NCBI RefSeq assembly: GCF_000620665.1
Contig: NZ_JIAU01000005.1
Coordinates: 239,501-303,500, forward strand
Source: Sphingomonas sp. URHD0057
GTDB lineage: Bacteria; Pseudomonadota; Alphaproteobacteria; Sphingomonadales; Sphingomonadaceae
Reading direction: 5' to 3'
Length of the DNA: 64,000 nt
In this document: positions 1 to 64,000 of the stretch, piece after piece
Position numbering within the stretch: the first letter of the stretch is position 1
Layout: each line of letters opens with the position of its first letter
Made by a program: the position numbers and the translations under genes
Notes under the pieces: generated by a model
What the model saw: the letters and a program-made list of their open reading frames with translations, nothing else
What the model was told of the DNA's origin: nothing
Databases searched by the model: none

Positions 1-423
1 CTCAACAGCAATCCCAGCTTCTGGGGCGGCTATGTCGAAGCCGGCTTCTACCTCACCGGCGAAACCCGCGCCTACAAGGGCGGCAGCTTCGGCCGCGTGA
101 AGGTCCTCCATCCGTTTAATGATGGCGGCTGGGGCGCGTTTCAGATCAACGGCCGCGTCGACTATGTGAACCTCAGCGACGACGTCGACAGCAGCTCCGC
201 CTTGCTGACCGCGCCCTTCTACGTGAACGGCGGCAAACAGATCGCCTATCAGCTGAGCGGCATCTGGAACCCGACGGATTATGTCCGCCTCATGGCCCAA
301 TATTCGCACATCAACGTGACCGGCGGCCCGCGCAACGCGCTCAGCGACGACCTCACCGATCCGGCCAACAAGCGCGAGTTCGACAGCGACGTGCTCTCGA
401 TGCGCGCGCAGATCGATTTCTAG
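1..423 (+). CDS. phosphate-selective porin (OprO/OprP type), C-terminal fragment
   Basis: Reading frame open from the first base to the TAG at 421-423, so this is the last 140 residues of a gene that begins outside the window. The fragment has alternating aromatic and polar residues of an outer-membrane beta-barrel (WGGYVEAGFYLTGETRAYK, then VRLMAQYSHINV) and ends in the aromatic residue Phe (RAQIDF), as barrel proteins recognised by the BAM machinery do. The 'GGYVEAGFYLTGE' stretch followed by a basic segment is typical of the OprO/OprP family of anion or phosphate porins. The PhoR-like kinase just downstream fits a phosphate-related role. The substrate is an inference from family and context. 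Confidence 0.75.
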   Translation, partial: LNSNPSFWGGYVEAGFYLTGETRAYKGGSFGRVKVLHPFNDGGWGAFQINGRVDYVNLSDDVDSSSALLTAPFYVNGGKQIAYQLSGIWNPTDYVRLMAQYSHINVTGGPRNALSDDLTDPANKREFDSDVLSMRAQIDF

Positions 424-478
424 TGAGTGAAGCCTGAAATAGCCTTTCGGTCCCTCTCTCCCCTTCGGCTCGAAAGGC

Positions 479-507
479 GGCCCCCTCGTCCTCGCTGCGA
501 GGGGGCC
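479..507 (+). terminator. stem-loop after the porin gene
   Basis: Perfect 10-bp stem (GGCCCCCTCG at 479-488 with CGAGGGGGCC at 498-507) and a 9-nt loop. It lies 56 nt after the porin stop. The following bases are TCTCT, not a clean T tract, so termination may be partial. Its presence inside the longest possible reading frame of the next gene argues that the kinase starts at 559 rather than 427. Confidence 0.55.
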
Positions 508-558
508 TCTCTGGCTCCAGGCGTGGCTCCAGACGACCAATCGGCTACACAGCCTGCG

Positions 559-1563
559 ATGCCTCCGTTTAGCCTCAGCGAACGCGCACTCGTCGACGCG
601 ATCGACGAACCGGCGCTCATCGTCGAGGGAGCCATCGTGCGGCTCGCCAATCCGCCCGCGCTGGGGCTGCTCGGCAAGTCGATCGAGGGCCGCGATCTCA
701 GGCTGGCAATCCGGCATCCGCAAGCGCTCGAGCATATCCTCGGGCACCGTTCGGGCGACATCGACGTCACCGGCATCGTCGATCCCGGGCGATCGTGGCG
801 GCTTCACATCCGCCGGCTCGGCCCGACGTCGGTCCTGGTTCGAATGGTCGATCGATCGGACGCCGTTTCGGCGGAGAAGATGCGGGTCGACTTCGTCGCC
901 AACGCCAGCCACGAGCTGCGCACCCCGTTGTCGACCGTGCTCGGCTATGCCGAGACGCTGGCGGAAGAGAATGATCTACCCGCCGATCTCCGCGCGAATT
1001 TCGGGCGCACGATCCGTGACGAGGCGCGCCGGATGTTGCGCATCATCGAAGATTTGATGAGCCTGTCGCGTATCGAGGCCGACCGCTTTCTCGCGCCGAA
1101 CGACAGCGTTTCCATCGACCAGGTCATTGGCACTGCGGTTGCGAATGCGGCCAGCCTGCGGATCGCTCGCTGCGAGTTCCTCGTCGACGCTCGCCAGGAT
1201 TTGCCCCCGGTTCGCGGCGACCGCGCTCAGCTCGTCCAGGTGCTCGACAATCTGATTAGCAATGCCGTGCGCTACGGCTGCGAGGGGCCCGCCGCGAAGA
1301 TCGAGGTGTCGGCGAAGCGGGATGGACGATGGGTGGCCCTGACCGTCTCCGATCAGGGGCCGGGCATCCCGCGCGAGCACCTGACGCGGGTGACCGAGCG
1401 CTTCTATCGCGTCGACGCGGCCCGCAGCCGCGAGTCGGGCGGGACCGGGCTTGGCCTCGCGATCGTCAAGCACATCGTCGAGCGCCACAAAGGCACGCTC
1501 GAGATCAAGAGCATTGTCGGGGTCGGGACCAGCGTCACCGTTCGGTTGCCGGCCGCCGGCTAG
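559..1563 (+). CDS. PhoR-like sensor histidine kinase without membrane segments
   Basis: 334-residue kinase. A PAS-like sensor occupies about residues 5-100, then the dimerisation domain with the phospho-accepting His in NASHELRTPLSTVLGYAE (about residue 118), the N box QVLDNLISNAVRYG, the D/G1 motif SDQGPGIP and the G2 motif GGTGLGLAIVKHIV. The order and H-box resemble PhoR, which phosphorylates PhoB when phosphate is scarce. No transmembrane helix is visible, whereas many PhoR proteins have one or two. The frame is open back to 427, but that stretch contains a stem-loop and low-complexity Arg/Pro sequence, so the ATG at 559 is preferred. No phoB or pst genes follow; the stop overlaps the convergent regulator by CTAG. 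Confidence 0.75.
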   Translation: MPPFSLSERALVDAIDEPALIVEGAIVRLANPPALGLLGKSIEGRDLRLAIRHPQALEHILGHRSGDIDVTGIVDPGRSWRLHIRRLGPTSVLVRMVDRSDAVSAEKMRVDFVANASHELRTPLSTVLGYAETLAEENDLPADLRANFGRTIRDEARRMLRIIEDLMSLSRIEADRFLAPNDSVSIDQVIGTAVANAASLRIARCEFLVDARQDLPPVRGDRAQLVQVLDNLISNAVRYGCEGPAAKIEVSAKRDGRWVALTVSDQGPGIPREHLTRVTERFYRVDAARSRESGGTGLGLAIVKHIVERHKGTLEIKSIVGVGTSVTVRLPAAG

Positions 1564-1985
1564 GCCGTATTCGCAGAATCCAGCAGCGCCGCCAGCGCCT
1601 TCTCGACCTGGTCGATCGTGTAGGGCTTCGCCAACCGCGGCCGATCCTCCCATTTGTCGGGCATTTGCCAGTCCGCGTAGCCGCTGGTCAGCACGAACGG
1701 CACGCCTTTCGCATCGAGCGCGTCGCACAGGGGGAAGACGCGTTCGCCGCGGATGTGCACATCCATCATCGCCGCGTCGATCTCGGCATCGCCATCGAGC
1801 AACTCGCGCGCCGCGGCCATGTTCGGCGCCGGCCCGATCACCGTGCAGCCGAGGTCGCTGAGCAATTCCGCGGTGAACGGTCCGACCACCGGCGAATCCT
1901 CGACGACGAGGATGCGATAGCCGTGGAGCGGAGCTTCCCCGCTCACCCGAGGCTGGACCTCAGTGGACGAATCTGGCGACGACAT
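1560..1985 (-). CDS. single-domain response regulator (CheY-like)
   Basis: 141-residue protein made almost entirely of one receiver domain (about residues 22-137). The acidic pair is in VVEDS, the phospho-acceptor Asp in AAMMDVHIRG, the switch Ser in VLTSGYAD and the conserved Lys in RLAKPYT. There is no output domain, so it should act by protein contact or as a phosphate shuttle. The 'MMDVHIRGE' form is common in single-domain regulators of alphaproteobacteria. Its start lies 26 nt inside the end of the upstream LytTR regulator gene, so the two are probably translationally coupled in one operon with the LytS-like kinase. Confidence 0.8.
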   Translation of the reverse strand: MSSPDSSTEVQPRVSGEAPLHGYRILVVEDSPVVGPFTAELLSDLGCTVIGPAPNMAAARELLDGDAEIDAAMMDVHIRGERVFPLCDALDAKGVPFVLTSGYADWQMPDKWEDRPRLAKPYTIDQVEKALAALLDSANTA

Positions 1986-2763
1986 CTCGATACGAACGCG
2001 AAACTTTCACTTGGGCTCCCGAATCGAGCACGAGAAAGCATTCGCCGTTGGTGTGCGGCTTCACCTGGCGCACCAGGTCGAGATTGACGATGGTCGAACG
2101 GTGGACGCGCTGGAAACGGCGCGGGTCGAGGCGTTTCTCCAGATCCTTCATGGTTTCCCTGAGGATCAAAGTGTTGTCGCCGGTCTGGATGCACATGTAG
2201 TCGCCTGCCGCATCGATGCGCTCGATGGTGTCGACGTCTACCCTGAATATCTGGCCCTGGTCCTTGATGTTGATCATCTTTTCAAAGCGCGATTGCGCGG
2301 GGCCTTCCGGCGATGCCTCGGCCAGTTCCTCGGCGGCTTCGGGCGCATGCTCGACCAGCGCTTCCTTCAACCGCCCAGCCTCCTCGGCGCTGCGCTTTTC
2401 GGATAGCCGCTGGCGCACGCGGTCGAGGGTCGCGGCCAGCCGGTCCTCGTCGACCGGCTTCATCAGATAGTCCACTGCCTGCGCGTCGAACGCGCGCAAG
2501 GCGTGGTCGCTGTAGGCGGTGACGAACACGAACAGGGGCGGCTCGACATCCATCAGGCCCTGGATGACCGAGAAGCCGTCGAACCCCGGCATCTGGATGT
2601 CGAGGAATACCAGGTCGGGCTTGTTGGTCTTGATCTGGCGGATCGCCTCGCGTCCGTTGGCGGCGGTCGCCACCACGTCCACGTCCTCGTGCGCCTGCAG
2701 CCTGAGCTGGAGGCCTTGGGTCGCGAGAGGTTCGTCGTCGACCAGCACGGTCCGGATGGTCAT
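1960..2763 (-). CDS. LytTR-family response regulator
   Basis: 267 residues. The N-terminal receiver (about 1-120) shows VLVDDEP, phospho-acceptor Asp in VFLDIQMPGFDG, VTAYSDHALRAF and the Lys of YLMKPVDEDR. A charged, Ala/Glu-rich linker leads to a C-terminal LytTR DNA-binding domain (about 163-265) with IERIDAAGDYMCIQT and the RVHRSTIVNLDLVRQV signature. Family members bind imperfect direct repeats in promoters. The ATG shares one base with the stop of the upstream kinase gene (TGATG), so kinase and regulator form a cognate pair. The regulated genes are not evident; the divergent aminopeptidase gene is the nearest candidate. Confidence 0.9.
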   Translation of the reverse strand: MTIRTVLVDDEPLATQGLQLRLQAHEDVDVVATAANGREAIRQIKTNKPDLVFLDIQMPGFDGFSVIQGLMDVEPPLFVFVTAYSDHALRAFDAQAVDYLMKPVDEDRLAATLDRVRQRLSEKRSAEEAGRLKEALVEHAPEAAEELAEASPEGPAQSRFEKMINIKDQGQIFRVDVDTIERIDAAGDYMCIQTGDNTLILRETMKDLEKRLDPRRFQRVHRSTIVNLDLVRQVKPHTNGECFLVLDSGAQVKVSRSYRDVVARFVH

Positions 2764-3935
2764 CAGGCCTTGTCTCCGCTTTCGTATGGAATTTCGATGA
2801 TAACGCTGAACCCCCCGCGTTCGTTCTTTGTGGTCTTAAACGAGTGCGCCGCGCCATAGGCCTGCGCCAGGCGGTCGCGAATGTTCGCCAGACCGACGCC
2901 GGTCGATGGGCTCGCCGCCAGCTCCGCCCCATCCCCGTCGCCGTTGTCGGCGACTTCGATCCGCACCGCCTGGCCTTCGCGGCGCGCGGTGAGCCAGATA
3001 TCGGCGCCGCCTTCGGCCGGCGTCACGGCATATTTGATCGCATTCTCGATCAGCGGCTGGAGCAGCAGGGAGGGCAGGCGGGCGCCGATCGTCTCCGACT
3101 CGATCCGGAAGTGCGGTCGCAGCCGCTCCTCGAACCGCATCTTCTCGATCTCCAGATAGAGCTTCAGGGTCTCGACCTCCTGCGCAAGCGTGACCTTCCC
3201 CGCCGGCTCATTGACCAAAGTGTAGCGCAGGAAAGACGACAGCCGCGCCAGCATCGCATTGGCGCGCTCGGTCTGCTTCAGCAGCACCAGCGTCGAGATC
3301 GAGTTCAGCGTGTTGAACAGGAAGTGCGGGTTGAGCTGGTAGCGAAGCATCGCCAGCTGCGCGGTCGAGGCCTGGCCTTCGAGCTGCTCGCGCTGCCGGA
3401 TCTCGGCTTCCAGCAGCAGGAAGTAATTGATCCCGTAGTAGAGCGCGGCCCACGCCGCGAGCAGCGAAAAATTGAGCAGGATGGCGCCGAGATACTCGAC
3501 TCCCTCCGGCTTTGCGTCCGGCTTCAGGAAGGTCGCGTAGCTCCACGTCTCGATCACCGAAAAGGCCATCGAGGCGATGCCAACGACCGCGAGCGACAGG
3601 ACCATCGTCCACAGCGGCCGCATCCTGATCAACCGGCGGAACAGCGACGCCAGCAGCAAGGTGAGCGAGTAGCCGGTGGCGGTCAGAAGCAGGGTGTGGA
3701 TCAGCCACATCCAGCCCATTGAATTGGCAAAGCCGGACAGCGAGCGAAGGAAGAAATAGCCGCTCCAGCCGACCGACTGGAGGATCCAGAACGCGCGGTT
3801 CTTGTCGTCGAAGAACGGCCGGTCGAGACCGATCCCGCGGGCGATCGGCGCCGCGGGCGATTGAATCGCGGGCGGATCGGTCGTGCGCCGGGACGTGGCG
3901 GCTCGCCGGTCGAAGGTCGCGCTGTCGGTCGCCAT
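2763..3935 (-). CDS. LytS/YehU-type sensor histidine kinase
   Basis: 390 residues from the ATG at 3935 (MATDSATFDRR). An upstream in-frame ATG at 4016 would add 27 residues of low-complexity sequence and is less likely. About four hydrophobic segments lie between residues 55 and 185, followed by the His_kinase domain with the phospho-accepting His in LNPHFLFNTLNSIS, the N box QPLIENAIKYAV and ATP-lid glycines in STGVGLANIRDRL. This is the kinase family that pairs with LytTR regulators; the partner starts at its stop codon. Integral inner-membrane location is inferred from the hydrophobic segments; the stimulus is unknown. Confidence 0.85.
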   Translation of the reverse strand: MATDSATFDRRAATSRRTTDPPAIQSPAAPIARGIGLDRPFFDDKNRAFWILQSVGWSGYFFLRSLSGFANSMGWMWLIHTLLLTATGYSLTLLLASLFRRLIRMRPLWTMVLSLAVVGIASMAFSVIETWSYATFLKPDAKPEGVEYLGAILLNFSLLAAWAALYYGINYFLLLEAEIRQREQLEGQASTAQLAMLRYQLNPHFLFNTLNSISTLVLLKQTERANAMLARLSSFLRYTLVNEPAGKVTLAQEVETLKLYLEIEKMRFEERLRPHFRIESETIGARLPSLLLQPLIENAIKYAVTPAEGGADIWLTARREGQAVRIEVADNGDGDGAELAASPSTGVGLANIRDRLAQAYGAAHSFKTTKNERGGFSVIIEIPYESGDKA

Positions 3936-4068
3936 CATCGGGGGATATAGAAGGCGACCCGCTTCTTTGCGAGCCGCAAGGCTTGCCGATTGGACGATCC
4001 TCGCTCTAGCGGGCACCGAGGCGCCGATCCGGCGTTGGACGATCGGACCGCCTGGAGGACCAATTTCG

Positions 4069-5979
4069 ATGCATAGTCTTGCCCGCTTCGCACTCGCCGG
4101 CGTTTTCCTGCTCGGTGGCTGCCGTGCGAGCGATCAAGCGAATCAGGCGCAGCCGCAAGCTGCCGAGGCGGCGATCGCTCCGATCCTCGCCACGCCCGAC
4201 GCCATCGACACGCACAGCTACGCCCGGCCGCTCGAGGCCCGCGTGACCCACGTCGCGCTCGACCTCACCGTCGATTTCGACACCAGGCGCATCGCCGGCA
4301 CGGCGGCGCTCGACGTCGATCGCAAGCCCGACGCGAAGGAAATCGTGCTCGACGACAATGGGCTTGAAATCGAGAGCGTCACCGACGCCGGCAAGCATCC
4401 GCTGGCGTTCAAGGTCGCCGCCAAGGACGTCAACCTCGGCGCGCCTTTGATCATCGCGCTTCAGCCGGACACCAGGCGCATCCTCATCACCTACAAGAGC
4501 GCGCCCGATGCCCCAGCGCTATTATGGCTGACGCCCCAGCAAACCGCCGGGAAGAAGGCGCCGTTCCTGTTCAGCCAGGGCGAATCGATCGAAAACCGCA
4601 GCTGGATTCCGACCCAGGATTCGCCGGCCGTCCGCCAGACCTGGGAAGCGACGATTCACGTGCCTGCCGGCGTGACCGCGGTGATGAGCGCGCCGCGGAT
4701 CGAGCAGCCGCTCACCCAGGGGGGCGAAAGCGTGTTCAACTTCCGCATGGATCACAGCGTCGCGTCCTACATGATCGCGATCGCCGTCGGCGACCTCGCG
4801 TTCAAGCCCTTGGGCCCGCGCACCGGCGTCTGGGCCGAGCCGCCGACTATCGACGCTGCCGCGCGCGAGCTTTCCGACACCGAGAAAATGGTCGCCGCGG
4901 CGGAGAAGCTCTACGGCCCCTACCGCTGGGGCCGCTATGACGTGATCGTCCTTCCGCCCTCCTATCCGCTGGGGGGAATGGAGAACCCGACCCTGACCTT
5001 CCTAACGCCGACCTTCATCGCCGGCGACAAGAGCCTCGTCAGTCTCGTCGCGCACGAGCTTGCCCACAGCTGGTCGGGCAATCTCGCGACCAACGCGGTG
5101 TGGAACGATTTCTGGCTCAACGAAGGCATGACCACCTACGCCGAGGGGCGCATCATCGAAGAGCTCTACGGCAAGAAGGCGGCAGCGGAGCACGCCGCGC
5201 TCAGCATTGACGCCATGAACAAGGCGGTCGCGGAAAATGGCGGCCCGGGCGGCGCCGACACCCGGCTTCACCTCGACCTCAAGGGCCGCCACCCCGACGA
5301 TGGCACCAGCGACATCGCCTACGAAAAGGGCGCCGAATTCCTCCGCACCATCGAAGCCAACGTCGGCCGTGACCGGTTCGACGCCTGGCTCAAGGGCTGG
5401 TTCGACCGCCATGCCTTTCAGCCGGTGACGTCGGCAATGTTCCTCGCCGATATCCGCCAGAATCTCATCAAGGGCGACAAGGCGCTGGAGAGCAAGCTGA
5501 TGCTCGACCGCTGGGTCTATCGGCCGGGTGTTCCACCGAACCTGGTTCGTCCGCCCGCGAACACCTTCGCCGAACAAGACAGGGCGACGACGGCCTTTGC
5601 CTTGCGCGGCGCGGCGCCGTCGGCCTGGGCGGATTGGAATACCGAAGAACGACTGCGTTTCCTCAATCGCTTGCCGCGAAAGCTGCCCGAGAGCCGCCTC
5701 GATGCACTAGAGTCGGCCTATGATCTTAACGGCGCCTCCAACATGGAGATTCGCTTCGCCTGGCTCGATCTCGCGGTTTCGAACCGCTACGATCCGGCTC
5801 TCGCCTCGCTCGAGCGATTCCTGACCTCGCAGGGTCGCGGCAAGTTCGTGAAGCCGCTGATCCGGGCGCTCGCGGAGGACGAATCCTGGGGCAAGCCGAT
5901 CGCCAAACGGATCTACGCCGAGGCGCGGCCGCTCTACCACCCGCTGGTGACCCGCGATCTCGACAAGCTGAAGCTCTGA
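4069..5979 (+). CDS. M1-family metallo-aminopeptidase, lipoprotein
   Basis: 636 residues from the ATG at 4069, which follows a good ribosome-binding site GGAGGA at 4054-4059; the open frame back to 3883 is ignored for that reason. The N terminus is a lipoprotein signal with lipobox LLGGC at about residues 14-18, so the enzyme should be membrane-anchored outside the cytoplasm. The zinc site HELAH followed 18 residues later by NEG, and the substrate-binding variant GGMEN, place it in the M1 (gluzincin) family, resembling leukotriene A4 hydrolase-like aminopeptidases. It would trim N-terminal residues from peptides. It is divergent from the LytS/LytTR operon with about 130 bp between them. Confidence 0.9.
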   Translation: MHSLARFALAGVFLLGGCRASDQANQAQPQAAEAAIAPILATPDAIDTHSYARPLEARVTHVALDLTVDFDTRRIAGTAALDVDRKPDAKEIVLDDNGLEIESVTDAGKHPLAFKVAAKDVNLGAPLIIALQPDTRRILITYKSAPDAPALLWLTPQQTAGKKAPFLFSQGESIENRSWIPTQDSPAVRQTWEATIHVPAGVTAVMSAPRIEQPLTQGGESVFNFRMDHSVASYMIAIAVGDLAFKPLGPRTGVWAEPPTIDAAARELSDTEKMVAAAEKLYGPYRWGRYDVIVLPPSYPLGGMENPTLTFLTPTFIAGDKSLVSLVAHELAHSWSGNLATNAVWNDFWLNEGMTTYAEGRIIEELYGKKAAAEHAALSIDAMNKAVAENGGPGGADTRLHLDLKGRHPDDGTSDIAYEKGAEFLRTIEANVGRDRFDAWLKGWFDRHAFQPVTSAMFLADIRQNLIKGDKALESKLMLDRWVYRPGVPPNLVRPPANTFAEQDRATTAFALRGAAPSAWADWNTEERLRFLNRLPRKLPESRLDALESAYDLNGASNMEIRFAWLDLAVSNRYDPALASLERFLTSQGRGKFVKPLIRALAEDESWGKPIAKRIYAEARPLYHPLVTRDLDKLKL

Positions 5980-6040
5980 ATTTCTTCCAGCGCAGGAGGA
6001 AATAGGCGCCCTTAACCGGCCTTAAACGCTCTTTGGTTAT

Positions 6041-6069
6041 CCCGCCGCACGGACACGTGACACGGCGGG
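6041..6069 (+). promoter_or_regulatory. hairpin over the leader of the GGDEF-EAL gene
   Basis: CCCGCCGCACG at 6041-6051 can pair with CGTG then, after a 3-nt bulge, CGGCGGG ending at 6069. This gives 11 base pairs round a 4-nt loop. The start codon is at 6073, so the G-rich right arm (GGCGGG) is also the only ribosome-binding candidate. Control of translation is an inference. Confidence 0.35.
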
Positions 6070-6072
6070 TGG

Positions 6073-8406
6073 ATGTACAAGGCTCCTGACAGGTATAAGC
6101 GCTTGATTTCGGCCAGGCTTCCGGGAGGGGAGTCGGCCGGGCTGGCGTCGCGCGCGCCCGAGGGCGAAAGCTCGCCGTTGCGCGACGTTCAGCTGATTTC
6201 GCGGGCCCAGCTCGCGCCATTCTTCGCCGCCGCCAATATCATCGCCGCATTGATGATGGTCGCCAGCCTGTGGGGCTTCAAGGAAGCCACCTGGCTCTTG
6301 CCCTGGGCGGTCGCCGTCGGCGCGGTCAACCTTGGCGCGATGCATCTTGCGCGCACTCAATCGATCACCCACGTCGGCCGGTCCGGCCATCGCGTCCCAA
6401 ACTGGCTGATGGTCGGGGAAGTCGCCGTTCGCGCGGTGGTCTGGCTCAGCCTTCCGCTCTACCTTTTCCCGTCGCTCGATCCGAGCCAACAGGTGATTGC
6501 GGCCTCGATCATGGCCGGCCTCGGCATCGGTGCGCTGGGCCTGGTCGTGGTTCCGCCCTGTGTCACGGCGTGGATGATCGCGTTCACGGCCGGGGTCGGC
6601 GGCGCCCTGCTGATCGGCCGCAACAGCGTGCCGTTCCAGCATATGCTGTCGATCATCTTCACTCTCGGCGTCGCCATCTTCGGTGTCCTGGCCGTCGCCC
6701 GCTGGGCGTTCCACCAGCTCAAGACCAACGCCGACGTCGGCAGCCAGAGCGAAAGCGCCAGCCTGCTGCTCCAGGAATATGAGCAGCGCGGTGTCGGCTG
6801 GCTGTGGGCCGTCGACGGCGAAAACCGTGTCACCTACATCAGCTCGCGCATGAGCACGCTGCTCGGGCGTCCGGGCGGTCAGCTTCTCGGCCATTCGCTT
6901 CCTGCGCTGCTTGGGGGCAATGCCGAACTCGGCCGCGTCCTTCTCGAGCGGCAGCCGTTCAACTCGCTCGAGATGGAGCTGGACACCCCGCGCGGCTCGC
7001 GCTGGATTTCGATCGCCGGCGACCCGATCATCGACACCGCCGGCCGCTTCGAAGGTTTTCGCGGGGTCGGCTCCGACATCACCGAGATTCGCCAGACGCA
7101 GGAACGCCTGACCCATCTCGCCAACGTCGACGTGCTCTCGGGCCTGCCCAATCGCGGCCGCGTCCGCCAGTTGCTCGGCGAAGCGCTCCGCGGAGCGACC
7201 ACCTCGAGTGTTCCCTGCGCGATCATGTTCCTCGACCTCGACGGCTTCAAGCCGGTCAACGATACCTTCGGGCACCCGAAAGGCGATGCCGTGCTTCGCG
7301 CCGTCGCCAAGCGTCTCGTCGACGAAGTCGGGCCCGACGGCCATGTCGGCCGCATGGGCGGCGACGAATTCGCCATCGTCATCACCGACGCCCAGAGCCG
7401 CAAGCAGGTCGAGATGCTTGCCGAGCGGATCATCAACTCGATCAAGGAATCCTACCTGATCGACCAGACCGAGATCCGCATCGGCGTCTCGATCGGCGCT
7501 GCCTTCGGCCCGATCGATGGGGCCACCGTCGATGATCTGATCCTCAAGGCCGACCTTGCGCTTTACCAGGCCAAGGATGCCGGCCGCGGCTGCGCCCGCT
7601 ATTTCTCGTCCGAGCTGCAGTCGGAGCAGGAAGATCGCGTCCGCCTCGAATCCGACCTTCGCGCGGCGGTTGCCTCGAAGCAGTTCCACCTTGCCTTCCA
7701 GCCGCTGATCAACGCCAAGACCCAGAAGCTGATCGGCTTCGAGGCGCTGATCCGCTGGAACCACGCACAGCGCGGCTTCGTCCCGCCCAACGTCTTCATT
7801 CCGGTCGCCGAGGAAAGCGGGCTCATGCCGGTGATCGGCGAGTGGGTGATCGAGGAGGCGTGCAAGGCCGCGGCAAGCTGGCCGGAGCCGATCACGGTCG
7901 CCCTCAACATCAGTCCAAAGCAAATCCTTCCCGCGCTCCCCAACATCGTCAGCGAAGCACTGTCCCGCTGCAAGCTCGCGGCCAACCGGATCGAGCTCGA
8001 GGTTACCGAAGGCGTGTTCCTCGGCGACAACGGCTCGACCCTCGATGTTCTCAAGCGCCTGCGCGCGCTCGGCGTCGGCATCGCGCTCGACGACTTCGGT
8101 ACCGGCTATTCGTCGATCGGCTATTTGAACAAGGCCGTGTTCCACAAGCTCAAGATCGACGGCAGCTTCGTTCGCGAGGCGGGCACCCGGCCTGAGAACG
8201 TCGCGATCATCCAGTCGATCGTTCAGCTCGCCAAGAGCTTCCGCATGTCGGTCACCGCCGAAGGCGTCGAAACCGCCGAGGATTTCGAGCGCATGCGCGA
8301 CCTCGGCTGCGACACCATCCAGGGCTATCTGTTCGGCAAGCCCCTCGCCTACGATCGCGCCAACCAGATGGTCGTCGGCCTCGGCGCCAAGCGGCTGGCG
8401 GGTTAG
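6073..8406 (+). CDS. membrane-bound PAS-GGDEF-EAL protein (cyclic di-GMP turnover)
   Basis: 777 residues. Five or more hydrophobic segments span about residues 45-215 (a MASE-like sensor). Then comes a PAS domain (about 235-350), a GGDEF domain with an intact MGGDEFA signature (about 430-436) and an EAL domain with FEALIRWNH, NISPKQ, ELEVTEGVF, LDDFGTGYSS, KIDGSFV and AEGVET, so all usual phosphodiesterase metal-site motifs are present. Both cyclase and phosphodiesterase activity are therefore possible. The RxxD inhibitory site expected five residues before GGDEF is absent, which may mean the GGDEF part is regulatory or not product-inhibited. The stop overlaps the convergent gene by TTAG. Confidence 0.92.
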   Translation: MYKAPDRYKRLISARLPGGESAGLASRAPEGESSPLRDVQLISRAQLAPFFAAANIIAALMMVASLWGFKEATWLLPWAVAVGAVNLGAMHLARTQSITHVGRSGHRVPNWLMVGEVAVRAVVWLSLPLYLFPSLDPSQQVIAASIMAGLGIGALGLVVVPPCVTAWMIAFTAGVGGALLIGRNSVPFQHMLSIIFTLGVAIFGVLAVARWAFHQLKTNADVGSQSESASLLLQEYEQRGVGWLWAVDGENRVTYISSRMSTLLGRPGGQLLGHSLPALLGGNAELGRVLLERQPFNSLEMELDTPRGSRWISIAGDPIIDTAGRFEGFRGVGSDITEIRQTQERLTHLANVDVLSGLPNRGRVRQLLGEALRGATTSSVPCAIMFLDLDGFKPVNDTFGHPKGDAVLRAVAKRLVDEVGPDGHVGRMGGDEFAIVITDAQSRKQVEMLAERIINSIKESYLIDQTEIRIGVSIGAAFGPIDGATVDDLILKADLALYQAKDAGRGCARYFSSELQSEQEDRVRLESDLRAAVASKQFHLAFQPLINAKTQKLIGFEALIRWNHAQRGFVPPNVFIPVAEESGLMPVIGEWVIEEACKAAASWPEPITVALNISPKQILPALPNIVSEALSRCKLAANRIELEVTEGVFLGDNGSTLDVLKRLRALGVGIALDDFGTGYSSIGYLNKAVFHKLKIDGSFVREAGTRPENVAIIQSIVQLAKSFRMSVTAEGVETAEDFERMRDLGCDTIQGYLFGKPLAYDRANQMVVGLGAKRLAG

Positions 8407-9092
8407 CTTACCGCGCCCATCGCTTCCGGGTGCGGCTGGGTCAGCAGTCGCCAATTCATTCGCGGATAGGAGTTGAGCTGGCGCCCGAGGTTGCCGGTGA
8501 TCATCGTCAGCCGCTCGACGGTCCGGCTGTTGATCAGCGGCCCCGCGTCGAGATAGCGGAAGGGCGTTCCGTCCGCGAGCTCGAGGAACCGCGCCTTGGC
8601 GGTCTCATTGTTGCCGGTGATCAGCACATCGCTCAGCGTTTCGCCGAACTCGGGATGGTCAAAGACCTCCCAGAAGACGTTCTTGAACGCGCCGACCACC
8701 TTGGCCTGCGGGAAGCGCCGCTGAAGCTCCTCCGCGCCGCTCGAATCCCATGGCGTGACGAAGTCGCTATAGTCGGCGTTGTAGGGATTGCTGATGTCGA
8801 CCAGCAGCTTGCCGGTCAGCTTCCGGCACGACCGGTCGAGCAGGTCGAACAGGCCGTCGCGGATGAAGATCGCGGGAAGGATCGCCGGCGTGCACAAGGC
8901 GTCGGCGTAGCTGCCGGCGCGAAGGCCCGGAATGTCGAGTTCGTCGACGATTGCCTGGGCGCGGTCGGGGTCGCGCGAAGCGAGGATCACCTTGCGCCCG
9001 GCGCGCGCGAACATCGCCGCCAGCCGCGGACCCATTTTCCCGGTTCCAAGCACGCCAAGATCGGCCAGCCCTTGGCCTGATTGCGTCAACAT
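8403..9092 (-). CDS. NADPH-dependent F420 reductase-like Rossmann oxidoreductase
   Basis: 229 residues from the ATG at 9092, which has a strong AAAGGAGA ribosome-binding site just upstream (9103-9096); the longer frame to 9143 lacks one. The N terminus has a Rossmann nucleotide-binding motif LGVLGTGKMGPRLAAMF followed by SRDPDRA, where the Arg suits NADP. The middle holds LVDISNPYN and VGAFKNVFWEVFDHP, as in the F420:NADP oxidoreductase / NADP-dependent dinucleotide-binding family (COG2085). In proteobacteria that lack F420 the substrate of these proteins is generally unknown. The gene is single and convergent with the GGDEF-EAL gene. Confidence 0.75.
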   Translation of the reverse strand: MLTQSGQGLADLGVLGTGKMGPRLAAMFARAGRKVILASRDPDRAQAIVDELDIPGLRAGSYADALCTPAILPAIFIRDGLFDLLDRSCRKLTGKLLVDISNPYNADYSDFVTPWDSSGAEELQRRFPQAKVVGAFKNVFWEVFDHPEFGETLSDVLITGNNETAKARFLELADGTPFRYLDAGPLINSRTVERLTMITGNLGRQLNSYPRMNWRLLTQPHPEAMGAVS

Positions 9093-9188
9093 CTCTCTCC
9101 TTTGTGGTGGGATCGGTTCGACGCGGGCAGCTACGCTCACCAAAGCGGGAGCGCTAACAAATGCCCGATCCAGCCCAATAAGCTGCGC

Positions 9189-9830
9189 TTATGGCCTCGC
9201 CTGCCGGAGATAGCTTCCGGCCAGGAATTCGTCGGCGCGGATCGCCAGCTCGGTGCGGTTCTTGACCCCGAGCTTCTCGAACACGTTGTGGAGATAGACC
9301 TTGACCGTCCCCTCGGTCACTCCGAGCTCGCTGGCGATCTCGCGATTGCGCAGGCCCTGGCGGACGCATTTGATCAGCTCGCGCTCACGCGGCGCGAGGG
9401 CGGGCCGTTCCACCGGAGTGATTGCGGCCAGCCGCGCTATTCGCTCGCGCAGCTCGGGATCGAGCCAGCTGCGCCCGGCGCGCACCGCGTCGAGGCATTC
9501 CAGGAGATAGGCCGGGTCCGAGTTCTTGAGCACCATTCCGTCGACCTTCAGCGCCTGCGCTTCCATCAGCGCCGGGTCCTCGATGCCCGCGGTGAGCAGG
9601 ATGATGCGCACCTTGCGGCGTTCGGCCCGCAGCGTGCGGAGGACGTCGAGCCCCGATCCTTCGGGCATTTGCACGTCGAGCAGCAGGACGTCGGGCTTCA
9701 GCTCCTCGACCGCGCGCATCGCTTCCTCGCCGGTCGTGGCACTGCCGACGATGGTCAGGCCGGTGTCGCGAAGCAGGACTTCGATCGCGGTCCGGATCAT
9801 CGGATGGTCATCGGCAATCAGGATCTTCAC
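9189..9830 (-). CDS. NarL/LuxR-type response regulator
   Basis: 213 residues. Receiver domain about 1-120 with IADDHPMI, phospho-acceptor Asp in LLLDVQMPEGSG, LLTAG and VLKNSDP (Lys). C-terminal LuxR helix-turn-helix about 145-205, with LAPRERELIKCVRQGL, NREIASELGVTEGTVKVYLHN and VFEKLGVKNRTEL. It should bind DNA as a dimer after phosphorylation. The start codon overlaps the stop of the kinase gene upstream (ATGA), so the two form one operon. Confidence 0.92.
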   Translation of the reverse strand: MKILIADDHPMIRTAIEVLLRDTGLTIVGSATTGEEAMRAVEELKPDVLLLDVQMPEGSGLDVLRTLRAERRKVRIILLTAGIEDPALMEAQALKVDGMVLKNSDPAYLLECLDAVRAGRSWLDPELRERIARLAAITPVERPALAPRERELIKCVRQGLRNREIASELGVTEGTVKVYLHNVFEKLGVKNRTELAIRADEFLAGSYLRQARP

Positions 9831-11458
9831 GCGCTATTGCCTCCTCGTACCGGCAGGGAAATCGACAGTTTGGTGACGTCCATGCCGCGCGACACCTCGA
9901 CCGCGCCGCCCGATTGCTCGACCCGCTCCTGGAGCGTTTGCGGCGGCACCATGACCTCGCCGAAGCGGGGATAATCGGTGCCGTCGTTGACGAGATCGAT
10001 GCGCAGGGCCTCGGCACTCGCGTCGAGCGCGATGCGGACCGACTTGGCGCCGGCATGGCGAACGGCATTGGCGACGGCTTCGCGGATCAGTTGGTGCGCG
10101 TCGAGGTGCAGCCGCGACGGGATCGCGAGGTCGCTCTCGGCACCGGCGAAGGTGCAGTCGATCGCCCATTGCCTCGACAGGCGCTCGGTGAGCGCGCCGA
10201 GGTCGCGGGACAGGTCGCGGAGCGTGACTTCGGGGCCGCTGCGCAGCGCGGTGATGAACGACCTGAGCTCGTTCTGCTCCTGCATCATCAATTGCTTGAG
10301 CTCGTTGAGCTCGGGCTCGAGCGGCCGCCCAAACCCTTCTGAGCGCTTCATCGCCTCGATCCGGAAAGCGGCGCCGGCGAGGAACTGGACGACGCTGTCG
10401 TGGAGGTCGCGCGCGAGGACCAGCCGCGACCTTGCTTCGGCGCTGTCCTCCGCCGCCTTGAGCAAGGCGTGGCGCTGGATGTGCGCGGAAGCTTCGGAGG
10501 CGATCTGCTCGCCAAGGTCGATATGGTCGGTCGACAGATTGGGCACCTGCTCGAGGAACATGACGCCGTCGCCTTTGTCCATATGGAGCGGCAGCGCGAG
10601 CCCCGCCACCGGGTCCACCGCCGCCGCCGTTTCCTCGCCGATGGCAGCGACGGGATCGACCGCGCGGAGGTTGCGCTCGGCGTCGCGGACCAGCGCGTGT
10701 CCCTTGGCGACGTCGTACAGGACCGGCGTCGCCGCCCGCCCGTCGAGCAACGGACGTGCGACCTTGACGTCCGTGCGCTCGCCCTCGCGGATCACGATCG
10801 CCCGCGCTCCTTTGAGGCCGTGGTCGCGCCACACGATCGCCCCTGCGCGCGCGCCGACATCGCTCATTGCCGCCCGCAGCGCCGTCTCCAGCGGAGACTT
10901 GTCGAGCGACGGCTCGGCGAGAAGTTCACGGTTGTCGACGGCGAAGCGCGCCCGCCATTGATTGGCCCCGAACCAGATCAGGATCAGCGACACGATGACC
11001 AGCTGCGCGCTTCGCGCCACGAACAGCGGAGCGTCGTTGTCGCTGTCGAGGTTGGCGACGAACAGCCCGGTGCCGAGGAACAACAAAGTCAGCAGCGCCG
11101 AGGTCAGTGCTGTCGCTCGCCAGCCCCAACGGATCGCCGCAGACAGCAGCAGAAACACGACGAAGACCAGGAACGGGCTGGTGTGCCCTTCAGTGACGAA
11201 CACCAGCACGACGAACATGAAGATGTCGAGCGCATGCGCCGGGCCGGCCAGCTTGGCGTCGAGCCACCAGTCGTTCCACGTCAGCGCCACCAGCACGGCG
11301 GCGAACGCGGCATAGCCGCCAAGTGCGGCGTAGGTGATCGTCGGCGCCTTGGTTGGTTGGCTGGCGTCGACGAGGATCGCGAGCAGGAACAGCGCGGCCA
11401 GGAATAGCCGCCCGAGCGCGATGATCCGCGCCGAAGGATGTCGGAACCCCCGCCCCAC
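9827..11458 (-). CDS. NarX/DegS-type sensor histidine kinase
   Basis: 543 residues. Six hydrophobic segments between about residues 12 and 180 (an integral-membrane sensor), a GAF-like region (about 215-340) and a HisKA_3 domain with the phospho-accepting His in LARDLHDSVVQFLAGAAFRIE (about 370). The catalytic domain has QLIREAVANAVRHAGA (N box) and VNDGTDYP, but the glycine-rich ATP-lid motif that normally follows (GxGLxxMxER) reads PPQTLQERVEQSGG, so the second glycine cluster is eroded. The cognate regulator is the downstream overlapping gene. The signal is unknown. Confidence 0.88.
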   Translation of the reverse strand: MGRGFRHPSARIIALGRLFLAALFLLAILVDASQPTKAPTITYAALGGYAAFAAVLVALTWNDWWLDAKLAGPAHALDIFMFVVLVFVTEGHTSPFLVFVVFLLLSAAIRWGWRATALTSALLTLLFLGTGLFVANLDSDNDAPLFVARSAQLVIVSLILIWFGANQWRARFAVDNRELLAEPSLDKSPLETALRAAMSDVGARAGAIVWRDHGLKGARAIVIREGERTDVKVARPLLDGRAATPVLYDVAKGHALVRDAERNLRAVDPVAAIGEETAAAVDPVAGLALPLHMDKGDGVMFLEQVPNLSTDHIDLGEQIASEASAHIQRHALLKAAEDSAEARSRLVLARDLHDSVVQFLAGAAFRIEAMKRSEGFGRPLEPELNELKQLMMQEQNELRSFITALRSGPEVTLRDLSRDLGALTERLSRQWAIDCTFAGAESDLAIPSRLHLDAHQLIREAVANAVRHAGAKSVRIALDASAEALRIDLVNDGTDYPRFGEVMVPPQTLQERVEQSGGAVEVSRGMDVTKLSISLPVRGGNSA

Positions 11459-11592
11459 GCGCCGTGGATACAGGATCGGGCGCCCGGCGGACAGCCGTCA
11501 TGGCCAATCCTATCTTTGGGTAAGCTCTCCTTCGATATCTTCGCCTGCGGGCGCGGCCGGCCTACAAGCTCTGGGTCACAAAACCTTCCCTT

Positions 11593-11624
11593 GAGGAGCA
11601 GGGGCTCGCCCGCCTCTGCTCCTC
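11593..11624 (-). terminator. terminator-like hairpin after the EF-hand gene
   Basis: GAGGAGCAG at 11593-11601 pairs perfectly with CTGCTCCTC at 11616-11624; the 14-nt loop can add a GGGC/GCCC pair. It starts 12 nt beyond the stop of the minus-strand EF-hand gene. No long T tract follows on the minus strand, so strength is uncertain. Confidence 0.5.
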
Positions 11625-11635
11625 TACTTTTGTGC

Positions 11636-11941
11636 TCAGTATCTCGCCAGGATGAACTCGCGCGCCTGGCGATATTCGTGCGGCGTGACTCGCCCGTCGC
11701 CGTCGCCATCGGCGATCCTGCGGAACTCGATTGCCGCTGCCTGCGCCTCGCTGGGTTCGAGCAATATGTCGCGGTCGCGGTCGTAGAATTTCAGCGCCCA
11801 GTTCATCAGCACCCAATCGCGCTCGAACAGCTGCGCCGCCGCCGGCGCGGTGCTGATGCTCGCTGGCGTCGGCTCGGTCACTGACTGAGCGGCCGCGGCG
11901 GCGGATAACAGCAACAGCGGAAGGACCATGCCGAACTCCAT
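11636..11941 (-). CDS. secreted small EF-hand calcium-binding protein
   Basis: 101 residues. An N-terminal signal peptide (about 1-19, cleavage after AAAAQS is plausible) precedes two EF-hand loops: DRDRDILLEPSE (about 54-65) and DGDGDGRVTPHE (about 78-89). Both have Asp/Glu at the calcium-coordinating positions 1, 3, 5 and 12. Such small periplasmic EF-hand pairs are frequent in sphingomonads; no enzymatic role is known. A hairpin follows its stop. Confidence 0.8.
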   Translation of the reverse strand: MEFGMVLPLLLLSAAAAAQSVTEPTPASISTAPAAAQLFERDWVLMNWALKFYDRDRDILLEPSEAQAAAIEFRRIADGDGDGRVTPHEYRQAREFILARY

Positions 11942-12007
11942 CCCACCCCGCGCATCCCCAACGCGCGAGCCGGAATCCTGTTCAACCGAGCGAGCGCCCG
12001 CTTCAGC

Positions 12008-13210
12008 TCAGTGAGGCACGGCTCCGATGAGGTCGCCGAGCCCCAGGCCTCTCTTCTTTTTCTTGACCGGCGGTTGCTGCGCGTCCTGCTGCTGCTGGTC
12101 GGCTTCGGCGGCGCCCATCCCGTCCATCATCCCGCCCATTCCATGCATCACCGACGCCGTCGTCTTGTAGCGCACCTTGGCGACCCACTTGGGCGCCTTG
12201 GGCATCTCGGCGAAATTCGCTTCGGGGCCGTAGCCGATCATCGTCACCATCCCCGCCGGAACGGCGGCGGCGACCTCGGCCGGGAGAACGCACTGGCTGG
12301 TGCCGGGCGACAGCACCGATCCCGCCGCGACCAGCCGCCTGACTTCGGACGGCGCGAGATAGTCGAGTGCCGGCATCGTCGCGCTCTTCGAGGAGCTCCA
12401 CATCACGAAATCGTTATTGGGGTTGGCCCCGAACATCGCCAGCGCATAGCCGGTCGCCATAGCGGCCGGCTGCCACGTCAGCTGGCTCGCGCCCGACGGC
12501 AGCGGCCCCGCCTCGCGCAGCCCCAGCCCCGGCATAAAATCCTGCCCGTTGCCGAGGCTGAACCCGATCTCCGGCGAGTAATTGCCCTTGACGCTGTGCG
12601 CGCCGAGCAAGGAGCCGCCCGCGGGGACGGCGCGGTGGTCGCGGTCGTTGGGCCAGCGTCCGAACCCCGGCGCTCCGCTCGGCCCGCTCACGGCATGCGC
12701 CATGGCCGCCATCGCGGCGACGCCCGGCGGCGCCTGGCCCGCCGCGAGCTTGGAGAAATCGACGACCGTCGGCTGGCCCGCCGAGACATGCTCGCCGCAG
12801 CCCCAGTAGATCAGCATCCGGCCCTTGGGCTGCTGCCACGGCATCCCGGACGTCGCCGGCGGTTCCCGCACGGGCGTAATGAGCGGCAGGCTCGGTCCCA
12901 TCTGCAGCACGGCGGGAATGAAATGGTCCGCCTCGCCTGCGCCCGCGGGCCTGGTCCGCGACGCGAGCCGGAGGTCGAGCGTGTGGGCGACGCTCGCTCC
13001 GCCGCCCTGCATCATCTGCATGATCTGGCCCATGTCCGGCCGCCCGCCCGGCGCCATTCCGCCGCCCATGCCGCTCGCCGTCGCGACGTCCATCCAGTAA
13101 TTGGCAATCGGCGGCGGGTCCTTCGCGGGCGCCTTAGCCGACGCTGCATAAAGCGTCCCACCAAACGCGGCCCCCCCCACCGCTGCAACCGACAAACTGA
13201 TCCGTGTCAT
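12008..13210 (-). CDS. predicted exported protein of unknown function
   Basis: 400 residues from the ATG at 13210, which gives a credible signal peptide (MTRISLSVAAVGGAAFGGTL, then YAASA); the open frame upstream to 13387 is Pro/Ala/Arg-rich and is rejected. The mature part contains Gly/Met-rich runs (SGMGGGMAPGG, MMQGGGAS), one conserved-looking GRMLIYWGCGEHV segment and a C-terminal KKKKRGLGLGDLIG tail after a Gln-rich stretch. No catalytic motif or known domain was recognised. It could be an envelope structural protein. Confidence 0.6.
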   Translation of the reverse strand: MTRISLSVAAVGGAAFGGTLYAASAKAPAKDPPPIANYWMDVATASGMGGGMAPGGRPDMGQIMQMMQGGGASVAHTLDLRLASRTRPAGAGEADHFIPAVLQMGPSLPLITPVREPPATSGMPWQQPKGRMLIYWGCGEHVSAGQPTVVDFSKLAAGQAPPGVAAMAAMAHAVSGPSGAPGFGRWPNDRDHRAVPAGGSLLGAHSVKGNYSPEIGFSLGNGQDFMPGLGLREAGPLPSGASQLTWQPAAMATGYALAMFGANPNNDFVMWSSSKSATMPALDYLAPSEVRRLVAAGSVLSPGTSQCVLPAEVAAAVPAGMVTMIGYGPEANFAEMPKAPKWVAKVRYKTTASVMHGMGGMMDGMGAAEADQQQQDAQQPPVKKKKRGLGLGDLIGAVPH

Positions 13211-13284
13211 GAAACCACCCCCTGCTGCGCCGAAATTAAGCCTCTTCGCGCGCGGCGGACAAGCTCCCTTACTTCGGTGACCGT

Positions 13285-14178
13285 TCAGCCGCGGTGGCGC
13301 AGCGCCTCGACCAGCAGCGCGAACGCCGGCGATTGCTGGCGCCGGCTTGGGTAATAGAGGTAATAGCCGGGGAAGGGCGGGCTCCAATCGTCGAGCACCC
13401 GCACCAGATGTCCCGCCGCCACGTCCGCCTGGACGACATCTTCGGGAATGAAGGCGATCCCGAGGCCGCTCAGCGCCGCCTTCCGGATGACGGCAATGTC
13501 GTTGACGGTCAGTTGCCCGTCGACCCGCACGTTGATCTCACGCGAGCCTTTCTGGAACTCCCAGGCATAGACTCCGCCAAGGGTCGCCAGGCGCAGGTTG
13601 ATGCAGGAATGGTGGGCGAGGTCCTGCGGGGTCTGCGGCTTGCTCCGCGGCGCGAAATAGGCGGGCGTGGCGACGGCCACCAGGCGGATGTCCGGGCCGA
13701 CCTTGACCGCGATCATGTCGCGCGCGACCCGCTCACCCATGCGGATGCCGGCGTCGAAGCGCTCGCTGACGATGTCGCGTAGCGTGTTGTCGATGACGAG
13801 CTCGACGTTGATGTCGGGATATTCGGTGAGGAAGTCGGCGAGCTTGGGCCACAGCACCGTTTCGGCGGCATGGTCGACCGTTGTGATGCGGATCGTCCCA
13901 GCCGGTTTGTCGCGGAGCTCGGACAACGCAGCGAGGCCGGCTTCGATTTCCTCGACGTGGGAGCCGACCGTCGCCACCAGCCGCTCCCCCGCCTCGGTGG
14001 GGGCGACGCTGCGCGTCGTCCGCGTCAGCAGGCGCACGCCGAGCCGCTCCTCGAGCGCGCGCATGGTCTGGCTCAGCGCCGATGGGGACACGCCGAGCTG
14101 TGCGGCGGCGCGGGTGAAGCTGCGTTCGCGAGCAACGGCGAGGAAAGCAGCGATTTCGGCGATGGGCGGGCGTGCGAT
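13285..14178 (-). CDS. LysR-family transcriptional regulator with no ordinary start codon
   Basis: The protein has a winged helix-turn-helix at the N terminus (RSFTRAAAQLGVSPSALSQT, then RLGVRLLTRTTRSVAPTEAG) and a LysR substrate-binding domain to the end (DIRLVAVATPAYFA, LSGLGIAFIPED). Translating upstream of the GTG at 14091 adds 29 codons that restore the first HTH helices (IAEIAAFLAVARE). No ATG, GTG or TTG lies between that conserved part and the in-frame TAA at 14188-14190, so the first codon of the complete domain would be ATC at 14178. Starting at 14091 would cut the HTH. It is divergent from the cupin operon, which it probably controls. Confidence 0.75.
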   Translation of the reverse strand: MARPPIAEIAAFLAVARERSFTRAAAQLGVSPSALSQTMRALEERLGVRLLTRTTRSVAPTEAGERLVATVGSHVEEIEAGLAALSELRDKPAGTIRITTVDHAAETVLWPKLADFLTEYPDINVELVIDNTLRDIVSERFDAGIRMGERVARDMIAVKVGPDIRLVAVATPAYFAPRSKPQTPQDLAHHSCINLRLATLGGVYAWEFQKGSREINVRVDGQLTVNDIAVIRKAALSGLGIAFIPEDVVQADVAAGHLVRVLDDWSPPFPGYYLYYPSRRQQSPAFALLVEALRHRG

Positions 14179-14207
14179 TGTGAAGCCTTACTTACAGATT
14201 CATGCGC

Positions 14208-14222
14208 ATTATAGCGTCTAAT
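14208..14222. promoter_or_regulatory. candidate LysR operator
   Basis: ATTA at 14208-14211 and TAAT at 14219-14222 form an inverted repeat with a 7-nt spacer, a T-N11-A-type LysR box. It lies in the short space between the LysR gene and the divergent cupin gene. Confidence 0.4.
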
Positions 14223-14244
14223 CGCGGCTAAGCGCAGCCCTTAA

Positions 14245-14772
14245 ATGGGCGTCATGCCGGCGAAATTTCTTCGAGGCGCAGCGGCCTTCGCATGCGCTTG
14301 CTTGGTCGCCGCATCCCCTTCGACAGCACAGCGGGCGCAGTCCCCGATAGGAGCACAGCAAATGGAAATTTCACGCAAATCGGAATTGAAGACGGTCGAT
14401 GGCCCGGCCGAATATTTCACCGGCAGGGCGACGATCACGGGCCAGTTCCAGCGCGCGGCGCCGTCGCACGTCACCGGCGCAATCGTCCATTTCGAGCCGG
14501 GCGCGCGCACCGCATGGCACACGCACCCGCTCGGCCAGACGCTGATCGTCACCGAAGGCGTCGGCTGGACCCAGGTCGAAGATGGCCCGGTTCTGGAATT
14601 CTACGCCGGCGATATCCTGTGGTGCCCGCCCGAGCACAAGCACTGGCATGGGGCGACCCCGCATCAGGGAATGACCCATATCGCGATCCAGGAGGCGAAA
14701 GACGGCACGAACGTCACCTGGATGGAGAAGGTAACCGACGAGCAGTATCTGGCGGCGCAGCCGGTGGAGTGA
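14245..14772 (+). CDS. cupin-domain protein
   Basis: 175 residues when started at 14245. A small beta-barrel cupin domain (about residues 70-155) has both metal motifs: [16 protein letters not shown] and [10 protein letters not shown], with the His ligands intact. Relatives include cupin-type hydroxynitrile lyases and proteins annotated as quercetinase-like; the reaction here is unknown. The first 30 residues look like a signal peptide ([15 protein letters not shown]), but a good ribosome-binding site (TAGGAG) precedes a second ATG at 14361, which would give a 136-residue cytoplasmic form. It is the first gene of a three-gene set under the divergent LysR regulator. Confidence 0.75.
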
Positions 14773-14776
14773 GATC

Positions 14777-15016
14777 ATGCCGCACGTCATCGTGAAGCTC
14801 TGGCCCGGAAAGTCGGACGATCAGAAGCAGCGCCTGTCGGATGCCATCGTCCGCGACGTGACAAGCATCCTCAACTATGGCGACGAGTCTGTTTCCGTGG
14901 CGTTCGAGGAGGTTTCGGCGCGGGACTGGAAGAGCAAGGTTTACGAGCCGGACATCGTCGGCCGCCGGGATCAGCTCATCAAGTCGCCCGGCTACGGCGC
15001 CTCCGACCTCACCTGA
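14777..15016 (+). CDS. tautomerase-family protein (4-oxalocrotonate tautomerase type)
   Basis: 79 residues. Pro follows the initiator Met ([13 protein letters not shown]), the catalytic N-terminal proline of the tautomerase superfamily. The [17 protein letters not shown] helix and [11 protein letters not shown] strand match the usual beta-alpha-beta unit. Family members move protons between keto and enol forms of dicarbonyl compounds. It starts 4 nt after the cupin stop and precedes the alcohol dehydrogenase, so a shared catabolic or detoxification role is likely. The substrate is unknown. Confidence 0.82.
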
Positions 15017-15036
15017 CCTTCAGAAAAGGATAAGCC

Positions 15037-16071
15037 ATGCGCGCAACCGTCATGCCCAAGGCGCACGAGGTGCGCATCGAGAATATCCCCGACGCCGCCA
15101 TTATCGAGCCGACCGACGCGGTCATCCGCATCACCCGGGCCTGCATCTGCGGCAGCGACCTGTGGCCCTACAACGGCGGCCCCAACGTCGAGGGCCAGCG
15201 GATGGGCCACGAAGCGATCGGCGTGGTCGAGGAAATCGGTGGCGAGGTCCAGCGCATCAAGCGCGGCCAAGTGGTGATCATGCCCTTCGTTAACTCCGAC
15301 GGGACCTGCCTGTTCTGCGAGGAGGGGCTGCCGTCCGCCTGCATTCATCGCGGCTTTTTCGGCAACGGCGGCGAGCTCGACGGAGCGCAGGCCGAGGCAC
15401 TGCGGATCCCGATGGCGGACGGCACACTGTTCCCGATCGATGTCGCGGAGGACGACGCGCTGATGCCGTCGCTCCTGACGCTGTCGGACGTGCTGGGCAC
15501 CGGCCACCATGCGGCGGTAACCGCCCGCGTCCGCCCGGGCGGGACGGTCGCGGTGGTCGGCGACGGCGCGGTCGGCCTGTGCGGAGTGATCGCGGCCAAA
15601 CGGCTTGGCGCCGAGCAGATCATCATCATGGGCCGGCATGACCAGCGCATCGCACTGGCCAGGGACTTCGGTGCGACCGACGTGGTCGGCGAGCGTGGCG
15701 AGGACGGGATCACCCGGGTGCGCGAGCTGACCCAGGGCCTCGGCGTTCAGTCGGTGCTCGAATGCGTCGGCACCGAGCAGGCGATGGACACGTCGATGGG
15801 CATCGTCCGCGCTGGCGGCGCGGTCGGGCGCGTCGGCGTCCCGCATTACGAGGCGATCAAGGGCGCGCAGCAGATGTTCTACGACAATGTCATCGTCGGC
15901 GGCGGCCCGGCACCGACTCGCGCCTATATCGAGGAGCTGCTGCCCGACGTGCTCGAAGGCCGCATCGAGCCTGGCCGGGTGTTCGACCGCACCGTCGACC
16001 TCGACGGCGTGCCCGACGGCTACCGCGCGATGAACGATCGCGAGGCCTTCAAGGTGCTGGTCAGGCCCTAG
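15037..16071 (+). CDS. zinc-dependent medium-chain alcohol dehydrogenase
   Basis: 344 residues. Catalytic-zinc ligands are visible as Cys in ACICGSDLW and His-Glu in MGHEAIGVVEEIG. The structural-zinc loop is GTCLFCEEGLPSACIHRG, with three clear Cys instead of four. The Rossmann domain has VAVVGDGAVGLCGVIAAK followed by IIIMGRHDQR, where the basic residue suggests NADP. The stretch FFGNGGELDGAQAEALRIP is typical of the sorbitol/threonine-dehydrogenase-like branch. Third gene of the LysR-linked operon, 20 nt after the tautomerase stop. The substrate is unknown. Confidence 0.87.
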   Translation: MRATVMPKAHEVRIENIPDAAIIEPTDAVIRITRACICGSDLWPYNGGPNVEGQRMGHEAIGVVEEIGGEVQRIKRGQVVIMPFVNSDGTCLFCEEGLPSACIHRGFFGNGGELDGAQAEALRIPMADGTLFPIDVAEDDALMPSLLTLSDVLGTGHHAAVTARVRPGGTVAVVGDGAVGLCGVIAAKRLGAEQIIIMGRHDQRIALARDFGATDVVGERGEDGITRVRELTQGLGVQSVLECVGTEQAMDTSMGIVRAGGAVGRVGVPHYEAIKGAQQMFYDNVIVGGGPAPTRAYIEELLPDVLEGRIEPGRVFDRTVDLDGVPDGYRAMNDREAFKVLVRP

Positions 16072-16076
16072 CTCCA

Positions 16077-16132
16077 AGGCAAGGCTAGGCAAACTCTAGG
16101 CATTAACCCTTTGGGCGCAGGCATTAACCCTA
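16077..16132 (-). repeat. phased TGCCT repeat, copy 1
   Basis: Read on the minus strand it holds two GGTTAATGCCT units whose starts are 21 bp apart, then TGCCTAG repeated after 11 bp. A fourth TGCCT follows 10 bp further, in this copy only. A near-identical sequence lies at 28648-28694 in the opposite orientation. It begins a few bases after the dehydrogenase stop. The function is unknown. Confidence 0.75.
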
Positions 16133-16193
16133 TGCCAAAGAAAACGGCGCCCCCGTTCGATGCGAGAACGCCGCTTCCAACCTTAGCTGAAGC

Positions 16194-16961
16194 TCAGCGC
16201 GCGGGCGCTGCCGCCGGGACCACCTGGTAGCCGCCGAGCTGGGTGACCAGCTTCTTGTAGGCGTCGAGATAGGCGAGGACGATGACCTGGCCGATCTCGG
16301 TGTTCTGGTAGCCCGAGGCGCCCGCCGCCGCGAAGCCGCCCCACCAGCCGCCGCCGCCGCCGCCCGCCCAGCTCAAGTCGGTCTTGCGGAAATAGCCTTC
16401 GGTCAGCGCCTCTTCCTCGGTGGTCCGGGCGTTGACGAGGGAGAGGGTGACGTTGGCCTCGCCCTTCTTGATATTGATCCCGCCGGCGACCGCGCCGACG
16501 GTGCTGGCCCAGCCGCCGAAATGGCCGAGCACCCCGCCGACCGCCGCGCCGACCCCGCCGCCGCCCGAATTGCGGTTGGCGCTGACGATGTCGGGCTCGA
16601 GGAAGTAATCCGCCGCCTTGACCTGGCCGGCGCCCATGTTCGAGCCGCGCTGCAGCTCGCCCTGCTCGGCCATCGCCCGCTCCATCGCCCGGCTCTGCAT
16701 CGAGCGGCCGCGGTTGACCATCGTGAAGCAGCCCGATTGCTGGACGAACACCTTGATGATCGCTTCCGGGCTGCCGAGGTTCAATTCCCGCCACCATTGC
16801 TTGTCGGGCTCGACGATCGCCAGCGTGCCGATGCGGTGGGTGCACACCGGGATCTCCATCTGGCCGCGGACCTGGTCCTTGCGGCCCGAGCTGGGATCGG
16901 CCGCGGCCGAGGTCGAAACGAGCGCGAGCGCGGCGCCGCTCAGAAGCGCATATCTGGTCAT
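16194..16961 (-). CDS. CsgG/HfaB-like exported protein
   Basis: 255 residues from the ATG at 16961. Signal peptide MTRYALLSGAALALVSTSAAA at 1-21. The mature part has RIGTLAIVEPDKQWW and SPEAIIKVFVQQSGCFTMVNRGRSMQSRAMERAM, which resemble the start of the CsgG family (subunits linked to curli or holdfast export). Then come GAGQVKAADYFLEPDIV and glycine-rich runs. The Cys is not at a lipobox, so unlike CsgG itself it is not clearly a lipoprotein. The same frame stays open for over 900 codons upstream only because it is antisense to lepA. The role is inferred from the fold family only. Confidence 0.65.
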   Translation of the reverse strand: MTRYALLSGAALALVSTSAAADPSSGRKDQVRGQMEIPVCTHRIGTLAIVEPDKQWWRELNLGSPEAIIKVFVQQSGCFTMVNRGRSMQSRAMERAMAEQGELQRGSNMGAGQVKAADYFLEPDIVSANRNSGGGGVGAAVGGVLGHFGGWASTVGAVAGGINIKKGEANVTLSLVNARTTEEEALTEGYFRKTDLSWAGGGGGGWWGGFAAAGASGYQNTEIGQVIVLAYLDAYKKLVTQLGGYQVVPAAAPAR

Positions 16962-17087
16962 GATTATCCCCCGTGTTGGATAGCCGACGTTTAACAGGAA
17001 TTTGTTTGAGTCGGAAGCGTCGGCGCTTGCCGCTCGCGCTTCTTGGCGACGCCTGCTAGCGGCCCCCCAAACCCACTGAAAAAGCCC

Positions 17088-18923
17088 ATGACCAAAATCG
17101 ACCGCATCCGTAATTTCTCGATCATCGCCCACATCGACCATGGAAAGTCGACGCTCGCCGACCGGCTGATCCAGGCCACCGGCGGGCTCACCGACCGCGA
17201 GATGAGCGGCAACCAGCAAGTGCTCGACAACATGGACATCGAGCGCGAGCGCGGGATCACCATCAAGGCGCAGACCGTGCGGCTGGAGTGGCAGGCGGCC
17301 GACGGCGAGACCTATGAGCTCAACCTCATGGACACGCCCGGCCACGTCGACTTCGCCTATGAGGTGTCGCGCAGCCTCGCCGCGTGCGAGGGCGCGCTGT
17401 TGGTCGTGGACGCCGCCCAAGGCGTCGAAGCGCAGACCCTGGCCAATGTATATCAAAGCATCGAGCACGACCACGAGATCGTGCCCGTCATCAACAAGAT
17501 CGACCTCCCCGCCGCCGACCCCGAGGGCGTGCGCCAGGAGATCGAGGAGATCATCGGCCTCGACGCCAGCCACGCCGTTCTCGCCAGCGCCAAGACCGGC
17601 ATCGGCATCGCCGACGTGCTGCAGGCGATCGTCGATACCATCCCGCCCCCCAAAGGCGACGCCGCCGCGCCCTTGAAGGCGATGCTCGTCGACAGCTGGT
17701 ACGACCCCTATCTCGGCGTCGTCATCCTCGTCCGGGTCATCGACGGGTGCTTGCGCAAGGGCGCGCAGGTCAAGTTCATGGCCGCCGGCACCACCCACCT
17801 CGTCGACCGCGTCGGCTGCTTCCGCCCCAAGATCGAGCAATTGAGCGAGCTCGGCCCCGGTGAGATCGGCTTCATCACCGCGCAGATCAAGGAGGTCGCC
17901 GAGACTCGCGTCGGCGACACCATCACCGATGCCAAGCGTCCCGCGCGCGAGGCGCTGCCCGGCTTCAAGGAGGTCCAGCCGGTCGTCTTCTGCGGCCTGT
18001 TTCCGGTCGACGCCAACGACTTCGAGAAGCTCCGCGACAGCCTCTACAAGCTGCGCCTCAACGACGCCTCGTTCAGCTTCGAGACCGAGAGCAGCGCCGC
18101 GCTCGGCTTCGGGTTTCGGTGCGGGTTCCTCGGCCTCCTCCACCTCGAGATCATCCAGGAGCGGCTGACGCGCGAGTACGACCTCGACCTCATCACCACC
18201 GCGCCGAGCGTCGTCTACAAGATGCACCTCACCCATTCGAAGAGCGAGGACGCGAAGACGATCGAGCTCCACAACCCCGCCGACATGCCCGACCCCAACC
18301 GCATCGCCAGCATCGAGGAGCCGTGGATCCTCGCCACCATCTACACCCCCGACGAATATTTGGGCGGCATCCTCAAGCTGTGCCAGGACCGCCGCGGCGT
18401 CCAGCGCGAGCTGAGCTATGTCGGCACCGGCAGCCACGCCCGCGCGCTGCTCAAGTACGAGCTGCCGCTGAACGAAGTGGTGTTCGATTTCTACGACCGC
18501 CTGAAGAGCATCTCCAAGGGCTATGCGAGCTTCGACTATGAGCAGATCGGGACCCGCGAGGGCGACCTCGTCAAGATGAGCATCCTCGTCAACGAGGAGC
18601 CGGTCGACGCCTTGAGCATGATCGTCCACCGCGGCACCGCCGAGGCGCGCGGCCGCGGCATGTGCGAGCGGTTGAAGGAGCTGATCCCGCGCCATCTGTT
18701 CAAGATCCCGATCCAGGCCGCGATCGGCGGCAAGGTCATCGCCCGCGAGACGATCAGCGCCATGCGCAAGGACGTCACCGCCAAATGCTACGGCGGCGAC
18801 GCCACCCGCAAACGCAAGCTCCTCGAGAAGCAGAAGAAGGGCAAGGCGCGCATGCGCGAATACGGCAACGTCTCGATACCGCAGGAGGCGTTCATTGCGG
18901 CGCTGAGAATGGGGGAAGAATAA
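17088..18923 (+). CDS. lepA: elongation factor 4 (LepA), ribosome-associated GTPase
   Basis: 611 residues, the usual LepA length. The start is the ATG at 17088 ([20 protein letters not shown]); an in-frame TTG further upstream is ignored. The GTPase domain shows the P-loop [26 protein letters not shown] (G3) and [10 protein letters not shown] (G4). EF-G-like domains follow, and the LepA-specific C-terminal domain ends [22 protein letters not shown] in two parts. LepA assists translation under stress and in ribosome assembly. Its promoter region is shared with the divergent CsgG-like gene. A decayed second copy of its 3' end lies at about 19838-19910. Confidence 0.97.
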
Positions 18924-19021
18924 GCCGCCGAGCGTAGCGAAGCGATTGCGCTGCAATCGTTAGCAGCGCGTAGTGCCGGCGCATTCCGGCCGACACCCGA
19001 GCGGAGCGAGAGGTGATCGAC

Positions 19022-19047
19022 GTCACGTCGGATTTACTCCGCGTGAC
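19022..19047 (+). terminator. hairpin downstream of lepA
   Basis: GTCACG (19022-19027) and CGGA (19029-19032) pair with TCCG and CGTGAC (19038-19047) around the loop TTTAC, with one bulged T. That makes ten base pairs. No T tract follows, so it may be a rho-aided end or only an RNA-stabilising structure. Confidence 0.35.
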
Positions 19048-19137
19048 AAAACCTTCCTATCCTCGCACCTCGGCCCCTTCCTTCACCCGTAACCGTTACA
19101 CCAACCGCCACACTCGACACGAAAGACCATCGCACCC

Positions 19138-19446
19138 ATGACCTACAACAACAGTTTCCAGGACCGCGCCGGCCAGGCCGCCGAAGCCAAGCAGAAGGCG
19201 CTCGAGCGATACCGCGCGCGCCCCCAAGTCGACGAAAAGGTGGCCGCCGAGCGCCTCGCCGCGGAGCAGCAGCGGCAGGCGGCCAAGGCCGAGAAAGCGG
19301 CGGGCAAGAAGGCCGAGCGCCAGGCGGCGGCGCAAGCGCAGGCGGCGGAGGACGCGGCCAAGGCGGCCGCCGCAGCGCCGAAGAGCGAGGCCGAGCTCAA
19401 GGCCGCGCGGGACGAACGTTACGCGAAGAGGAAAAACAGGAAATAG
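19138..19446 (+). CDS. DUF6481-type small charged protein
   Basis: 102 residues, almost entirely Ala, Lys, Glu, Arg and Gln in one long predicted coiled-coil helix (KAEKAAGKKAERQAAAQAQA and flanks). The opening MTYNNSFQDRAGQAAEAKQK and the ending DERYAKRKNRK match my memory of a DUF6481 family common in sphingomonads. No function is established. It is a single gene on the lepA strand. Confidence 0.75.
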   Translation: MTYNNSFQDRAGQAAEAKQKALERYRARPQVDEKVAAERLAAEQQRQAAKAEKAAGKKAERQAAAQAQAAEDAAKAAAAAPKSEAELKAARDERYAKRKNRK

Positions 19447-19527
19447 CGGCGTTCCGCGTCCGAGGTTCGTCATCGCGAGGCACGTCTGCGGCGTGGCGAT
19501 CCAGCGCCGGGATCGAGTCCTTCCGTT

Positions 19528-19589
19528 CCCCTGCGCAGGCGGGGGGCCAGTCCTGGAATGAAGAGTCTAGGCTCCTGCCTCCGCAGGAG
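19528..19589. repeat. pair of inverted palindromic arms without a gene between
   Basis: Two palindromes, CCCCTGCGCAGGCGGGG (19528-19544) and CTCCTGCCTCCGCAGGAG (19572-19589), face each other across 27 bp. They resemble the arms that frame the GIY-YIG gene at 25804-26214 (core CCTGCGAAGGCAGG followed by CCAG or CCCAG). This looks like a REP/BIME-like doublet of the same family that lacks the nuclease gene. Confidence 0.65.
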
Positions 19590-19592
19590 CAC

Positions 19593-19748
19593 TCATCTGG
19601 GATAGCCCGCCACCATCATGAACGCGGCAGCCCCGATGCCGCCGAACAGCAGCGCGAGCACGGCCGCCTTCATCAGCGGCACGCGCATGCGCCGCGCGGA
19701 GCGCCGCCGGCTCTTGTCGCGAAAGTGCACTTCCCAGGTATCCATCAT
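19593..19748 (-). CDS. small membrane protein, unknown function
   Basis: 51 residues from the ATG at 19748, which has a GGGGAG ribosome-binding site 3 nt before it; an upstream ATG at 19838 gives a longer, less convincing form. The N-terminal half is basic (RDKSRRRSARRMR). It is followed by a single hydrophobic segment MKAAVLALLFGGIGAAAFMM and a short tail GYPR. Topology with the basic part in the cytoplasm is expected. The 3' end abuts the palindromic repeat. Confidence 0.5.
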   Translation of the reverse strand: MMDTWEVHFRDKSRRRSARRMRVPLMKAAVLALLFGGIGAAAFMMVAGYPR

Positions 19749-19837
19749 CCGCTCCCCATTGCGGACGATTCGGCGGTTCGTCCTTAGCAGCACGAGAACG
19801 ACGGGAGTAGCGAGACGCGCGGTCAGTGAAGACGACA

Positions 19838-19910
19838 AGAGAATAGGGGTACCGTCGCGTCAGCATTCCGCAGGAGGCGTTTTCGCCGTGTTGAGAATGG
19901 GGAGGAGTGA
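19838..19910 (+). pseudogene. decayed second copy of the lepA 3' end
   Basis: Translating from 19838 gives RE, a stop, GYRR, then VSIPQEAF, which matches the LepA ending [13 protein letters not shown]. After a small indel, another frame gives VLRMG, where LepA has ALRMGEE. At the DNA level, CCGCAGGAGGCGTT and GAGAATGGGG are shared exactly with 18880-18915. The copy contains an in-frame stop and frame change, so it is not functional. It sits immediately beside the A+T-richer island that begins at 19921. Confidence 0.6.
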
Positions 19911-19920
19911 CCCTCGTAGA

Positions 19921-20937
19921 TCACAGCTCGACGGGGGTGAGCGCCGGGTAATGGCGATAATAAGTTTTGAAGTTCTCCAAAAACCCAGGCATTTCAGTGA
20001 CAACGTCGAAGTTGAAGCCAACGTCGCTCTCAATCTGTGACGCCGATTTTGATGAGTTACGCTCCAAATATAGCCGCTCCCTTATCGTGAGATCGGCAAC
20101 GGCTAGGTACTTCACGTCCGACCAGGCAGATGACGCGAATGGCCATTCGGACAATCCCAGCCTCGCTCGCATCAGCGATGCTTCAAGAAGGTTCGCGCGC
20201 ATCGCTGTCATTGATAACATCTGCTGGCCGTCGGCATACCTCGTGATCGAGAGCGGCTCGAGAACGTCGCCAGTCGTTGCCGACACGGCATTCCCGGCTG
20301 CCTTTCCGAATGCACGAGATATGATCGAAGCCACGAGTTCGGGCCCCATGTCCTGTTCCTTCGCGTTGCTCGGAAAATACTCCCCAAGTACGCTCTTCAT
20401 CCTCTCGAAAGCATTTTTCTGGAGCTGCTCTTTAGCGACCGGTTTACCGGCAATGCGGTTTGGGCCCGACCAGTAGCCATACTCGGCATTGACTGTCACG
20501 CGAACGACATCGCGATGCTTAAATTGGCCCACGAGCGTCTCGAATTCGCGTATTTGGACAAACAAATCCTTCGGTGCCGTGTAATCCAACCAAACGATGT
20601 ATCCCTCGGCATCGTTTATACCGGATGATTGCAAAGCGGAATCCACGTCCGCGACCAGTGCGCCCGAAGTGAACTGTCGGCATTTGCACTCATCGATAGG
20701 CCTATTCCACTCCTGCCTGGCGACGATTCCGGCGTCCATATCGAATGCCAAAAGACGGGTGATTCCTAGCAGCCGATGAACGAGCTTTTGGTCCTCCAAT
20801 GCGTACGCCGCCATGCTGACATAGGCGTGATCGACCATGTCCCCGTAGCGCTCACACCGCAGCAGCAGATCCATGAAAAGACGGCGGTCGACGGCTTTGT
20901 TCGGCCTAAGGCGATAGGGCAGCGCAGCACCGCTCAT
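19921..20937 (-). CDS. unknown 338-residue protein of the methyltransferase/Vsr/ATPase island
   Basis: Not recognised. It has no signal peptide or membrane segment. Features: SGAALPYRLRPNKAVDRRLFMD at the start in two parts, FDMDAGIVARQEWNRP (about 85-100), YIVWLDYTAP (about 131-140) followed by LFVQIREFETLV, then DVVRVTVNAEYGYW (about 160-173). The C terminus has IRERLYLERN. The WLDYT-plus-amphipathic-helix pattern suggests an alpha/beta (Rossmann-like) core, but no cofactor or nuclease motif is certain. It starts inside the stop of the ATPase gene (ATGA overlap) and is the last gene of the operon, the position where an effector or specificity protein could sit. Codon and base use are A+T-richer than flanking genes. 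Confidence 0.85.
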   Translation of the reverse strand: MSGAALPYRLRPNKAVDRRLFMDLLLRCERYGDMVDHAYVSMAAYALEDQKLVHRLLGITRLLAFDMDAGIVARQEWNRPIDECKCRQFTSGALVADVDSALQSSGINDAEGYIVWLDYTAPKDLFVQIREFETLVGQFKHRDVVRVTVNAEYGYWSGPNRIAGKPVAKEQLQKNAFERMKSVLGEYFPSNAKEQDMGPELVASIISRAFGKAAGNAVSATTGDVLEPLSITRYADGQQMLSMTAMRANLLEASLMRARLGLSEWPFASSAWSDVKYLAVADLTIRERLYLERNSSKSASQIESDVGFNFDVVTEMPGFLENFKTYYRHYPALTPVEL

Positions 20938-22436
20938 TCGGCCGCTTCCTGATAGAGGGCCACCTCGCGACGAAAGGCCTCTTCTCCTACTTCCGCGGGT
21001 TTAACCGCCACATCGTCAAAGTACGCAATCGCCAATGTACTGAGATGGGACTTGAGCGCTACAAAACTCACGCGACTTTTTGTCTTTTCTGCAGCCGGAA
21101 CGGGCAGTTTCGGCGCAAAACGCCTTACCGTTGAGAATTTATGCGTTGCGCGCATCGGCGCTCTCTTGAGCGAAGCACGGAGATCAGCGAGCGAGATGTA
21201 CTCAGAGCCTTGGTAGAGCGCCTCTAGACCCTCCTCAAACTTCTTCCATTTATTTGTGAACGTGGTCAGTCCCTTGGTCGCTTCCTTCATAAGGTCCTTG
21301 ACCTTTGAATAGAGCGAAGACGTTCCATCGATTCCCCGCTTTGTAGTTGTAAGCGGCAGCAACTCCGGATTCGCGGACTTTAGCAAAACAAGGCCGGTAA
21401 TTGCGATAAATTGGCCGTGATAATTTGGTACGGACCCCTCGCCCCACCCGGTCAAGCGCGTACGATCTTTCCAAACGATCACCCTATCGTTGCAAGCGAC
21501 AGTCCAACCCGCGTCGTCAGTTGATCCTCTCGTCTCCTCTTCTCGTTCCCGTTCCTCCTCCGAAGGGAGCTCGCGATAAAGACCGGCATAAATTTCGATC
21601 TGAACGCCATCGAGCTCCCCCACGTAGAGATACGGCGCAATGCCGTCTTGGTCTTCCGCTAGGCCGCGCTTGCGCAAAAGTTTGAATTCGTTGGGATCGA
21701 TCGCGTCCGGCACTGGCTGATCGGAGGACGTTCTGACTGTAACGGCAAAGCCCTTATCCATGATAAGCGCGTAATTGCGCGCAATCTCTTCGCGAAGATC
21801 GCGCGCAAAATATTCGCTCTCAAACTCCGCCTTCACAGCCGGATTGAGACGCTCGATAACAATGCGAGTTCGGCCCTTTGTCAGTACGCCGGGAGGCAAC
21901 CGAAGCATGGGCAGCCGTTTCCAATCTTCAGCTCGCAGCCATGACGGAGTGATCCGAACGCGGAACGCGTCATCATTCCATGAATCCACAGTAGCGTCGG
22001 TGCCAATTTTGAAAATGGCACGTTTCATACCGATCCCGTACATACCCACTGTTGCGATCGCGTCCGCGCCTTTGATTGGATCGGGTTTGCCGATGGCGAA
22101 AGCCGACTTCTCGGCTATTTTGATGGGGATTCCTCCGCAGTTGTCCTCGATGATAAACTGGTCGCCGGAGACAACGATGTCGGCTCTATAACCCCTGTAA
22201 GGTGTCCGCTTCTTCAGATCTGGATTTACGGAGCGCAAGATACCGTCAACACAATTGTCCAGCAGGTCAAGGATGGTGTCTTTAAGCTCGATATCTCGAA
22301 CCAACATGTCGACGAAGAATTGTTTTGTAGGGGACGCGTTGGCCGTTCTTCCTCGTTTTGCGCCAGCACTGGCCATCGCGATGCGCCTATTCGACCTGAT
22401 CGCGATCTGCCGTTTAGCCACTCGCTTGACAGTCAT
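20934..22436 (-). CDS. GHKL (MORC/Hsp90-like) ATPase
   Basis: 500 residues. An N-terminal GHKL ATP-binding fold is shown by DTILDLLDNCVDGI (motif I Asn/Asp at about 60-66), FIIEDNCGGIPI (Asp and glycines of motif II at about 95-105) and VGMYGIGMKRAIFKIG (G-x-G-x-K motif III at about 127-142). This matches the MORC/HATPase_c_3 group, which in bacteria occurs beside 5-methylcytosine methylases and Vsr nucleases. The C-terminal half is charged, without a known domain. Start options are the ATG at 22436, directly after the vsr stop, and the ATG at 22376. It probably remodels DNA or a complex in an ATP-dependent way. Confidence 0.85.
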   Translation of the reverse strand: MTVKRVAKRQIAIRSNRRIAMASAGAKRGRTANASPTKQFFVDMLVRDIELKDTILDLLDNCVDGILRSVNPDLKKRTPYRGYRADIVVSGDQFIIEDNCGGIPIKIAEKSAFAIGKPDPIKGADAIATVGMYGIGMKRAIFKIGTDATVDSWNDDAFRVRITPSWLRAEDWKRLPMLRLPPGVLTKGRTRIVIERLNPAVKAEFESEYFARDLREEIARNYALIMDKGFAVTVRTSSDQPVPDAIDPNEFKLLRKRGLAEDQDGIAPYLYVGELDGVQIEIYAGLYRELPSEEEREREEETRGSTDDAGWTVACNDRVIVWKDRTRLTGWGEGSVPNYHGQFIAITGLVLLKSANPELLPLTTTKRGIDGTSSLYSKVKDLMKEATKGLTTFTNKWKKFEEGLEALYQGSEYISLADLRASLKRAPMRATHKFSTVRRFAPKLPVPAAEKTKSRVSFVALKSHLSTLAIAYFDDVAVKPAEVGEEAFRREVALYQEAAE

Positions 22437-22892
22437 TCACTTACCCTTCCGTGACTTCGACGGTCCGCCGAGCGCCGGGCCTGCTTCATTGAATATTCGT
22501 TTGAGCGCGTTTGCAAGTTGCGCGTCGTCTTTGGTCTCGCACTCCCAAATGATCGCAGGCGACCATCCCAAGTTGACTAATGCCGCGCTCATCTTTGCGT
22601 CACGATCGACGTTGGAATCGAACTTTGCACGCCAATACTCAGTCCTTGATTTGGGCGTCGAGGCTTTCGGGCACCCCGGATGCCGGTGCCAAAAACATCC
22701 GTGAACGAACAACGCCAAGCGGTGCTTTGGGAAAACCAAGTCCGGTTTGCCAGGAAGGTCTTTCCGGTGGAGCCGAAATCGCAGTCCAAGCCGATGCGTC
22801 GCTCGTCTCACGCGCATTTCAGGGCTCGTGTGCTTGGCGCGCACCCGCGACATGAGCCACGAGCGGCGTTCCGGAGAAATGTGATCGACCAC
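22437..22892 (-). CDS. vsr: Vsr-type DNA mismatch endonuclease
   Basis: 151 residues from a GTG at 22892. It has ISPERRSWLMSRVRAKHTSPE, typical of the Vsr N terminus, here in two overlapping pieces. The catalytic Asp is in GKPDLVFPKHR (about 48-58), with the zinc and active-site His/Cys cluster HGCFWHRHPGCP (about 64-75). The tail GWSPAIIWECE also fits. Vsr nicks T:G mismatches that arise when 5-methylcytosine deaminates. It lies 3 nt after the methyltransferase stop and directly before the ATPase gene, so all are co-transcribed. It may act as repair enzyme for the methylase or as nuclease of a restriction-type system. Confidence 0.93.
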   Translation of the reverse strand: MVDHISPERRSWLMSRVRAKHTSPEMRVRRATHRLGLRFRLHRKDLPGKPDLVFPKHRLALFVHGCFWHRHPGCPKASTPKSRTEYWRAKFDSNVDRDAKMSAALVNLGWSPAIIWECETKDDAQLANALKRIFNEAGPALGGPSKSRKGK

Positions 22893-22895
22893 CGG

Positions 22896-23972
22896 TTAGG
22901 CAGCCTTCTTAGATTCCTCCGCAATTTCAAGCTTTTCCGCTACGACCCGGAGCACTGCCTCGGCGATAATTGGCGAGACGCTATTTCCGATCATTCGGAA
23001 ACTGTGCCAGATCGTTGGATGGAAGAGATGATCGTCCGGAAAGCCTTGAAGGCGCGCCGCTTCCCTGACGGTGATCACTCTGTCTTCTTCGGGGTGGATC
23101 GGCCGAACCGATTGATATGAGCCCATGTCTGCGCCGGTGCCGGCGCGCAGTGTCGGGCACTGCCCATTCCAAGTTAATCGCGGATGCCTTCCAACCGGGT
23201 CGATTTTGCCCGGCGCCAATTTCGAAAAACGACCACTGACCTTGGCAGTGTGTCGCGTTCTCTGGTTCCCCGTGAAAATGCCATCGGGCGCCACAAGAGC
23301 AGCCGCATAATCGGAAAGCGTCACGGACGGCGGTATCTTCCAACGATCATTGCAATCGTCTGTTGCAAGCTTCGTTGCATTGAAGAGCCCGGAAAAAGCA
23401 TCGGCAACGGTAGCTGGCGAAGACTTCGCAAGCTCGAAATCATCCGGCCAAATCGAGTCGCATCGCGCCGGATCGTATCCGACCACGAACATGCGCTTCC
23501 TGCTTGTAGCGGCACCGAAGTCTGCCGCGTCCAAAACCAAGGGCTTCACTAGAAAATAATCGGTGGGAAGAGACCCGATTGCTGATTCAAGTTCCGGGAG
23601 GGCATCTGCAAATGCGAGCCCCTGAACATTCTCCATTACGAACGCACGCGGTTTCGCTTCAGCGACCAGGCGAAAGAAGTGTCCGAGCAGCGTACGACGT
23701 GGATCGGACTTGTCGCGACGGCCTATAGAGCTGAAGCCCTGACAAGGCGGACCACCGAACATGAGGTCAACCTCTCCACCAGCAGCGATAAAGAGTTCGC
23801 CACCGGGCGTTTCTGAGAGATCCGCAAGAACGAGCTTCGTCTCGGGAAAATTCGTTTTGAACGACGACGTGAGGATTGGATCCTTGTCGAATGCAGCGAT
23901 GACGTCGAAGCCAGCCGCATGTGCGCCGCGAGAGAATCCGCCCGCTCCACAAAATAGATCGATCGCTCGCAT
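22896..23972 (-). CDS. dcm: DNA (cytosine-5-)-methyltransferase
   Basis: 358 residues from the ATG at 23972, preceded by GAGGGG; the longer frame to 24014 has no ribosome-binding site. Motif I is DLFCGAGGFSRGAHAAGF, motif IV GGPPCQGFSSIGRR with the catalytic Pro-Cys, motif VI MENVQG, motif VIII RKRMFVVGYD and motif X IGNSVSPIIAEAV, preceded by RLQGFPDD. All core motifs are intact, so an active 5-methylcytosine methylase is expected. The target-recognition region lies at about 190-280; the recognised sequence cannot be read from it. First gene of a four-gene minus-strand operon with vsr, a GHKL ATPase and an unknown protein. Confidence 0.93.
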   Translation of the reverse strand: MRAIDLFCGAGGFSRGAHAAGFDVIAAFDKDPILTSSFKTNFPETKLVLADLSETPGGELFIAAGGEVDLMFGGPPCQGFSSIGRRDKSDPRRTLLGHFFRLVAEAKPRAFVMENVQGLAFADALPELESAIGSLPTDYFLVKPLVLDAADFGAATSRKRMFVVGYDPARCDSIWPDDFELAKSSPATVADAFSGLFNATKLATDDCNDRWKIPPSVTLSDYAAALVAPDGIFTGNQRTRHTAKVSGRFSKLAPGKIDPVGRHPRLTWNGQCPTLRAGTGADMGSYQSVRPIHPEEDRVITVREAARLQGFPDDHLFHPTIWHSFRMIGNSVSPIIAEAVLRVVAEKLEIAEESKKAA

Positions 23973-24163
23973 TTCTACCCCTCGCAAACGATCCGGCGCG
24001 AGACAGAATAACATGGAATTGTCAATGACACGATCGCGCGGAAAAATTTCTGTGGGTAGGTGCTAATTAGTATTCCGAATCCGCCCCGCCTCCACATGCC
24101 GCGGCCATGCCCGCGCGGCATCCCAGCTCCCCGGTGTCCGCAATCCCTCACCTGCGCTCGGTG

Positions 24164-24400
24164 CTACGCGCGAACCTCCACCGCCTCGTCGAACCGCACC
24201 GCCCCCACCGGCGCCCGCTCCCCGTCGACGAACTCGATGCGGTGGCTGCAGGCGAAGTGCCCCTGGAGGACGCTGTCGGCGGCCATGTGGCGCGCTTCCT
24301 TGATGGCGTGGGCTCGCGCCGCCTCGGGGTCGGCGAGTTCAACGCCCTCGTCGTCCATGGTCACGGCGTCGTTGTAGAGGTTGAAATAGTATAGCGGCAT
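24164..24400 (-). CDS. DUF6894-type small protein
   Basis: 78 residues starting MPLYYFNLYNDAV at the ATG at 24400. The first strand with clustered aromatics, then DDEGVELADPEAARAHAIKEAR, match the DUF6894 family of small alphaproteobacterial proteins, whose role is unknown. A longer reading to 24463 adds 21 residues with no family support. It sits just beyond the right edge of the A+T-richer island and is GC-rich like the rest of the chromosome. Confidence 0.7.
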   Translation of the reverse strand: MPLYYFNLYNDAVTMDDEGVELADPEAARAHAIKEARHMAADSVLQGHFACSHRIEFVDGERAPVGAVRFDEAVEVRA

Positions 24401-24475
24401 GGCGCGCGCGTACACAGGCGCGCCCGCCTTTGCCATAAGGTAAGTCAAGGTCGACGAAGGCAATGCGGTCCAGGC

Positions 24476-24760
24476 TCAAATCCCCCCGAAATGCAGCTCG
24501 CGCGGCCACACGTCCCGCTCGGCCGCGTCCTTCAGCGGCTTCCGGAATGCGTCGACCTTCGCCTCCTCCTCGTCGAACAGCCGCTCGAATTCCTTCTCGC
24601 TCAGCCGCTCGGCCGCTTCGCCGCAGCGCTCGTCCATCCGCCGCTGCGCCTCGCGCCACGCCGCCGCGGTCTTGCGCACCCAGGCGCAGCGCGCCTGCTT
24701 GCACTCCGCTGGGCGCGCGGCGGCGGCGAGCAAGGCGCGGGTCGTGTCTTCGATGCTCAC
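24476..24760 (-). CDS. unknown small protein, last of a three-gene operon
   Basis: 94 residues, rich in Ala, Arg and Glu, with predicted helices throughout. It has two Cys close together (ECKQARCAW) near residue 20, a third Cys at about 45, and ends ELHFGGI. No family recognised. Its start overlaps the stop of the 62-residue gene upstream by ATGA, so the three genes between 24476 and 25759 are one transcription unit. Confidence 0.6.
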   Translation of the reverse strand: MSIEDTTRALLAAAARPAECKQARCAWVRKTAAAWREAQRRMDERCGEAAERLSEKEFERLFDEEEAKVDAFRKPLKDAAERDVWPRELHFGGI

Positions 24761-24945
24761 CGGCTTCCCCCAATCCTCGGCTCAACAATCACCTCCGGTC
24801 GCCGCGATCTCGGCTCCCTCGGCAGCGCGCCGTTGGGGATCCACGCCCGGGTTCCTCGCTCGCGGACCGCCTCGGCAAACTCGCGGCTGTTGAGCGAGAA
24901 GGTGCGCATGTTGGGCGCGCTCGGCTGCTCAGGCTCAGTCTTCAT
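24757..24945 (-). CDS. unknown 62-residue protein, middle of a three-gene operon
   Basis: 62 residues from the ATG at 24945 (MKTEPEQPSAPNMRTFSLNS). It contains REFAEAVRERGTRAWIPNG followed by a Pro/Arg-rich tail. No known family. The start lies 11 nt inside the end of the 274-residue gene and the stop overlaps the next gene by 4 nt, which supports real translation in spite of the size. Confidence 0.55.
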   Translation of the reverse strand: MKTEPEQPSAPNMRTFSLNSREFAEAVRERGTRAWIPNGALPREPRSRRPEVIVEPRIGGSR

Positions 24946-25759
24946 TCCCATCTCCCTCATCCCAATTGACGGCCTCCAATCCCTGCTTCGACCGATACTC
25001 ATCGATCGCCGCCCGCATCTCCGCTTTCTTGTCGGGCCCGTAGCCGCACTCGCCGTACGACCAGCCGCTTTCCGCGAGCAGCACCATGTCGGGCTGGCGC
25101 TGGTTGGAGCTGCGCCACGGCTCGTCGGCCTGGGCCTCGAGCGCGGAGGCCTTGTCCCAGTCGATCGGCAGCTCGGTCAGGATCTCGAACGCGGCGCGCT
25201 TGGCGGCGCTGGCGCTGATCTCCTGCAGATAGATGCGGCGGATGCGCAGCAGCTTGCCGGCGATGCTCTCCCGCGCTTCCTCGGCCCGGCGGTGGTAGGA
25301 GGCCTCGTCTTCCCACTCGCCATATTCGTTCATCACCATCCCCTCATCCCCTTCAGCAGCAGAGGGCCAGGGGGAGGGGGCATGCTTGCGCCGATGGTCG
25401 ATCGACGGCGGCCGGGTACCGGGCGCCACAAAGTCCATGTCCGCTTGCTCCGCCTGGCGCCGCTTGGCGATCTCGACCGCCGCATGCCACGACGCGCGGA
25501 AGCTCGCCGCCAGCGGGGAGCGATAGAGCTTCATCATCCCGGTCAGGTTCTTGCCCATCTCGTCGCACGCCCGGCCCGGCGACCCGCCCAGGGCCAGCCT
25601 GGCGATGAACTCGCGTTGCAGGTCGGGCGTCCACCCGCCCTCGACGATGCGCTTGCGCGGCACCGGCTCGAACGCGAGCAAAGCGGCAATTTCGGGGTCG
25701 GCGGTATTTTCGGCGGCGGGGTAGGCGACGTCGGTCGCCGGTTGTGGAGAATCGCTCAT
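24935..25759 (-). CDS. unknown 274-residue protein with a possible helix-turn-helix
   Basis: 274 residues. The segment GGWTPDLQREFIARLALGGS and the following PGRACDEMGKNLTGMMKLY (about 41-79) look like a helix-turn-helix of the kind seen in phage terminase small subunits and related DNA-binding proteins. The rest is charged and ends in acidic NWDEGDGNED. There is no catalytic motif. It heads a three-gene operon with two smaller overlapping genes. No phage structural gene is nearby, so a prophage origin is not supported. Confidence 0.6.
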   Translation of the reverse strand: MSDSPQPATDVAYPAAENTADPEIAALLAFEPVPRKRIVEGGWTPDLQREFIARLALGGSPGRACDEMGKNLTGMMKLYRSPLAASFRASWHAAVEIAKRRQAEQADMDFVAPGTRPPSIDHRRKHAPSPWPSAAEGDEGMVMNEYGEWEDEASYHRRAEEARESIAGKLLRIRRIYLQEISASAAKRAAFEILTELPIDWDKASALEAQADEPWRSSNQRQPDMVLLAESGWSYGECGYGPDKKAEMRAAIDEYRSKQGLEAVNWDEGDGNED

Positions 25760-25803
25760 CCACCAGCGTGGAGCAAATGAAATCCTAATAGGAAAGTCTT
25801 TTG

Positions 25804-25849
25804 TTCCCCTGCGAAGGCAGGGGCCCAGACGCGGACTGGAGCTTCAGCG
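25804..25849 (+). repeat. left inverted arm of the GIY-YIG unit
   Basis: 46-bp sequence beginning TTCCCCTGCGAAGGCAGGGG and containing CCCAGAC and GACTGGAGCTT. It matches the reverse complement of 26169-26214 at 39 of 46 positions by hand count. Its first 20 bases are themselves an imperfect palindrome. It overlaps the stop codon of the nuclease gene. Confidence 0.8.
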
Positions 25850-26146
25850 CAAGTCTGCTCCAAGCAACGCCGGATAGAGATCGTTCCAATCAGGGTTCAT
25901 CTGCTCGATTTCGCGAAGTTTCCAGATTCGCTTCCATTTTTTCATCTGCAGCTCGCGGAGCCGGGCCTCCTGTAGATCGTCATAGGCTGCGTACCAGACG
26001 AGCATTTTGCATCCGTGCTTCCGGGTAAAGCCTGGGACCAGACCGTTGTGATGCTCCCAGACGCGTTTCAGCAGATCACTGGTTACGCCGATGTACAGCG
26101 AGCCGTTGCGGCCGCTGGCCATGATGTAGACATATCCGGCTCGCAT
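25844..26146 (-). CDS. GIY-YIG nuclease-domain protein (UPF0213/YhbQ type)
   Basis: 100 residues. The N terminus has the nuclease core GYVYIMASGRNGSLYIGVT (the Y-x-Y and Y-I-G of the GIY-YIG motif at about 4-22), then SDLLKRVWEHHNG with the catalytic Arg, VPGFTRKHGCKMLVWYAAY and a Glu in QEARLRELQMKKWKR. This single-domain family is common and multi-copy in sphingomonads; its role is unsettled, with repair and mobile-DNA links proposed for relatives. Here the gene is enclosed by 46-bp inverted arms, and the left arm covers its stop codon. Confidence 0.9.
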   Translation of the reverse strand: MRAGYVYIMASGRNGSLYIGVTSDLLKRVWEHHNGLVPGFTRKHGCKMLVWYAAYDDLQEARLRELQMKKWKRIWKLREIEQMNPDWNDLYPALLGADLR

Positions 26147-26168
26147 CGGTGCAGCTTGGCGCGACTTT

Positions 26169-26214
26169 CGCTAAAGCTCCAGTCGCGGTCTGGGCTCCTG
26201 CCTTCGCAGGAGCA
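26169..26214 (-). repeat. right inverted arm of the GIY-YIG unit
   Basis: On the minus strand this reads TGCTCCTGCGAAGGCAGGAG, then CCCAGACCGC and GACTGGAGCTTTAGCG. It differs from the left arm at seven positions. It lies 23 bp upstream of the nuclease start codon. Confidence 0.8.
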
Positions 26215-26261
26215 CAATCCATGTCATCGACTCCGCATCAAAACCGCTTATTCGTAACGGC

Positions 26262-28647
<2,386 letters not shown>

Positions 28648-28655
<8 letters not shown>

Positions 28656-28694
28656 TGCCTGCGCAATCCTGGTTAATGCCTAGATTCTGCCTAG
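28648..28694 (+). repeat. phased TGCCT repeat, copy 2
   Basis: Contains AGGGTTAATGCCTGCGC, then a second GGTTAATGCCTAGA starting 21 bp after the first, and a further TGCCTAG 11 bp on. It matches the minus strand of 16085-16132, including both spacings. The stop codon TAA of the hybrid kinase is formed by the first GGTTAA unit. Confidence 0.75.
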
Positions 28695-28728
28695 ATGTTG
28701 GACAGTCGCAAAGCGGGATGATCCGCCG

Positions 28729-29034
28729 CTAAATCGCCGTCAACTTCGCCATGAAGTCCGAAATCGCGCGCTCGTCGCGTTTGTAGAAGGTCCATTTCTT
28801 GATCCGCTTGGGGACCAGGAAGCCGGCCTCGACGAGGACCTTGAGGTGTTGGGCGGTGGTCGGCTGGGCGAGGCCGAGCTTTTCCTCGATCAGCAGCGCG
28901 CACACGCCGTCATCGACGAGGTCGCCGTCGACTTGGGGACGGAAGTTCGCGGTCGGCGTCTTCAGCCATTCGAGGATCTGAAGTCGGTGCCGGTTGGCGA
29001 GGGCCTTGAGCCGATGTTCGCTTGGGTGTTTCAT
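28729..29034 (-). CDS. ArsR-family transcriptional repressor
   Basis: 101 residues. A winged helix-turn-helix spans almost the whole protein: HRLKALANRHRLQILEWLK, then GLAQPTTAQHLKVLVEAGFL (recognition helix) and RIKKWTFYKRDE (wing). There is no CVC metal site in the recognition helix, so sensing of something other than arsenic or zinc is likely. The two Cys-poor halves are separated by an acidic insert FRPQVDGDLVDDG. It is divergent from the RidA-PhzF operon, with a candidate operator in between. Confidence 0.87.
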   Translation of the reverse strand: MKHPSEHRLKALANRHRLQILEWLKTPTANFRPQVDGDLVDDGVCALLIEEKLGLAQPTTAQHLKVLVEAGFLVPKRIKKWTFYKRDERAISDFMAKLTAI

Positions 29035-29041
29035 ATCGTTC

Positions 29042-29059
29042 TATTGCAATATGACAATA
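29042..29059. promoter_or_regulatory. candidate ArsR operator
   Basis: TATTG (29042-29046) and CAATA (29055-29059) form an inverted repeat with an 8-nt spacer. It lies between the divergent ArsR and RidA genes in an A+T-rich spot of an otherwise GC-rich region, as expected for a shared promoter and operator. Confidence 0.5.
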
Positions 29060-29109
29060 ACATTCCTAGCTCCGCCGCGGCAAGGGCCAGGGGTCTCGAG
29101 GAGTGCCAA

Positions 29110-29490
29110 ATGACCATCCACGCCATCCATTCCGACCAATTGTCGCCCCCGGTCGGCCCTTTTTCGCCCGCCATCCGGTCGGGCCATTCGATCTTCTTCA
29201 GCGGGCAGGTTGGGCAAGACCCGACGACGGGCAAGCTCGTCGAAGGCGGGGTGGAAGCCGAGGCGCGGCAGCTGTTCGGGAACCTCCGCGCGCTCCTTGA
29301 AGCTGCGGGCAAGAGTTTTGCCGATGTCGTCAAGGCCAGCGTGTTCCTGACCGACATCGCCGACTTCGCGGCAATCAACGCAATCTATGCCGAGCATTTC
29401 ACGGCGCCCTATCCGGCGCGGACCACGGTCGCGGTCGCGGCGTTGCCGCTTGGCGCGCGGATCGAGATCGAACTTCTGGTCCAGGCTTAG
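29110..29490 (+). CDS. RidA/YjgF-family enamine/imine deaminase
   Basis: 126 residues from the ATG at 29110, with GAGGAG at 29098-29103 as ribosome-binding site; the longer frame runs through the promoter and is rejected. The family signatures are GPFSPAIRSGHSIFFSGQVG near the start, ASVFLTDIADFAAINAIYAE in the middle, and the catalytic Arg region YPARTTVAVAALPLGARIEIE at the end (split here). RidA proteins hydrolyse reactive enamine intermediates from amino-acid metabolism. It precedes the PhzF-like gene by 10 nt and is divergent from an ArsR regulator. Confidence 0.92.
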   Translation: MTIHAIHSDQLSPPVGPFSPAIRSGHSIFFSGQVGQDPTTGKLVEGGVEAEARQLFGNLRALLEAAGKSFADVVKASVFLTDIADFAAINAIYAEHFTAPYPARTTVAVAALPLGARIEIELLVQA

Positions 29491-29500
29491 GGGGCGGACA

Positions 29501-30385
29501 ATGCGATACGATTTCATGATCCTCGACGTTTTCACCGCCAAGCCGTTCGGCGGCAACCAGCTCGCGGTGCTGACGGATGCGCGCGGGCTGACGAGCGAAG
29601 CGATGCAGACGATCGCGCGCGAGTTCAATTTCCCGGAATCGACGTTCGTGCTGCCCGCCGACGATCCGGCGCATGCCTGCCGAGTGCGGATCTTCACGCC
29701 GGCCGTCGAGCTTCCGTTTGCCGGCCACCCGACGGTGGGGACGGCGTGCGCGCTGGCCATGTTGGAACAAGTTCCGATCGGCGACATCGTCCTCGAGGAA
29801 GGCGTCGGCCCGGTGCCGGTCAGTACCGCCCGGGATGGCGACGCATATTCGGCCCGGTTCAGGCTGGACCGAGCGCCGCAAATGTTCGACGCGCCCTCGG
29901 CCGGCGACATGGCCGCGATCCTGTCGCTCGAGGCGGACGAGATCGTCGATGTGTTCAGCGCCAGCGTCGGCGTCAATTTCACCTACGTCCAGCTGCGCTC
30001 GCGCGAGGCCGTCGACCAATGCCAGCTCGACCTCGACGCGTGGCGGCGCTTGCTGTCCAGCCACCCCGCGTCGCAGGTCTATATGTTCGCCGGCGACCTC
30101 AAGGACCGCGGCGAAATCTATTCGCGCATGTTCGGGCCGGGCTTCGGCATCGCCGAGGATCCGGCGACGGGAGCCGCCGCCGCGGCGATCGTCGGCGTCG
30201 CGGCGAGCCGTTCGGGGTCGCTGAACCTCCGCATCACCCAGGGCGTCCGGATGGGCCGGCCGAGCTCGATCGACGCATCGGCGGCCGCGGAAAACGGCGA
30301 AGTCCGCGCGATCGAGGTCGGCGGCTCCTGCGCGCTGATCGCCGAGGGGTCGATCGAGGTGCCCGACGACTATCTCGAGCGGTAG
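29501..30385 (+). CDS. PhzF-family isomerase-like protein
   Basis: 294 residues from the ATG at 29501. The N-terminal half has FTAKPFGGNQLAVL, the Glu of NFPESTFVLP that acts as general acid/base in PhzF (about residue 47), and RIFTPAVELPFAGHPTVGTA. The second half repeats the diaminopimelate-epimerase-like fold, with DPATGAAAAAIVG. PhzF itself isomerises a dihydroxyanthranilate in phenazine synthesis, but there are no phenazine genes here, so the substrate is unknown. It forms an operon with RidA. Confidence 0.88.
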   Translation: MRYDFMILDVFTAKPFGGNQLAVLTDARGLTSEAMQTIAREFNFPESTFVLPADDPAHACRVRIFTPAVELPFAGHPTVGTACALAMLEQVPIGDIVLEEGVGPVPVSTARDGDAYSARFRLDRAPQMFDAPSAGDMAAILSLEADEIVDVFSASVGVNFTYVQLRSREAVDQCQLDLDAWRRLLSSHPASQVYMFAGDLKDRGEIYSRMFGPGFGIAEDPATGAAAAAIVGVAASRSGSLNLRITQGVRMGRPSSIDASAAAENGEVRAIEVGGSCALIAEGSIEVPDDYLER

Positions 30386-30475
30386 CGGAGCCCGATAGAT
30401 TCGCGACCAGATTCGCGACTCGGGGCCGAAAAGCGTATAGCCGTCGCCTCAGTCTGCTCGGTGATGGAGGCGATG

Positions 30476-30715
30476 ATGCGTACCCATCGGAGAACGGTTG
30501 CTCTTCTCTTCGGCATGATCCTGCTCGCACCGCCGTCGGCGGCGCCGGCGCAGCAAGAACGCGGTGGCGTCAGAACCGAGACCCAGGAGCGCGCCGCGGC
30601 GAAGTCGGACAACGGCTGGCTGTGGAACGTTCTTGGGCTGATCGGACTGTTCGGAGTGTTGGGCACCCGCAAGGGCCACGACGAAGACAGCTACCACCCC
30701 TCCTCGTTCGAGTAG
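30476..30715 (+). CDS. small exported WGxxGxxG-like protein
   Basis: 79 residues from the ATG at 30476, with GGAGG 5 nt upstream; ATG at 30473 and GTG at 30461 are alternatives. It has a signal peptide (VALLFGMILLAPPSAAPAQ), a short charged linker, then the hydrophobic segment GWLWNVLGLIGLFGVLG and an acidic, His-containing tail. The Trp/Gly-rich membrane segment resembles WGxxGxxG-type small proteins. No function is known. Confidence 0.55.
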   Translation: MRTHRRTVALLFGMILLAPPSAAPAQQERGGVRTETQERAAAKSDNGWLWNVLGLIGLFGVLGTRKGHDEDSYHPSSFE

Positions 30716-30822
30716 CCCCGGCCGGCAGACGCTCGTTCGCTTGGGGCGCCCTTGCGCTCGGCGAAAAGCCTGTCATGAAACTGTCGCATCTCGATAGAGG
30801 TGGCTGAGAGGGGCTTTTCGGG

Positions 30823-31464
30823 ATGTTTGGTTGGTTCCAGCGCTTGCTTCCGCGCAAGGGCGACTTCTTCGGCATGTTCGAGGCGCATGCGGTGACGCTG
30901 GTCGCGGCGGCGGCGGCGATGACCAAGCTGGTCGACGGCGCGACGGTGCACACCGAGCACATCGCCGAAATCGAAATCCGCGAGCATGAAGCGGACGACA
31001 TCACGCGGCAGGTGCTGACCGAAGTCCGGCGGACCTTCCTCACCCCGTTCGATCGCGGCGCGATCACCTCGCTCATCGCGGCGATGGACGATTCGATCGA
31101 CGAGATGCATTCGACCGCGGTGGCGATCGATCTTTACGAGCTGCGCCGCTTCGAGCCCGAGATGAAGGAAATGGTGCGCATGACGGCCGAGGCGGCCGCG
31201 CTCACCGAGGAAGCCACGCGCTTGCTCCGCGACATCAGCCGCAATGGCGCCCGCATCCACGAGATCACCGAAAAGATCGTCCGCCTCGAGGGCGCCGCGG
31301 ACGATGTCCACGCGGCGGGCCTCAAGAAAGCGTTCGAGGAATATTCGGACAAACCGATGCAGTTCATCGTCGCGCGCGAAATCTACAAGCACCTCGAGCG
31401 CATCACCGACGCGTTCGAGGATGTCGCGAACGAAATCGACGGCATCGTCATCGATCACGCCTGA
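30823..31464 (+). CDS. DUF47 (PhoU-like) partner of the Pit phosphate transporter
   Basis: 213 residues, all helical, with paired acidic/His motifs typical of the PhoU fold: HTEHIAEIEIREHEADDITR and DSIDEMHSTA early, REIYKHLERITDAFEDVANE late. The opening FGWFQRLLPRKGDFFGMFE is characteristic of DUF47 proteins. These are almost always encoded next to Pit transporters and are thought to regulate phosphate uptake. The next gene is such a transporter, 5 nt downstream. Confidence 0.9.
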   Translation: MFGWFQRLLPRKGDFFGMFEAHAVTLVAAAAAMTKLVDGATVHTEHIAEIEIREHEADDITRQVLTEVRRTFLTPFDRGAITSLIAAMDDSIDEMHSTAVAIDLYELRRFEPEMKEMVRMTAEAAALTEEATRLLRDISRNGARIHEITEKIVRLEGAADDVHAAGLKKAFEEYSDKPMQFIVAREIYKHLERITDAFEDVANEIDGIVIDHA

Positions 31465-31469
31465 GCGGG

Positions 31470-32648
31470 ATGTACCAGCTCGCCTTCCCGCTGCTGATCG
31501 GCCTGATCATCGTCGCGCTGGCGTTCGACTTTTTGAACGGTCTCCACGATGCCGCCAATTCGATCGCGACGGTGGTTGGGACGCGGCTGCTGAGCCCGGC
31601 GGCGGCGGTGGCGTTCGCGGCGTTCTTCAACTTCGCCGCTTACTTCCTGGCGCTTCAGTGGCCGCAATTGCACAAGGTCGCCGATACCATCGGCAAGGGC
31701 CTGATCGACAAGGACCTGATCACCCCCGCGGTGGTTTTCGGAGCGCTCGTCGGGGCGATGTTCTGGAACGTGGTGACGTGGGTGAAGGGCATCCCGTCGT
31801 CATCCAGCCACGCTTTGGTCGGGGGACTCATCGGGGCCGGAGTAGCGCACGCCGGGATCAGCGGGATTCAATGGGACGGCCTCAACAAGACCCTGATTGC
31901 GATCGTTCTGTCGCCGACGCTCGGCCTCATCCTGACGATGGCCATCATGCTCGCCACGAGTTGGGGAGGGACCCGGGCCAGCGCGCGCGGCGCCGAGCGC
32001 ACGTTCCGCGGCCTGCACCTGGTTTCGGCCGGCGCTTATTCGCTCGGGCACGGCCTCAACGATGCCCAGAAGACGATGGGCGTGATTACCGTGCTGCTCT
32101 ATTCGACCGGTTACCTGCACGGCGAATTCCACGTGCCGCATTGGGTCGCGCTGAGCTGCTACGTCGCGATCGGCCTGGGCACGCTAAGCGGCGGCTGGCG
32201 GATCATCGAAACGATGGGCACTCGCATCACCAAGCTGTCGCAGCATCAGGGCTTCAGCGCTTCGGCGGGCGGCTCGGTGATGCTGTTCGCCGCATCCTAT
32301 CTCGGCATACCGGTCTCGACGACGCACACCATCACCGGCTGTGTGATCGGCGCCGGCGCGGCGCGGCGCGCGTCGGCGGTGCGCTGGGGCATCGCGCGCA
32401 GCGTGATGGTCGCCTGGGTGATCACGATCCCCGCGTCGGCGATTGTCGCGGCGCTGTTTTACTGGGCGGTGACCGACCTCAGCCGCGGCCTGTTGGCGAT
32501 GGAGGCCATCGCCCTGGTCGGGTTCGCGATGTTCGCGTGGCGCGAGCTCAGGGCCCAAGGCGACCACTACGGCCGGCTCGCCGCGGGCTTGGGGGTTCTA
32601 GGTTTCATCACCGCCGCGATGATCCTGCTTTACGGAGTCGCGAACTAG
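31470..32648 (+). CDS. Pit-family inorganic phosphate permease
   Basis: 392 residues, about ten membrane segments. The two inverted PiT signature repeats are visible: FDFLNGLHDAANSIATVVGT near the start, and LGHGLNDAQKTMGVITVLL in the second half. GIPSSSSHALVGGLIGAG and GIPVSTTHTITGCVIGAG are the matching conserved loops. It should import phosphate with protons or as metal-phosphate at low affinity, in the inner membrane. It is co-transcribed with DUF47. The signature motifs show no lesions. Confidence 0.95.
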   Translation: MYQLAFPLLIGLIIVALAFDFLNGLHDAANSIATVVGTRLLSPAAAVAFAAFFNFAAYFLALQWPQLHKVADTIGKGLIDKDLITPAVVFGALVGAMFWNVVTWVKGIPSSSSHALVGGLIGAGVAHAGISGIQWDGLNKTLIAIVLSPTLGLILTMAIMLATSWGGTRASARGAERTFRGLHLVSAGAYSLGHGLNDAQKTMGVITVLLYSTGYLHGEFHVPHWVALSCYVAIGLGTLSGGWRIIETMGTRITKLSQHQGFSASAGGSVMLFAASYLGIPVSTTHTITGCVIGAGAARRASAVRWGIARSVMVAWVITIPASAIVAALFYWAVTDLSRGLLAMEAIALVGFAMFAWRELRAQGDHYGRLAAGLGVLGFITAAMILLYGVAN

Positions 32649-32688
32649 GCGCCTGCATGTGCTAGAGGGACTCGCCAGGAGCGATCTC

Positions 32689-33174
32689 ATGGATGACGCC
32701 GCCACTCTTCAATTTGACCTGACGCCGCCGAGCGAGGATCAGAAGCAGCGGCTCGTCGCCGACCTCAGCGATGAGGAGCGGCACGTGCTTCTGGAGCATG
32801 GTACCGAGGCGCCGTTCTGCGGGGTGTTCCTCGATGAGAAGCGGCCGGGCGTTTACACCTGCCGGCTGTGCGGGCTGCCGCTGTTCAACGGCGGGCAGAA
32901 GTTCGAGAGCGGCACCGGCTGGCCGAGCTTCACCTCGCCGTTCGCCGAGGATCACCTGACGACGATCCGCGACGACAGCTACGGGATGATCCGGACCGAG
33001 ATCGTGTGCGCGCGCTGCGGATCGCACCAGGGTCATGTCTTCCCCGACGGGCCGCCGCCGACCGGCGAGCGCTATTGCATCAACTCGGTCAGCCTCGAGT
33101 TCACCCCGAACGGGGAGGCTCTGCCCGACAAGCTCGGCCGGGGGGCGCCCGAAGGCGAGCCGTCGGGCGGCTGA
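32689..33174 (+). CDS. msrB: peptide-methionine (R)-S-oxide reductase MsrB
   Basis: 161 residues from the ATG at 32689. Structural zinc Cys pairs CRLCG and CARCG, the SGTGWPSFTSP motif and the catalytic Cys in ERYCINSVSLEF are all present. It repairs the R epimer of oxidised methionine. The N-terminal extension of about 25 residues and the Gly-rich C terminus are outside the domain. No msrA is seen nearby. The upstream in-frame start at 32659 overlaps the region just after the permease stop and is less likely. Confidence 0.95.
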   Translation: MDDAATLQFDLTPPSEDQKQRLVADLSDEERHVLLEHGTEAPFCGVFLDEKRPGVYTCRLCGLPLFNGGQKFESGTGWPSFTSPFAEDHLTTIRDDSYGMIRTEIVCARCGSHQGHVFPDGPPPTGERYCINSVSLEFTPNGEALPDKLGRGAPEGEPSGG

Positions 33175-33180
33175 GCGCGC

Positions 33181-33447
33181 TCAGCCGTTCGCCCATTCCT
33201 TGGTCTTCTCGATAATCGTGAGCTCGCGCAGCAGCGCATCGACCTTGCTCGTCAGCTCGGGGAGGAAGCTGATCTGATGGCGCGCGCCACGGTAGGATTC
33301 GACCATCAGCAGCGCGTCGAGCAGGATCGGCACGACCAGGGCTTCCGGGTCGTCCAGCTCGGCCAGCCCGCGGAGATGGTCGAGCGCCTTGCGGCGCGCT
33401 GCCGCGGGATCGGTCAAAGCTTCGGTTCGGCCAATGTGCCAGCCCAT
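33181..33447 (-). CDS. conserved-looking small protein of unknown function
   Basis: 88 residues from the ATG at 33447, which has GGAG 9 nt upstream. The frame stays open to 33621 and starts at 33552 (MSVPIQAEP) cannot be excluded. It has helical AARRKALDHLRGLAELDD, a hydrophobic stretch ALVVPILLDALLMVESYRG, and TSKVDALLRELTIIEKTKEW at the end. No family or motif was recognised. It converges on msrB with only 6 bp between the stops. Confidence 0.5.
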   Translation of the reverse strand: MGWHIGRTEALTDPAAARRKALDHLRGLAELDDPEALVVPILLDALLMVESYRGARHQISFLPELTSKVDALLRELTIIEKTKEWANG

Positions 33448-33671
33448 CGATTCGTCTCCGCCAAAAGCGTGAGGATAGCGCGCGGAACGGGCGGCGTTGA
33501 AGTTCGGGCGAGCGCGCGAAAGGCGCGGTTCGGCTTGGATCGGCACCGACATTACATTTCGTCCGCCGTTGGTCGAAAGGGCGGGCATTTTGGCCGAGTC
33601 CCGTTGCGCAGCGGCGAGCAACCGCTAAAGATCGCCGCCGGCCGTAAATATTCTCCGGAGATTTCAATACT

Positions 33672-36464
33672 ATGCGCGCACTTCGCTGCTTCGCACTGCT
33701 TGCCGCCGCAACGGCGCTTACTGCTCCTGCCCTGGCCGCGCCCGCGCCGAAGCCGGCGCCGATCTCGACGCTGGTCAGCCAGGTCTCGCTGCCGCACTCG
33801 ATCTTCAAGCTGAGCAACGGCCTCACCGTCATCGTCCACGAGGATCACAAGGCGCCCGTCGTCGCGGTCAGCGTGTGGTACAACGTCGGCTCCAAGGACG
33901 AGCCGGCGGGCAAGACCGGCTTTGCCCATTTGTTCGAGCATCTGATGTTCTACGGCTCCGACAATGTGCGCGAGCCGATCATGCCCTTCCTCGAAAGGAT
34001 CGGCGCGACCGACTGGAACGGGTCGACCTGGTTCGACCGCACCAATTATTACGAGACGGTGCCCAAGAGCGAGCTCGAGCGGGCGCTGTTCATGGAAAGC
34101 GATCGGATGGGCTATCTGCTCCCGGCGGTCGACCAGAAGCGGCTCGACCTCCAGCGCGGCGTTGTCCAGAACGAGAAGCGGCAGGGCGACAACCAGCCCG
34201 CCGGCCTGGTCGATTACGAAGTGCACTCCACGCTGTTTCCCGAAGGCCACCCCTATCATCACGAGACGATCGGCTCGATGGCCGACCTCGACGCGGCCAG
34301 CCTGGCCGACGTGAAGCACTGGTTCATGGACCGCTACGGCCCGAACAATGCGGTGATCGCGCTCGCCGGGGATATCACGCCCGCCGAAGCGCGGACGCTG
34401 ATGACGAAATATTTCGGAAGCATTCCGCGCGGGCCGGTCAACACGCCCGCCCAAGCCAACGTGCCGACGCTCGCTTCGGCCAAGACGATCGTCATGAAGG
34501 ACCACGTCGCGGCGACCCAGATCCAGCGGCATTGGGCGGTTCCAGGCCTGCTGTCGCCGCAGCGCCCGGCACTCCAGGTCGGCGCCGCGATCCTCGGTGG
34601 CTTGAGCAGCTCGCGGCTCGACAACATCCTGGTGCGCAACGAGAAGCTGGCGGTCGGCGTCAGCACCGGCCTGCAGCCGTTCCACCGCATCGGCCTGTTC
34701 GAGATCGACGCGGTGGTGAAGCCGGGCGTCGATCCCGCGGTGGTCGACAAGCGGCTCAACGAAATCGTCGCCGATTATCTTGCCAAGGGACCGACCGCCG
34801 ACGAGGTCAGGCGTGCGGCGACGGTCGCGGCGGCGGGCCAGATCCGCGCGCTCGAGAAGACCGGCGAAGATGGCGGGCAGGCGTCGACGCTGGCCTCGGG
34901 GCAGCTCTATGCCGGCGACGCCAATTTCTACCGCAAGACGCTTGCTGCTTATGCCGCGCTGACTCCGGCGAAGGTCCAGGCGGCGATGAAGCAATGGATC
35001 GGGCGGCCGGCGTTCACGGTCATGCTCGAGCCTGGCGAGCGTCCTCCTTACCAGGACGCAGATAGCGCTAAGCAGACGAGTACCGCCGACATCAAAGTGC
35101 CGTCGGTCAAGCGGACGATGCCGGGTGCCGGCGCGCCCGAGACCCTCGACTTCCCGACGATCGAACGGACGACGCTCGGCAACGGCCTCAAGGTCACTTA
35201 TGCGCAGCGCACCGCTGCCCCGCTGACCCACGTCGTCTTGAGCTTCGACGCCGGCGCGGCGGCGGACCAGCCGACCGCGCGCGGCCTTCAGAACATGACC
35301 ATGGCCATGCTCGACGAAGGCACCGCCACGCGCTCGTCGCAGCAGATTGCCGAGGACAAGGAACGCCTCGGCGCCAATTTGTCGACGTCGAGCGGAGGCG
35401 ACCGCAGCACCGTCGGCCTGTCGGCGCTCACCGCCAACCTTGCCCCGTCGCTGGACCTGATGACCGACGTGGTCGAGCATCCGGCCTTCGCCGATGGAGA
35501 CATCGAGCGGATCCGCAGCCAGTTGCTGACCGGCATCGCGCAATCGATGAAGGACCCCAACGGCATCGCCTCGCGCGCGCTGCCGGGGCTGCTGTTCGGT
35601 CCCAACCATCCGTACGGCGGCTCGTCGTCGGGCACCGAGGCAACAGTGAAGGGCTTCACCCGCGCCCAGCTGGTCGGCTTCAAGGACGCCTGGCTGCGGC
35701 CCGACAATGCCGAGCTGTTCGTGGTCTCGAACGTGCCGCTGGCGACGCTGAAGCCGCAGCTTGAGGCGGCATTCGCGAGCTGGAAGGCTCCCGCGGTCGC
35801 CAAAGGCATCAAGGCGTTCAACGTGACGCCGCCCAAGCCGGCGGGATCGCGCATCGTCCTCATCGATCGCGCGGATTCGCCGCAATCGGTGATTCTTGCG
35901 GGCCAGCTGACGCCGGTCGATCCGACCTCCGACGTGACCGCCTTTTCCGCCGGCTCGGATGTTCTCGGCAGCGCCAGCTCGTCGCGCATCAATATGGACC
36001 TGCGCGAAGAGAAGAGCTGGTCATACGGTTCCTACGGTTTTCCGCAGCTGACCGAGCATGCCGTGCCTTACCTGCTCATCGCGCCGGTCCAGGCTGATCG
36101 CACCGGTGATTCAGTCGCCGAGCTGCTCAAGCAGGTGAAAGGCATCACCGGGACCAACGGCGTGACCGCCGACGAGCTGACACAGGCGGTGGCGACCGAA
36201 GTCGGCGGGCTTCCGGGCCAGTTCGAGACCGGCACCGCCGTGCTCAGCGCGATGCAGCAATTGGCGTTGCTCAAGCGGCCCGACGATTATTACGAGCAGC
36301 TGACGCCCAGGTTTCGCGCGCTCAACACGGCCGGGGTCGACCAGGCCGTCCGCGCGGCGATCAACCCCGACGCATTCACGTTCGTGGTCGTCGGCGATGC
36401 GGCAAAGGTGAAGCCGCAGCTCGACAAGCTCGGCGTGCCGGTCGAGGTAATGCAGCCGCAGTAA
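33672..36464 (+). CDS. M16-family zinc metalloprotease (two-domain pitrilysin type)
   Basis: 930 residues with a signal peptide (about 1-22), so periplasmic. The first half has the inverted zinc motif HLFEHLMFYGS (HxxEH at about 78-82) and a distal Glu in the LQRGVVQNEKRQ region. The second half (from about residue 495) repeats the fold, but the corresponding helix reads GLQNMTMAMLDEG, with no HxxEH, as expected for the non-catalytic partner domain. Such proteins degrade small peptides enclosed between the two halves. The gene stands alone and ends 10 nt from the convergent purK stop. Confidence 0.92.
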   Translation: MRALRCFALLAAATALTAPALAAPAPKPAPISTLVSQVSLPHSIFKLSNGLTVIVHEDHKAPVVAVSVWYNVGSKDEPAGKTGFAHLFEHLMFYGSDNVREPIMPFLERIGATDWNGSTWFDRTNYYETVPKSELERALFMESDRMGYLLPAVDQKRLDLQRGVVQNEKRQGDNQPAGLVDYEVHSTLFPEGHPYHHETIGSMADLDAASLADVKHWFMDRYGPNNAVIALAGDITPAEARTLMTKYFGSIPRGPVNTPAQANVPTLASAKTIVMKDHVAATQIQRHWAVPGLLSPQRPALQVGAAILGGLSSSRLDNILVRNEKLAVGVSTGLQPFHRIGLFEIDAVVKPGVDPAVVDKRLNEIVADYLAKGPTADEVRRAATVAAAGQIRALEKTGEDGGQASTLASGQLYAGDANFYRKTLAAYAALTPAKVQAAMKQWIGRPAFTVMLEPGERPPYQDADSAKQTSTADIKVPSVKRTMPGAGAPETLDFPTIERTTLGNGLKVTYAQRTAAPLTHVVLSFDAGAAADQPTARGLQNMTMAMLDEGTATRSSQQIAEDKERLGANLSTSSGGDRSTVGLSALTANLAPSLDLMTDVVEHPAFADGDIERIRSQLLTGIAQSMKDPNGIASRALPGLLFGPNHPYGGSSSGTEATVKGFTRAQLVGFKDAWLRPDNAELFVVSNVPLATLKPQLEAAFASWKAPAVAKGIKAFNVTPPKPAGSRIVLIDRADSPQSVILAGQLTPVDPTSDVTAFSAGSDVLGSASSSRINMDLREEKSWSYGSYGFPQLTEHAVPYLLIAPVQADRTGDSVAELLKQVKGITGTNGVTADELTQAVATEVGGLPGQFETGTAVLSAMQQLALLKRPDDYYEQLTPRFRALNTAGVDQAVRAAINPDAFTFVVVGDAAKVKPQLDKLGVPVEVMQPQ

Positions 36465-36474
36465 GCAGACCCGG

Positions 36475-37533
36475 TTAGCGAAGGCGCGTAACGTGGCCCA
36501 TCTTGCGGCCGGGGCGCGCCTCGTCCTTGCCGTAGATGTGGACGTGAGCGCCGGGGTCCGCGACGAGCTCGGGCCAGCGATCCACGTCATCGCCGATCAG
36601 ATTGTCCATCGTCGCGCCCGCGCCGATGAGGTCGGTTGTGCCCCGCGGAAGGCCGCAGATCGCGCGGATATGCTGCTCAAACTGCGACGTGACGGCGCCC
36701 TCGATCGTCCAGTGACCGCTATTGTGGACGCGCGGCGCGATCTCGTTGACCAGCGGGCCGTCTTCGCTGGCGAAGAACTCGACCGTCAGCACGCCGACGT
36801 GATCGAGCGCTTCGGCAATTCGAACGGCAACCTCGCACGCTTCTGGAAGCTGGACCGCGACGGCATCGGACGTCGGGACGGTCGAGCGGCGCAAGATGCC
36901 TTCGCCATGCTCGTTCTCCGCCGGGTCCCAGACGGCGTGGAGGCCGTCGGCCCAGCGGGCGATGATCACCGAGAACTCGGACTCGAAGCTGATGCCGGAC
37001 TCGGCGACCGCGGGCTGGGCGCCGATCGCCTGCCACGATTGCTCGGTCACGTCGCCCGAGGCGATCCACGCCTGACCCTTGCCGTCATAGCCATAGCGCC
37101 GGGTCTTGAGCACGATCGGCATGCCGAGCTCCGAGGCGGCGCAAGCGACGTCGGTCAGGGTCAACACCGCTCGCCACGGCGCGACGCGCGCGCCGCATCG
37201 CTCGAGAAACTCCTTCTCGCTCGCCCGGTCCTGGGCGATGGCGAGCGAGCGCGTGCTCGGCAGGAGCTTGTCGGCGATCGCCTCGAGCGGCCCGACGGGC
37301 ACATTTTCGAACTCGTAGGTGACGACATCGACCTCGCTCGCGAAGCGCTCCAGTGCGGCGACGTCGTCGAACGCGGCGCGGGTATGCGCCGCAGCAACGT
37401 CGGCCGCGCACGGGCTCTCGTGCGGATCGAAGATGTGGCATTTGTAGCCGAGCCGGGCCGCCGCGATGGAAAGCATGCGGCCGAGCTGGCCGCCCCCCAA
37501 TATTCCGATGGTGGAGCCGGGCGGGATGGTCAT
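36475..37533 (-). CDS. purK: N5-carboxyaminoimidazole ribonucleotide synthase PurK
   Basis: 352 residues from the ATG at 37533 ([20 protein letters not shown]). The N-terminal nucleotide-fold loop is followed by an ATP-grasp domain with [15 protein letters not shown] and [20 protein letters not shown]. PurK uses ATP and bicarbonate to carboxylate aminoimidazole ribonucleotide in purine synthesis. Its start overlaps the purE stop by ATGA, so the two steps are coupled in one operon. Confidence 0.96.
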
Positions 37534-38012
37534 TCGGGCGCTTCGGCCACCGACCCGGCTTGCGCCGCTCGCCACGCGTCGAGCCGTGCCGCCAGCGCCT
37601 CGTCGTTGGTCGCCAGCATGGCGGCGGCAAGCAACGCGGCGTTGATCGCGCCGGGCTTGCCGATCGCCAGCGTGCCGACTGGGATTCCGGCAGGCATTTG
37701 AACGATCGAAAGCAGGCTATCCATGCCCTTCAGCGCCTGGGTTTCGACCGGCACGCCAAGCACCGGCAGCGACGACATCGATGCGGCCATGCCGGGGAGG
37801 TGAGCGGCGCCGCCGGCGCCGGCGATGATCAGCTTGAGGCCGCGCTCCTTCGCCGAATGCGCATAGTCGTAGAGGCGCTTGGGCGTGCGGTGCGCCGAGA
37901 CGACGCGCGTCTCATGCGCAACCTCGAGCCGATCGAGAATCTCGGCGGCATGGCGCATCGTCTCCCAATCGGACTTGCTGCCCATGATGATGCCGACCAG
38001 CGGCTTCGTCAT
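37530..38012 (-). CDS. purE: N5-carboxyaminoimidazole ribonucleotide mutase PurE
   Basis: 160 residues from the ATG at 38012 ([19 protein letters not shown]); the extra upstream codons to 38075 are not family-like. The active-site regions [21 protein letters not shown] and [12 protein letters not shown] are intact. It shifts the carboxyl group made by PurK to give carboxyaminoimidazole ribonucleotide. First gene of the purEK operon. Confidence 0.97.
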
Positions 38013-38085
38013 TGTCCCGCCTTGAACCAGTGATAGGAAGGCGGCTCGTTTAAGGTGCGGATTCTGGCTAGGCAATGAGGGGGGC

Positions 38086-38120
38086 GCCGCGAGGAATTCG
38101 TAAAGTGCGAATTCCGCGGC
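38086..38120. promoter_or_regulatory. hairpin upstream of the diguanylate cyclase gene
   Basis: GCCGCG plus GAATTCG (38086-38100, with a 2-nt bulge) pairs with CGAATTCCGCGGC (38108-38120) round a 7-nt loop, 13 base pairs in all. It lies 35 nt before the start codon and about 75 nt from the divergent purE start. No T tract follows. It could be a leader structure or a protein-binding palindrome. Confidence 0.4.
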
Positions 38121-38155
38121 AAGTCTCTGGATTTTCAGGGCTTTGGAATCGCGCT

Positions 38156-38782
38156 ATGTCGAAGCCGAAAGACGGGGCGGACTCGGGGGCAATGTCTGAC
38201 CAAATGACGGATGGTCCGGGAGTTTCGCCGGATGTGGAGCGGCTGATCGAGGAGATCGGCCGGCTGCGCGGCCAGGTGTCGCAGCTGCAGGCGCGGGTCG
38301 AGCAGCTCGACGAGCTGGCGCACCAGGACACGCTTATCTCCCTCCCCAACCGGCGCGGTTTCATGCGCGAGCTCGAACGGCTGATCGACCGGGCGCGGCG
38401 CTACGATCATGGCGCGGCGATGCTGTTCGTCGACCTCGACGGGCTGAAGATGATCAACGACACCTTCGGTCATCGCGCCGGCGACGAGGCCCTGATCCAG
38501 GTCGCGGACATGCTGGCCAAGGGCGTGCGCCGGAGCGACGTCGTGGCGCGGATCGGCGGCGACGAGTTTGCCGTGCTGCTGGAGAACGCGACCGAGCAGA
38601 GCGCGCATGAGACCGCGGCCCGGCTCGAAGACCTGATCTGCGGCTGCGAATTCACCCACGACGGCGATGCATTGCCGCTGAGCGTGGCGATCGGCGTCGG
38701 CATGATCGACGGCGACGACGAGCCGCACGCGGTGATGCAGCGCGCCGACGAGGAGATGTACCGCCGGAAGGCCGCGGCTTAA
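38156..38782 (+). CDS. diguanylate cyclase (coiled coil-GGDEF)
   Basis: 208 residues from the ATG at 38156. A coiled-coil-like segment ([20 protein letters not shown] and on) precedes one GGDEF domain. The active site [10 protein letters not shown] is intact, and the inhibitory RxxD site (RRSD) lies exactly five residues before GGDEF, so product feedback is expected. Substrate-binding residues in [20 protein letters not shown] are present. It has no sensor domain or membrane helix; dimerisation is probably by the coiled coil. The stop overlaps the convergent gpmA stop by TTAA. Confidence 0.93.
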
Positions 38783-39459
38783 GTCAGTGAATAGCGTCTC
38801 TCGACGCTAAGGTCGTCGTTGAGCTCATAGACGATCGGCTCGCCGGTCGGGATTTCGAGCCCGACGATGTCCTCGTCGCTGATGCCGGATAGATATTTGA
38901 TGATCCCGCGCAGCGAATTGCCGTGAGCCGCGACGAGCACGCGCTTGCCGGCCTTCAATGCGGGGGCGATTTCGGCCTCATAATAAGGAAGCGCGCGGGC
39001 GATCGTGTCCTTGAGGCTTTCGGTGCGCGGCACCTCGATGCCGGCGTAGCGGCGGTCGCGGCTGACGTCGTAGGGGTCGTCTTCGGGCAGCGGGGGCGGC
39101 GGAATGTCGTAGGAGCGCCGCCAGATCTTGACTTGGCTCTCGCCGACCTTGTCGATCATCTCCTGCTTGTTGAGGCCGGTGAGCCCGCCATAGTGGCGCT
39201 CGTTCAAGCGCCAGTCTTTGGCGACGGGAAGCCACAGCCGGTCCATCTCGTGGAGCACCAAATGAAGCGTCCGGATCGCGCGGGTGAGGACGCTGGTGAA
39301 GCAGCAATCGAAATCGAAACCCTTGTCGCGGAGCAGCGCGCCGGCGGCGCGAGCCTCGGCGATGCCCTTGTCGCTGAGGTCGACGTCCCACCAGCCGGTG
39401 AAGCGATTCTCCAGGTTCCACTGCGACTGCCCGTGGCGCAGCAGGACCAAAGTCGGCAT
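38779..39459 (-). CDS. gpmA: 2,3-bisphosphoglycerate-dependent phosphoglycerate mutase
   Basis: 226 residues. The phosphohistidine motif [19 protein letters not shown] is at the start, with [13 protein letters not shown], and the second catalytic His in [15 protein letters not shown]. It interconverts 3- and 2-phosphoglycerate in glycolysis and gluconeogenesis. Its ATG shares a base with the stop of the carboxypeptidase gene upstream (TGATG), an unusual pairing with no obvious metabolic link. Confidence 0.96.
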
Positions 39460-40622
39460 CAGGCTTCGACCTTTTCCCGCGGCTCCGCCTTCGCCTTGGC
39501 CTTGAGGTCCGGCACGATCGCGTGGAGCGCGTCGAGGCAGGCGTGCGCGAGATATTTGGAGCGCTGCGGCGACCAGCCGTAGACCTCGTCCGGCAGATTG
39601 AAATTGTCCTTGAACGGCATTTCCAAGGTCATCGACACGCAGCCGTAGCGCTCGGCCAGCTGGGTCGTGGACATCGACATGTTCGCCTGACCCGGAGCGG
39701 GGAGCTCATAACCCTGCTCGCGCTGGAAATCGGGCGACAGGCGCTCGAGCGTCTCACCGAACAGCTCGAACAATTTCTGCTGGCGGTCGGTGTGCGACGG
39801 AATGCCCTCGAAGCCGGCGAGGAAGTTGGCGGGGATCGCCTCGTCGCCGTGGATGTCCATGGCGAAGTCGACGCCGGTTTCGTCCATTGCATTGCGGACG
39901 CACAGTACTTCCGGGCTCCGCTCCGCGGTCGGCGCATGCCATTCGCGGTTGAGGTTGGCCCCGGCGGCGTTGGTCCTGAGGTGGCCGCGGCGCGAGCCGT
40001 CCGGGTTCATGTTGGGCACGACCCGGAAGGTGCATTCCTTGCGCAGCACCCGGGCGACGGGATCGTCCTCGTCGGTGAGCTTGTCGAGCGCGCCTTCCAT
40101 CCACCATTCGGCCATGCTCTCGCCCGGATGCTGGCGGGCATAGAGCCAGACGTGGAGCGGTCCCTCACCGATCGTCAGGCAATCCATATCCTGTCCGTCG
40201 AGGGTCTTGCCGAGCGACCGGTAACGGACCCCGGGAAGCCCGGCGATCGTCGAGACGAGGTCGTGATGCCGCTCCATCGAATAAGGCGCGAAATAGGCGA
40301 TCCAGACGACGTCCTGGGGCGGCGTCAGCCGAACCGTGAGGACGCCGTCGGCGTAGCTGGTCTCGGACACGCGGACCCAATCCTCGCGGTCGAGCGACAT
40401 ACAAGCGCGATAGTCGGGCCAGCCGTGCGGATAGGCCGAGGCGCCGCAATTGGTGATGCGCAGAGTCACTTCGCGGCCCGCCGCGCCGGCCACGCGGAAA
40501 TAGAACCATTGATAAAAATCTGACTCGTGATCCTTGACGATCTCAAGGTCGACGCGGTCGCCATCCTGACTGACGACGCGAATATTGCCGGCGTCGAACG
40601 AACTTGAAATCGTGAGGGTCAT
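39459..40622 (-). CDS. M14-family cytosolic-type metallocarboxypeptidase
   Basis: 387 residues, no signal peptide. An N-terminal beta-rich domain (about 1-125) precedes the M14 domain. Zinc ligands are in [15 protein letters not shown] (HxxE), and substrate contacts in [18 protein letters not shown] followed by NLNREW. A third zinc His is likely in MDIHGDEA, and the catalytic Glu in [10 protein letters not shown]. This layout is that of the AGBL/CCP-like bacterial carboxypeptidases, which remove C-terminal residues. The bacterial substrate is unknown. Co-transcribed with gpmA. Confidence 0.9.
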
Positions 40623-40705
40623 GCACTGTCACTCGGCTTGGGTGGAATCCGGGCGGCTGATAGTGCGGCTCCGCCGATCACGCAAACGGCGCGGCGGGCG
40701 AAAAA

Positions 40706-40755
40706 GCTGCACATCGTCCGCACGGGCGTGCCGGCCCGGTTGGACGATGTGCAGC
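40706..40755 (-). terminator. strong intrinsic terminator of the RTX gene
   Basis: A perfect 14-bp stem (GCTGCACATCGTCC at 40706-40719 with GGACGATGTGCAGC at 40742-40755). The loop can pair further through CGGGC and GCCCG. On the minus strand the stem is followed directly by TTTTT (40705-40701). It lies 15 nt after the stop of the RTX gene. Confidence 0.9.
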
Positions 40756-40769
40756 CGTGACGGTTCGCC

Positions 40770-42044
40770 TCAGATGGCGAAGACGTCGCCGTTGATGAGC
40801 AGATGGTCGGAGCCCGCCTCGAAGCCGGTGATGTGGATCACGGCGCCCGAGACATCGGCGATCGTCAGGTTCCCCTTGCCGAGGTTCGTGACCTGCACGT
40901 CATCGTCGTCGTTGATGGCGATGGTGTCGGAGAATCCGTCGCCGAGGCCGCCGACGCCAAGGTTGATGTCGAACTCGTGAAGTCCGCTTCCCGACGGATC
41001 GTTGACGGTGATCTTGTCGGCGCCCGCGAGGGTGTTGAGGGTAATCTTCTCGATGCCCGTCAGGTTCATGAGAATGTTGCCCGCGTCGCGCGTGAGTGAT
41101 GCATTGGTCCCGTCGGCGGTGAAGACGAAGGCTTCGGCACCCGCAACGCCGTTGAACAGCAGCTCGTCCGTGCCTGCGCCGCCATCGACGCGGTCGCTGC
41201 CGTCGCCTTGATCCCAGCGGAACACGTCGTCGCCGGCGCCGAGCAGGCCGACGTCCTTGCCGGCATTGCCGTGGACGAAGTCGTTGCCGTCCCCGCCGAT
41301 CAGAGTGTCGTCGCCGTTGCCGCCGTTGATGGTGTCGTTGCCGGCACCGCCGTCGACGGTCAGGTGAATGAGGCCGGCGAGATTGCCGGTTGCGGAAAAG
41401 CTATCGTTCCCGCCGCCCATGTTGAGTGCCAGGTTCTCGGTGCTGCCGATATCGATCGAGAACGGCCCCGGGCTGACGCGGTCGAAGTCGACGCGCGTGC
41501 CGTTTGCGGCCGCCGTGAAGGTTTCGTCGGCCGCGCCGCCGTTGACTTCCGCGACGTCGATTCCGTCGCCGCCTTCGAAGGTGTCGGTGCCGTCGCCGGG
41601 GTTCCAGATCATGCGGTCGTTGCCGTCACCGCCGAAGAAGTGATCGACGCCGGCGCCGCCAAGCAGCGTGTCGTTGCCGGCGCCGCCGAGCAGCAAATCG
41701 TTCCCGCCGCCGCCGGACAGCGTGTCGTTCCCCTGCTGGCCGGCCAACTGGTCATCGCGGCTGCCCCCGGTCAGGACGTCGTTGCCTTGTCCGCCGAACA
41801 GCGCGGCGGCGGTCAGCGGCCCATTGGTCTCGTCGAGCCTGATGGTGTCGTTGCCGGCCCCGCCAAAGGCGCGGATCAGGTCGGTATTGGCAACGGTCGG
41901 GTCTCCGGAGTGGATGGGGATCGCGCCGCCGTTGCCCAGGATGTGGCCGGCGGCATCGCGGCTGATAACGATCGAATTGTCATGCTCGTCGCCAGTAAAC
42001 GTCAGATGCCTTGCGGCAGACTCAAATTTTCCTCGAAGGCTCAC
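40770..42044 (-). CDS. RTX-type calcium-binding repeat protein
   Basis: 424 residues. At least a dozen GGxGxDxxx nonapeptides occur in two blocks (about 60-165 and 225-285), for example GGAGNDTLLGGAGVDHFFGG and GGNGDDTLIGGDGNDFVHGN. These fold as calcium-binding beta-rolls. Between and after them are beta-rich segments without an enzyme motif. There is no N-terminal signal peptide, and the C terminus (HLLINGDVFAI) is hydrophobic, fitting export by a type I secretion system. No secretion genes of that type are adjacent. A strong terminator follows. Confidence 0.88.
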   Translation of the reverse strand: MSLRGKFESAARHLTFTGDEHDNSIVISRDAAGHILGNGGAIPIHSGDPTVANTDLIRAFGGAGNDTIRLDETNGPLTAAALFGGQGNDVLTGGSRDDQLAGQQGNDTLSGGGGNDLLLGGAGNDTLLGGAGVDHFFGGDGNDRMIWNPGDGTDTFEGGDGIDVAEVNGGAADETFTAAANGTRVDFDRVSPGPFSIDIGSTENLALNMGGGNDSFSATGNLAGLIHLTVDGGAGNDTINGGNGDDTLIGGDGNDFVHGNAGKDVGLLGAGDDVFRWDQGDGSDRVDGGAGTDELLFNGVAGAEAFVFTADGTNASLTRDAGNILMNLTGIEKITLNTLAGADKITVNDPSGSGLHEFDINLGVGGLGDGFSDTIAINDDDDVQVTNLGKGNLTIADVSGAVIHITGFEAGSDHLLINGDVFAI

Positions 42045-42265
42045 GTAAGTTCTCCATGTCTTGAGCGCCGTTATCTTGTCAGCGATCCGCCCCGGTCATG
42101 GGCTAAGTCCACCGGAGATCACGCGAGTCAGCGACGTTCGAATGTGGGTTTCATGCGTACAGGCAGCGTTTGAAGTTGGACTTGGGACGCGGCGAGGGCA
42201 TCTAGGCGGAGGGCGCGTGCAGCCGTTATGACCGATCCGCCGGATAGATTGACCGAAACGCCGCA

Positions 42266-42310
42266 AATCCTTCGATTGAGTGACGTGGTCGATAAGATGA
42301 TCGAAGGATT
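42266..42310. repeat. inverted repeat in the RTX-galE intergenic region
   Basis: AATCCTTCGAT (42266-42276) and ATCGAAGGATT (42300-42310) are perfect inverted copies, 11 bp each, 23 bp apart. They lie in the 321-bp gap between the divergent RTX and galE genes (42045-42365), where no reading frame or RNA gene was recognised. The gap should hold both promoters; I could not assign -35/-10 boxes with confidence. Confidence 0.5.
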
Positions 42311-42365
42311 GATCGGGCGTGTCGGCGCGCTGGCATTCGCGGCTGAGCCTCGCTAGCGCCGGCGA

Positions 42366-43358
42366 ATGAGCAAAGTCCCCGTTCTGGTCACCGGCGGCGC
42401 CGGCTATATCGGCAGCCACGCCGTCCTTGCCCTCAAGGATGGCGGCTGGCCGGTCGTCGTCGTCGACGATCTTTCGAACGGCTCCCGCGAGCTGGTCCCG
42501 GACGAGGTGCCGTTCCACGACGGGTCGGTCGCCGACGGCGCGCTCGTGACGCGGATCTTCGCCGAGCATGGCGTCGAGGCGATCATGCACTTCGCGGGGT
42601 CGATCGTTGTCCCGGAATCGGTCGAAAAGCCGCTGGACTATTACCGCAACAACACGGTCGCCAGCCATGCACTGGTCAGCGCGGCAGTCGCGGCGGACGT
42701 GCGCCACATCCTCTTTTCGTCGACCGCCGCCGTCTATGGCGCGCCGGAGCGCGTACCGATCGACGAGGACGATCCCAAGCTCCCGATCAATCCGTACGGC
42801 GCGTCGAAGCTGATGACCGAGCGCATGCTCGAAGACGCCGCGGCCGCGCATCCTTTCAACTATGGCGCCCTGCGCTATTTCAACGTTGCAGGCGCCGATC
42901 CGCAGGGCCGCAGCGGGCAGGTGGGGAAGGGCTCTACCCACCTGATCAAGATCGCCGCCGAAGCAGCCGTCGGGAAGCGCGATCACGTCGCCGTGTTCGG
43001 CACAGATTATCCGACCCCGGACGGGACCTGCATCCGCGACTATATCCACGTCAGCGATCTTGCTGCCGCGCACGTCGCCGCGCTCGAACTGCTGACCGAG
43101 CGGCCGGACGAGAATTTGGTCGTGAATTGCGGCTACGGCAAAGGGCTGTCGGTGCTCGAAGTGCTCGACTCGATCGACCGCGCCAACGGCACGCCCGTTC
43201 GGCGCGAGTTCGCCGAGCGCCGCGCCGGCGATCCGCCGCAACTGGTCGCGTCGAATGCGCGGATGCTCGACAAGCTCGAATGGCGTCCGGCTTACGGTGA
43301 CATCGACACCATCGTGCGTGATGCGCTCTCATGGGAGCATACGCTGCTCGAACGGTGA
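42366..43358 (+). CDS. galE: UDP-glucose 4-epimerase
   Basis: 330 residues. An NAD-binding GGAGYIGSHAVLAL, the catalytic Ser-Thr in FSSTAAVYG, and the Tyr-Lys pair in NPYGASKLMTERML mark an extended short-chain dehydrogenase. LRYFNVAGADPQGRSGQ and GTCIRDYIHVSDLA are GalE-specific. It interconverts UDP-glucose and UDP-galactose for surface polysaccharides. It stands before rpmJ and is divergent from the RTX gene. Confidence 0.95.
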   Translation: MSKVPVLVTGGAGYIGSHAVLALKDGGWPVVVVDDLSNGSRELVPDEVPFHDGSVADGALVTRIFAEHGVEAIMHFAGSIVVPESVEKPLDYYRNNTVASHALVSAAVAADVRHILFSSTAAVYGAPERVPIDEDDPKLPINPYGASKLMTERMLEDAAAAHPFNYGALRYFNVAGADPQGRSGQVGKGSTHLIKIAAEAAVGKRDHVAVFGTDYPTPDGTCIRDYIHVSDLAAAHVAALELLTERPDENLVVNCGYGKGLSVLEVLDSIDRANGTPVRREFAERRAGDPPQLVASNARMLDKLEWRPAYGDIDTIVRDALSWEHTLLER

Positions 43359-43455
43359 CCACTCCTTGACTTGAATGGCGCGTCTCTCTAGGGGGACCAG
43401 CGGTTTTAACGAACCTTCCGACAACCTAGATCAAGAGACGAGCAGGCGCCCGGCC

Positions 43456-43581
43456 ATGAAGATTCGCAATTCGCTAAAGTCGCTGAAGTCGCGCCACCGG
43501 GACTGCCGCGTCATCCGCCGTCGCGGGCGCACCTACGTCATCAACAAGACGAACCGCCGCTTCAAAGCGCGCCAGGGCTAA
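43456..43581 (+). CDS. rpmJ: 50S ribosomal protein L36
   Basis: 41 residues, [20 protein letters not shown] and then [20 protein letters not shown] plus G. This is the alphaproteobacterial L36 without the zinc Cys/His set (one Cys only, so the zinc-free paralogue type). Upstream, TTGACT at 43366-43371 could be a -35 box. The start is set by family length; the frame is open further upstream. Confidence 0.96.
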
Positions 43582-43601
43582 TTCTGCTATTTCGCCCGGT
43601 C

Positions 43602-45311
43602 ATGAGCCGGGTTGAAGGCAGCAGCAGCGCCGCGACGCTGCTTCACGACTATCGCACATTCGCCGGCCCGCGGCTGTGGGCGGCGCTCGCGCTCATGCTG
43701 CTCGGCGCGCTCGCCGAGGGCTTCGGCCTCCTGATGATCGTCCCGCTCGCGTCGATCGCGACTGGCGAGGGCAGCGCGTGGCTGTCGCGGTTCGCCTTCA
43801 TTCCCGAGGATGTGCGGTTCCTGGTCGCGCTGGCGCTGTTCGTCGCGTTCATGGCCGCGCGGTCGCTGCTTCTTTACGCGCGCGAGGTGACGCTGGCCCG
43901 GCTGCATGCGGACTATGAGGCCTCGCTGAGGTTTCGCGCCGCCGCGACCCTTTCCGGTCGGGGGTGGCCCTTCGCCAGCCGGATCGGCCAGGCGGGCATG
44001 CAATCGCTACTGCTGACCGACGTGCCGCGCGCGGCGCTCGCAGTCGATTTCGCGCAGCAAATGGCGGTGGCGATCGTGATGCTCGCCGTGCAGCTCGCCC
44101 TGACGCTGGTCCTGTCGCCGCCGCTTGCGCTGATCGCACTGGCGATCCTCCTGTCCGGCTCGCTGGTCGCCGCCGCCTGGGCGAGGCGCGGAGGGGCCAC
44201 CGGGATCGCGCTTACGGAGCGATCGGAAGAAAGCACGGGCTCCGGGTTTCGGCTTCACGCCGGGCTCAAGGCCGCCCTGGCGCAGGGCAGCGTTCCCCAA
44301 TTCCTCGACGAATATGCGGCCAGTCTCGCCGGGGCTCGCGATGAAACCGTGCGCTTCTCGAAGGACCTCAATCGCGCTCGGCAATGGGCGGCGTTCGCGG
44401 CTGCGATCGCGGCGGCCTTGCTGCTGTTCGTCGGTGTCCGGGTGCTGGCGCTGCCGTTCCCGATCCTGATCGCCGCGCTGGCGTTGTTCGCGCGCATGGT
44501 CCCGCCGGCGCAAGTGATCCAGCAGTCCATGCAATATGTCGCGACCTACGCTCAGTCCTTCGCAGCCATTCAGCGGCGGCTCGGGACGCTGCAGCCGAAC
44601 GCCACGGCGGACGCTTCAGCCGCGCCACTGGATTGGCGCGAGCTGCGGCTCGATCAGGTCGCGTTCGATCACCGGCCGGGGCGCGGGCTAAGCGCCTGCT
44701 CGCTCGTCTTGCGGAGGGGCGAATGGATCGGGATCGAAGGGCCGTCCGCGGCGGGCAAGACCACTCTCATCGACATCATCGCCGGGCTGCTTCCGCCAGA
44801 CGCCGGGGACATGCGGGTAGACGGCGAAACGCTCGTCGGAAGCCGGCTCGAACAGTGGCGCGGGGGGCTGGCCTACGTCGGCCAGGACGGAACGGTCTTC
44901 AACGACAGCGTCCGCGGCAATCTGCTCGCCGGAGCGGCCGTCCGAGACGATGAAATCGTGTGGCGCGCGCTCGAGTTGGTGGGGCTTGCGGAGCGCGTTC
45001 GCGCATTCGATGGCGCGCTCGACGAACCCGTCGGCGATCGTGGGAGCCAGCTTTCAGGGGGCGAGCGGCAGCGCCTGGTCCTCGCCCGTGGCCTGCTGCG
45101 CTCGCCGACATTGCTGATCCTCGATGAAGCAACTGCTGCGCTCGATAGCGGCGGCGAAGGCGAGCTGTTCGAGCGGCTCCGAGCGGTCGAGCCGCGCCCG
45201 GCGGCGCTGGTGATCGCTCATCGCCCGAGCACCCTCGCCCATTGCGATTCGGTGGTGTCGATCCGACATCAAGAAGAGAAATCGGGCAAAGCGAGCGGCC
45301 TGGCCGGTTGA
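43602..45311 (+). CDS. ABC transporter, fused permease and ATPase
   Basis: 569 residues. A membrane domain with about six helices (residues 20-320) is fused to a nucleotide-binding domain: Walker A GPSAAGKTTLID, Q-loop AYVGQDGTVFND, signature LSGGERQRLVLARGLL, Walker B LLILDEATAALD and H-loop VIAHRPSTL. This is the exporter type that works as a homodimer or with a related half. The substrate is unknown; drug, lipid or peptide export are all possible. No membrane-fusion protein or TolC gene is nearby, so a link to the RTX protein is not supported. Confidence 0.9.
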   Translation: MSRVEGSSSAATLLHDYRTFAGPRLWAALALMLLGALAEGFGLLMIVPLASIATGEGSAWLSRFAFIPEDVRFLVALALFVAFMAARSLLLYAREVTLARLHADYEASLRFRAAATLSGRGWPFASRIGQAGMQSLLLTDVPRAALAVDFAQQMAVAIVMLAVQLALTLVLSPPLALIALAILLSGSLVAAAWARRGGATGIALTERSEESTGSGFRLHAGLKAALAQGSVPQFLDEYAASLAGARDETVRFSKDLNRARQWAAFAAAIAAALLLFVGVRVLALPFPILIAALALFARMVPPAQVIQQSMQYVATYAQSFAAIQRRLGTLQPNATADASAAPLDWRELRLDQVAFDHRPGRGLSACSLVLRRGEWIGIEGPSAAGKTTLIDIIAGLLPPDAGDMRVDGETLVGSRLEQWRGGLAYVGQDGTVFNDSVRGNLLAGAAVRDDEIVWRALELVGLAERVRAFDGALDEPVGDRGSQLSGGERQRLVLARGLLRSPTLLILDEATAALDSGGEGELFERLRAVEPRPAALVIAHRPSTLAHCDSVVSIRHQEEKSGKASGLAG

Positions 45312-45373
45312 GTCGCCGTCAGCCCCGGTTCACGTCGTCGGTGCTACAAATAAACATGAGGAGTCGTGTGAAC

Positions 45374-45643
45374 ATGCGTATCGGCAAAGGACTGCTGGTG
45401 CTTGGCGGGGTCGCGGTGATCGCGGCTGCCGGTTTCGCGACCGCTGCGTCCGCTCAGGACCAGAAAACGCCCAAGGGGTGGAGCTACGAGATCAAGGACG
45501 GCAAGCGCGTGCCCAAGGGCGATCGCGTCACCAATCCGGACGGCAGCTGGCGCGAGGAAGTCCGCCAGGGCAATTGCGTTACGATCAAGGAAAAGTCGGC
45601 GTCTGGCGAGTATAAGGAAACTCGCCAGTGCAATCCCCGCTAG
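45374..45643 (+). CDS. small exported protein, unknown function
   Basis: 89 residues from the ATG at 45374, with GAGGA at 45358-45362; the ATG at 45356 is an alternative. It has a signal peptide (KGLLVLGGVAVIAAAGFATA ending ASAQ). The mature part is polar (KTPKGWSYEIKDGKRVPKGD), with Cys residues in GNCVTIKEK and ETRQCNPR that may form a disulfide. No family recognised. Confidence 0.6.
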   Translation: MRIGKGLLVLGGVAVIAAAGFATAASAQDQKTPKGWSYEIKDGKRVPKGDRVTNPDGSWREEVRQGNCVTIKEKSASGEYKETRQCNPR

Positions 45644-45658
45644 CGGACCAGTTTCGCC

Positions 45659-46066
45659 CTACTTGAGCTCGGTGAAGCTGCCTTTCGGCTTCACCTTGAT
45701 GACGCAGGCCGGAAGTCCCGACCCGGGGACATCCTTGCAATCGCGAACCTGAGCGCTGCCGTCGGGGCCGGCGAAAATCGCCCAGTCGCGCTGCGAGCCG
45801 TTGTCGTAGACGCAGTGCGCCGTCCACATGTCGAGGTTGTTCCACTCAGCCACAAAGCCCGCGCCGGTGATCCGCTTGCAGGTGTAGCCCGCGTCGTAGA
45901 TCGCGTGCTTGAGCCCGATCGCCAGATTGAACGCGTCCAGCTGGTGAAGCCGATTCTGCTCGGCGCTGCGGACCTTGATCTTGGTCTGCTGCTGAGCCGG
46001 CTGAGTTTCGTCGCAGCCGGCGAGGCAAAGGCCTGCCAGGACTGCGATCGTCAAATTCCGGTGCAT
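45659..46066 (-). CDS. predicted lipoprotein, unknown function
   Basis: 135 residues. Lipoprotein signal MHRNLTIAVLAGLCLAGC with lipobox LAGC at 15-18. The mature part has four Cys (TCKRITG, AHCVYDN, RDCKDV, PACVIK) spaced as for two disulfides. GFVAEWNNLDMWTAHCVYDN resembles small envelope proteins of sphingomonads. No function known. It lies 11 nt beyond the purT start on the other side, so it is probably not in the purT unit; convergent with the small exported protein. Confidence 0.65.
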   Translation of the reverse strand: MHRNLTIAVLAGLCLAGCDETQPAQQQTKIKVRSAEQNRLHQLDAFNLAIGLKHAIYDAGYTCKRITGAGFVAEWNNLDMWTAHCVYDNGSQRDWAIFAGPDGSAQVRDCKDVPGSGLPACVIKVKPKGSFTELK

Positions 46067-46077
46067 GCGCGCCTCCT

Positions 46078-47250
46078 TCAGACGGAGTAACGAATCTTGA
46101 CGCGCGAAGCTGCAGCCTTGGCGCGTTCGACCGCGTCATCGGCGCTTGCGCAGCGCGCCAGCGCGACGCCCATGCGCCGATTCTGGAGCGTCATGGGCTT
46201 GGCAAAGATCCTGAGGTCGACGGGATTACGCGGAGCGCCGAGCGCAAGCGCTTCGGCGAGGCCTTCGAACGCGAAGCTATCGCTCTCCCGATCGGCGAGG
46301 ATCACCGCGGAAGCGGACGGACCGATCAGCTCGATTGCCGGGATCGGCAAGCCGAGGATCGCGCGCAGGTGAAGCTCGAACTCGTTGGGGAATTGCGAAA
46401 TCAGGGTGACCATGCCGGTGTCGTGCGGGCGCGGGCTGAGCTCCGAGAAAATCGCCTTGTCGCCGCAGATGAAGAATTCGACGCCGAAAATACCGTGGCC
46501 GCCAAGCGCCTCGACCACCTTGCGGGCCTGGTGACGGGCCGACATCAGCGCACCCTCGGATAGCGCCGCCGGCTGCCAGCTCTCGCGATAATCACCCGCG
46601 TCCTGGCGATGGCCGACCGGCGCGCAGAACAGGATGCCGTCCTTGGTCGACACCGTGAGCAAAGTGATCTCGCTGTCGAACTTGATGAATTCCTCGACGA
46701 TCACACGCGGCCGGTCCCCCCGCATCTTCTCGACCGCATAATCCCAGGCCGTGCCGACCTCCGCGGCCGTTTTGGCGGTGGTCTGGCCCTTGCCCGAGCT
46801 GGACATCACCGGCTTGACGACGCACGGCAGCCCAACCTCGCCGGCCGCGGCGAGCGCCTCATCGCGGCTTTCGGCGAAACGGTATCTGGACGTGACCAGG
46901 CCAAGCTTGGTGGCCGCGAAATCGCGAATTCCGTCGCGATTCATGGTCAGTTGCACCGCCTTGGCGGACGGCGCGACCCGCCATCCCTCGTTCTCGAGCT
47001 CGGCGAGCGTCGCCGTGTCGATCGCCTCGATCTCGGGAAGGATGACGTCGGGCTCGTGCTTCTCGACCGCGGCGCGGAGTGCCGCACCGTCGAGCATCGG
47101 GAACACCTCGAACGCGTCCGCAACCTGCATCGCGGGGGCATTGGCGTAGCGGTCGCAGGCGATCATCCGGCAGCCGAGGCGCTTGGCCGCGATGGCGAAC
47201 TCGCGGCCGAGCTCGCCGGAGCCGAGCAGCATCAAGGCGGCGGTGTACAT
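46078..47250 (-). CDS. purT: formate-dependent phosphoribosylglycinamide formyltransferase PurT
   Basis: 390 residues. The N-terminal ATP-grasp superfamily fold starts MLLGSGELGREFAIAAKRLG and has VVKPVMSSSGKGQTTAKTA (ATP loop). GVEFFICGDKAIFSELSPRP and HDTGMVT near the end are typical of PurT. The enzyme makes formyl-GAR from formate and ATP, the folate-free alternative to PurN, in purine synthesis. It is separate from the purEK operon 8.5 kb away. Confidence 0.95.
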   Translation of the reverse strand: MYTAALMLLGSGELGREFAIAAKRLGCRMIACDRYANAPAMQVADAFEVFPMLDGAALRAAVEKHEPDVILPEIEAIDTATLAELENEGWRVAPSAKAVQLTMNRDGIRDFAATKLGLVTSRYRFAESRDEALAAAGEVGLPCVVKPVMSSSGKGQTTAKTAAEVGTAWDYAVEKMRGDRPRVIVEEFIKFDSEITLLTVSTKDGILFCAPVGHRQDAGDYRESWQPAALSEGALMSARHQARKVVEALGGHGIFGVEFFICGDKAIFSELSPRPHDTGMVTLISQFPNEFELHLRAILGLPIPAIELIGPSASAVILADRESDSFAFEGLAEALALGAPRNPVDLRIFAKPMTLQNRRMGVALARCASADDAVERAKAAASRVKIRYSV

Positions 47251-47310
47251 GGCTTGGCGATAGCCCCGCCACGAATGCTCGGCTAGACCGGCGCCACGAA
47301 GGGGGAGCCG

Positions 47311-48192
47311 ATGAAACTTCCATTACTTGTCGCCGCTGCCGCGTTGCTGATCGGCGCCGCGCCCGCGGCCAAGCTCACGCCCAATGACATCGTCGCGCAA
47401 TCCCCGGCGAGCGCGTGGAAAGCGATCGATCCCAACGATCTGCTGGTTATGGACCTCGCTCGCGGCGGGCGGGTGATCATCCAGCTCGCGCCGCAGTTCG
47501 CGCCGGTCCACGTCGCCAACATCCGCGCCCTCGCCCGGGGCAACTACTGGGACGGGGCGACGATCTACCGGCTGCAGGACAATTATGTCGCGCAATGGGG
47601 TCTGAATGACAGCGACAAGGGTTTTCCGGCCGACGTCGTCGCCAAGCCGCCGGCCGAATATACACGGTCCGTGAAGGGGCTTTCGATCACGCCGCTCGGG
47701 TCGGCTGACCCCTATGCCGCCGGCGCGGGGTTCGTGAACGGCTGGCCGATGGCGTTCGATCGCAAGGCCGGCTGGGCCGACCTGACCCACTGCTACGGCA
47801 CGGTCGGCGTCGGCCGCGACCTTTCGCCCGACACCGGCACCGGCGGCGAGCTCTATGCCGTCATCGGCCATGCGCCGCGCCAGCTCGACCGCAACATCGC
47901 CATCGTCGGCCGCGTGGTCGAGGGCATCGACCGCTTGAGCTCGCTGCCGCGCGGCACCGAGGCGCTCGGCTTCTACAAGGACAAAGCGCAATATGTCCCG
48001 ATCGCGTCCATCCGGCTGGCAAGCGACATGCCCGCCGCGGATCGTCCGTCGTTCGAGGTGATGGATACGGGAAGCCGGACCTTCGCCAATTATCTTCGCC
48101 TGCGGGCGAACCGGCATGATGATTTCTACGTCCGTCCGGCGGGCGGCGTCGATGTCTGCAACGTGCAGGTTCCGGTCCGGCGGAAAGGCTAG
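47311..48192 (+). CDS. exported cyclophilin-type peptidyl-prolyl isomerase
   Basis: 293 residues. Signal peptide about 1-20 ([16 protein letters not shown]). The cyclophilin domain starts with [20 protein letters not shown] and has [21 protein letters not shown], though the catalytic Arg of the classical FHRV loop is here [28 protein letters not shown] (in two parts) matches the C-terminal half of the fold. The tail beyond 230 is an addition. Periplasmic folding helper; activity may differ because of loop changes. Confidence 0.85.
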
Positions 48193-48206
48193 CGCCGGAT
48201 CGGCTG

Positions 48207-48440
48207 CTAGGCTGCCCAGGCGTGGGCGTCGCGATTCTTGTGCTGGATGATGACCGGGCCGGTCGGCCGGCTCGCCTCGGCCAGCGGCAGTGCCGTCGCG
48301 CAGAATGCGCATTCCGCCGAGACCCGCCCAATGATCCAGTGGGTGCGCCCGCAGCCGGGGCAGTGATTGACCTCATGATCCCGGTAAACGGCATAATAGC
48401 CGCGCTCAAAAAGCCTGCTGGGCACCAAGCTCGTCGCCAT
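48207..48440 (-). CDS. small zinc-ribbon protein
   Basis: 77 residues from the ATG at 48440 (MATSLVPSRLFERGYYAVYR). Cys pairs CPGCGRTHW and CAFCATA are 14 residues apart and would bind one zinc. The ending IIQHKNRDAHAWAA is His-rich. No family name is certain; a nucleic-acid or protein contact role is possible. Not linked to its neighbours by overlap. Confidence 0.6.
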   Translation of the reverse strand: MATSLVPSRLFERGYYAVYRDHEVNHCPGCGRTHWIIGRVSAECAFCATALPLAEASRPTGPVIIQHKNRDAHAWAA

Positions 48441-48566
48441 CGCGAACCTTCCTTCCGCCGCGCCCAACGAGTGAGGTGAAGGCCGGTTTCACGAGTCGGG
48501 CAGCGCCCGGCACAGGCACAGGGAAGTCCAAGCTGAGATGTGGCTGGCCCCGGACCAGCCGAAGCG

Positions 48567-48881
48567 TTAGGCCCGCAGACCCTCGAGCTCGATCGGTTCG
48601 GCGAACTCGGCGCCGAGCTTGTCGCCAGCGATCCATTTGACGACCGCGTTGGCGCGGTCGCGGCCGGGAAGGATCAGCCACACCCGCGAGCCGACCTCGA
48701 ACGGCCCCTCGGCGACGGCCATGAAGCCGGTCTCGGAGATATTGAGCACGCGCGCCTCCACTCCGCTCGCGCCGAGCTCGCGCACCGTCGCGCCGAGATC
48801 GACGGGCAGGCGCGACGAACGGCGCCGGTCGCGGTCGTCCTCGGCAATGCGGGCCTTGATGCTCACGAAGCTCATCTCCAT
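48567..48881 (-). CDS. PilZ-domain protein (possible cyclic di-GMP receptor)
   Basis: 104 residues forming one PilZ domain. The RxxxR motif is RRSSR (about 20-24) followed by LPVDLGATV, and the D/NxSxxG motif is NISETGFMAV (about 47-56). Both cyclic di-GMP contact motifs are present. It lies just downstream of a second PilZ gene on the same strand and may be in one unit with it. Confidence 0.85.
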   Translation of the reverse strand: MEMSFVSIKARIAEDDRDRRRSSRLPVDLGATVRELGASGVEARVLNISETGFMAVAEGPFEVGSRVWLILPGRDRANAVVKWIAGDKLGAEFAEPIELEGLRA

Positions 48882-48888
48882 CCGCTAA

Positions 48889-49200
48889 TTACTCCAGCGG
48901 AATTGCGAAAGACAGGCCGACACGTCCGTCCTTCACCCAGCGCACCTGTGCCGTGACCAGACCCTGGTCAAGCAGGTGAAGCTGCAAGCGTTCGCCGATG
49001 TTCGGAGTGTGAGGGAAGATGAGCATCGCGCCCGAAGCGGAGACGTTGATCAGCCGTACGACATGCTTGCGCCCGCGAAACTCGAGCATGGCCGTGCTCG
49101 ACACCGACGGGTGCCGAAGCTCGGTGCGCTCGTCGATCGTGCGCTTTTCGCTGCGCGGGATCATCCCGCCGTCGAGAAAATATCCGGACGCCACGTCCAA
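48889..49200 (-). CDS. second PilZ-domain protein
   Basis: 103 residues. PilZ fold with RTELRHPS as a weak form of the RxxxR motif and NVSASGAMLIF as an intact D/NxSxxG motif, then VRWVKDGRVGLSF at the end. The upstream ATG at 49164 (MIPRSEKRTIDER) is an alternative start. It lies 7 nt before the other PilZ gene. Either binds cyclic di-GMP weakly or serves as a protein-interaction partner. Confidence 0.8.
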   Translation of the reverse strand: MDVASGYFLDGGMIPRSEKRTIDERTELRHPSVSSTAMLEFRGRKHVVRLINVSASGAMLIFPHTPNIGERLQLHLLDQGLVTAQVRWVKDGRVGLSFAIPLE

Positions 49201-49360
49201 TCGGCTCCCACAAAGCTAATTCTGTCTTAGCCAGCCTCGCTTAAGGATTGGTTTGCGAAAATCGTTGGATAACGAACTTCCCGCACTGTTGCCCCGGCGC
49301 GACTGGCGGGCGGTTCGCAACCGGTGTAATATTGTCGAACTCTTGGGGTATTCGTTTAAA

Positions 49361-50773
49361 ATGAACGGGTTGAGGGTGCCATCGGGCACGCGGGCGACTT
49401 CTTGGTTTGTGACCACCACGGCAGCGGCGATGGCCGCGCAACCGCTTTTGGCGCAGGTACCCGCCGTGCGGCCCTCGCCGCCGCTGCGGGCGCCAGTCGT
49501 GGCCCGGCCGCTGCCGCCGGCCATCCCCGCGCCCAGCCCGAGCGGCGCCGCCGCGGCCCAGCCCGGCGCGCCGGTTCCGGGAAATCCCGATTACACACCC
49601 GAGATCGTGCAAACCCCGGGCTCGGTGCCGGTTCCGCCGCCGCTGCCTCCTGCCATCTGGGACGTGGCGAGCGCCGAGCAGCTGCTCGCCTACATTCGGC
49701 AGATCGGCGTCGAGGGGCTCAACCCCGCCGACTACGATCCTGACGGGCTGTCCGCCGCTTTGCAGTCGGGCGATCCGGCGCGCATGTCGCAGGTCGCGAC
49801 CGAGCATTTCAACCGCGTCTCGTCCGACCTCGCGTTCGGGCACGTCAAGCGTTCGCAGCGCATCGACTGGTTCGTCGTCGACAAGGACCTCGATTCGGCG
49901 AGGCAGGATTCGCTCCTCCGCAGCGCGCTCGCGACTCACCAGATCACCGAGGCGTTGAACAGCCTGCTGCCGACCCATCCGCAATATGCGGCGTTGAAGG
50001 CGGCGCTGGCGAAGTCTTCGCCGACCCAGGCGTCGAAGATCAACCACATCCGGCTGAACATGGACCGCTGGCGGTGGCTGCCGCGCGAGCTCGGCGACAA
50101 GTACATCATCGTCAACGTGCCCGGCTTCCACGCCACTCTGGTGGAAAACGGCGTCAACCGCTGGAAGCAGCGGGCGATCGCCGGCAAGCTGTCGACCCCG
50201 ACGCCGCAGCTCAATGCGACCGCGGTCGGCGTGATCCTCAACCCCTGGTGGGAAGTGCCCAAGAGCATCGAGAAGGAAGCCGCGGGCAAGAAGGGCTTCG
50301 TCCCGGTCAAGGGTGAGGACGGCAAGATCCAGCGCTGGCGCCAGCCGCCGGGGCCGACCAACGCGCTCGGCCAAATCAAGTTCGTGATGCCCAATTCGAA
50401 GGCGATCTACCTTCACGACACCAATGCGCGCAGCCGCTTCAACGATTCGACGCGGGCGCTCAGCCACGGCTGCGTGCGCACCCAGCACATCCTCGGCCTC
50501 GCAACCGAGCTGCTGGGCGACGACGAGGGCGAGTGGACGCCGGACAAGATCGAGGCGACGCTGGCGAGCAAGAAGACGGTCCAGGCCAATTTCGTGAAGC
50601 CGTTGCCGGTCTACATCGTCTATTTCAGCGCGGCCGCGCTGCTCGACGGCTCGATCGTCGACTACAAGGACCTTTACGGCCGCGACCCCAAAGCGATGGT
50701 CGCGCTCAACATGAAGGACGGCGGAGCGAGCCTGGTGCCACCCAAGCCGAAGCAGGAAGTGGCGTCCAAATAG
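49361..50773 (+). CDS. YcbB/LdtD-type murein L,D-transpeptidase
   Basis: 470 residues from the ATG at 49361; the frame is open from 49253 but the signal-like start WFVTTTAAAMAAQPLLAQ follows this ATG. A Pro-rich linker (60-90), a helical/scaffold region with LLAYIRQIGVEGLNPADYDP (peptidoglycan-binding-like) and the YkuD catalytic domain follow. The domain has MPNSKAIYLHDT and SHGCVRTQHI (catalytic Cys, His). It crosslinks peptidoglycan 3-3. It converges on a second L,D-transpeptidase gene with a shared terminator. Confidence 0.92.
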   Translation: MNGLRVPSGTRATSWFVTTTAAAMAAQPLLAQVPAVRPSPPLRAPVVARPLPPAIPAPSPSGAAAAQPGAPVPGNPDYTPEIVQTPGSVPVPPPLPPAIWDVASAEQLLAYIRQIGVEGLNPADYDPDGLSAALQSGDPARMSQVATEHFNRVSSDLAFGHVKRSQRIDWFVVDKDLDSARQDSLLRSALATHQITEALNSLLPTHPQYAALKAALAKSSPTQASKINHIRLNMDRWRWLPRELGDKYIIVNVPGFHATLVENGVNRWKQRAIAGKLSTPTPQLNATAVGVILNPWWEVPKSIEKEAAGKKGFVPVKGEDGKIQRWRQPPGPTNALGQIKFVMPNSKAIYLHDTNARSRFNDSTRALSHGCVRTQHILGLATELLGDDEGEWTPDKIEATLASKKTVQANFVKPLPVYIVYFSAAALLDGSIVDYKDLYGRDPKAMVALNMKDGGASLVPPKPKQEVASK

Positions 50774-50774
50774 A

Positions 50775-50803
50775 AAAAGCCCCGGCGGATGGCCGGGGCT
50801 TTT
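50775..50803. terminator. bidirectional intrinsic terminator
   Basis: AAAAGCCCCGGC (50775-50786) and GCCGGGGCTTTT (50792-50803) form a 12-bp perfect stem around a 5-nt loop, with A and T runs at the ends. It serves the two convergent L,D-transpeptidase genes. Confidence 0.92.
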
Positions 50804-50823
50804 GAAGCTCGCCTGGTTGTTTG

Positions 50824-51507
50824 TTACGCCAGCTTATCCGCGTAAATCATTCTTCCGCCGGCGAGCTTGCGCATCACTTTGTACTGGTTCTCGCGGCTCA
50901 TCGCGAAACAGCCTTCGGAGCGGCCGAGCTTGCCGTGGACCGAGATCATGTCGTCCTCGGCATACCAAGCGTTGTGGATGACGATCGCGCGCGGCTCGGC
51001 GTTGAAGTTCGACCAGTCGAGGCCGCGGACCTTCATCGAAAGCCCGTACTTGCCGTCGTAATAATCGGCGGTCGTGTATGCGCCGTTGGAGCTCGCGTAG
51101 GAGCCGAAATTGTTCGAGAACTTCTCGACGAAGCCCGAATGGTCGGGGTCGGAGCCGCGGCCGTGGGCGACGCGAAAGCTCTCGACCGCACCGCTGGCCA
51201 TGTCGACGAGGTGGAAGCGCGGCTCGCTCGACGGCTTCGAGAAATCGACGATCCCGATCGTGTCGCGGGCGTAGATCTTGTGGCTGTCGAGCGCGGCCTT
51301 GGCCCGGGCGAACAGCTGCGGGTCGACGCCGATCGGCGAGCTGGGCGCCTGCGGCTGGATCAGCGGTGTCGGATTGGGCGCGCCGGAGAGCGGGCTCGTC
51401 GGCATCAACAGCGACGGCACCGTGCTCGAGCTCGCGGCTGAAGAGAGGATCGCTCCGGCAGCGCCATAGGCGCCAAGACGCAGCATATCTCTTCGATTCA
51501 ATGACAT
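50824..51507 (-). CDS. murein L,D-transpeptidase catalytic-domain family protein
   Basis: 227 residues from the ATG at 51507, with GGAGG 7 nt upstream. The N terminus NRRDMLRLGAYGAAGAIL is a Tat-like twin-arginine signal. The mature part has ARDTIGIVDFSKPSSEPRFH and the active-site segment SVHGKLGRSEGCFAMS, where His and Cys match the YkuD-like catalytic pair. It is a distinct branch from the YcbB type opposite. Likely periplasmic, acting on peptidoglycan. Confidence 0.85.
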   Translation of the reverse strand: MSLNRRDMLRLGAYGAAGAILSSAASSSTVPSLLMPTSPLSGAPNPTPLIQPQAPSSPIGVDPQLFARAKAALDSHKIYARDTIGIVDFSKPSSEPRFHLVDMASGAVESFRVAHGRGSDPDHSGFVEKFSNNFGSYASSNGAYTTADYYDGKYGLSMKVRGLDWSNFNAEPRAIVIHNAWYAEDDMISVHGKLGRSEGCFAMSRENQYKVMRKLAGGRMIYADKLA

Positions 51508-51735
51508 TCCCACCCTCCGATTGAAGCGGATGGTCTAACATTCAATGGGTTAACCGCCGATAACCTAAATGTTAAGGTTGCTCGGCCCATCGTTTCGACT
51601 GCTCGGTTCGTCGCACAAGGCACAATTTTGCAACGGGTTGAATGCATTCGAGCGCCCTGCTACAGGCCGCGCGCCGCCGAGGTTCGCCTCCGGAGGCCGC
51701 TACCCTATTCCCTGGAAGGATTGTGACGGGCTTTT

Positions 51736-51948
51736 ATGCAGATCATCGTTCGCGACAATAATGTCGAGCAGGCGCTGCGCGCGCTCAAGAAGAAGCTGCA
51801 GCGCGAAGGCGTCTACCGCGAGATGAAGCTGCGCCGTCATTACGAGAAGCCGTCGGAAAAGCGCGCCCGCGAGCGCGCCGCCGCGATCCGCCGCGCCCGC
51901 AAGCTCGAGCGCAAGCGCGCCGAGCGCGAAGGCACGGCTCGCTCCTAA
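51736..51948 (+). CDS. rpsU: 30S ribosomal protein S21
   Basis: 70 residues: [20 protein letters not shown], then [20 protein letters not shown] and a basic [12 protein letters not shown] tail, the usual S21 layout. Needed for mRNA binding at initiation. About 220 bp of A+T-richer upstream sequence precedes it and probably holds its promoter. The FKBP gene follows after 15 nt. Confidence 0.97.
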
Positions 51949-51963
51949 CCTCAGCCCAATCGC

Positions 51964-52464
51964 ATGTCCGTCGCCGAAGCCGCCCATCGACCCGCCAACA
52001 CCGGCCGGGCGGTCAAGCTGTGGCTGGCGTTCCTGATCGTCATCGCAGCCGGCGTGGGCCTTGCCTGGATCGGCGCGGGCTCGCTGCGGCCCGAAGTGAC
52101 CTCGAGCGGCCTCCAGTTCCGCACCGTCAAAGCCGGCAGCGGCGAGCCCATCGGCAAGACGGACGCGGCGATGCTCGACTATGTGCTGATGGCGAACGAC
52201 GGGAACGTGTTCGACAGCAGCGAGAGCCACGGCGGCGCCCAGCCCTTCGCCATGGACCAGGTCTTCCCCGGCTTCGCCGAAGCGATGACCCGGATGAAGG
52301 AGGGCGGGCAGTACCGCTTCACCATGCCCGAGAGCCTCGCCTTCACCGGCGGCTCGACGCCCCCCGGCTGGCCCAAGGGCAGCCCGCTGACCTTCGAGGT
52401 GCGGGTGCGCAAGATCGTGCGCGGCGGGGCGGCGATGATGCAGCAGGGCGCGCCCGGCCAGTAA
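51964..52464 (+). CDS. membrane-anchored FKBP-type peptidyl-prolyl isomerase
   Basis: 166 residues. One membrane helix (LWLAFLIVIAAGVGLAWIGA, about 19-38) anchors a C-terminal FKBP domain outside the cytoplasm. FDSSESHGGAQPFAMDQVFPG and GFAEAMTRMKEGGQYRFTMP (overlapping) carry the FKBP signature, then a flap region SLAFTGGSTPPG and FEVRVRKI. It may help fold exported proteins. It follows rpsU closely and is probably co-transcribed. Confidence 0.88.
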   Translation: MSVAEAAHRPANTGRAVKLWLAFLIVIAAGVGLAWIGAGSLRPEVTSSGLQFRTVKAGSGEPIGKTDAAMLDYVLMANDGNVFDSSESHGGAQPFAMDQVFPGFAEAMTRMKEGGQYRFTMPESLAFTGGSTPPGWPKGSPLTFEVRVRKIVRGGAAMMQQGAPGQ

Positions 52465-52465
52465 G

Positions 52466-53563
52466 CTAATCGGAGGCGACGACCTCCGGTCCTTCGCCCT
52501 CTTCCGCCGCCTCGCGCCGGCTGAGGTCGACCAGCACCACTTTCAGTGTCGCCAGCACGGGATCGGCGAACAGCACGCCGAGGACCCCGAACAGGGCGCC
52601 CATCAGCAGCTGCATGCCCAGCACGATCGCGGGCGCGAGGTCGACCGTCCGCCGCGCGATGTAGGGGACGACCAGATAGCCATCGATATTCTGGACAAAG
52701 AAGTAGACGAAGATCGCATAGAGGCCTTGATGCGGCCCGGCGGAGAAACCGACCGCGACCATCAGCACGCCAGAAGTGATCGCGCCGATGTTCGGGATGA
52801 ACGCAAGGACGCCGGTGACGAGGCCGAGCAGAGCCGCCATCGGGACGCCGCCGATCATCAGCATGATCCAGGTGAAGACGCCCTCGAAGATCATTCCCAC
52901 GAGGCGCCCGAACAGCAGCCGCCGAAGGGTGAAGCCGACATGTTCGGCAATGCGGTAGAAGCCGGCGCGGTGCCGCACCGGGAGCATCCAGGCGATGCCG
53001 CGGTCGTAGATGCGCGGCTCGGCGGCCAGGAAGATGCCGATCACGAGCATGGCGATGAAGCTCGCGACCGCACCGATCGCGCTGCCCACCGCGGTCGTCA
53101 GCCGGCCGACCGATCCCAGCAGCTGGCTGCCGATGTTGGTCGGCTGGCTCGTGGGCATCAGCCCGAGCGAGGCGACGAAGGCGATGACCCGGTTGAACTG
53201 CTCGGTGACGACGAGGCGCAGCGCCTCGGCCTGGGCGGCGATGGTCGTGCCGGCAAACCAGAACACCCAGCCGAGGAAGCCGAAGCCGAGAATCAGCGTC
53301 AGCAGCAGGCGCCAGCCGCGCGGTATGGGAAGGAAGCGGCCGAGCAGCCGGACGCCGCCATCGAGAAAGACGGCGAAGATCGCGCCGCCGACGATCAGCA
53401 GCAGCGGCTGGGCGAGGACGATGACGCCGACGATCGCCAGCGCCATGCCGAGCCACACCGCGGCCTTGGCGATCTCGCGCCTGACCAGGGGGTCGCGGAA
53501 CTCCGCCGGACCAGGCCGCTCGACATGCGGCTCGGTGGTCGGCGGGGCTTTCCGCGTCGCCAT
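52466..53563 (-). CDS. AI-2E/PerM-family membrane protein
   Basis: 365 residues, about seven to eight hydrophobic segments. ERPGPAEFRDP then the hydrophobic cores AVWLGMALAIVGVIVLAQPL and FAVFLDGGVRLLG fit PerM-type proteins. GVLAFIPNIGAITSGVLMV is close to the conserved P-x-I/V-G-x-x-I motif, and GMQLLMGALFGVLGVLFADP to the family's final helices. Family members are annotated as AI-2 exporters or permeases; transport by this one is unproven. Its ATG shares a base with the lepB stop. Confidence 0.85.
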   Translation of the reverse strand: MATRKAPPTTEPHVERPGPAEFRDPLVRREIAKAAVWLGMALAIVGVIVLAQPLLLIVGGAIFAVFLDGGVRLLGRFLPIPRGWRLLLTLILGFGFLGWVFWFAGTTIAAQAEALRLVVTEQFNRVIAFVASLGLMPTSQPTNIGSQLLGSVGRLTTAVGSAIGAVASFIAMLVIGIFLAAEPRIYDRGIAWMLPVRHRAGFYRIAEHVGFTLRRLLFGRLVGMIFEGVFTWIMLMIGGVPMAALLGLVTGVLAFIPNIGAITSGVLMVAVGFSAGPHQGLYAIFVYFFVQNIDGYLVVPYIARRTVDLAPAIVLGMQLLMGALFGVLGVLFADPVLATLKVVLVDLSRREAAEEGEGPEVVASD

Positions 53564-54438
53564 CAGCTGTTCCTGAGTGACTTTCCGGCGCGGCCGGGGC
53601 GCAGCGCTTCAAGCCAGGTCAACGGGTTCCACCATTTGGTCGACCCGTCGAGCGAGAAGGTGATGAACTCGGCGCGGCCACCGATATTCTCCCACGGCAC
53701 CGGCCCGCCGAGCCCACCCTGCCATTCGGGCACGCGGCTGTCGGCGCTGTCGTCGCGGTTGTCGCCCATCAGCCATAGGTGCCCGGCGGGAATGTGCACC
53801 GGTCCGAAATTGTCCTCCGGAGTGAGGCCGAGCTCGACCGTGTCGTAGGAGCGGCCGTTGGACAGCGTCTCGCGGATCGTCGGCACCTGGCAGACCATGC
53901 CGCCGTCCTTGCCGGGCATGCGATAGGGCAGCAGCTTGTCGTCCTGGCCCGCTCCGCATGGCGAGTTGACGTCGACCGGCACGAGCGTCGGTGCGCGCTT
54001 TGCGCGCTTCACCGGCTCGCCGTTGATGATGAGGGTGCCGTTGACCATCCGGATCACGTCGCCGGGGAGGCCGATGACGCGCTTGATGTAGTCGGTGCGC
54101 GTGCCGGGGGGCGTGACGATGACGATGTCGCCGCGCTCGGGCAGCCTGCCGAACACTCGCCCCTGCATCGGCGGGACGACGTGGAAGCTCGGGCTGACCC
54201 ACGACCAGCCGTAGGGATATTTGGTTACCACCAGCCGGTCGCCCGTCAGCAGGCCCGGCATCATCGATTCGGATGGAATGTAGAAGGGCTTGGCGATGAA
54301 GCTGTGGAACGCGAGCACGGCGACCAGTACCCACAGCAGGCCCTTGATCTCGCGCCACAGCGCGGAGCCTTCGTCCTTCTTCTCGGCTGGCGGGGCTTCG
54401 GGTTCGGCGCTCGCCTCAGGCACGGTATCGCTCAACAC
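53563..54438 (-). CDS. lepB: signal peptidase I
   Basis: 291 residues. One N-terminal membrane helix (LLWVLVAVLAFHSFIAKPFY). The catalytic Ser is in YIPSESMMPGLLTGD and the catalytic Lys in TRTDYIKRVIGLPGD, with the box E GHLWLMGDNRDDSADSR. It cleaves signal peptides from exported proteins at the inner membrane. It follows acpS with no gap, and belongs to the pyrE-pdxJ-acpS-lepB cluster. Confidence 0.97.
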   Translation of the reverse strand: MLSDTVPEASAEPEAPPAEKKDEGSALWREIKGLLWVLVAVLAFHSFIAKPFYIPSESMMPGLLTGDRLVVTKYPYGWSWVSPSFHVVPPMQGRVFGRLPERGDIVIVTPPGTRTDYIKRVIGLPGDVIRMVNGTLIINGEPVKRAKRAPTLVPVDVNSPCGAGQDDKLLPYRMPGKDGGMVCQVPTIRETLSNGRSYDTVELGLTPEDNFGPVHIPAGHLWLMGDNRDDSADSRVPEWQGGLGGPVPWENIGGRAEFITFSLDGSTKWWNPLTWLEALRPGRAGKSLRNS

Positions 54439-54846
54439 TCAGGGCTCCAGCTTGCGGGCGGTCAGGATCACGAAGGCCTGCGCCCAGGGGTAATCGTCGG
54501 TCATCGTCAGATGTATGTCGACGGCGTGGCCGTCCGGCGCAAGAGCGTCAAGCCGAGCCTTCGCGCCGCCGGTGAGCTGTAGCGTGGGCTTCCCGGACGG
54601 CAGATTAACGACGCCGATGTCCTTCATATGGACGCCGCGCTTGAACCCGGTTCCGACGGCCTTGGAGAAGGCTTCCTTGGCGGCGAAGCGCTTGGCCAGC
54701 GTGCCGGCGGTGGTGTGTGGGCGCGAGGCAGCCTTGGCGCGCTCGGTCTCGGTGAAGACCCGCTGGAGGAATTTGTCGCTCCAGCGCGCTAGCGACTTCT
54801 CGATCCGCTCGATGTTGCAGAGGTCCGAACCGATGCCGACGATCAC
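54439..54846 (-). CDS. acpS: holo-[acyl-carrier-protein] synthase
   Basis: 135 residues. Magnesium/substrate residues Asp in [16 protein letters not shown] and Glu in [17 protein letters not shown] are present. It moves phosphopantetheine from CoA to acyl carrier protein. The start overlaps the pdxJ stop by 4 nt; its stop directly precedes the lepB start. Confidence 0.97.
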
Positions 54847-55571
54847 CGCGCTTCGTCCATCAACTTGCGCATTCGGCGCACGCTGGCGTCGAGGCCGGTG
54901 AAGATCGCCTCGCCGATCAGGAAATGGCCGATGTTGAGTTCGGCGAGCTGGGGAATCGCAGCGACCGGTATGACATTATCGAAGGTCAGGCCGTGACCGG
55001 CGTGGGGCTCGATGCCATTCTTGGCCGCGAGCGCCGCGTAATCGGCGATGCGTTTCAACTCGGCCGTTCGCTCCTCGCCCTCGACGTGGGCGTAGCGACC
55101 GGTGTGGAACTCGACGACCGGCGCGCCGAGGCGGACCGCGGCCGCCACCTGCTGTTCGGTCGGCTCAATGAACAGGCTGACGCGGATGTTCGCCGCTCCC
55201 AGCTTGTCGACATAATAAGCGAGGTGGTTGTGCTGGCCGGCGGCGTCGAGCCCGCCTTCGGTGGTGCGCTCCTCGCGCTTCTCGGGAACGATGCATGCGG
55301 CATGCGGCCGATGCCGGAGCGCGATTTCCAGCATCTCCTCGGTCGCCGCCATCTCGAGGTTCAGCGGCAGATCGATCTCGGCCATCAGGCGGTCGATGTC
55401 GTTGTCGGTGATGTGACGCCGATCTTCGCGCAGATGCGCCGTGATCCCGTCGGCGCCGGCCTCGGCCGCGATATGCGCGGCACGGACCGGATCGGGATGG
55501 TCGCCACCGCGCGCGTTCCGGATGGTCGCGACGTGGTCGATGTTGACGCCGAGGCGGAGTCGGCCGGTCAC
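54843..55571 (-). CDS. pdxJ: pyridoxine 5'-phosphate synthase
   Basis: 242 residues. [31 protein letters not shown] and [11 protein letters not shown] carry the active-site residues of PdxJ. It condenses 3-amino-2-oxopropyl phosphate with deoxyxylulose phosphate to give vitamin B6. It overlaps pyrE upstream and acpS downstream by 4 nt each (ATGA). Confidence 0.97.
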
Positions 55572-56155
55572 GCGGCGGCGCGGCTCCCGGGTTTCACCGC
55601 GGGGATCGACGCCAGGTCCGGCGGAAGCGCGTCGGCCTCGTAAGTCGGCACGTCGATCTGGATCAGCGGGAAGAACGGCACGCCAAGGTCGGCATTGCCG
55701 CCCGAGCGATCGACCAGCGCCGCCTCGGCAACGACGTCGCCGCCGGCCGCGCGCACGGCCTCGATCGCCTCACGCGACGACAGGCCGGTGGTTACCACGT
55801 CCTCGACCATCAATACCCTGGCGCCCGGATTGAGGTGGAAGCCGCGGCGAAGCTCGAACACGCCCTGCGGCCGTTCGACGAACATTGCGGGACGGCCAAG
55901 CGCTCGGCCCATCTCATGGCCGATGATCACGCCGCCCATGGCGGGGGAGATGACGACGTCGATCCGCTCGCGCAGCTCAGCCGGGATGCGCGATGCCAGC
56001 TCGCTTGCCAGCCGCCCCGCACGGACGCCGTCCATCAGCACGCGGGCGCACTGGAGGTAGCGCGGGCTGCGCAGGCCGGAGGAGAGAATGAAATGCCCTT
56101 CCAGCAACGCATCGGCGGCGCGGAATTCGGCGAGGATTTCGTCGTCGCTCATCAT
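55568..56155 (-). CDS. pyrE: orotate phosphoribosyltransferase
   Basis: 195 residues from the ATG at 56155 (tandem ATG at 56152 is equally possible); the frame runs on to 56194. Substrate loop [38 protein letters not shown], and the PRPP-binding motif [17 protein letters not shown] are intact. It joins orotate to PRPP in pyrimidine synthesis. First gene of the pyrE-pdxJ-acpS-lepB cluster, divergent from ctaC. Confidence 0.96.
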
Positions 56156-56307
56156 CGTGACCGTGCCATTAGGCTGCGCCGGACGGCCCTTCAACCATTG
56201 CCGGGATGAACCGCTTGAGGCTCGGAAAACCGGCGCCTATAGAGCCGAGCAAATCTAGAGGGGACGCGCATTCGCGCCTCCAGTCCCAACGCATGCCAGG
56301 GGTGAAG

Positions 56308-57387
56308 ATGAGACTGATTGGATGGGCGATCGCCTTGGCCATGGCGGGGCTGACACCCGCGGCCGCGCAAACCCCGCCGAGTACGACTGCTCCAGCCAGC
56401 ACCGCCGCCGCGCCCTCGGCGACGCCGCCCGCCAGCACCGCGCAGGACGCGACCAAGCCCGACGCCGCCCAGCCGGCGATCGTTCCGGGCAGCGTTGGGC
56501 ACATGATCCCAACGCCGGGCATCGGGGAGCCGGACGGCCGCAAGGGCATCCAGTATCAGGTTACCCCGCTCGGCGAACGCGCGGCGCGGTTCCACAACGG
56601 GCCGCTGATGTGGATCGCGGTGATCATCTGCATCGTCGTTCTAGGCCTGCTGCTGTGGACCATGTACCGCTATCGTCGCGGCAGGAATCCCATTCCATCG
56701 CGCAACTCGCACAATACTCTGATCGAGATAATCTGGACCCTGGTCCCGGTGCTGATCCTGGTCGGCATCGCCGTCCCGTCAATCAGCCTCCTCAGCGCTC
56801 AATATAGCCCGCCGCCCGCCGACGTGACGATCAAGGTGACCGGCCACCAATGGTATTGGAGCTACGAATATCCCGACAACGGCGTCGGCTTCGACAGCTA
56901 CATGCTGAAGGAAGCCGGCGACCCGACGCGCCAGGCCAACCAGCGCGCCCGCACCGACGACGACGGCCCGCCGCTCCTGGCGGTCGACGAGCGGATCGTG
57001 GTTCCCGTCGGCAAGGTGGTGAAGTTCATGATCACCGCCGACGACGTCATCCACAGCTTTGCCGTACCGGCCTTCTGGATCAAGCAGGACGCCAACCCCG
57101 GCCAGCTGCACGAAACCTGGGTCAAGGTCGACCGGCCGGGCGTCTATTTCGGCCAGTGCTCGGAACTATGCGGCGCCCGCCACGGCTTCATGCCGATCGG
57201 CGTCGAGGCCGTCCCGCCGGCGCAGTTCGCGGCCTGGGTCGCGTCCAAGGGCGGCCATCTCAAGGGCGCCACCCCGCCGGCTGCTGCCGCCGCGCCCGCC
57301 GCGACGACGCCGGCCGCCGCCCAGCCCCAGGCGGCCGCCGCGATCGAACAGCCCGCGACCAACCAAGCCGCGACCGCACAGAATTAA
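56308..57387 (+). CDS. ctaC: cytochrome c oxidase subunit II
   Basis: 359 residues from the ATG at 56308, preceded by CAGGGG; ATG at 56293 is an alternative. Signal peptide about 1-19, then a Ala/Pro/Thr-rich stretch, two membrane helices (LMWIAVIICIVVLGLLLWTM and TLVPVLILVGIAVPSISLLS), then the CuA domain. Copper ligands are in HSFAVPAFWIK and GQCSELCGARHGFMPI; aromatics for electron entry are in GHQWYWSYEYPD. An Ala/Pro-rich tail of about 55 residues is an addition. First of the oxidase genes. Confidence 0.95.
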   Translation: MRLIGWAIALAMAGLTPAAAQTPPSTTAPASTAAAPSATPPASTAQDATKPDAAQPAIVPGSVGHMIPTPGIGEPDGRKGIQYQVTPLGERAARFHNGPLMWIAVIICIVVLGLLLWTMYRYRRGRNPIPSRNSHNTLIEIIWTLVPVLILVGIAVPSISLLSAQYSPPPADVTIKVTGHQWYWSYEYPDNGVGFDSYMLKEAGDPTRQANQRARTDDDGPPLLAVDERIVVPVGKVVKFMITADDVIHSFAVPAFWIKQDANPGQLHETWVKVDRPGVYFGQCSELCGARHGFMPIGVEAVPPAQFAAWVASKGGHLKGATPPAAAAAPAATTPAAAQPQAAAAIEQPATNQAATAQN

Positions 57388-59082
<1,695 letters not shown>

Positions 59083-59104
59083 GCAAAGCGAACGTGTTCA
59101 AGAG

Positions 59105-59128
59105 CGCCCCGGTCCGTTGGCCGGGGCG
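59105..59128 (+). terminator. intrinsic terminator after ctaD
   Basis: CGCCCCGG (59105-59112) pairs with CCGGGGCG (59121-59128) and is followed by TTTTCTT. It would end most ctaCD transcripts before the assembly genes, allowing more of subunits I and II, or a separate promoter for ctaB onwards. Confidence 0.85.
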
Positions 59129-59205
59129 TTTTCTTATCGCCGCGTGCAGGAGAGGTGGTGGGAGGGGCTTTTCGCCTCTGGCCCAAGCCCTTATAGGGCG
59201 CGTCA

Positions 59206-60114
59206 ATGCCCGCCATTGAGATGAGCAATCCAGCCGCGCTTCCGGCCGACTGGCGCGATATCCTCGCGCTGACCAAGCCGCGCGTCATGTCCCTGGTCGT
59301 GTTCACGGGATTGTGCGGAATGCTCGCCGCGCCGGTCACGCCGCCGCTGGCGCTCGGCTTTACCGCGATCCTCTGCATCGCGCTCGGGGCGGGCGCATGC
59401 GGCGCGCTCAACCAATGGTACGAGGTCGATGTCGACGCAAAGATGCGGCGCACGGCCAAACGTCCGCTGCCCGCCGGGCGGATGGACCGCGACGTCGCGC
59501 TGCAGTTCGGGGTTGGTCTCGGCGCCTTCTCGGTGTTGTTGATGGGCCTCGCGACCAATTGGCTGGCGGCCGTCCTGCTGGCGGTGTCGATCCTGTTCTA
59601 CGTGCTGGTTTACACGGTGTGGCTGAAGCCGCGCACGGCGCAGAATATCGTCATCGGCGGAGCGGCGGGCGCCTTTCCGCCGCTGATCGGATGGGTCGCC
59701 GCAACCGGGCGTGTCGACGTGCTTCCGCTGCTGCTGTTCGTGATCGTGTTCCTGTGGACTCCGCCTCACTTCTGGGCGCTGTCGCTGTTCGTGCGCTCCG
59801 ATTATGCGGCGGCCGGAATTCCGATGCTGCCGGTGGTGGCGGGGCCACAGAACACGCGTCGCCAGATTTTCGCCTACAGCCTGGTGATGACGGCCGCGGC
59901 GCTCGCGCCGTGGCCGATGGCACTCGCCGGGCCGATCTACGGAATCAGTGCGGCAATCCTGAGTTTGGTGTTTGTCGTGCTCGCCGCGCGCGTCATGGGC
60001 AACCGGTCGACCGAGCCCGCCCAGATGGGCCCGGAGAAGCATTTGTTCGCTTATTCCGTCTTCTATCTCTTCGCGTTGTTCATGGTGCTCGTGGTCGACC
60101 GGTTCCTCGCATGA
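59206..60114 (+). CDS. ctaB: protoheme IX farnesyltransferase (heme o synthase)
   Basis: 302 residues, about eight to nine membrane helices. Start ATG at 59206; a second ATG at 59221 ([13 protein letters not shown]) is possible. The UbiA-family motifs [21 protein letters not shown] and [20 protein letters not shown] are intact. It adds a farnesyl chain to heme b for oxidase assembly. The stop overlaps the small gene that follows (ATGA). Confidence 0.96.
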
Positions 60115-60242
60115 CCAGGCTCGAGGACGAGGTCGTCCGCAAGCGCCAGCGCGAGCGAGCGAGGATCATGGCCTGGCTGCTCGGCGGCTTCGTCGTCCTG
60201 TTGTTCTTCATCACCATCGCCAAGACGGGGATCAACTGGTGA
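60111..60242 (+). CDS. small membrane protein of the oxidase locus (CoxF-like)
   Basis: 43 residues: charged [19 protein letters not shown], then one membrane helix [18 protein letters not shown] and a short TGINW tail. It overlaps ctaB (ATGA) and ctaG (GTGA), so it is clearly translated in the chain. A small helix protein at this site is common in alphaproteobacterial oxidase loci and has been called CoxF. Its exact role is unknown. Confidence 0.8.
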
Positions 60243-60772
60243 CCGCACTCGCCCACAACCGGAATACCAAGACTGCGCTGATCATGGCCGTGATCGTCGC
60301 CGCGATGATCGGACTGGCCTTCGCCAGCGTGCCGCTGTTCCGCATCTTCTGCGAGGCGACGGGATTTGCCGGCACCCCCCAGCGGGCCGAGAAGGCGCCG
60401 GGCGCGGTGGCCGGCCAGGTCGGCGTGCGCTTCGACGCCAACGTCCACCCCGGCCTGCCGTGGCGGTTCGAGCCGGAGCAGACCACTGTCCGGGTCAAGC
60501 CCGGCGCGCGGACGCAAATCTTCTATCGCGCCCAGAACCTCAGCGCGAAGACGATCACCGGGCAGGCCGTGTTCAACGTCAGCCCCGACCAGGTCGGCAA
60601 ATATTTCAAGAAGATCCAATGCTTCTGCTTCACCGAGCAGACGCTCAAAGCGGGCGAGGCCAAGGACATGCCGGTGGTCTTCTTCGTTGATCCCCAGATC
60701 ACCAAGGATCCGGACACCAAGGACATCGACGAGATTACCCTGAGCTACACTTTCTACCCGACTGGAAGTTGA
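60239..60772 (+). CDS. ctaG: cytochrome c oxidase assembly protein CtaG (copper delivery)
   Basis: 177 residues from the GTG at 60239, which overlaps the preceding stop (GTGA). One N-terminal membrane helix (IMAVIVAAMIGLAFASVPLF) leads to a periplasmic domain. The copper-binding CFCF in KKIQCFCFTEQTL and VFFVDPQI are conserved Cox11/CtaG features. It delivers copper to the CuB site of subunit I. Confidence 0.95.
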   Translation: MTALAHNRNTKTALIMAVIVAAMIGLAFASVPLFRIFCEATGFAGTPQRAEKAPGAVAGQVGVRFDANVHPGLPWRFEPEQTTVRVKPGARTQIFYRAQNLSAKTITGQAVFNVSPDQVGKYFKKIQCFCFTEQTLKAGEAKDMPVVFFVDPQITKDPDTKDIDEITLSYTFYPTGS

Positions 60773-60821
60773 GCAAACGGGCCGCTAGAGCCGTGCCGAG
60801 CAACGAGGGAAAGCCGCATAA

Positions 60822-61640
60822 ATGGCCGCGACGAAGAACCACGACTACCATCTCGTAGACCCGGATCCGTGGCCGATCATCGGCGCGATCTGCGGCGGCC
60901 TGCTGTTCAGCGGGGCCGTGATGTGGTTCCACTCCAACCGCTACGGCGTCCCCGTCATGGTTCTTGGTTTCGCCGGCGTGATCATCACCATGATCAGCTG
61001 GTGGAAGAATACCATCGACGAGGCGCACACCGGCTATCATACACCGGTCGTCCAACTTCACCTGCGCTATGGGATGATCCTGTTCATCGCCTCCGAGGTG
61101 ATGTTCTTCCTGGCCTGGTTCTGGGCGTTCTTCGACAGCTCGCTGTTCCCGTCGGCGGTGGACGCGGTCGGCGGGCAATGGCCGCCGAAGGGCATCGAAG
61201 TGCTGAACCCGTGGGGCTTCCCGCTGCTCAACACGATGATCCTGCTGTGCTCCGGTACGACGGTCACCTATGCGCACCATTCGCTGATCCACGGCGACCG
61301 CGCCGGGCTCAAGCTCGGGCTGTGGATGACGATCTTGCTCGGCCTGCTGTTCACCAGCATACAGGCGTGGGAATATGCGCACGCGCCGTTCGCCTTCAAA
61401 GGCAATATCTACGGCGCGACCTTCTTTATGGCGACCGGCTTCCACGGCTTCCACGTGATCGTCGGCACCATCTTCCTGAGCGTGTGCCTGATCCGCTCCT
61501 ACAAGGGCGACTTCACGCCGAGGCAGCATTTCGGGTTCGAGGCGGCCGCCTGGTACTGGCATTTCGTCGACGTCGTCTGGCTGTTCCTGTTCACCTCGAT
61601 CTACGTCTGGGGCGGCTGGGGCGCGCCGGTCCACGGCTAG
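60822..61640 (+). CDS. ctaE: cytochrome c oxidase subunit III
   Basis: 272 residues, seven membrane helices. HDYHLVDPDPWPIIGAI opens the protein; SEVMFFLAWFWAFFDSSLFP, GTTVTYAHHSLIHGDR and FHGFHVIVGTIFLSVCLIRS are subunit III signatures, as is EAAAWYWHFVDVVWLFLFTS at the end. It stabilises the oxidase and its proton uptake. It follows ctaG after 49 nt. Confidence 0.97.
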   Translation: MAATKNHDYHLVDPDPWPIIGAICGGLLFSGAVMWFHSNRYGVPVMVLGFAGVIITMISWWKNTIDEAHTGYHTPVVQLHLRYGMILFIASEVMFFLAWFWAFFDSSLFPSAVDAVGGQWPPKGIEVLNPWGFPLLNTMILLCSGTTVTYAHHSLIHGDRAGLKLGLWMTILLGLLFTSIQAWEYAHAPFAFKGNIYGATFFMATGFHGFHVIVGTIFLSVCLIRSYKGDFTPRQHFGFEAAAWYWHFVDVVWLFLFTSIYVWGGWGAPVHG

Positions 61641-61647
61641 GGATGCG

Positions 61648-62004
61648 ATGGCGGAGCCGTCGCCTGTTGCGTTAGCGCTTGGCGGACGCTGCCCGCAGTG
61701 CGGAGCGCCCGGCCTGTTCGACGGCCTCGTCCGCTTCGCGCCCAAGTGCCGGGCCTGTGGGCTAGACTTTCACAGCTTTAACGTCGGCGACGGGCCAGCG
61801 GCGTTCCTGATCCTGATCGTCGGCGCGATCGTCACAATTGGGGCGATCACGCTCGAGCTTGCCGCCGAGCCGCCGTGGTGGGTGCATCTGGTGTGGATTC
61901 CGGTCGCGACCGGCCTGACGATCTTCGGCCTGGGGCTCGGCAAGGCGTGGCTGCTGGGCCAGGAATATCAGCACCGGGCGCGCGAAGGGCGCATCAGCGA
62001 ATGA
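61648..62004 (+). CDS. DUF983 membrane protein
   Basis: 118 residues. A zinc-binding-like N terminus with two Cys pairs (GGRCPQCGAPGLF and FAPKCRACGLDF) precedes two membrane helices (FLILIVGAIVTIGAITLELA and the WVHLVWIPVATGLTIFGLGL stretch). DUF983 genes are commonly placed between ctaE and the SURF1 gene, suggesting a role in oxidase assembly. The stop overlaps SURF1 by ATGA. Confidence 0.9.
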   Translation: MAEPSPVALALGGRCPQCGAPGLFDGLVRFAPKCRACGLDFHSFNVGDGPAAFLILIVGAIVTIGAITLELAAEPPWWVHLVWIPVATGLTIFGLGLGKAWLLGQEYQHRAREGRISE

Positions 62005-62600
62005 TCCGCCGCCTGCCCATCCTGCCAACGATCGTTGTCGTTGCCGCGGCGGCGTTGATGGTCGGGCTGGGGTTCTGGCAGATCCAGCGCGCGAGATGGA
62101 AAGAGGGGCTTCTCGCCCGCTATGCCAACGCCGACCGCCAGCCGCCGATCGTGTGGCCGACGGTGCCGCTCCGCCAGGACCTGCTCCCGCTGTTCCGTCA
62201 TGCGACGGGCGTCTGCCTGAGGCCGGTCGGCCAGCGCGCCGTTGCGGGCGAGAATCGTGCAGGCGAGCCGGGTTATGTCCATATCGTCGACTGCGTGACC
62301 GGCGCCGAAGGGCCGGGCATGAGCGTGGAGGTCGGCTGGTCGAAGAATCCGAACGCCAGGGTCAATTGGCCCGGCGGACCAGTCAGCGGGGTCATCGCGC
62401 CCGACCGGCGGACGGCGATGCGGCTGGTGGCGGGAAGCGCGCCGACGGGGCTCGAGCCGAGCGCGCCGCCGTCCTTATCGGCGATCCCCAACAATCATCG
62501 GTTTTATGCTGTGCAATGGTTTGCGTTCGCCGCAATCGCCTTGCTGATTTACGCGCTGGCGGTGAGGAAACGGCTGAAGGAAACGCCGCCTCCCCAATGA
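62001..62600 (+). CDS. SURF1-family oxidase assembly protein
   Basis: 199 residues from the ATG at 62001. Two membrane helices at the ends (ILPTIVVVAAAALMVGLGFW and YAVQWFAFAAIALLIYALAV) flank a periplasmic domain, the SURF1 layout. GFWQIQRARWKEGLLARY and NNHRFYAVQWFAFA are the conserved parts. It helps insert heme a into subunit I. At 199 residues it is somewhat short for the family. The stop overlaps the next gene by ATGA. Confidence 0.92.
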   Translation: MIRRLPILPTIVVVAAAALMVGLGFWQIQRARWKEGLLARYANADRQPPIVWPTVPLRQDLLPLFRHATGVCLRPVGQRAVAGENRAGEPGYVHIVDCVTGAEGPGMSVEVGWSKNPNARVNWPGGPVSGVIAPDRRTAMRLVAGSAPTGLEPSAPPSLSAIPNNHRFYAVQWFAFAAIALLIYALAVRKRLKETPPPQ

Positions 62601-63823
62601 TGAAGCTGACCACTCTCGATAATGGCTTGCGTGTGGTGAGCCGCGACATGCCGGGTCTCGAAACCGCCTCGGTGGGCGTCTTCGCGCGCTGCGGTGCCCG
62701 CGACGAGCCTGCCCACTTGAACGGGCTCGCGCATATCTTCGAGCATATGGTGTTCAAGGGCGCGGGCGGCCGCTCGGCGCGCGAGCTGAACGAAGCGATC
62801 GAGGACGTCGGCGGCGAGCTCAACGCCGCTACCGAGCGCGACGGCACGTCCTTCACTGCGGCGGTGATGGCCGAGCATGTGCCACTGGCGGTCGAGCTGA
62901 TCGCCGACCTGCTGCTCCGTCCGCACTTTTCAGCCGACGATTTGGAGCGCGAAAAAGAGGTCGTGCTGCAGGAATTGGCGGAGGTCGGCGACACCCCGTC
63001 GGACCTGATCTTCGACGAGCTGTGGGCAGCGTCATTCGGCGACCAGCCGCTCGGCCGCTCGATCCTCGGTGAGGAAGGGAGCATTCGGCGGGTTACCCCG
63101 GCCGACCTCCACGACTGGCGCGAACAGCAATATCGGGGGCAGGATCTGATTCTCGCCGCCGCCGGGAAGGTGTCGCACGACGCGCTGGTCGAAGTTGCCG
63201 AGCGGCACTTTAGCGAGCTTCCGACCGGCCAGGCGGAGATTGGCGAGCGGGCCAATTTCACCGGCGGCGTGCGGATCGGCCGCGTGGCAAGCGAGCAGGC
63301 ACACCTTACCTTCGGGTTCGAAGGCCCGGCCGAACGCGCGGATGATTATTTCGCGGCCCGTCTGTTCGCCGATGTCATCGGTGGCGGCGCTTCGTCACGG
63401 CTGTTCCACGAGGTCCGCGAGGAACGCGGGCTCGCCTACAGTGTCGGTGCGTCGCTCCACCCGTTCAGCGATGTCGGGCTGTTCTACGTTCACGCCTCGA
63501 CCTCGCCGCGCGAAGCTGCCGCCACGTCACACCTGATTGGCGAAATCCTTCGCGACAGCGTCGAGACGATTGCCGAGCGCGAGGTCGAGCGAGTGCGCAC
63601 CCGTGCAGCGGCGGGCCTGCTGATGCATCTCGAGACGCCGTGGGGACAGGCCTCCTACGCGGCGCGGCAGCTGGCGGTGTACGGCCGGCTCGTCGAGCCC
63701 GCGGAAGTGTTGGTGCAGCTTGCCAAGGTGACGCTTCAGGAGGTTTGCTCGGCGGGTGGGAGGATGCTCGGCGGGCCCCGCGCGACGGCGACGATCGGCG
63801 TTCCCGCCGTCCGTGCGGCGTGA
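62597..63823 (+). CDS. M16-family peptidase (processing-peptidase-like)
   Basis: 408 residues, no signal peptide. The inverted zinc motif is HIFEHMVFKG (HxxEH at about 47-51) and the distal Glu lies in EKEVVLQEL. The R/Y pair region FHEVREERGLAYSVGASLHP is typical of the half-size M16B enzymes that act as dimers and resemble mitochondrial processing peptidase. It is translationally coupled to SURF1, and its stop overlaps the next gene (GTGA). Confidence 0.92.
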   Translation: MMKLTTLDNGLRVVSRDMPGLETASVGVFARCGARDEPAHLNGLAHIFEHMVFKGAGGRSARELNEAIEDVGGELNAATERDGTSFTAAVMAEHVPLAVELIADLLLRPHFSADDLEREKEVVLQELAEVGDTPSDLIFDELWAASFGDQPLGRSILGEEGSIRRVTPADLHDWREQQYRGQDLILAAAGKVSHDALVEVAERHFSELPTGQAEIGERANFTGGVRIGRVASEQAHLTFGFEGPAERADDYFAARLFADVIGGGASSRLFHEVREERGLAYSVGASLHPFSDVGLFYVHASTSPREAAATSHLIGEILRDSVETIAEREVERVRTRAAAGLLMHLETPWGQASYAARQLAVYGRLVEPAEVLVQLAKVTLQEVCSAGGRMLGGPRATATIGVPAVRAA

Positions 63824-64000
63824 GCGATCTCTCCACCATCGTCGCCGAGCCGTGGGCGGACTGGGGGCTGATCGACTGCGGCAACGGCCTGAAGCAAGAA
63901 CGCTACGGGCCGTTCAAGGTCGTTCGGCCGGAACCCCAGGCGATGTGGCGGCCGGGGCGCGACGATTGGGATCCCGACGCTACCTTCGTTCCCGGCTCGG
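63820..64000 (+). CDS. SAM-dependent methyltransferase (RlmI-like), N-terminal fragment
   Basis: Starts with GTG at 63820 inside the M16 stop and runs off the end of the window after 60 codons. The visible part WADWGLIDCGNGLKQERYGP and FKVVRPEPQAMWRPG matches the N-terminal region of COG1092-like class I methyltransferases that precede the SAM-binding fold. The catalytic part is outside the window, so the assignment is provisional. Confidence 0.6.
   Translation, partial: MSDLSTIVAEPWADWGLIDCGNGLKQERYGPFKVVRPEPQAMWRPGRDDWDPDATFVPGS

What the first reader, a model, noticed from the sequence alone, without database searches (positions are those of the whole stretch)
19921..23972. A+T-richer Dcm-Vsr-GHKL ATPase-unknown operon: candidate defence system
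Four minus-strand genes are spaced by 3, 0 and -4 nt. They are a complete 5-methylcytosine methylase, a Vsr nuclease with its active site, a MORC-like GHKL ATPase and a 338-residue protein I cannot place. Bases 21241-21300 hold 27 G+C of 60, against 39 of 60 at 17701-17760 in lepA, so the block is compositionally foreign. Larger relatives known from comparative genomics add a Z1 helicase or a PD-(D/E)XK nuclease; here only the unknown protein is left, which suggests a reduced or different system.
Basis: partly seen in the sequence, partly recalled or inferred. Interest (0 to 1): 0.78.

Follow-up and report, generated by a model that had tools for sequence, protein, structure and literature searches.

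The report
MORC ATPase plus methyltransferase defence cassette
Four neighbouring bacterial genes form one copy of a widespread, apparently unnamed, probable phage-defence cassette that joins a DNA-marking enzyme to a bacterial relative of the gene-silencing MORC proteins and a second methyltransferase-like protein, often with no restriction enzyme in sight.

Summary
The operon is real at 19921-23972. Spacings and both G+C counts are as stated; the block is 55.3% G+C against 66.2% around it. The 'unknown' protein is Pfam PF20553 (E 8e-63) with a confident class-I Rossmann methyltransferase model (pLDDT 94). The GHKL protein carries the published MORC motif. MORC and PF20553 pair in 77 of 80 host loci (best 80 of 341 matches) and 64 of 65 viral loci; Dcm lies within 3 kb in 70 of 80 and 64 of 65, Vsr in only 33 of 80 and 9 of 65. 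MORC and PF20553 distances correlate at 0.84, Vsr and MORC at 0.05. None of the 12 gene clusters shared by three or more neighbourhoods is a helicase. So this is a compact type, not a remnant. In 21 of 65 viral loci the trio fills the P2 portal-gpA slot without Vsr, a published anti-phage hotspot. PADLOC-DB 2.0.0 has no model for MORC or PF20553. Best reading: Dcm marks self and MORC-PF20553 disables unmarked DNA; the effector chemistry is inferred. MORC restriction-modification operons were predicted in 2008: a new variant of a known kind.

The parts
19921..20937 (-). PF20553 'Methyltransf_35' protein, 338 aa; predicted class-I Rossmann methyltransferase fold; partner of the MORC
20934..22436 (-). 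prokaryotic MORC-family GHKL ATPase, 500 aa (alternative start Met21, base 22376)
21477..21509 (-). MORC-specific S5-domain motif GWTVACNDRVI (published pattern GhXhhpXXRhl)
   Evidence: strict pattern in 77 of 80 rows of A4 and 0 of 345 unlabelled ORFs of 400 aa or more from the same loci; pattern from PMC2292703 section 4
20791..20823 (-). PF20553 motif-I loop YVSMAAYALED; Ala at residue 43 where 83 of 85 rows of A3 have Gly
22437..22892 (-). Vsr endonuclease, 151 aa (optional partner)
   Evidence: PF03852 E 5.5e-28; TIGR00632 E 2.1e-40; PDB 1cw0 E 7.2e-25
22896..23972 (-). C5-cytosine DNA methyltransferase (ORF open to 24014)
   Evidence: PF00145 E 9.1e-54; PDB 3g7u E 4.9e-70

Best explanation
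It is one copy of a compact, mobile, methylation-guided anti-phage cassette whose core is MORC ATPase + PF20553 + Dcm, with Vsr as an accessory. Proposed working: (1) Dcm places 5-methylcytosine at its site on self DNA. (2) MORC and PF20553 act as one complex; the MORC uses ATP to close on and loop or compact DNA. (3) The complex engages DNA that lacks the Dcm mark, such as infecting phage DNA, and stops its replication or expression; PF20553 is either a SAM-binding sensor or the enzyme that makes the block. (4) Vsr, where present, mainly repairs T:G mismatches left when 5-methylcytosine deaminates. Shown here: gene identities, the near-constant MORC-PF20553 pair, frequent Dcm, optional Vsr, no recurring helicase, predicted folds, MORC motif, carriage in a prophage hotspot. 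Inferred: phage defence itself, the physical complex, reading of methylation, and a block without a dedicated nuclease.
For: MORC-PF20553 pair in 77 of 80 host and 64 of 65 viral loci, MORC then PF20553 on one strand in 76 of 77 and 64 of 64. Reverse direction: of 19 genomes with PF20553 (window included) 18 have MORC beside it and 1 is cut by a contig end. Mirror-tree r: MORC-PF20553 0.84, Dcm-MORC 0.50, Dcm-PF20553 0.46, above all 1000 permutations (largest 0.19); Vsr-MORC 0.05 and Vsr-PF20553 0.16, inside theirs. 21 of 65 viral loci sit between P2-type portal and replication genes, none with Vsr; in 8 of the 21 no other ORF of 80 aa or more lies in either gap, in the other 13 only ORFs of 81-183 aa. 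That slot is a tested anti-phage hotspot (PMC9122126 section 10). Two E. coli P2-like prophages have just these three annotated genes there, and a Pf filamentous phage carries the trio; in all three the MORC and PF20553 match my profiles (E 1e-79 or better) and the MORC motif is present. For Vsr as repair accessory: three loci without Vsr nearby (L070, L078, L101) share an HhH-GPD glycosylase-family gene instead.
Against: No phage or methylation data. Ten of 80 host loci show no Dcm within 3 kb; six are cyanobacterial loci with the pair, of which L046 and L055 lie within 0.7 kb of a contig start while L048, L054, L059 and L072 have flank on both sides, so Dcm is not always linked. The host sample is the best 80 of 341 matches, biased to close relatives. 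Vsr tracks Dcm weakly (r 0.31, permutation maximum 0.28), so it may be a working part where present. The window copy lacks the motif-I glycine, so its SAM binding may be altered. Mirror-tree values partly reflect species descent. Small ORFs beside the trio in 13 of the 21 P2 slots could encode a further part.
Confidence: 0.6

Rival explanations
1. A type II-like restriction-modification system in which Vsr (or a neighbouring HNH nuclease) is the restriction enzyme, and MORC-PF20553 loops DNA and brings the nuclease to unmethylated sites, as proposed in 2008 for MORC operons.
For: Vsr present here, in 33 of 80 host loci and 8 of 11 order-level loci; HNH_2 protein cluster in 9 of 91 neighbourhoods; 2008 model of MORCs linking recognition and cleavage sites (PMC2292703 section 6); in Caulobacter, loss of a cytosine methylase triggers a VsrA-dependent SOS response (PMC12907096 abstract and passages); a GHKL-nuclease protein, VcSduA, protects against phages and needs both activities (PMC12137116 passages).
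Against: 0 of 21 P2-slot cassettes has Vsr; Vsr does not track MORC; the lists of structural matches of the two core models named no nuclease among the rows shown.
Confidence: 0.2
2. PF20553 is an active DNA or RNA methyltransferase whose MORC-controlled methylation of phage or host nucleic acid is the toxic or abortive effector.
For: Methyltransferase fold with best match Trm1, a tRNA enzyme; residues 18, 39, 49, 74, 118, 234, 236 and 287 invariant in 85 of 85 and residue 66 acidic in 85 of 85.
Against: Profile comparison with one cyanobacterial Trm1 found nothing; motif-I glycine lost in this copy; substrate unknown.
Confidence: 0.15
3. Not defence: a stability or addiction module, or a repair or epigenetic regulator around a cytosine methylase.
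For: Dcm-Vsr pairs repair 5mC deamination, and vsr-like genes may stabilise a solitary methylase (PMC12907096 abstract).
Against: Carriage of the core without Vsr in the P2 portal-gpA slot; sporadic distribution, 12 of 396 genomes of the order, window included. That slot also holds cargo other than defence (PMC9122126 section 10), so location alone does not exclude this.
Confidence: 0.1

Closest known systems
MORC and paraMORC restriction-modification operons (Iyer, Abhiman and Aravind 2008, PMC2292703; sections 4, 5, 6 and passages read)
   Same: MORC GHKL ATPase with its signature motif, Dcm, frequent Vsr, lateral mobility; the paper notes a minority of helicase-less neighbourhoods.
   Different: In the sections and passages read no methyltransferase-like partner gene beside the DNA methylase is described (figures not held); the usual theme there is a superfamily II helicase, about 70% of neighbourhoods. 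Here MORC-PF20553 is the constant pair and no helicase recurs.
[not shown]
   Same: Cytosine methylase, and association with a protein annotated as MORC.
DISARM
   Same: The same Dcm-Vsr and MORC-PF20553 genes sit inside a DISARM operon on a Microvirga terrae plasmid; viral locus L155 has a drmD-like helicase two genes from the pair.
   Different: None of the four window genes is drmA-D; no drm homologue was labelled in the 80 host loci.
GHKL-type Shedu protein VcSduA (PMC12137116, passages read)
   Same: A GHKL ATPase in a tested anti-phage system.
   Different: Single protein fused to a PD-(D/E)XK nuclease; no methylase, no PF20553.
old/tin and other cargo of the P2 Q-A hotspot (PMC9122126 section 10)
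   Same: Same phage slot, probably the same role.
   Different: Unrelated proteins; this cassette is not named in the section I read (its tables are not held).
E. coli Dcm-Vsr very-short-patch repair
   Same: Adjacent dcm and vsr.
   Different: Vsr is optional; MORC-PF20553 is the core.
BREX (recalled, not tested)
   Same: Methylation-linked defence without a known dedicated nuclease.
   Different: No PglZ, BrxC or PglX family match among the four genes.

Membership tests
Prokaryotic MORC family | GHKL ATPase motifs | tested here: met
   HATPase_c_3 over cut-off; D57, N61, D98, G102, G134 and G136 invariant in 80 of 80
Prokaryotic MORC family | S5-domain motif GhXhhpXXRhl | tested here: met
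   GWTVACNDRVI at 310-320; 77 of 80 rows of A4; 0 of 345 background ORFs. Second, larger GHKL proteins in 8 of these loci match it too (9 of 9 rows, one locus held twice)
Prokaryotic MORC family | GHKL + S5 structure like eukaryotic MORCs | tested here: met
   [not shown]
PF20553 Methyltransf_35 | profile match over curated cut-off | tested here: met
   213 bits against 27
Class-I SAM methyltransferases | Rossmann methyltransferase fold | tested here: met
   model pLDDT 94.1; most of the 50 Foldseek and 50 VIA rows shown are SAM-dependent methyltransferases
Class-I SAM methyltransferases | glycine loop of motif I | tested here: inconclusive
   Gly43 in 83 of 85, Ala in the window copy and one other
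Class-I SAM methyltransferases | methyl transfer activity | not testable with these tools
   needs biochemistry
Classical type II restriction-modification | cognate restriction endonuclease beside the methylase | tested here: not met
   only Vsr in this operon; only the three genes annotated in the slot of two E. coli prophages
DISARM | drmA, drmB and drmC present (recalled definition) | tested here: not met
   none of the four genes is one
[not shown]
   [not shown]
VSP repair pair | Vsr acting on T:G in the Dcm site | not testable with these tools
   active-site motifs present
Anti-phage defence system | protection against phage | not testable with these tools
   context only

The most novel reading that the evidence does not exclude
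An epigenetic immune system without a nuclease: Dcm writes a self mark, and a MORC clamp with an obligate Rossmann methyltransferase-like partner reads its absence and silences invading DNA by topological entrapment. It would be a bacterial counterpart of MORC-based transposon silencing in animals and plants, spread by P2-like, lambdoid-type and filamentous prophages.
Probability: 0.3. Interest if true: 0.9.

Novelty: new variant of a known kind. Interest (0 to 1): 0.62.

Why it matters
MORC proteins silence transposons in plants and animals, and bacterial MORCs have been predicted since 2008 to work in restriction-modification. The listings of my searches showed no experiment on a protein called a bacterial MORC; the nearest tested case is the GHKL-nuclease VcSduA. 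A three-gene cassette present in E. coli prophages (45 of 5426 genomes for one version) makes the question directly testable. The cassette also looks overlooked: PADLOC-DB 2.0.0 has no model for MORC or PF20553, and a 2025 study counted the methylase of phage PfAC20 as an incomplete system (PMC11878078, passages) although the MORC and PF20553 genes sit immediately upstream. A search for PF20553 or its short name found no paper.

Tried and rejected
Reduced or degenerate larger system: rejected, because the same core without a helicase recurs in distant taxa; all 12 clusters shared by three or more neighbourhoods were scanned by one representative and none is a helicase (one, c4, has no Pfam match). 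'Unknown protein is a hidden nuclease': not supported, its model is a methyltransferase fold. Hidden nuclease at the C-terminus of the MORC: residues 374-499 are mainly helical with two short strands, but this part was not folded or searched alone. Trm1 homology by sequence: no support (one Trm1 only, found in 1 of 5 genomes searched). Solved structures for PF20553 by sequence: none at E 1 or better. Flanking repeats as integration site: none convincing. The second, larger GHKL gene as paraMORC1: I first thought so, but the 2008 paper says paraMORCs lack the MORC motif and these have it. A part of PF20553 or MORC that varies with the methylase's recognition region: none evident in 7 pair profiles; in some pairs the methylase is wholly different (L035/L038: MORC 0.68, PF20553 0.65, Dcm 0.35), which suggests the pair is not tied to one Dcm site.

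Rows dropped and limits. The host scan gave 341 relatives, best 80 kept. A3 took 84 relatives after dropping L013, L014, L020, L031, L045 (gene split in two ORFs) and L085, and a length filter. A4 took 79 of the 86 relatives listed. L020 and L029 are the same locus. An earlier, stricter count gave PF20553 76, Dcm 69 and Vsr 32 of 80 because over-long ORFs hid some genes; one search is the corrected count. Three of 80 host loci lack PF20553 (L057, L066 at a contig end, L067); in L034 it is divergent. Viral locus L191 lacks PF20553 and L155 lacks Dcm; many viral contigs are near-duplicates, so 65 is not 65 independent events. In the E. coli distant search 224 of 5426 genomes matched but none over 80% of the query; two of those loci were opened. 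In the order-level set Dcm is near the pair in 9 of 11 loci; L022 has an N6/N4 methylase instead and L014 is a short contig. Neighbour clustering used only ORFs of 100 aa or more within 7 kb, so short or fast-evolving partners could be missed.
Full report
WHAT IS THERE. Four minus-strand genes at 19921-23972 are spaced by 3, 0 and -4 nt. The block is 55.3% G+C against a mean of 66.2% (s.d. 1.0%) for 104 overlapping windows of equal length elsewhere in the 64 kb, so the compositional claim holds. From the 5' end they encode a C5-cytosine methylase (PF00145, E 9.1e-54), a Vsr endonuclease (PF03852, E 5.5e-28), a GHKL ATPase (HATPase_c_3, 26.3 bits, just above the cut-off of 25) and a protein of Pfam family PF20553 'Putative O-methyltransferase' (E 8.1e-63). 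Dcm and Vsr keep their catalytic motifs, and Vsr aligns with the solved E. coli enzyme.

A CONSERVED CORE, NOT A REMNANT. A scan of genome contigs with the MORC alignment gave 341 relatives; the best 80 were examined. PF20553 sits beside the MORC in 77 of 80, Dcm within 3 kb in 70 and Vsr in 33. Record titles range from Caulobacter, Rhizobium, Massilia and Pseudomonas to Nostoc, Chloroflexi, Paenibacillus, Planctomycetaceae and Verrucomicrobiaceae. Of 12 gene clusters shared by three or more of 91 neighbourhoods, the commonest are a phage integrase (13) and an HNH nuclease (9); none of the 12 representatives is a helicase. Conversely, PF20553 is rare: 12 of 396 genomes of the order, 5 of 385 of the class and 5 of 398 of the phylum, the window's genome counted in each. 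Of the 19 distinct genomes with it, 18 have the MORC next to it and one is cut by a contig end. Distance matrices of MORC and PF20553 correlate at 0.84, Dcm with MORC at 0.50, Dcm with PF20553 at 0.46, and Vsr with MORC at 0.05. Shared descent inflates such values, but Vsr from the same loci serves as an internal control. In some pairs with similar MORC and PF20553 the Dcm is quite different, which suggests that the pair is not tied to one recognition site.

PROPHAGE CARRIAGE POINTS TO DEFENCE. In IMG/VR 65 loci hold the MORC; 64 have PF20553, 64 have Dcm and 9 have Vsr; several are near-duplicates. In 21 of 65 the trio lies between a P2-type portal gene and the P2-type replication gene, 374-461 nt from the first and 32-717 nt from the second, and none of these 21 has Vsr. 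In 8 of the 21 neither gap holds another ORF of 80 aa or more; in 13 there are only small ORFs of 81-183 aa, whose reality I did not test. PHROGs confirm capsid, scaffold, terminase, portal and replication genes around one of them, L144. Rousset and colleagues showed that this slot, which holds old and tin in P2, is an anti-phage hotspot, though it also carries other cargo (PMC9122126, section 10). Two E. coli prophages have just these three annotated genes there, named 'ATP-binding protein, O-methyltransferase, DNA cytosine methyltransferase', and 45 of 5426 E. coli genomes carry the version of strain 7/2 at 99% identity or more. A filamentous Pseudomonas phage, PfAC20, also carries the trio. 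In all three records the MORC and PF20553 match my profiles and the MORC has the motif. The authors of the PfAC20 study counted its methylase as an incomplete system (PMC11878078, passages). PADLOC-DB 2.0.0 has no model for the MORC or PF20553 of the window or of two prophage cassettes.

LOCUS HISTORY. In two congeners the slot between lepA and the gene at 24935-25759 holds other cargo: in one a vsr-dcm-GHKL set with a different Dcm (28% identical), a Vsr 58% identical, and a GHKL protein that lacks the MORC motif and matches PADLOC type II REase models; in the other a TPR protein. The slot is thus a small hotspot. On a Microvirga terrae plasmid the same module lies inside a DISARM operon.

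HOW IT PROBABLY WORKS. Dcm supplies the self mark. MORC and PF20553, as a complex, act on DNA lacking it. C. elegans MORC-1 entraps and compacts DNA (reported in PMC8277788, passages), and the 2008 paper proposed DNA looping for bacterial MORCs. The core as found in prophages has no recognised nuclease, so I favour a block by entrapment or by PF20553 chemistry over cutting. Vsr is best seen as a repair accessory; three loci without Vsr nearby share an HhH-GPD glycosylase-family gene instead, a possible substitute. A Vsr-dependent DNA-damage response in Caulobacter lacking a cytosine methylase (PMC12907096, abstract and passages) keeps the cutting rival alive. None of this mechanism is tested here.

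NOVELTY. The kind, MORC restriction-modification, was predicted in 2008, including a helicase-less minority. What appears new is the near-constant PF20553 partner and its fold, the three-gene core without a recognised nuclease, and its use as prophage cargo. Searches. Figures and supplements were not available, so an unlabelled drawing or table row of this gene set in earlier work cannot be excluded; Rousset's supplementary tables may list it.

Noticed in passing
L117 6058-9189 (congener G261, same slot beside lepA): A different vsr-dcm-GHKL set occupies the same chromosomal slot; its 572-aa GHKL protein matches PADLOC type II REase models (E 9e-43), lacks the MORC motif, and no PF20553 protein was seen there.
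   Followed up: partly
L013 1834-19586 (Microvirga terrae plasmid pR24_2): The dcm-vsr and MORC-PF20553 genes are interleaved with DISARM genes drmD, drmA, drmC and a MmeI-type gene; viral locus L155 also has a drmD-like helicase near the pair.
   Followed up: partly
L046, L048, L054, L055, L059, L072 (Cyanobacteria): MORC-PF20553 pair without a Dcm or Vsr seen nearby (L046 and L055 are cut close by contig starts); a stand-alone version, or one with its methylase elsewhere.
   Followed up: no
L018, L029, L036, L037, L038, L047, L069, L086: A second, larger GHKL gene (546-610 aa) with the MORC motif near the module; the one tested, L029, weakly matches PD-Lambda-5_A models (E 1e-5).
   Followed up: partly
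L070, L078, L101: An HhH-GPD (endonuclease III-like) gene near the module in loci with no Vsr nearby, perhaps replacing Vsr in T:G repair.
   Followed up: partly
L037, L046, L047, L069: TniQ or TniB transposition genes near the module, suggesting transposon carriage.
   Followed up: no
G000:C3:257669-258169: The genome has a second C5-methylase match, partial (profile positions 2-165) in a 363-aa open frame, away from this locus.
   Followed up: no
L192 14971-17022: In E. coli strain 7/2 the prophage replication gene beside the cassette is annotated as a pseudogene while the cassette genes are not.
   Followed up: no
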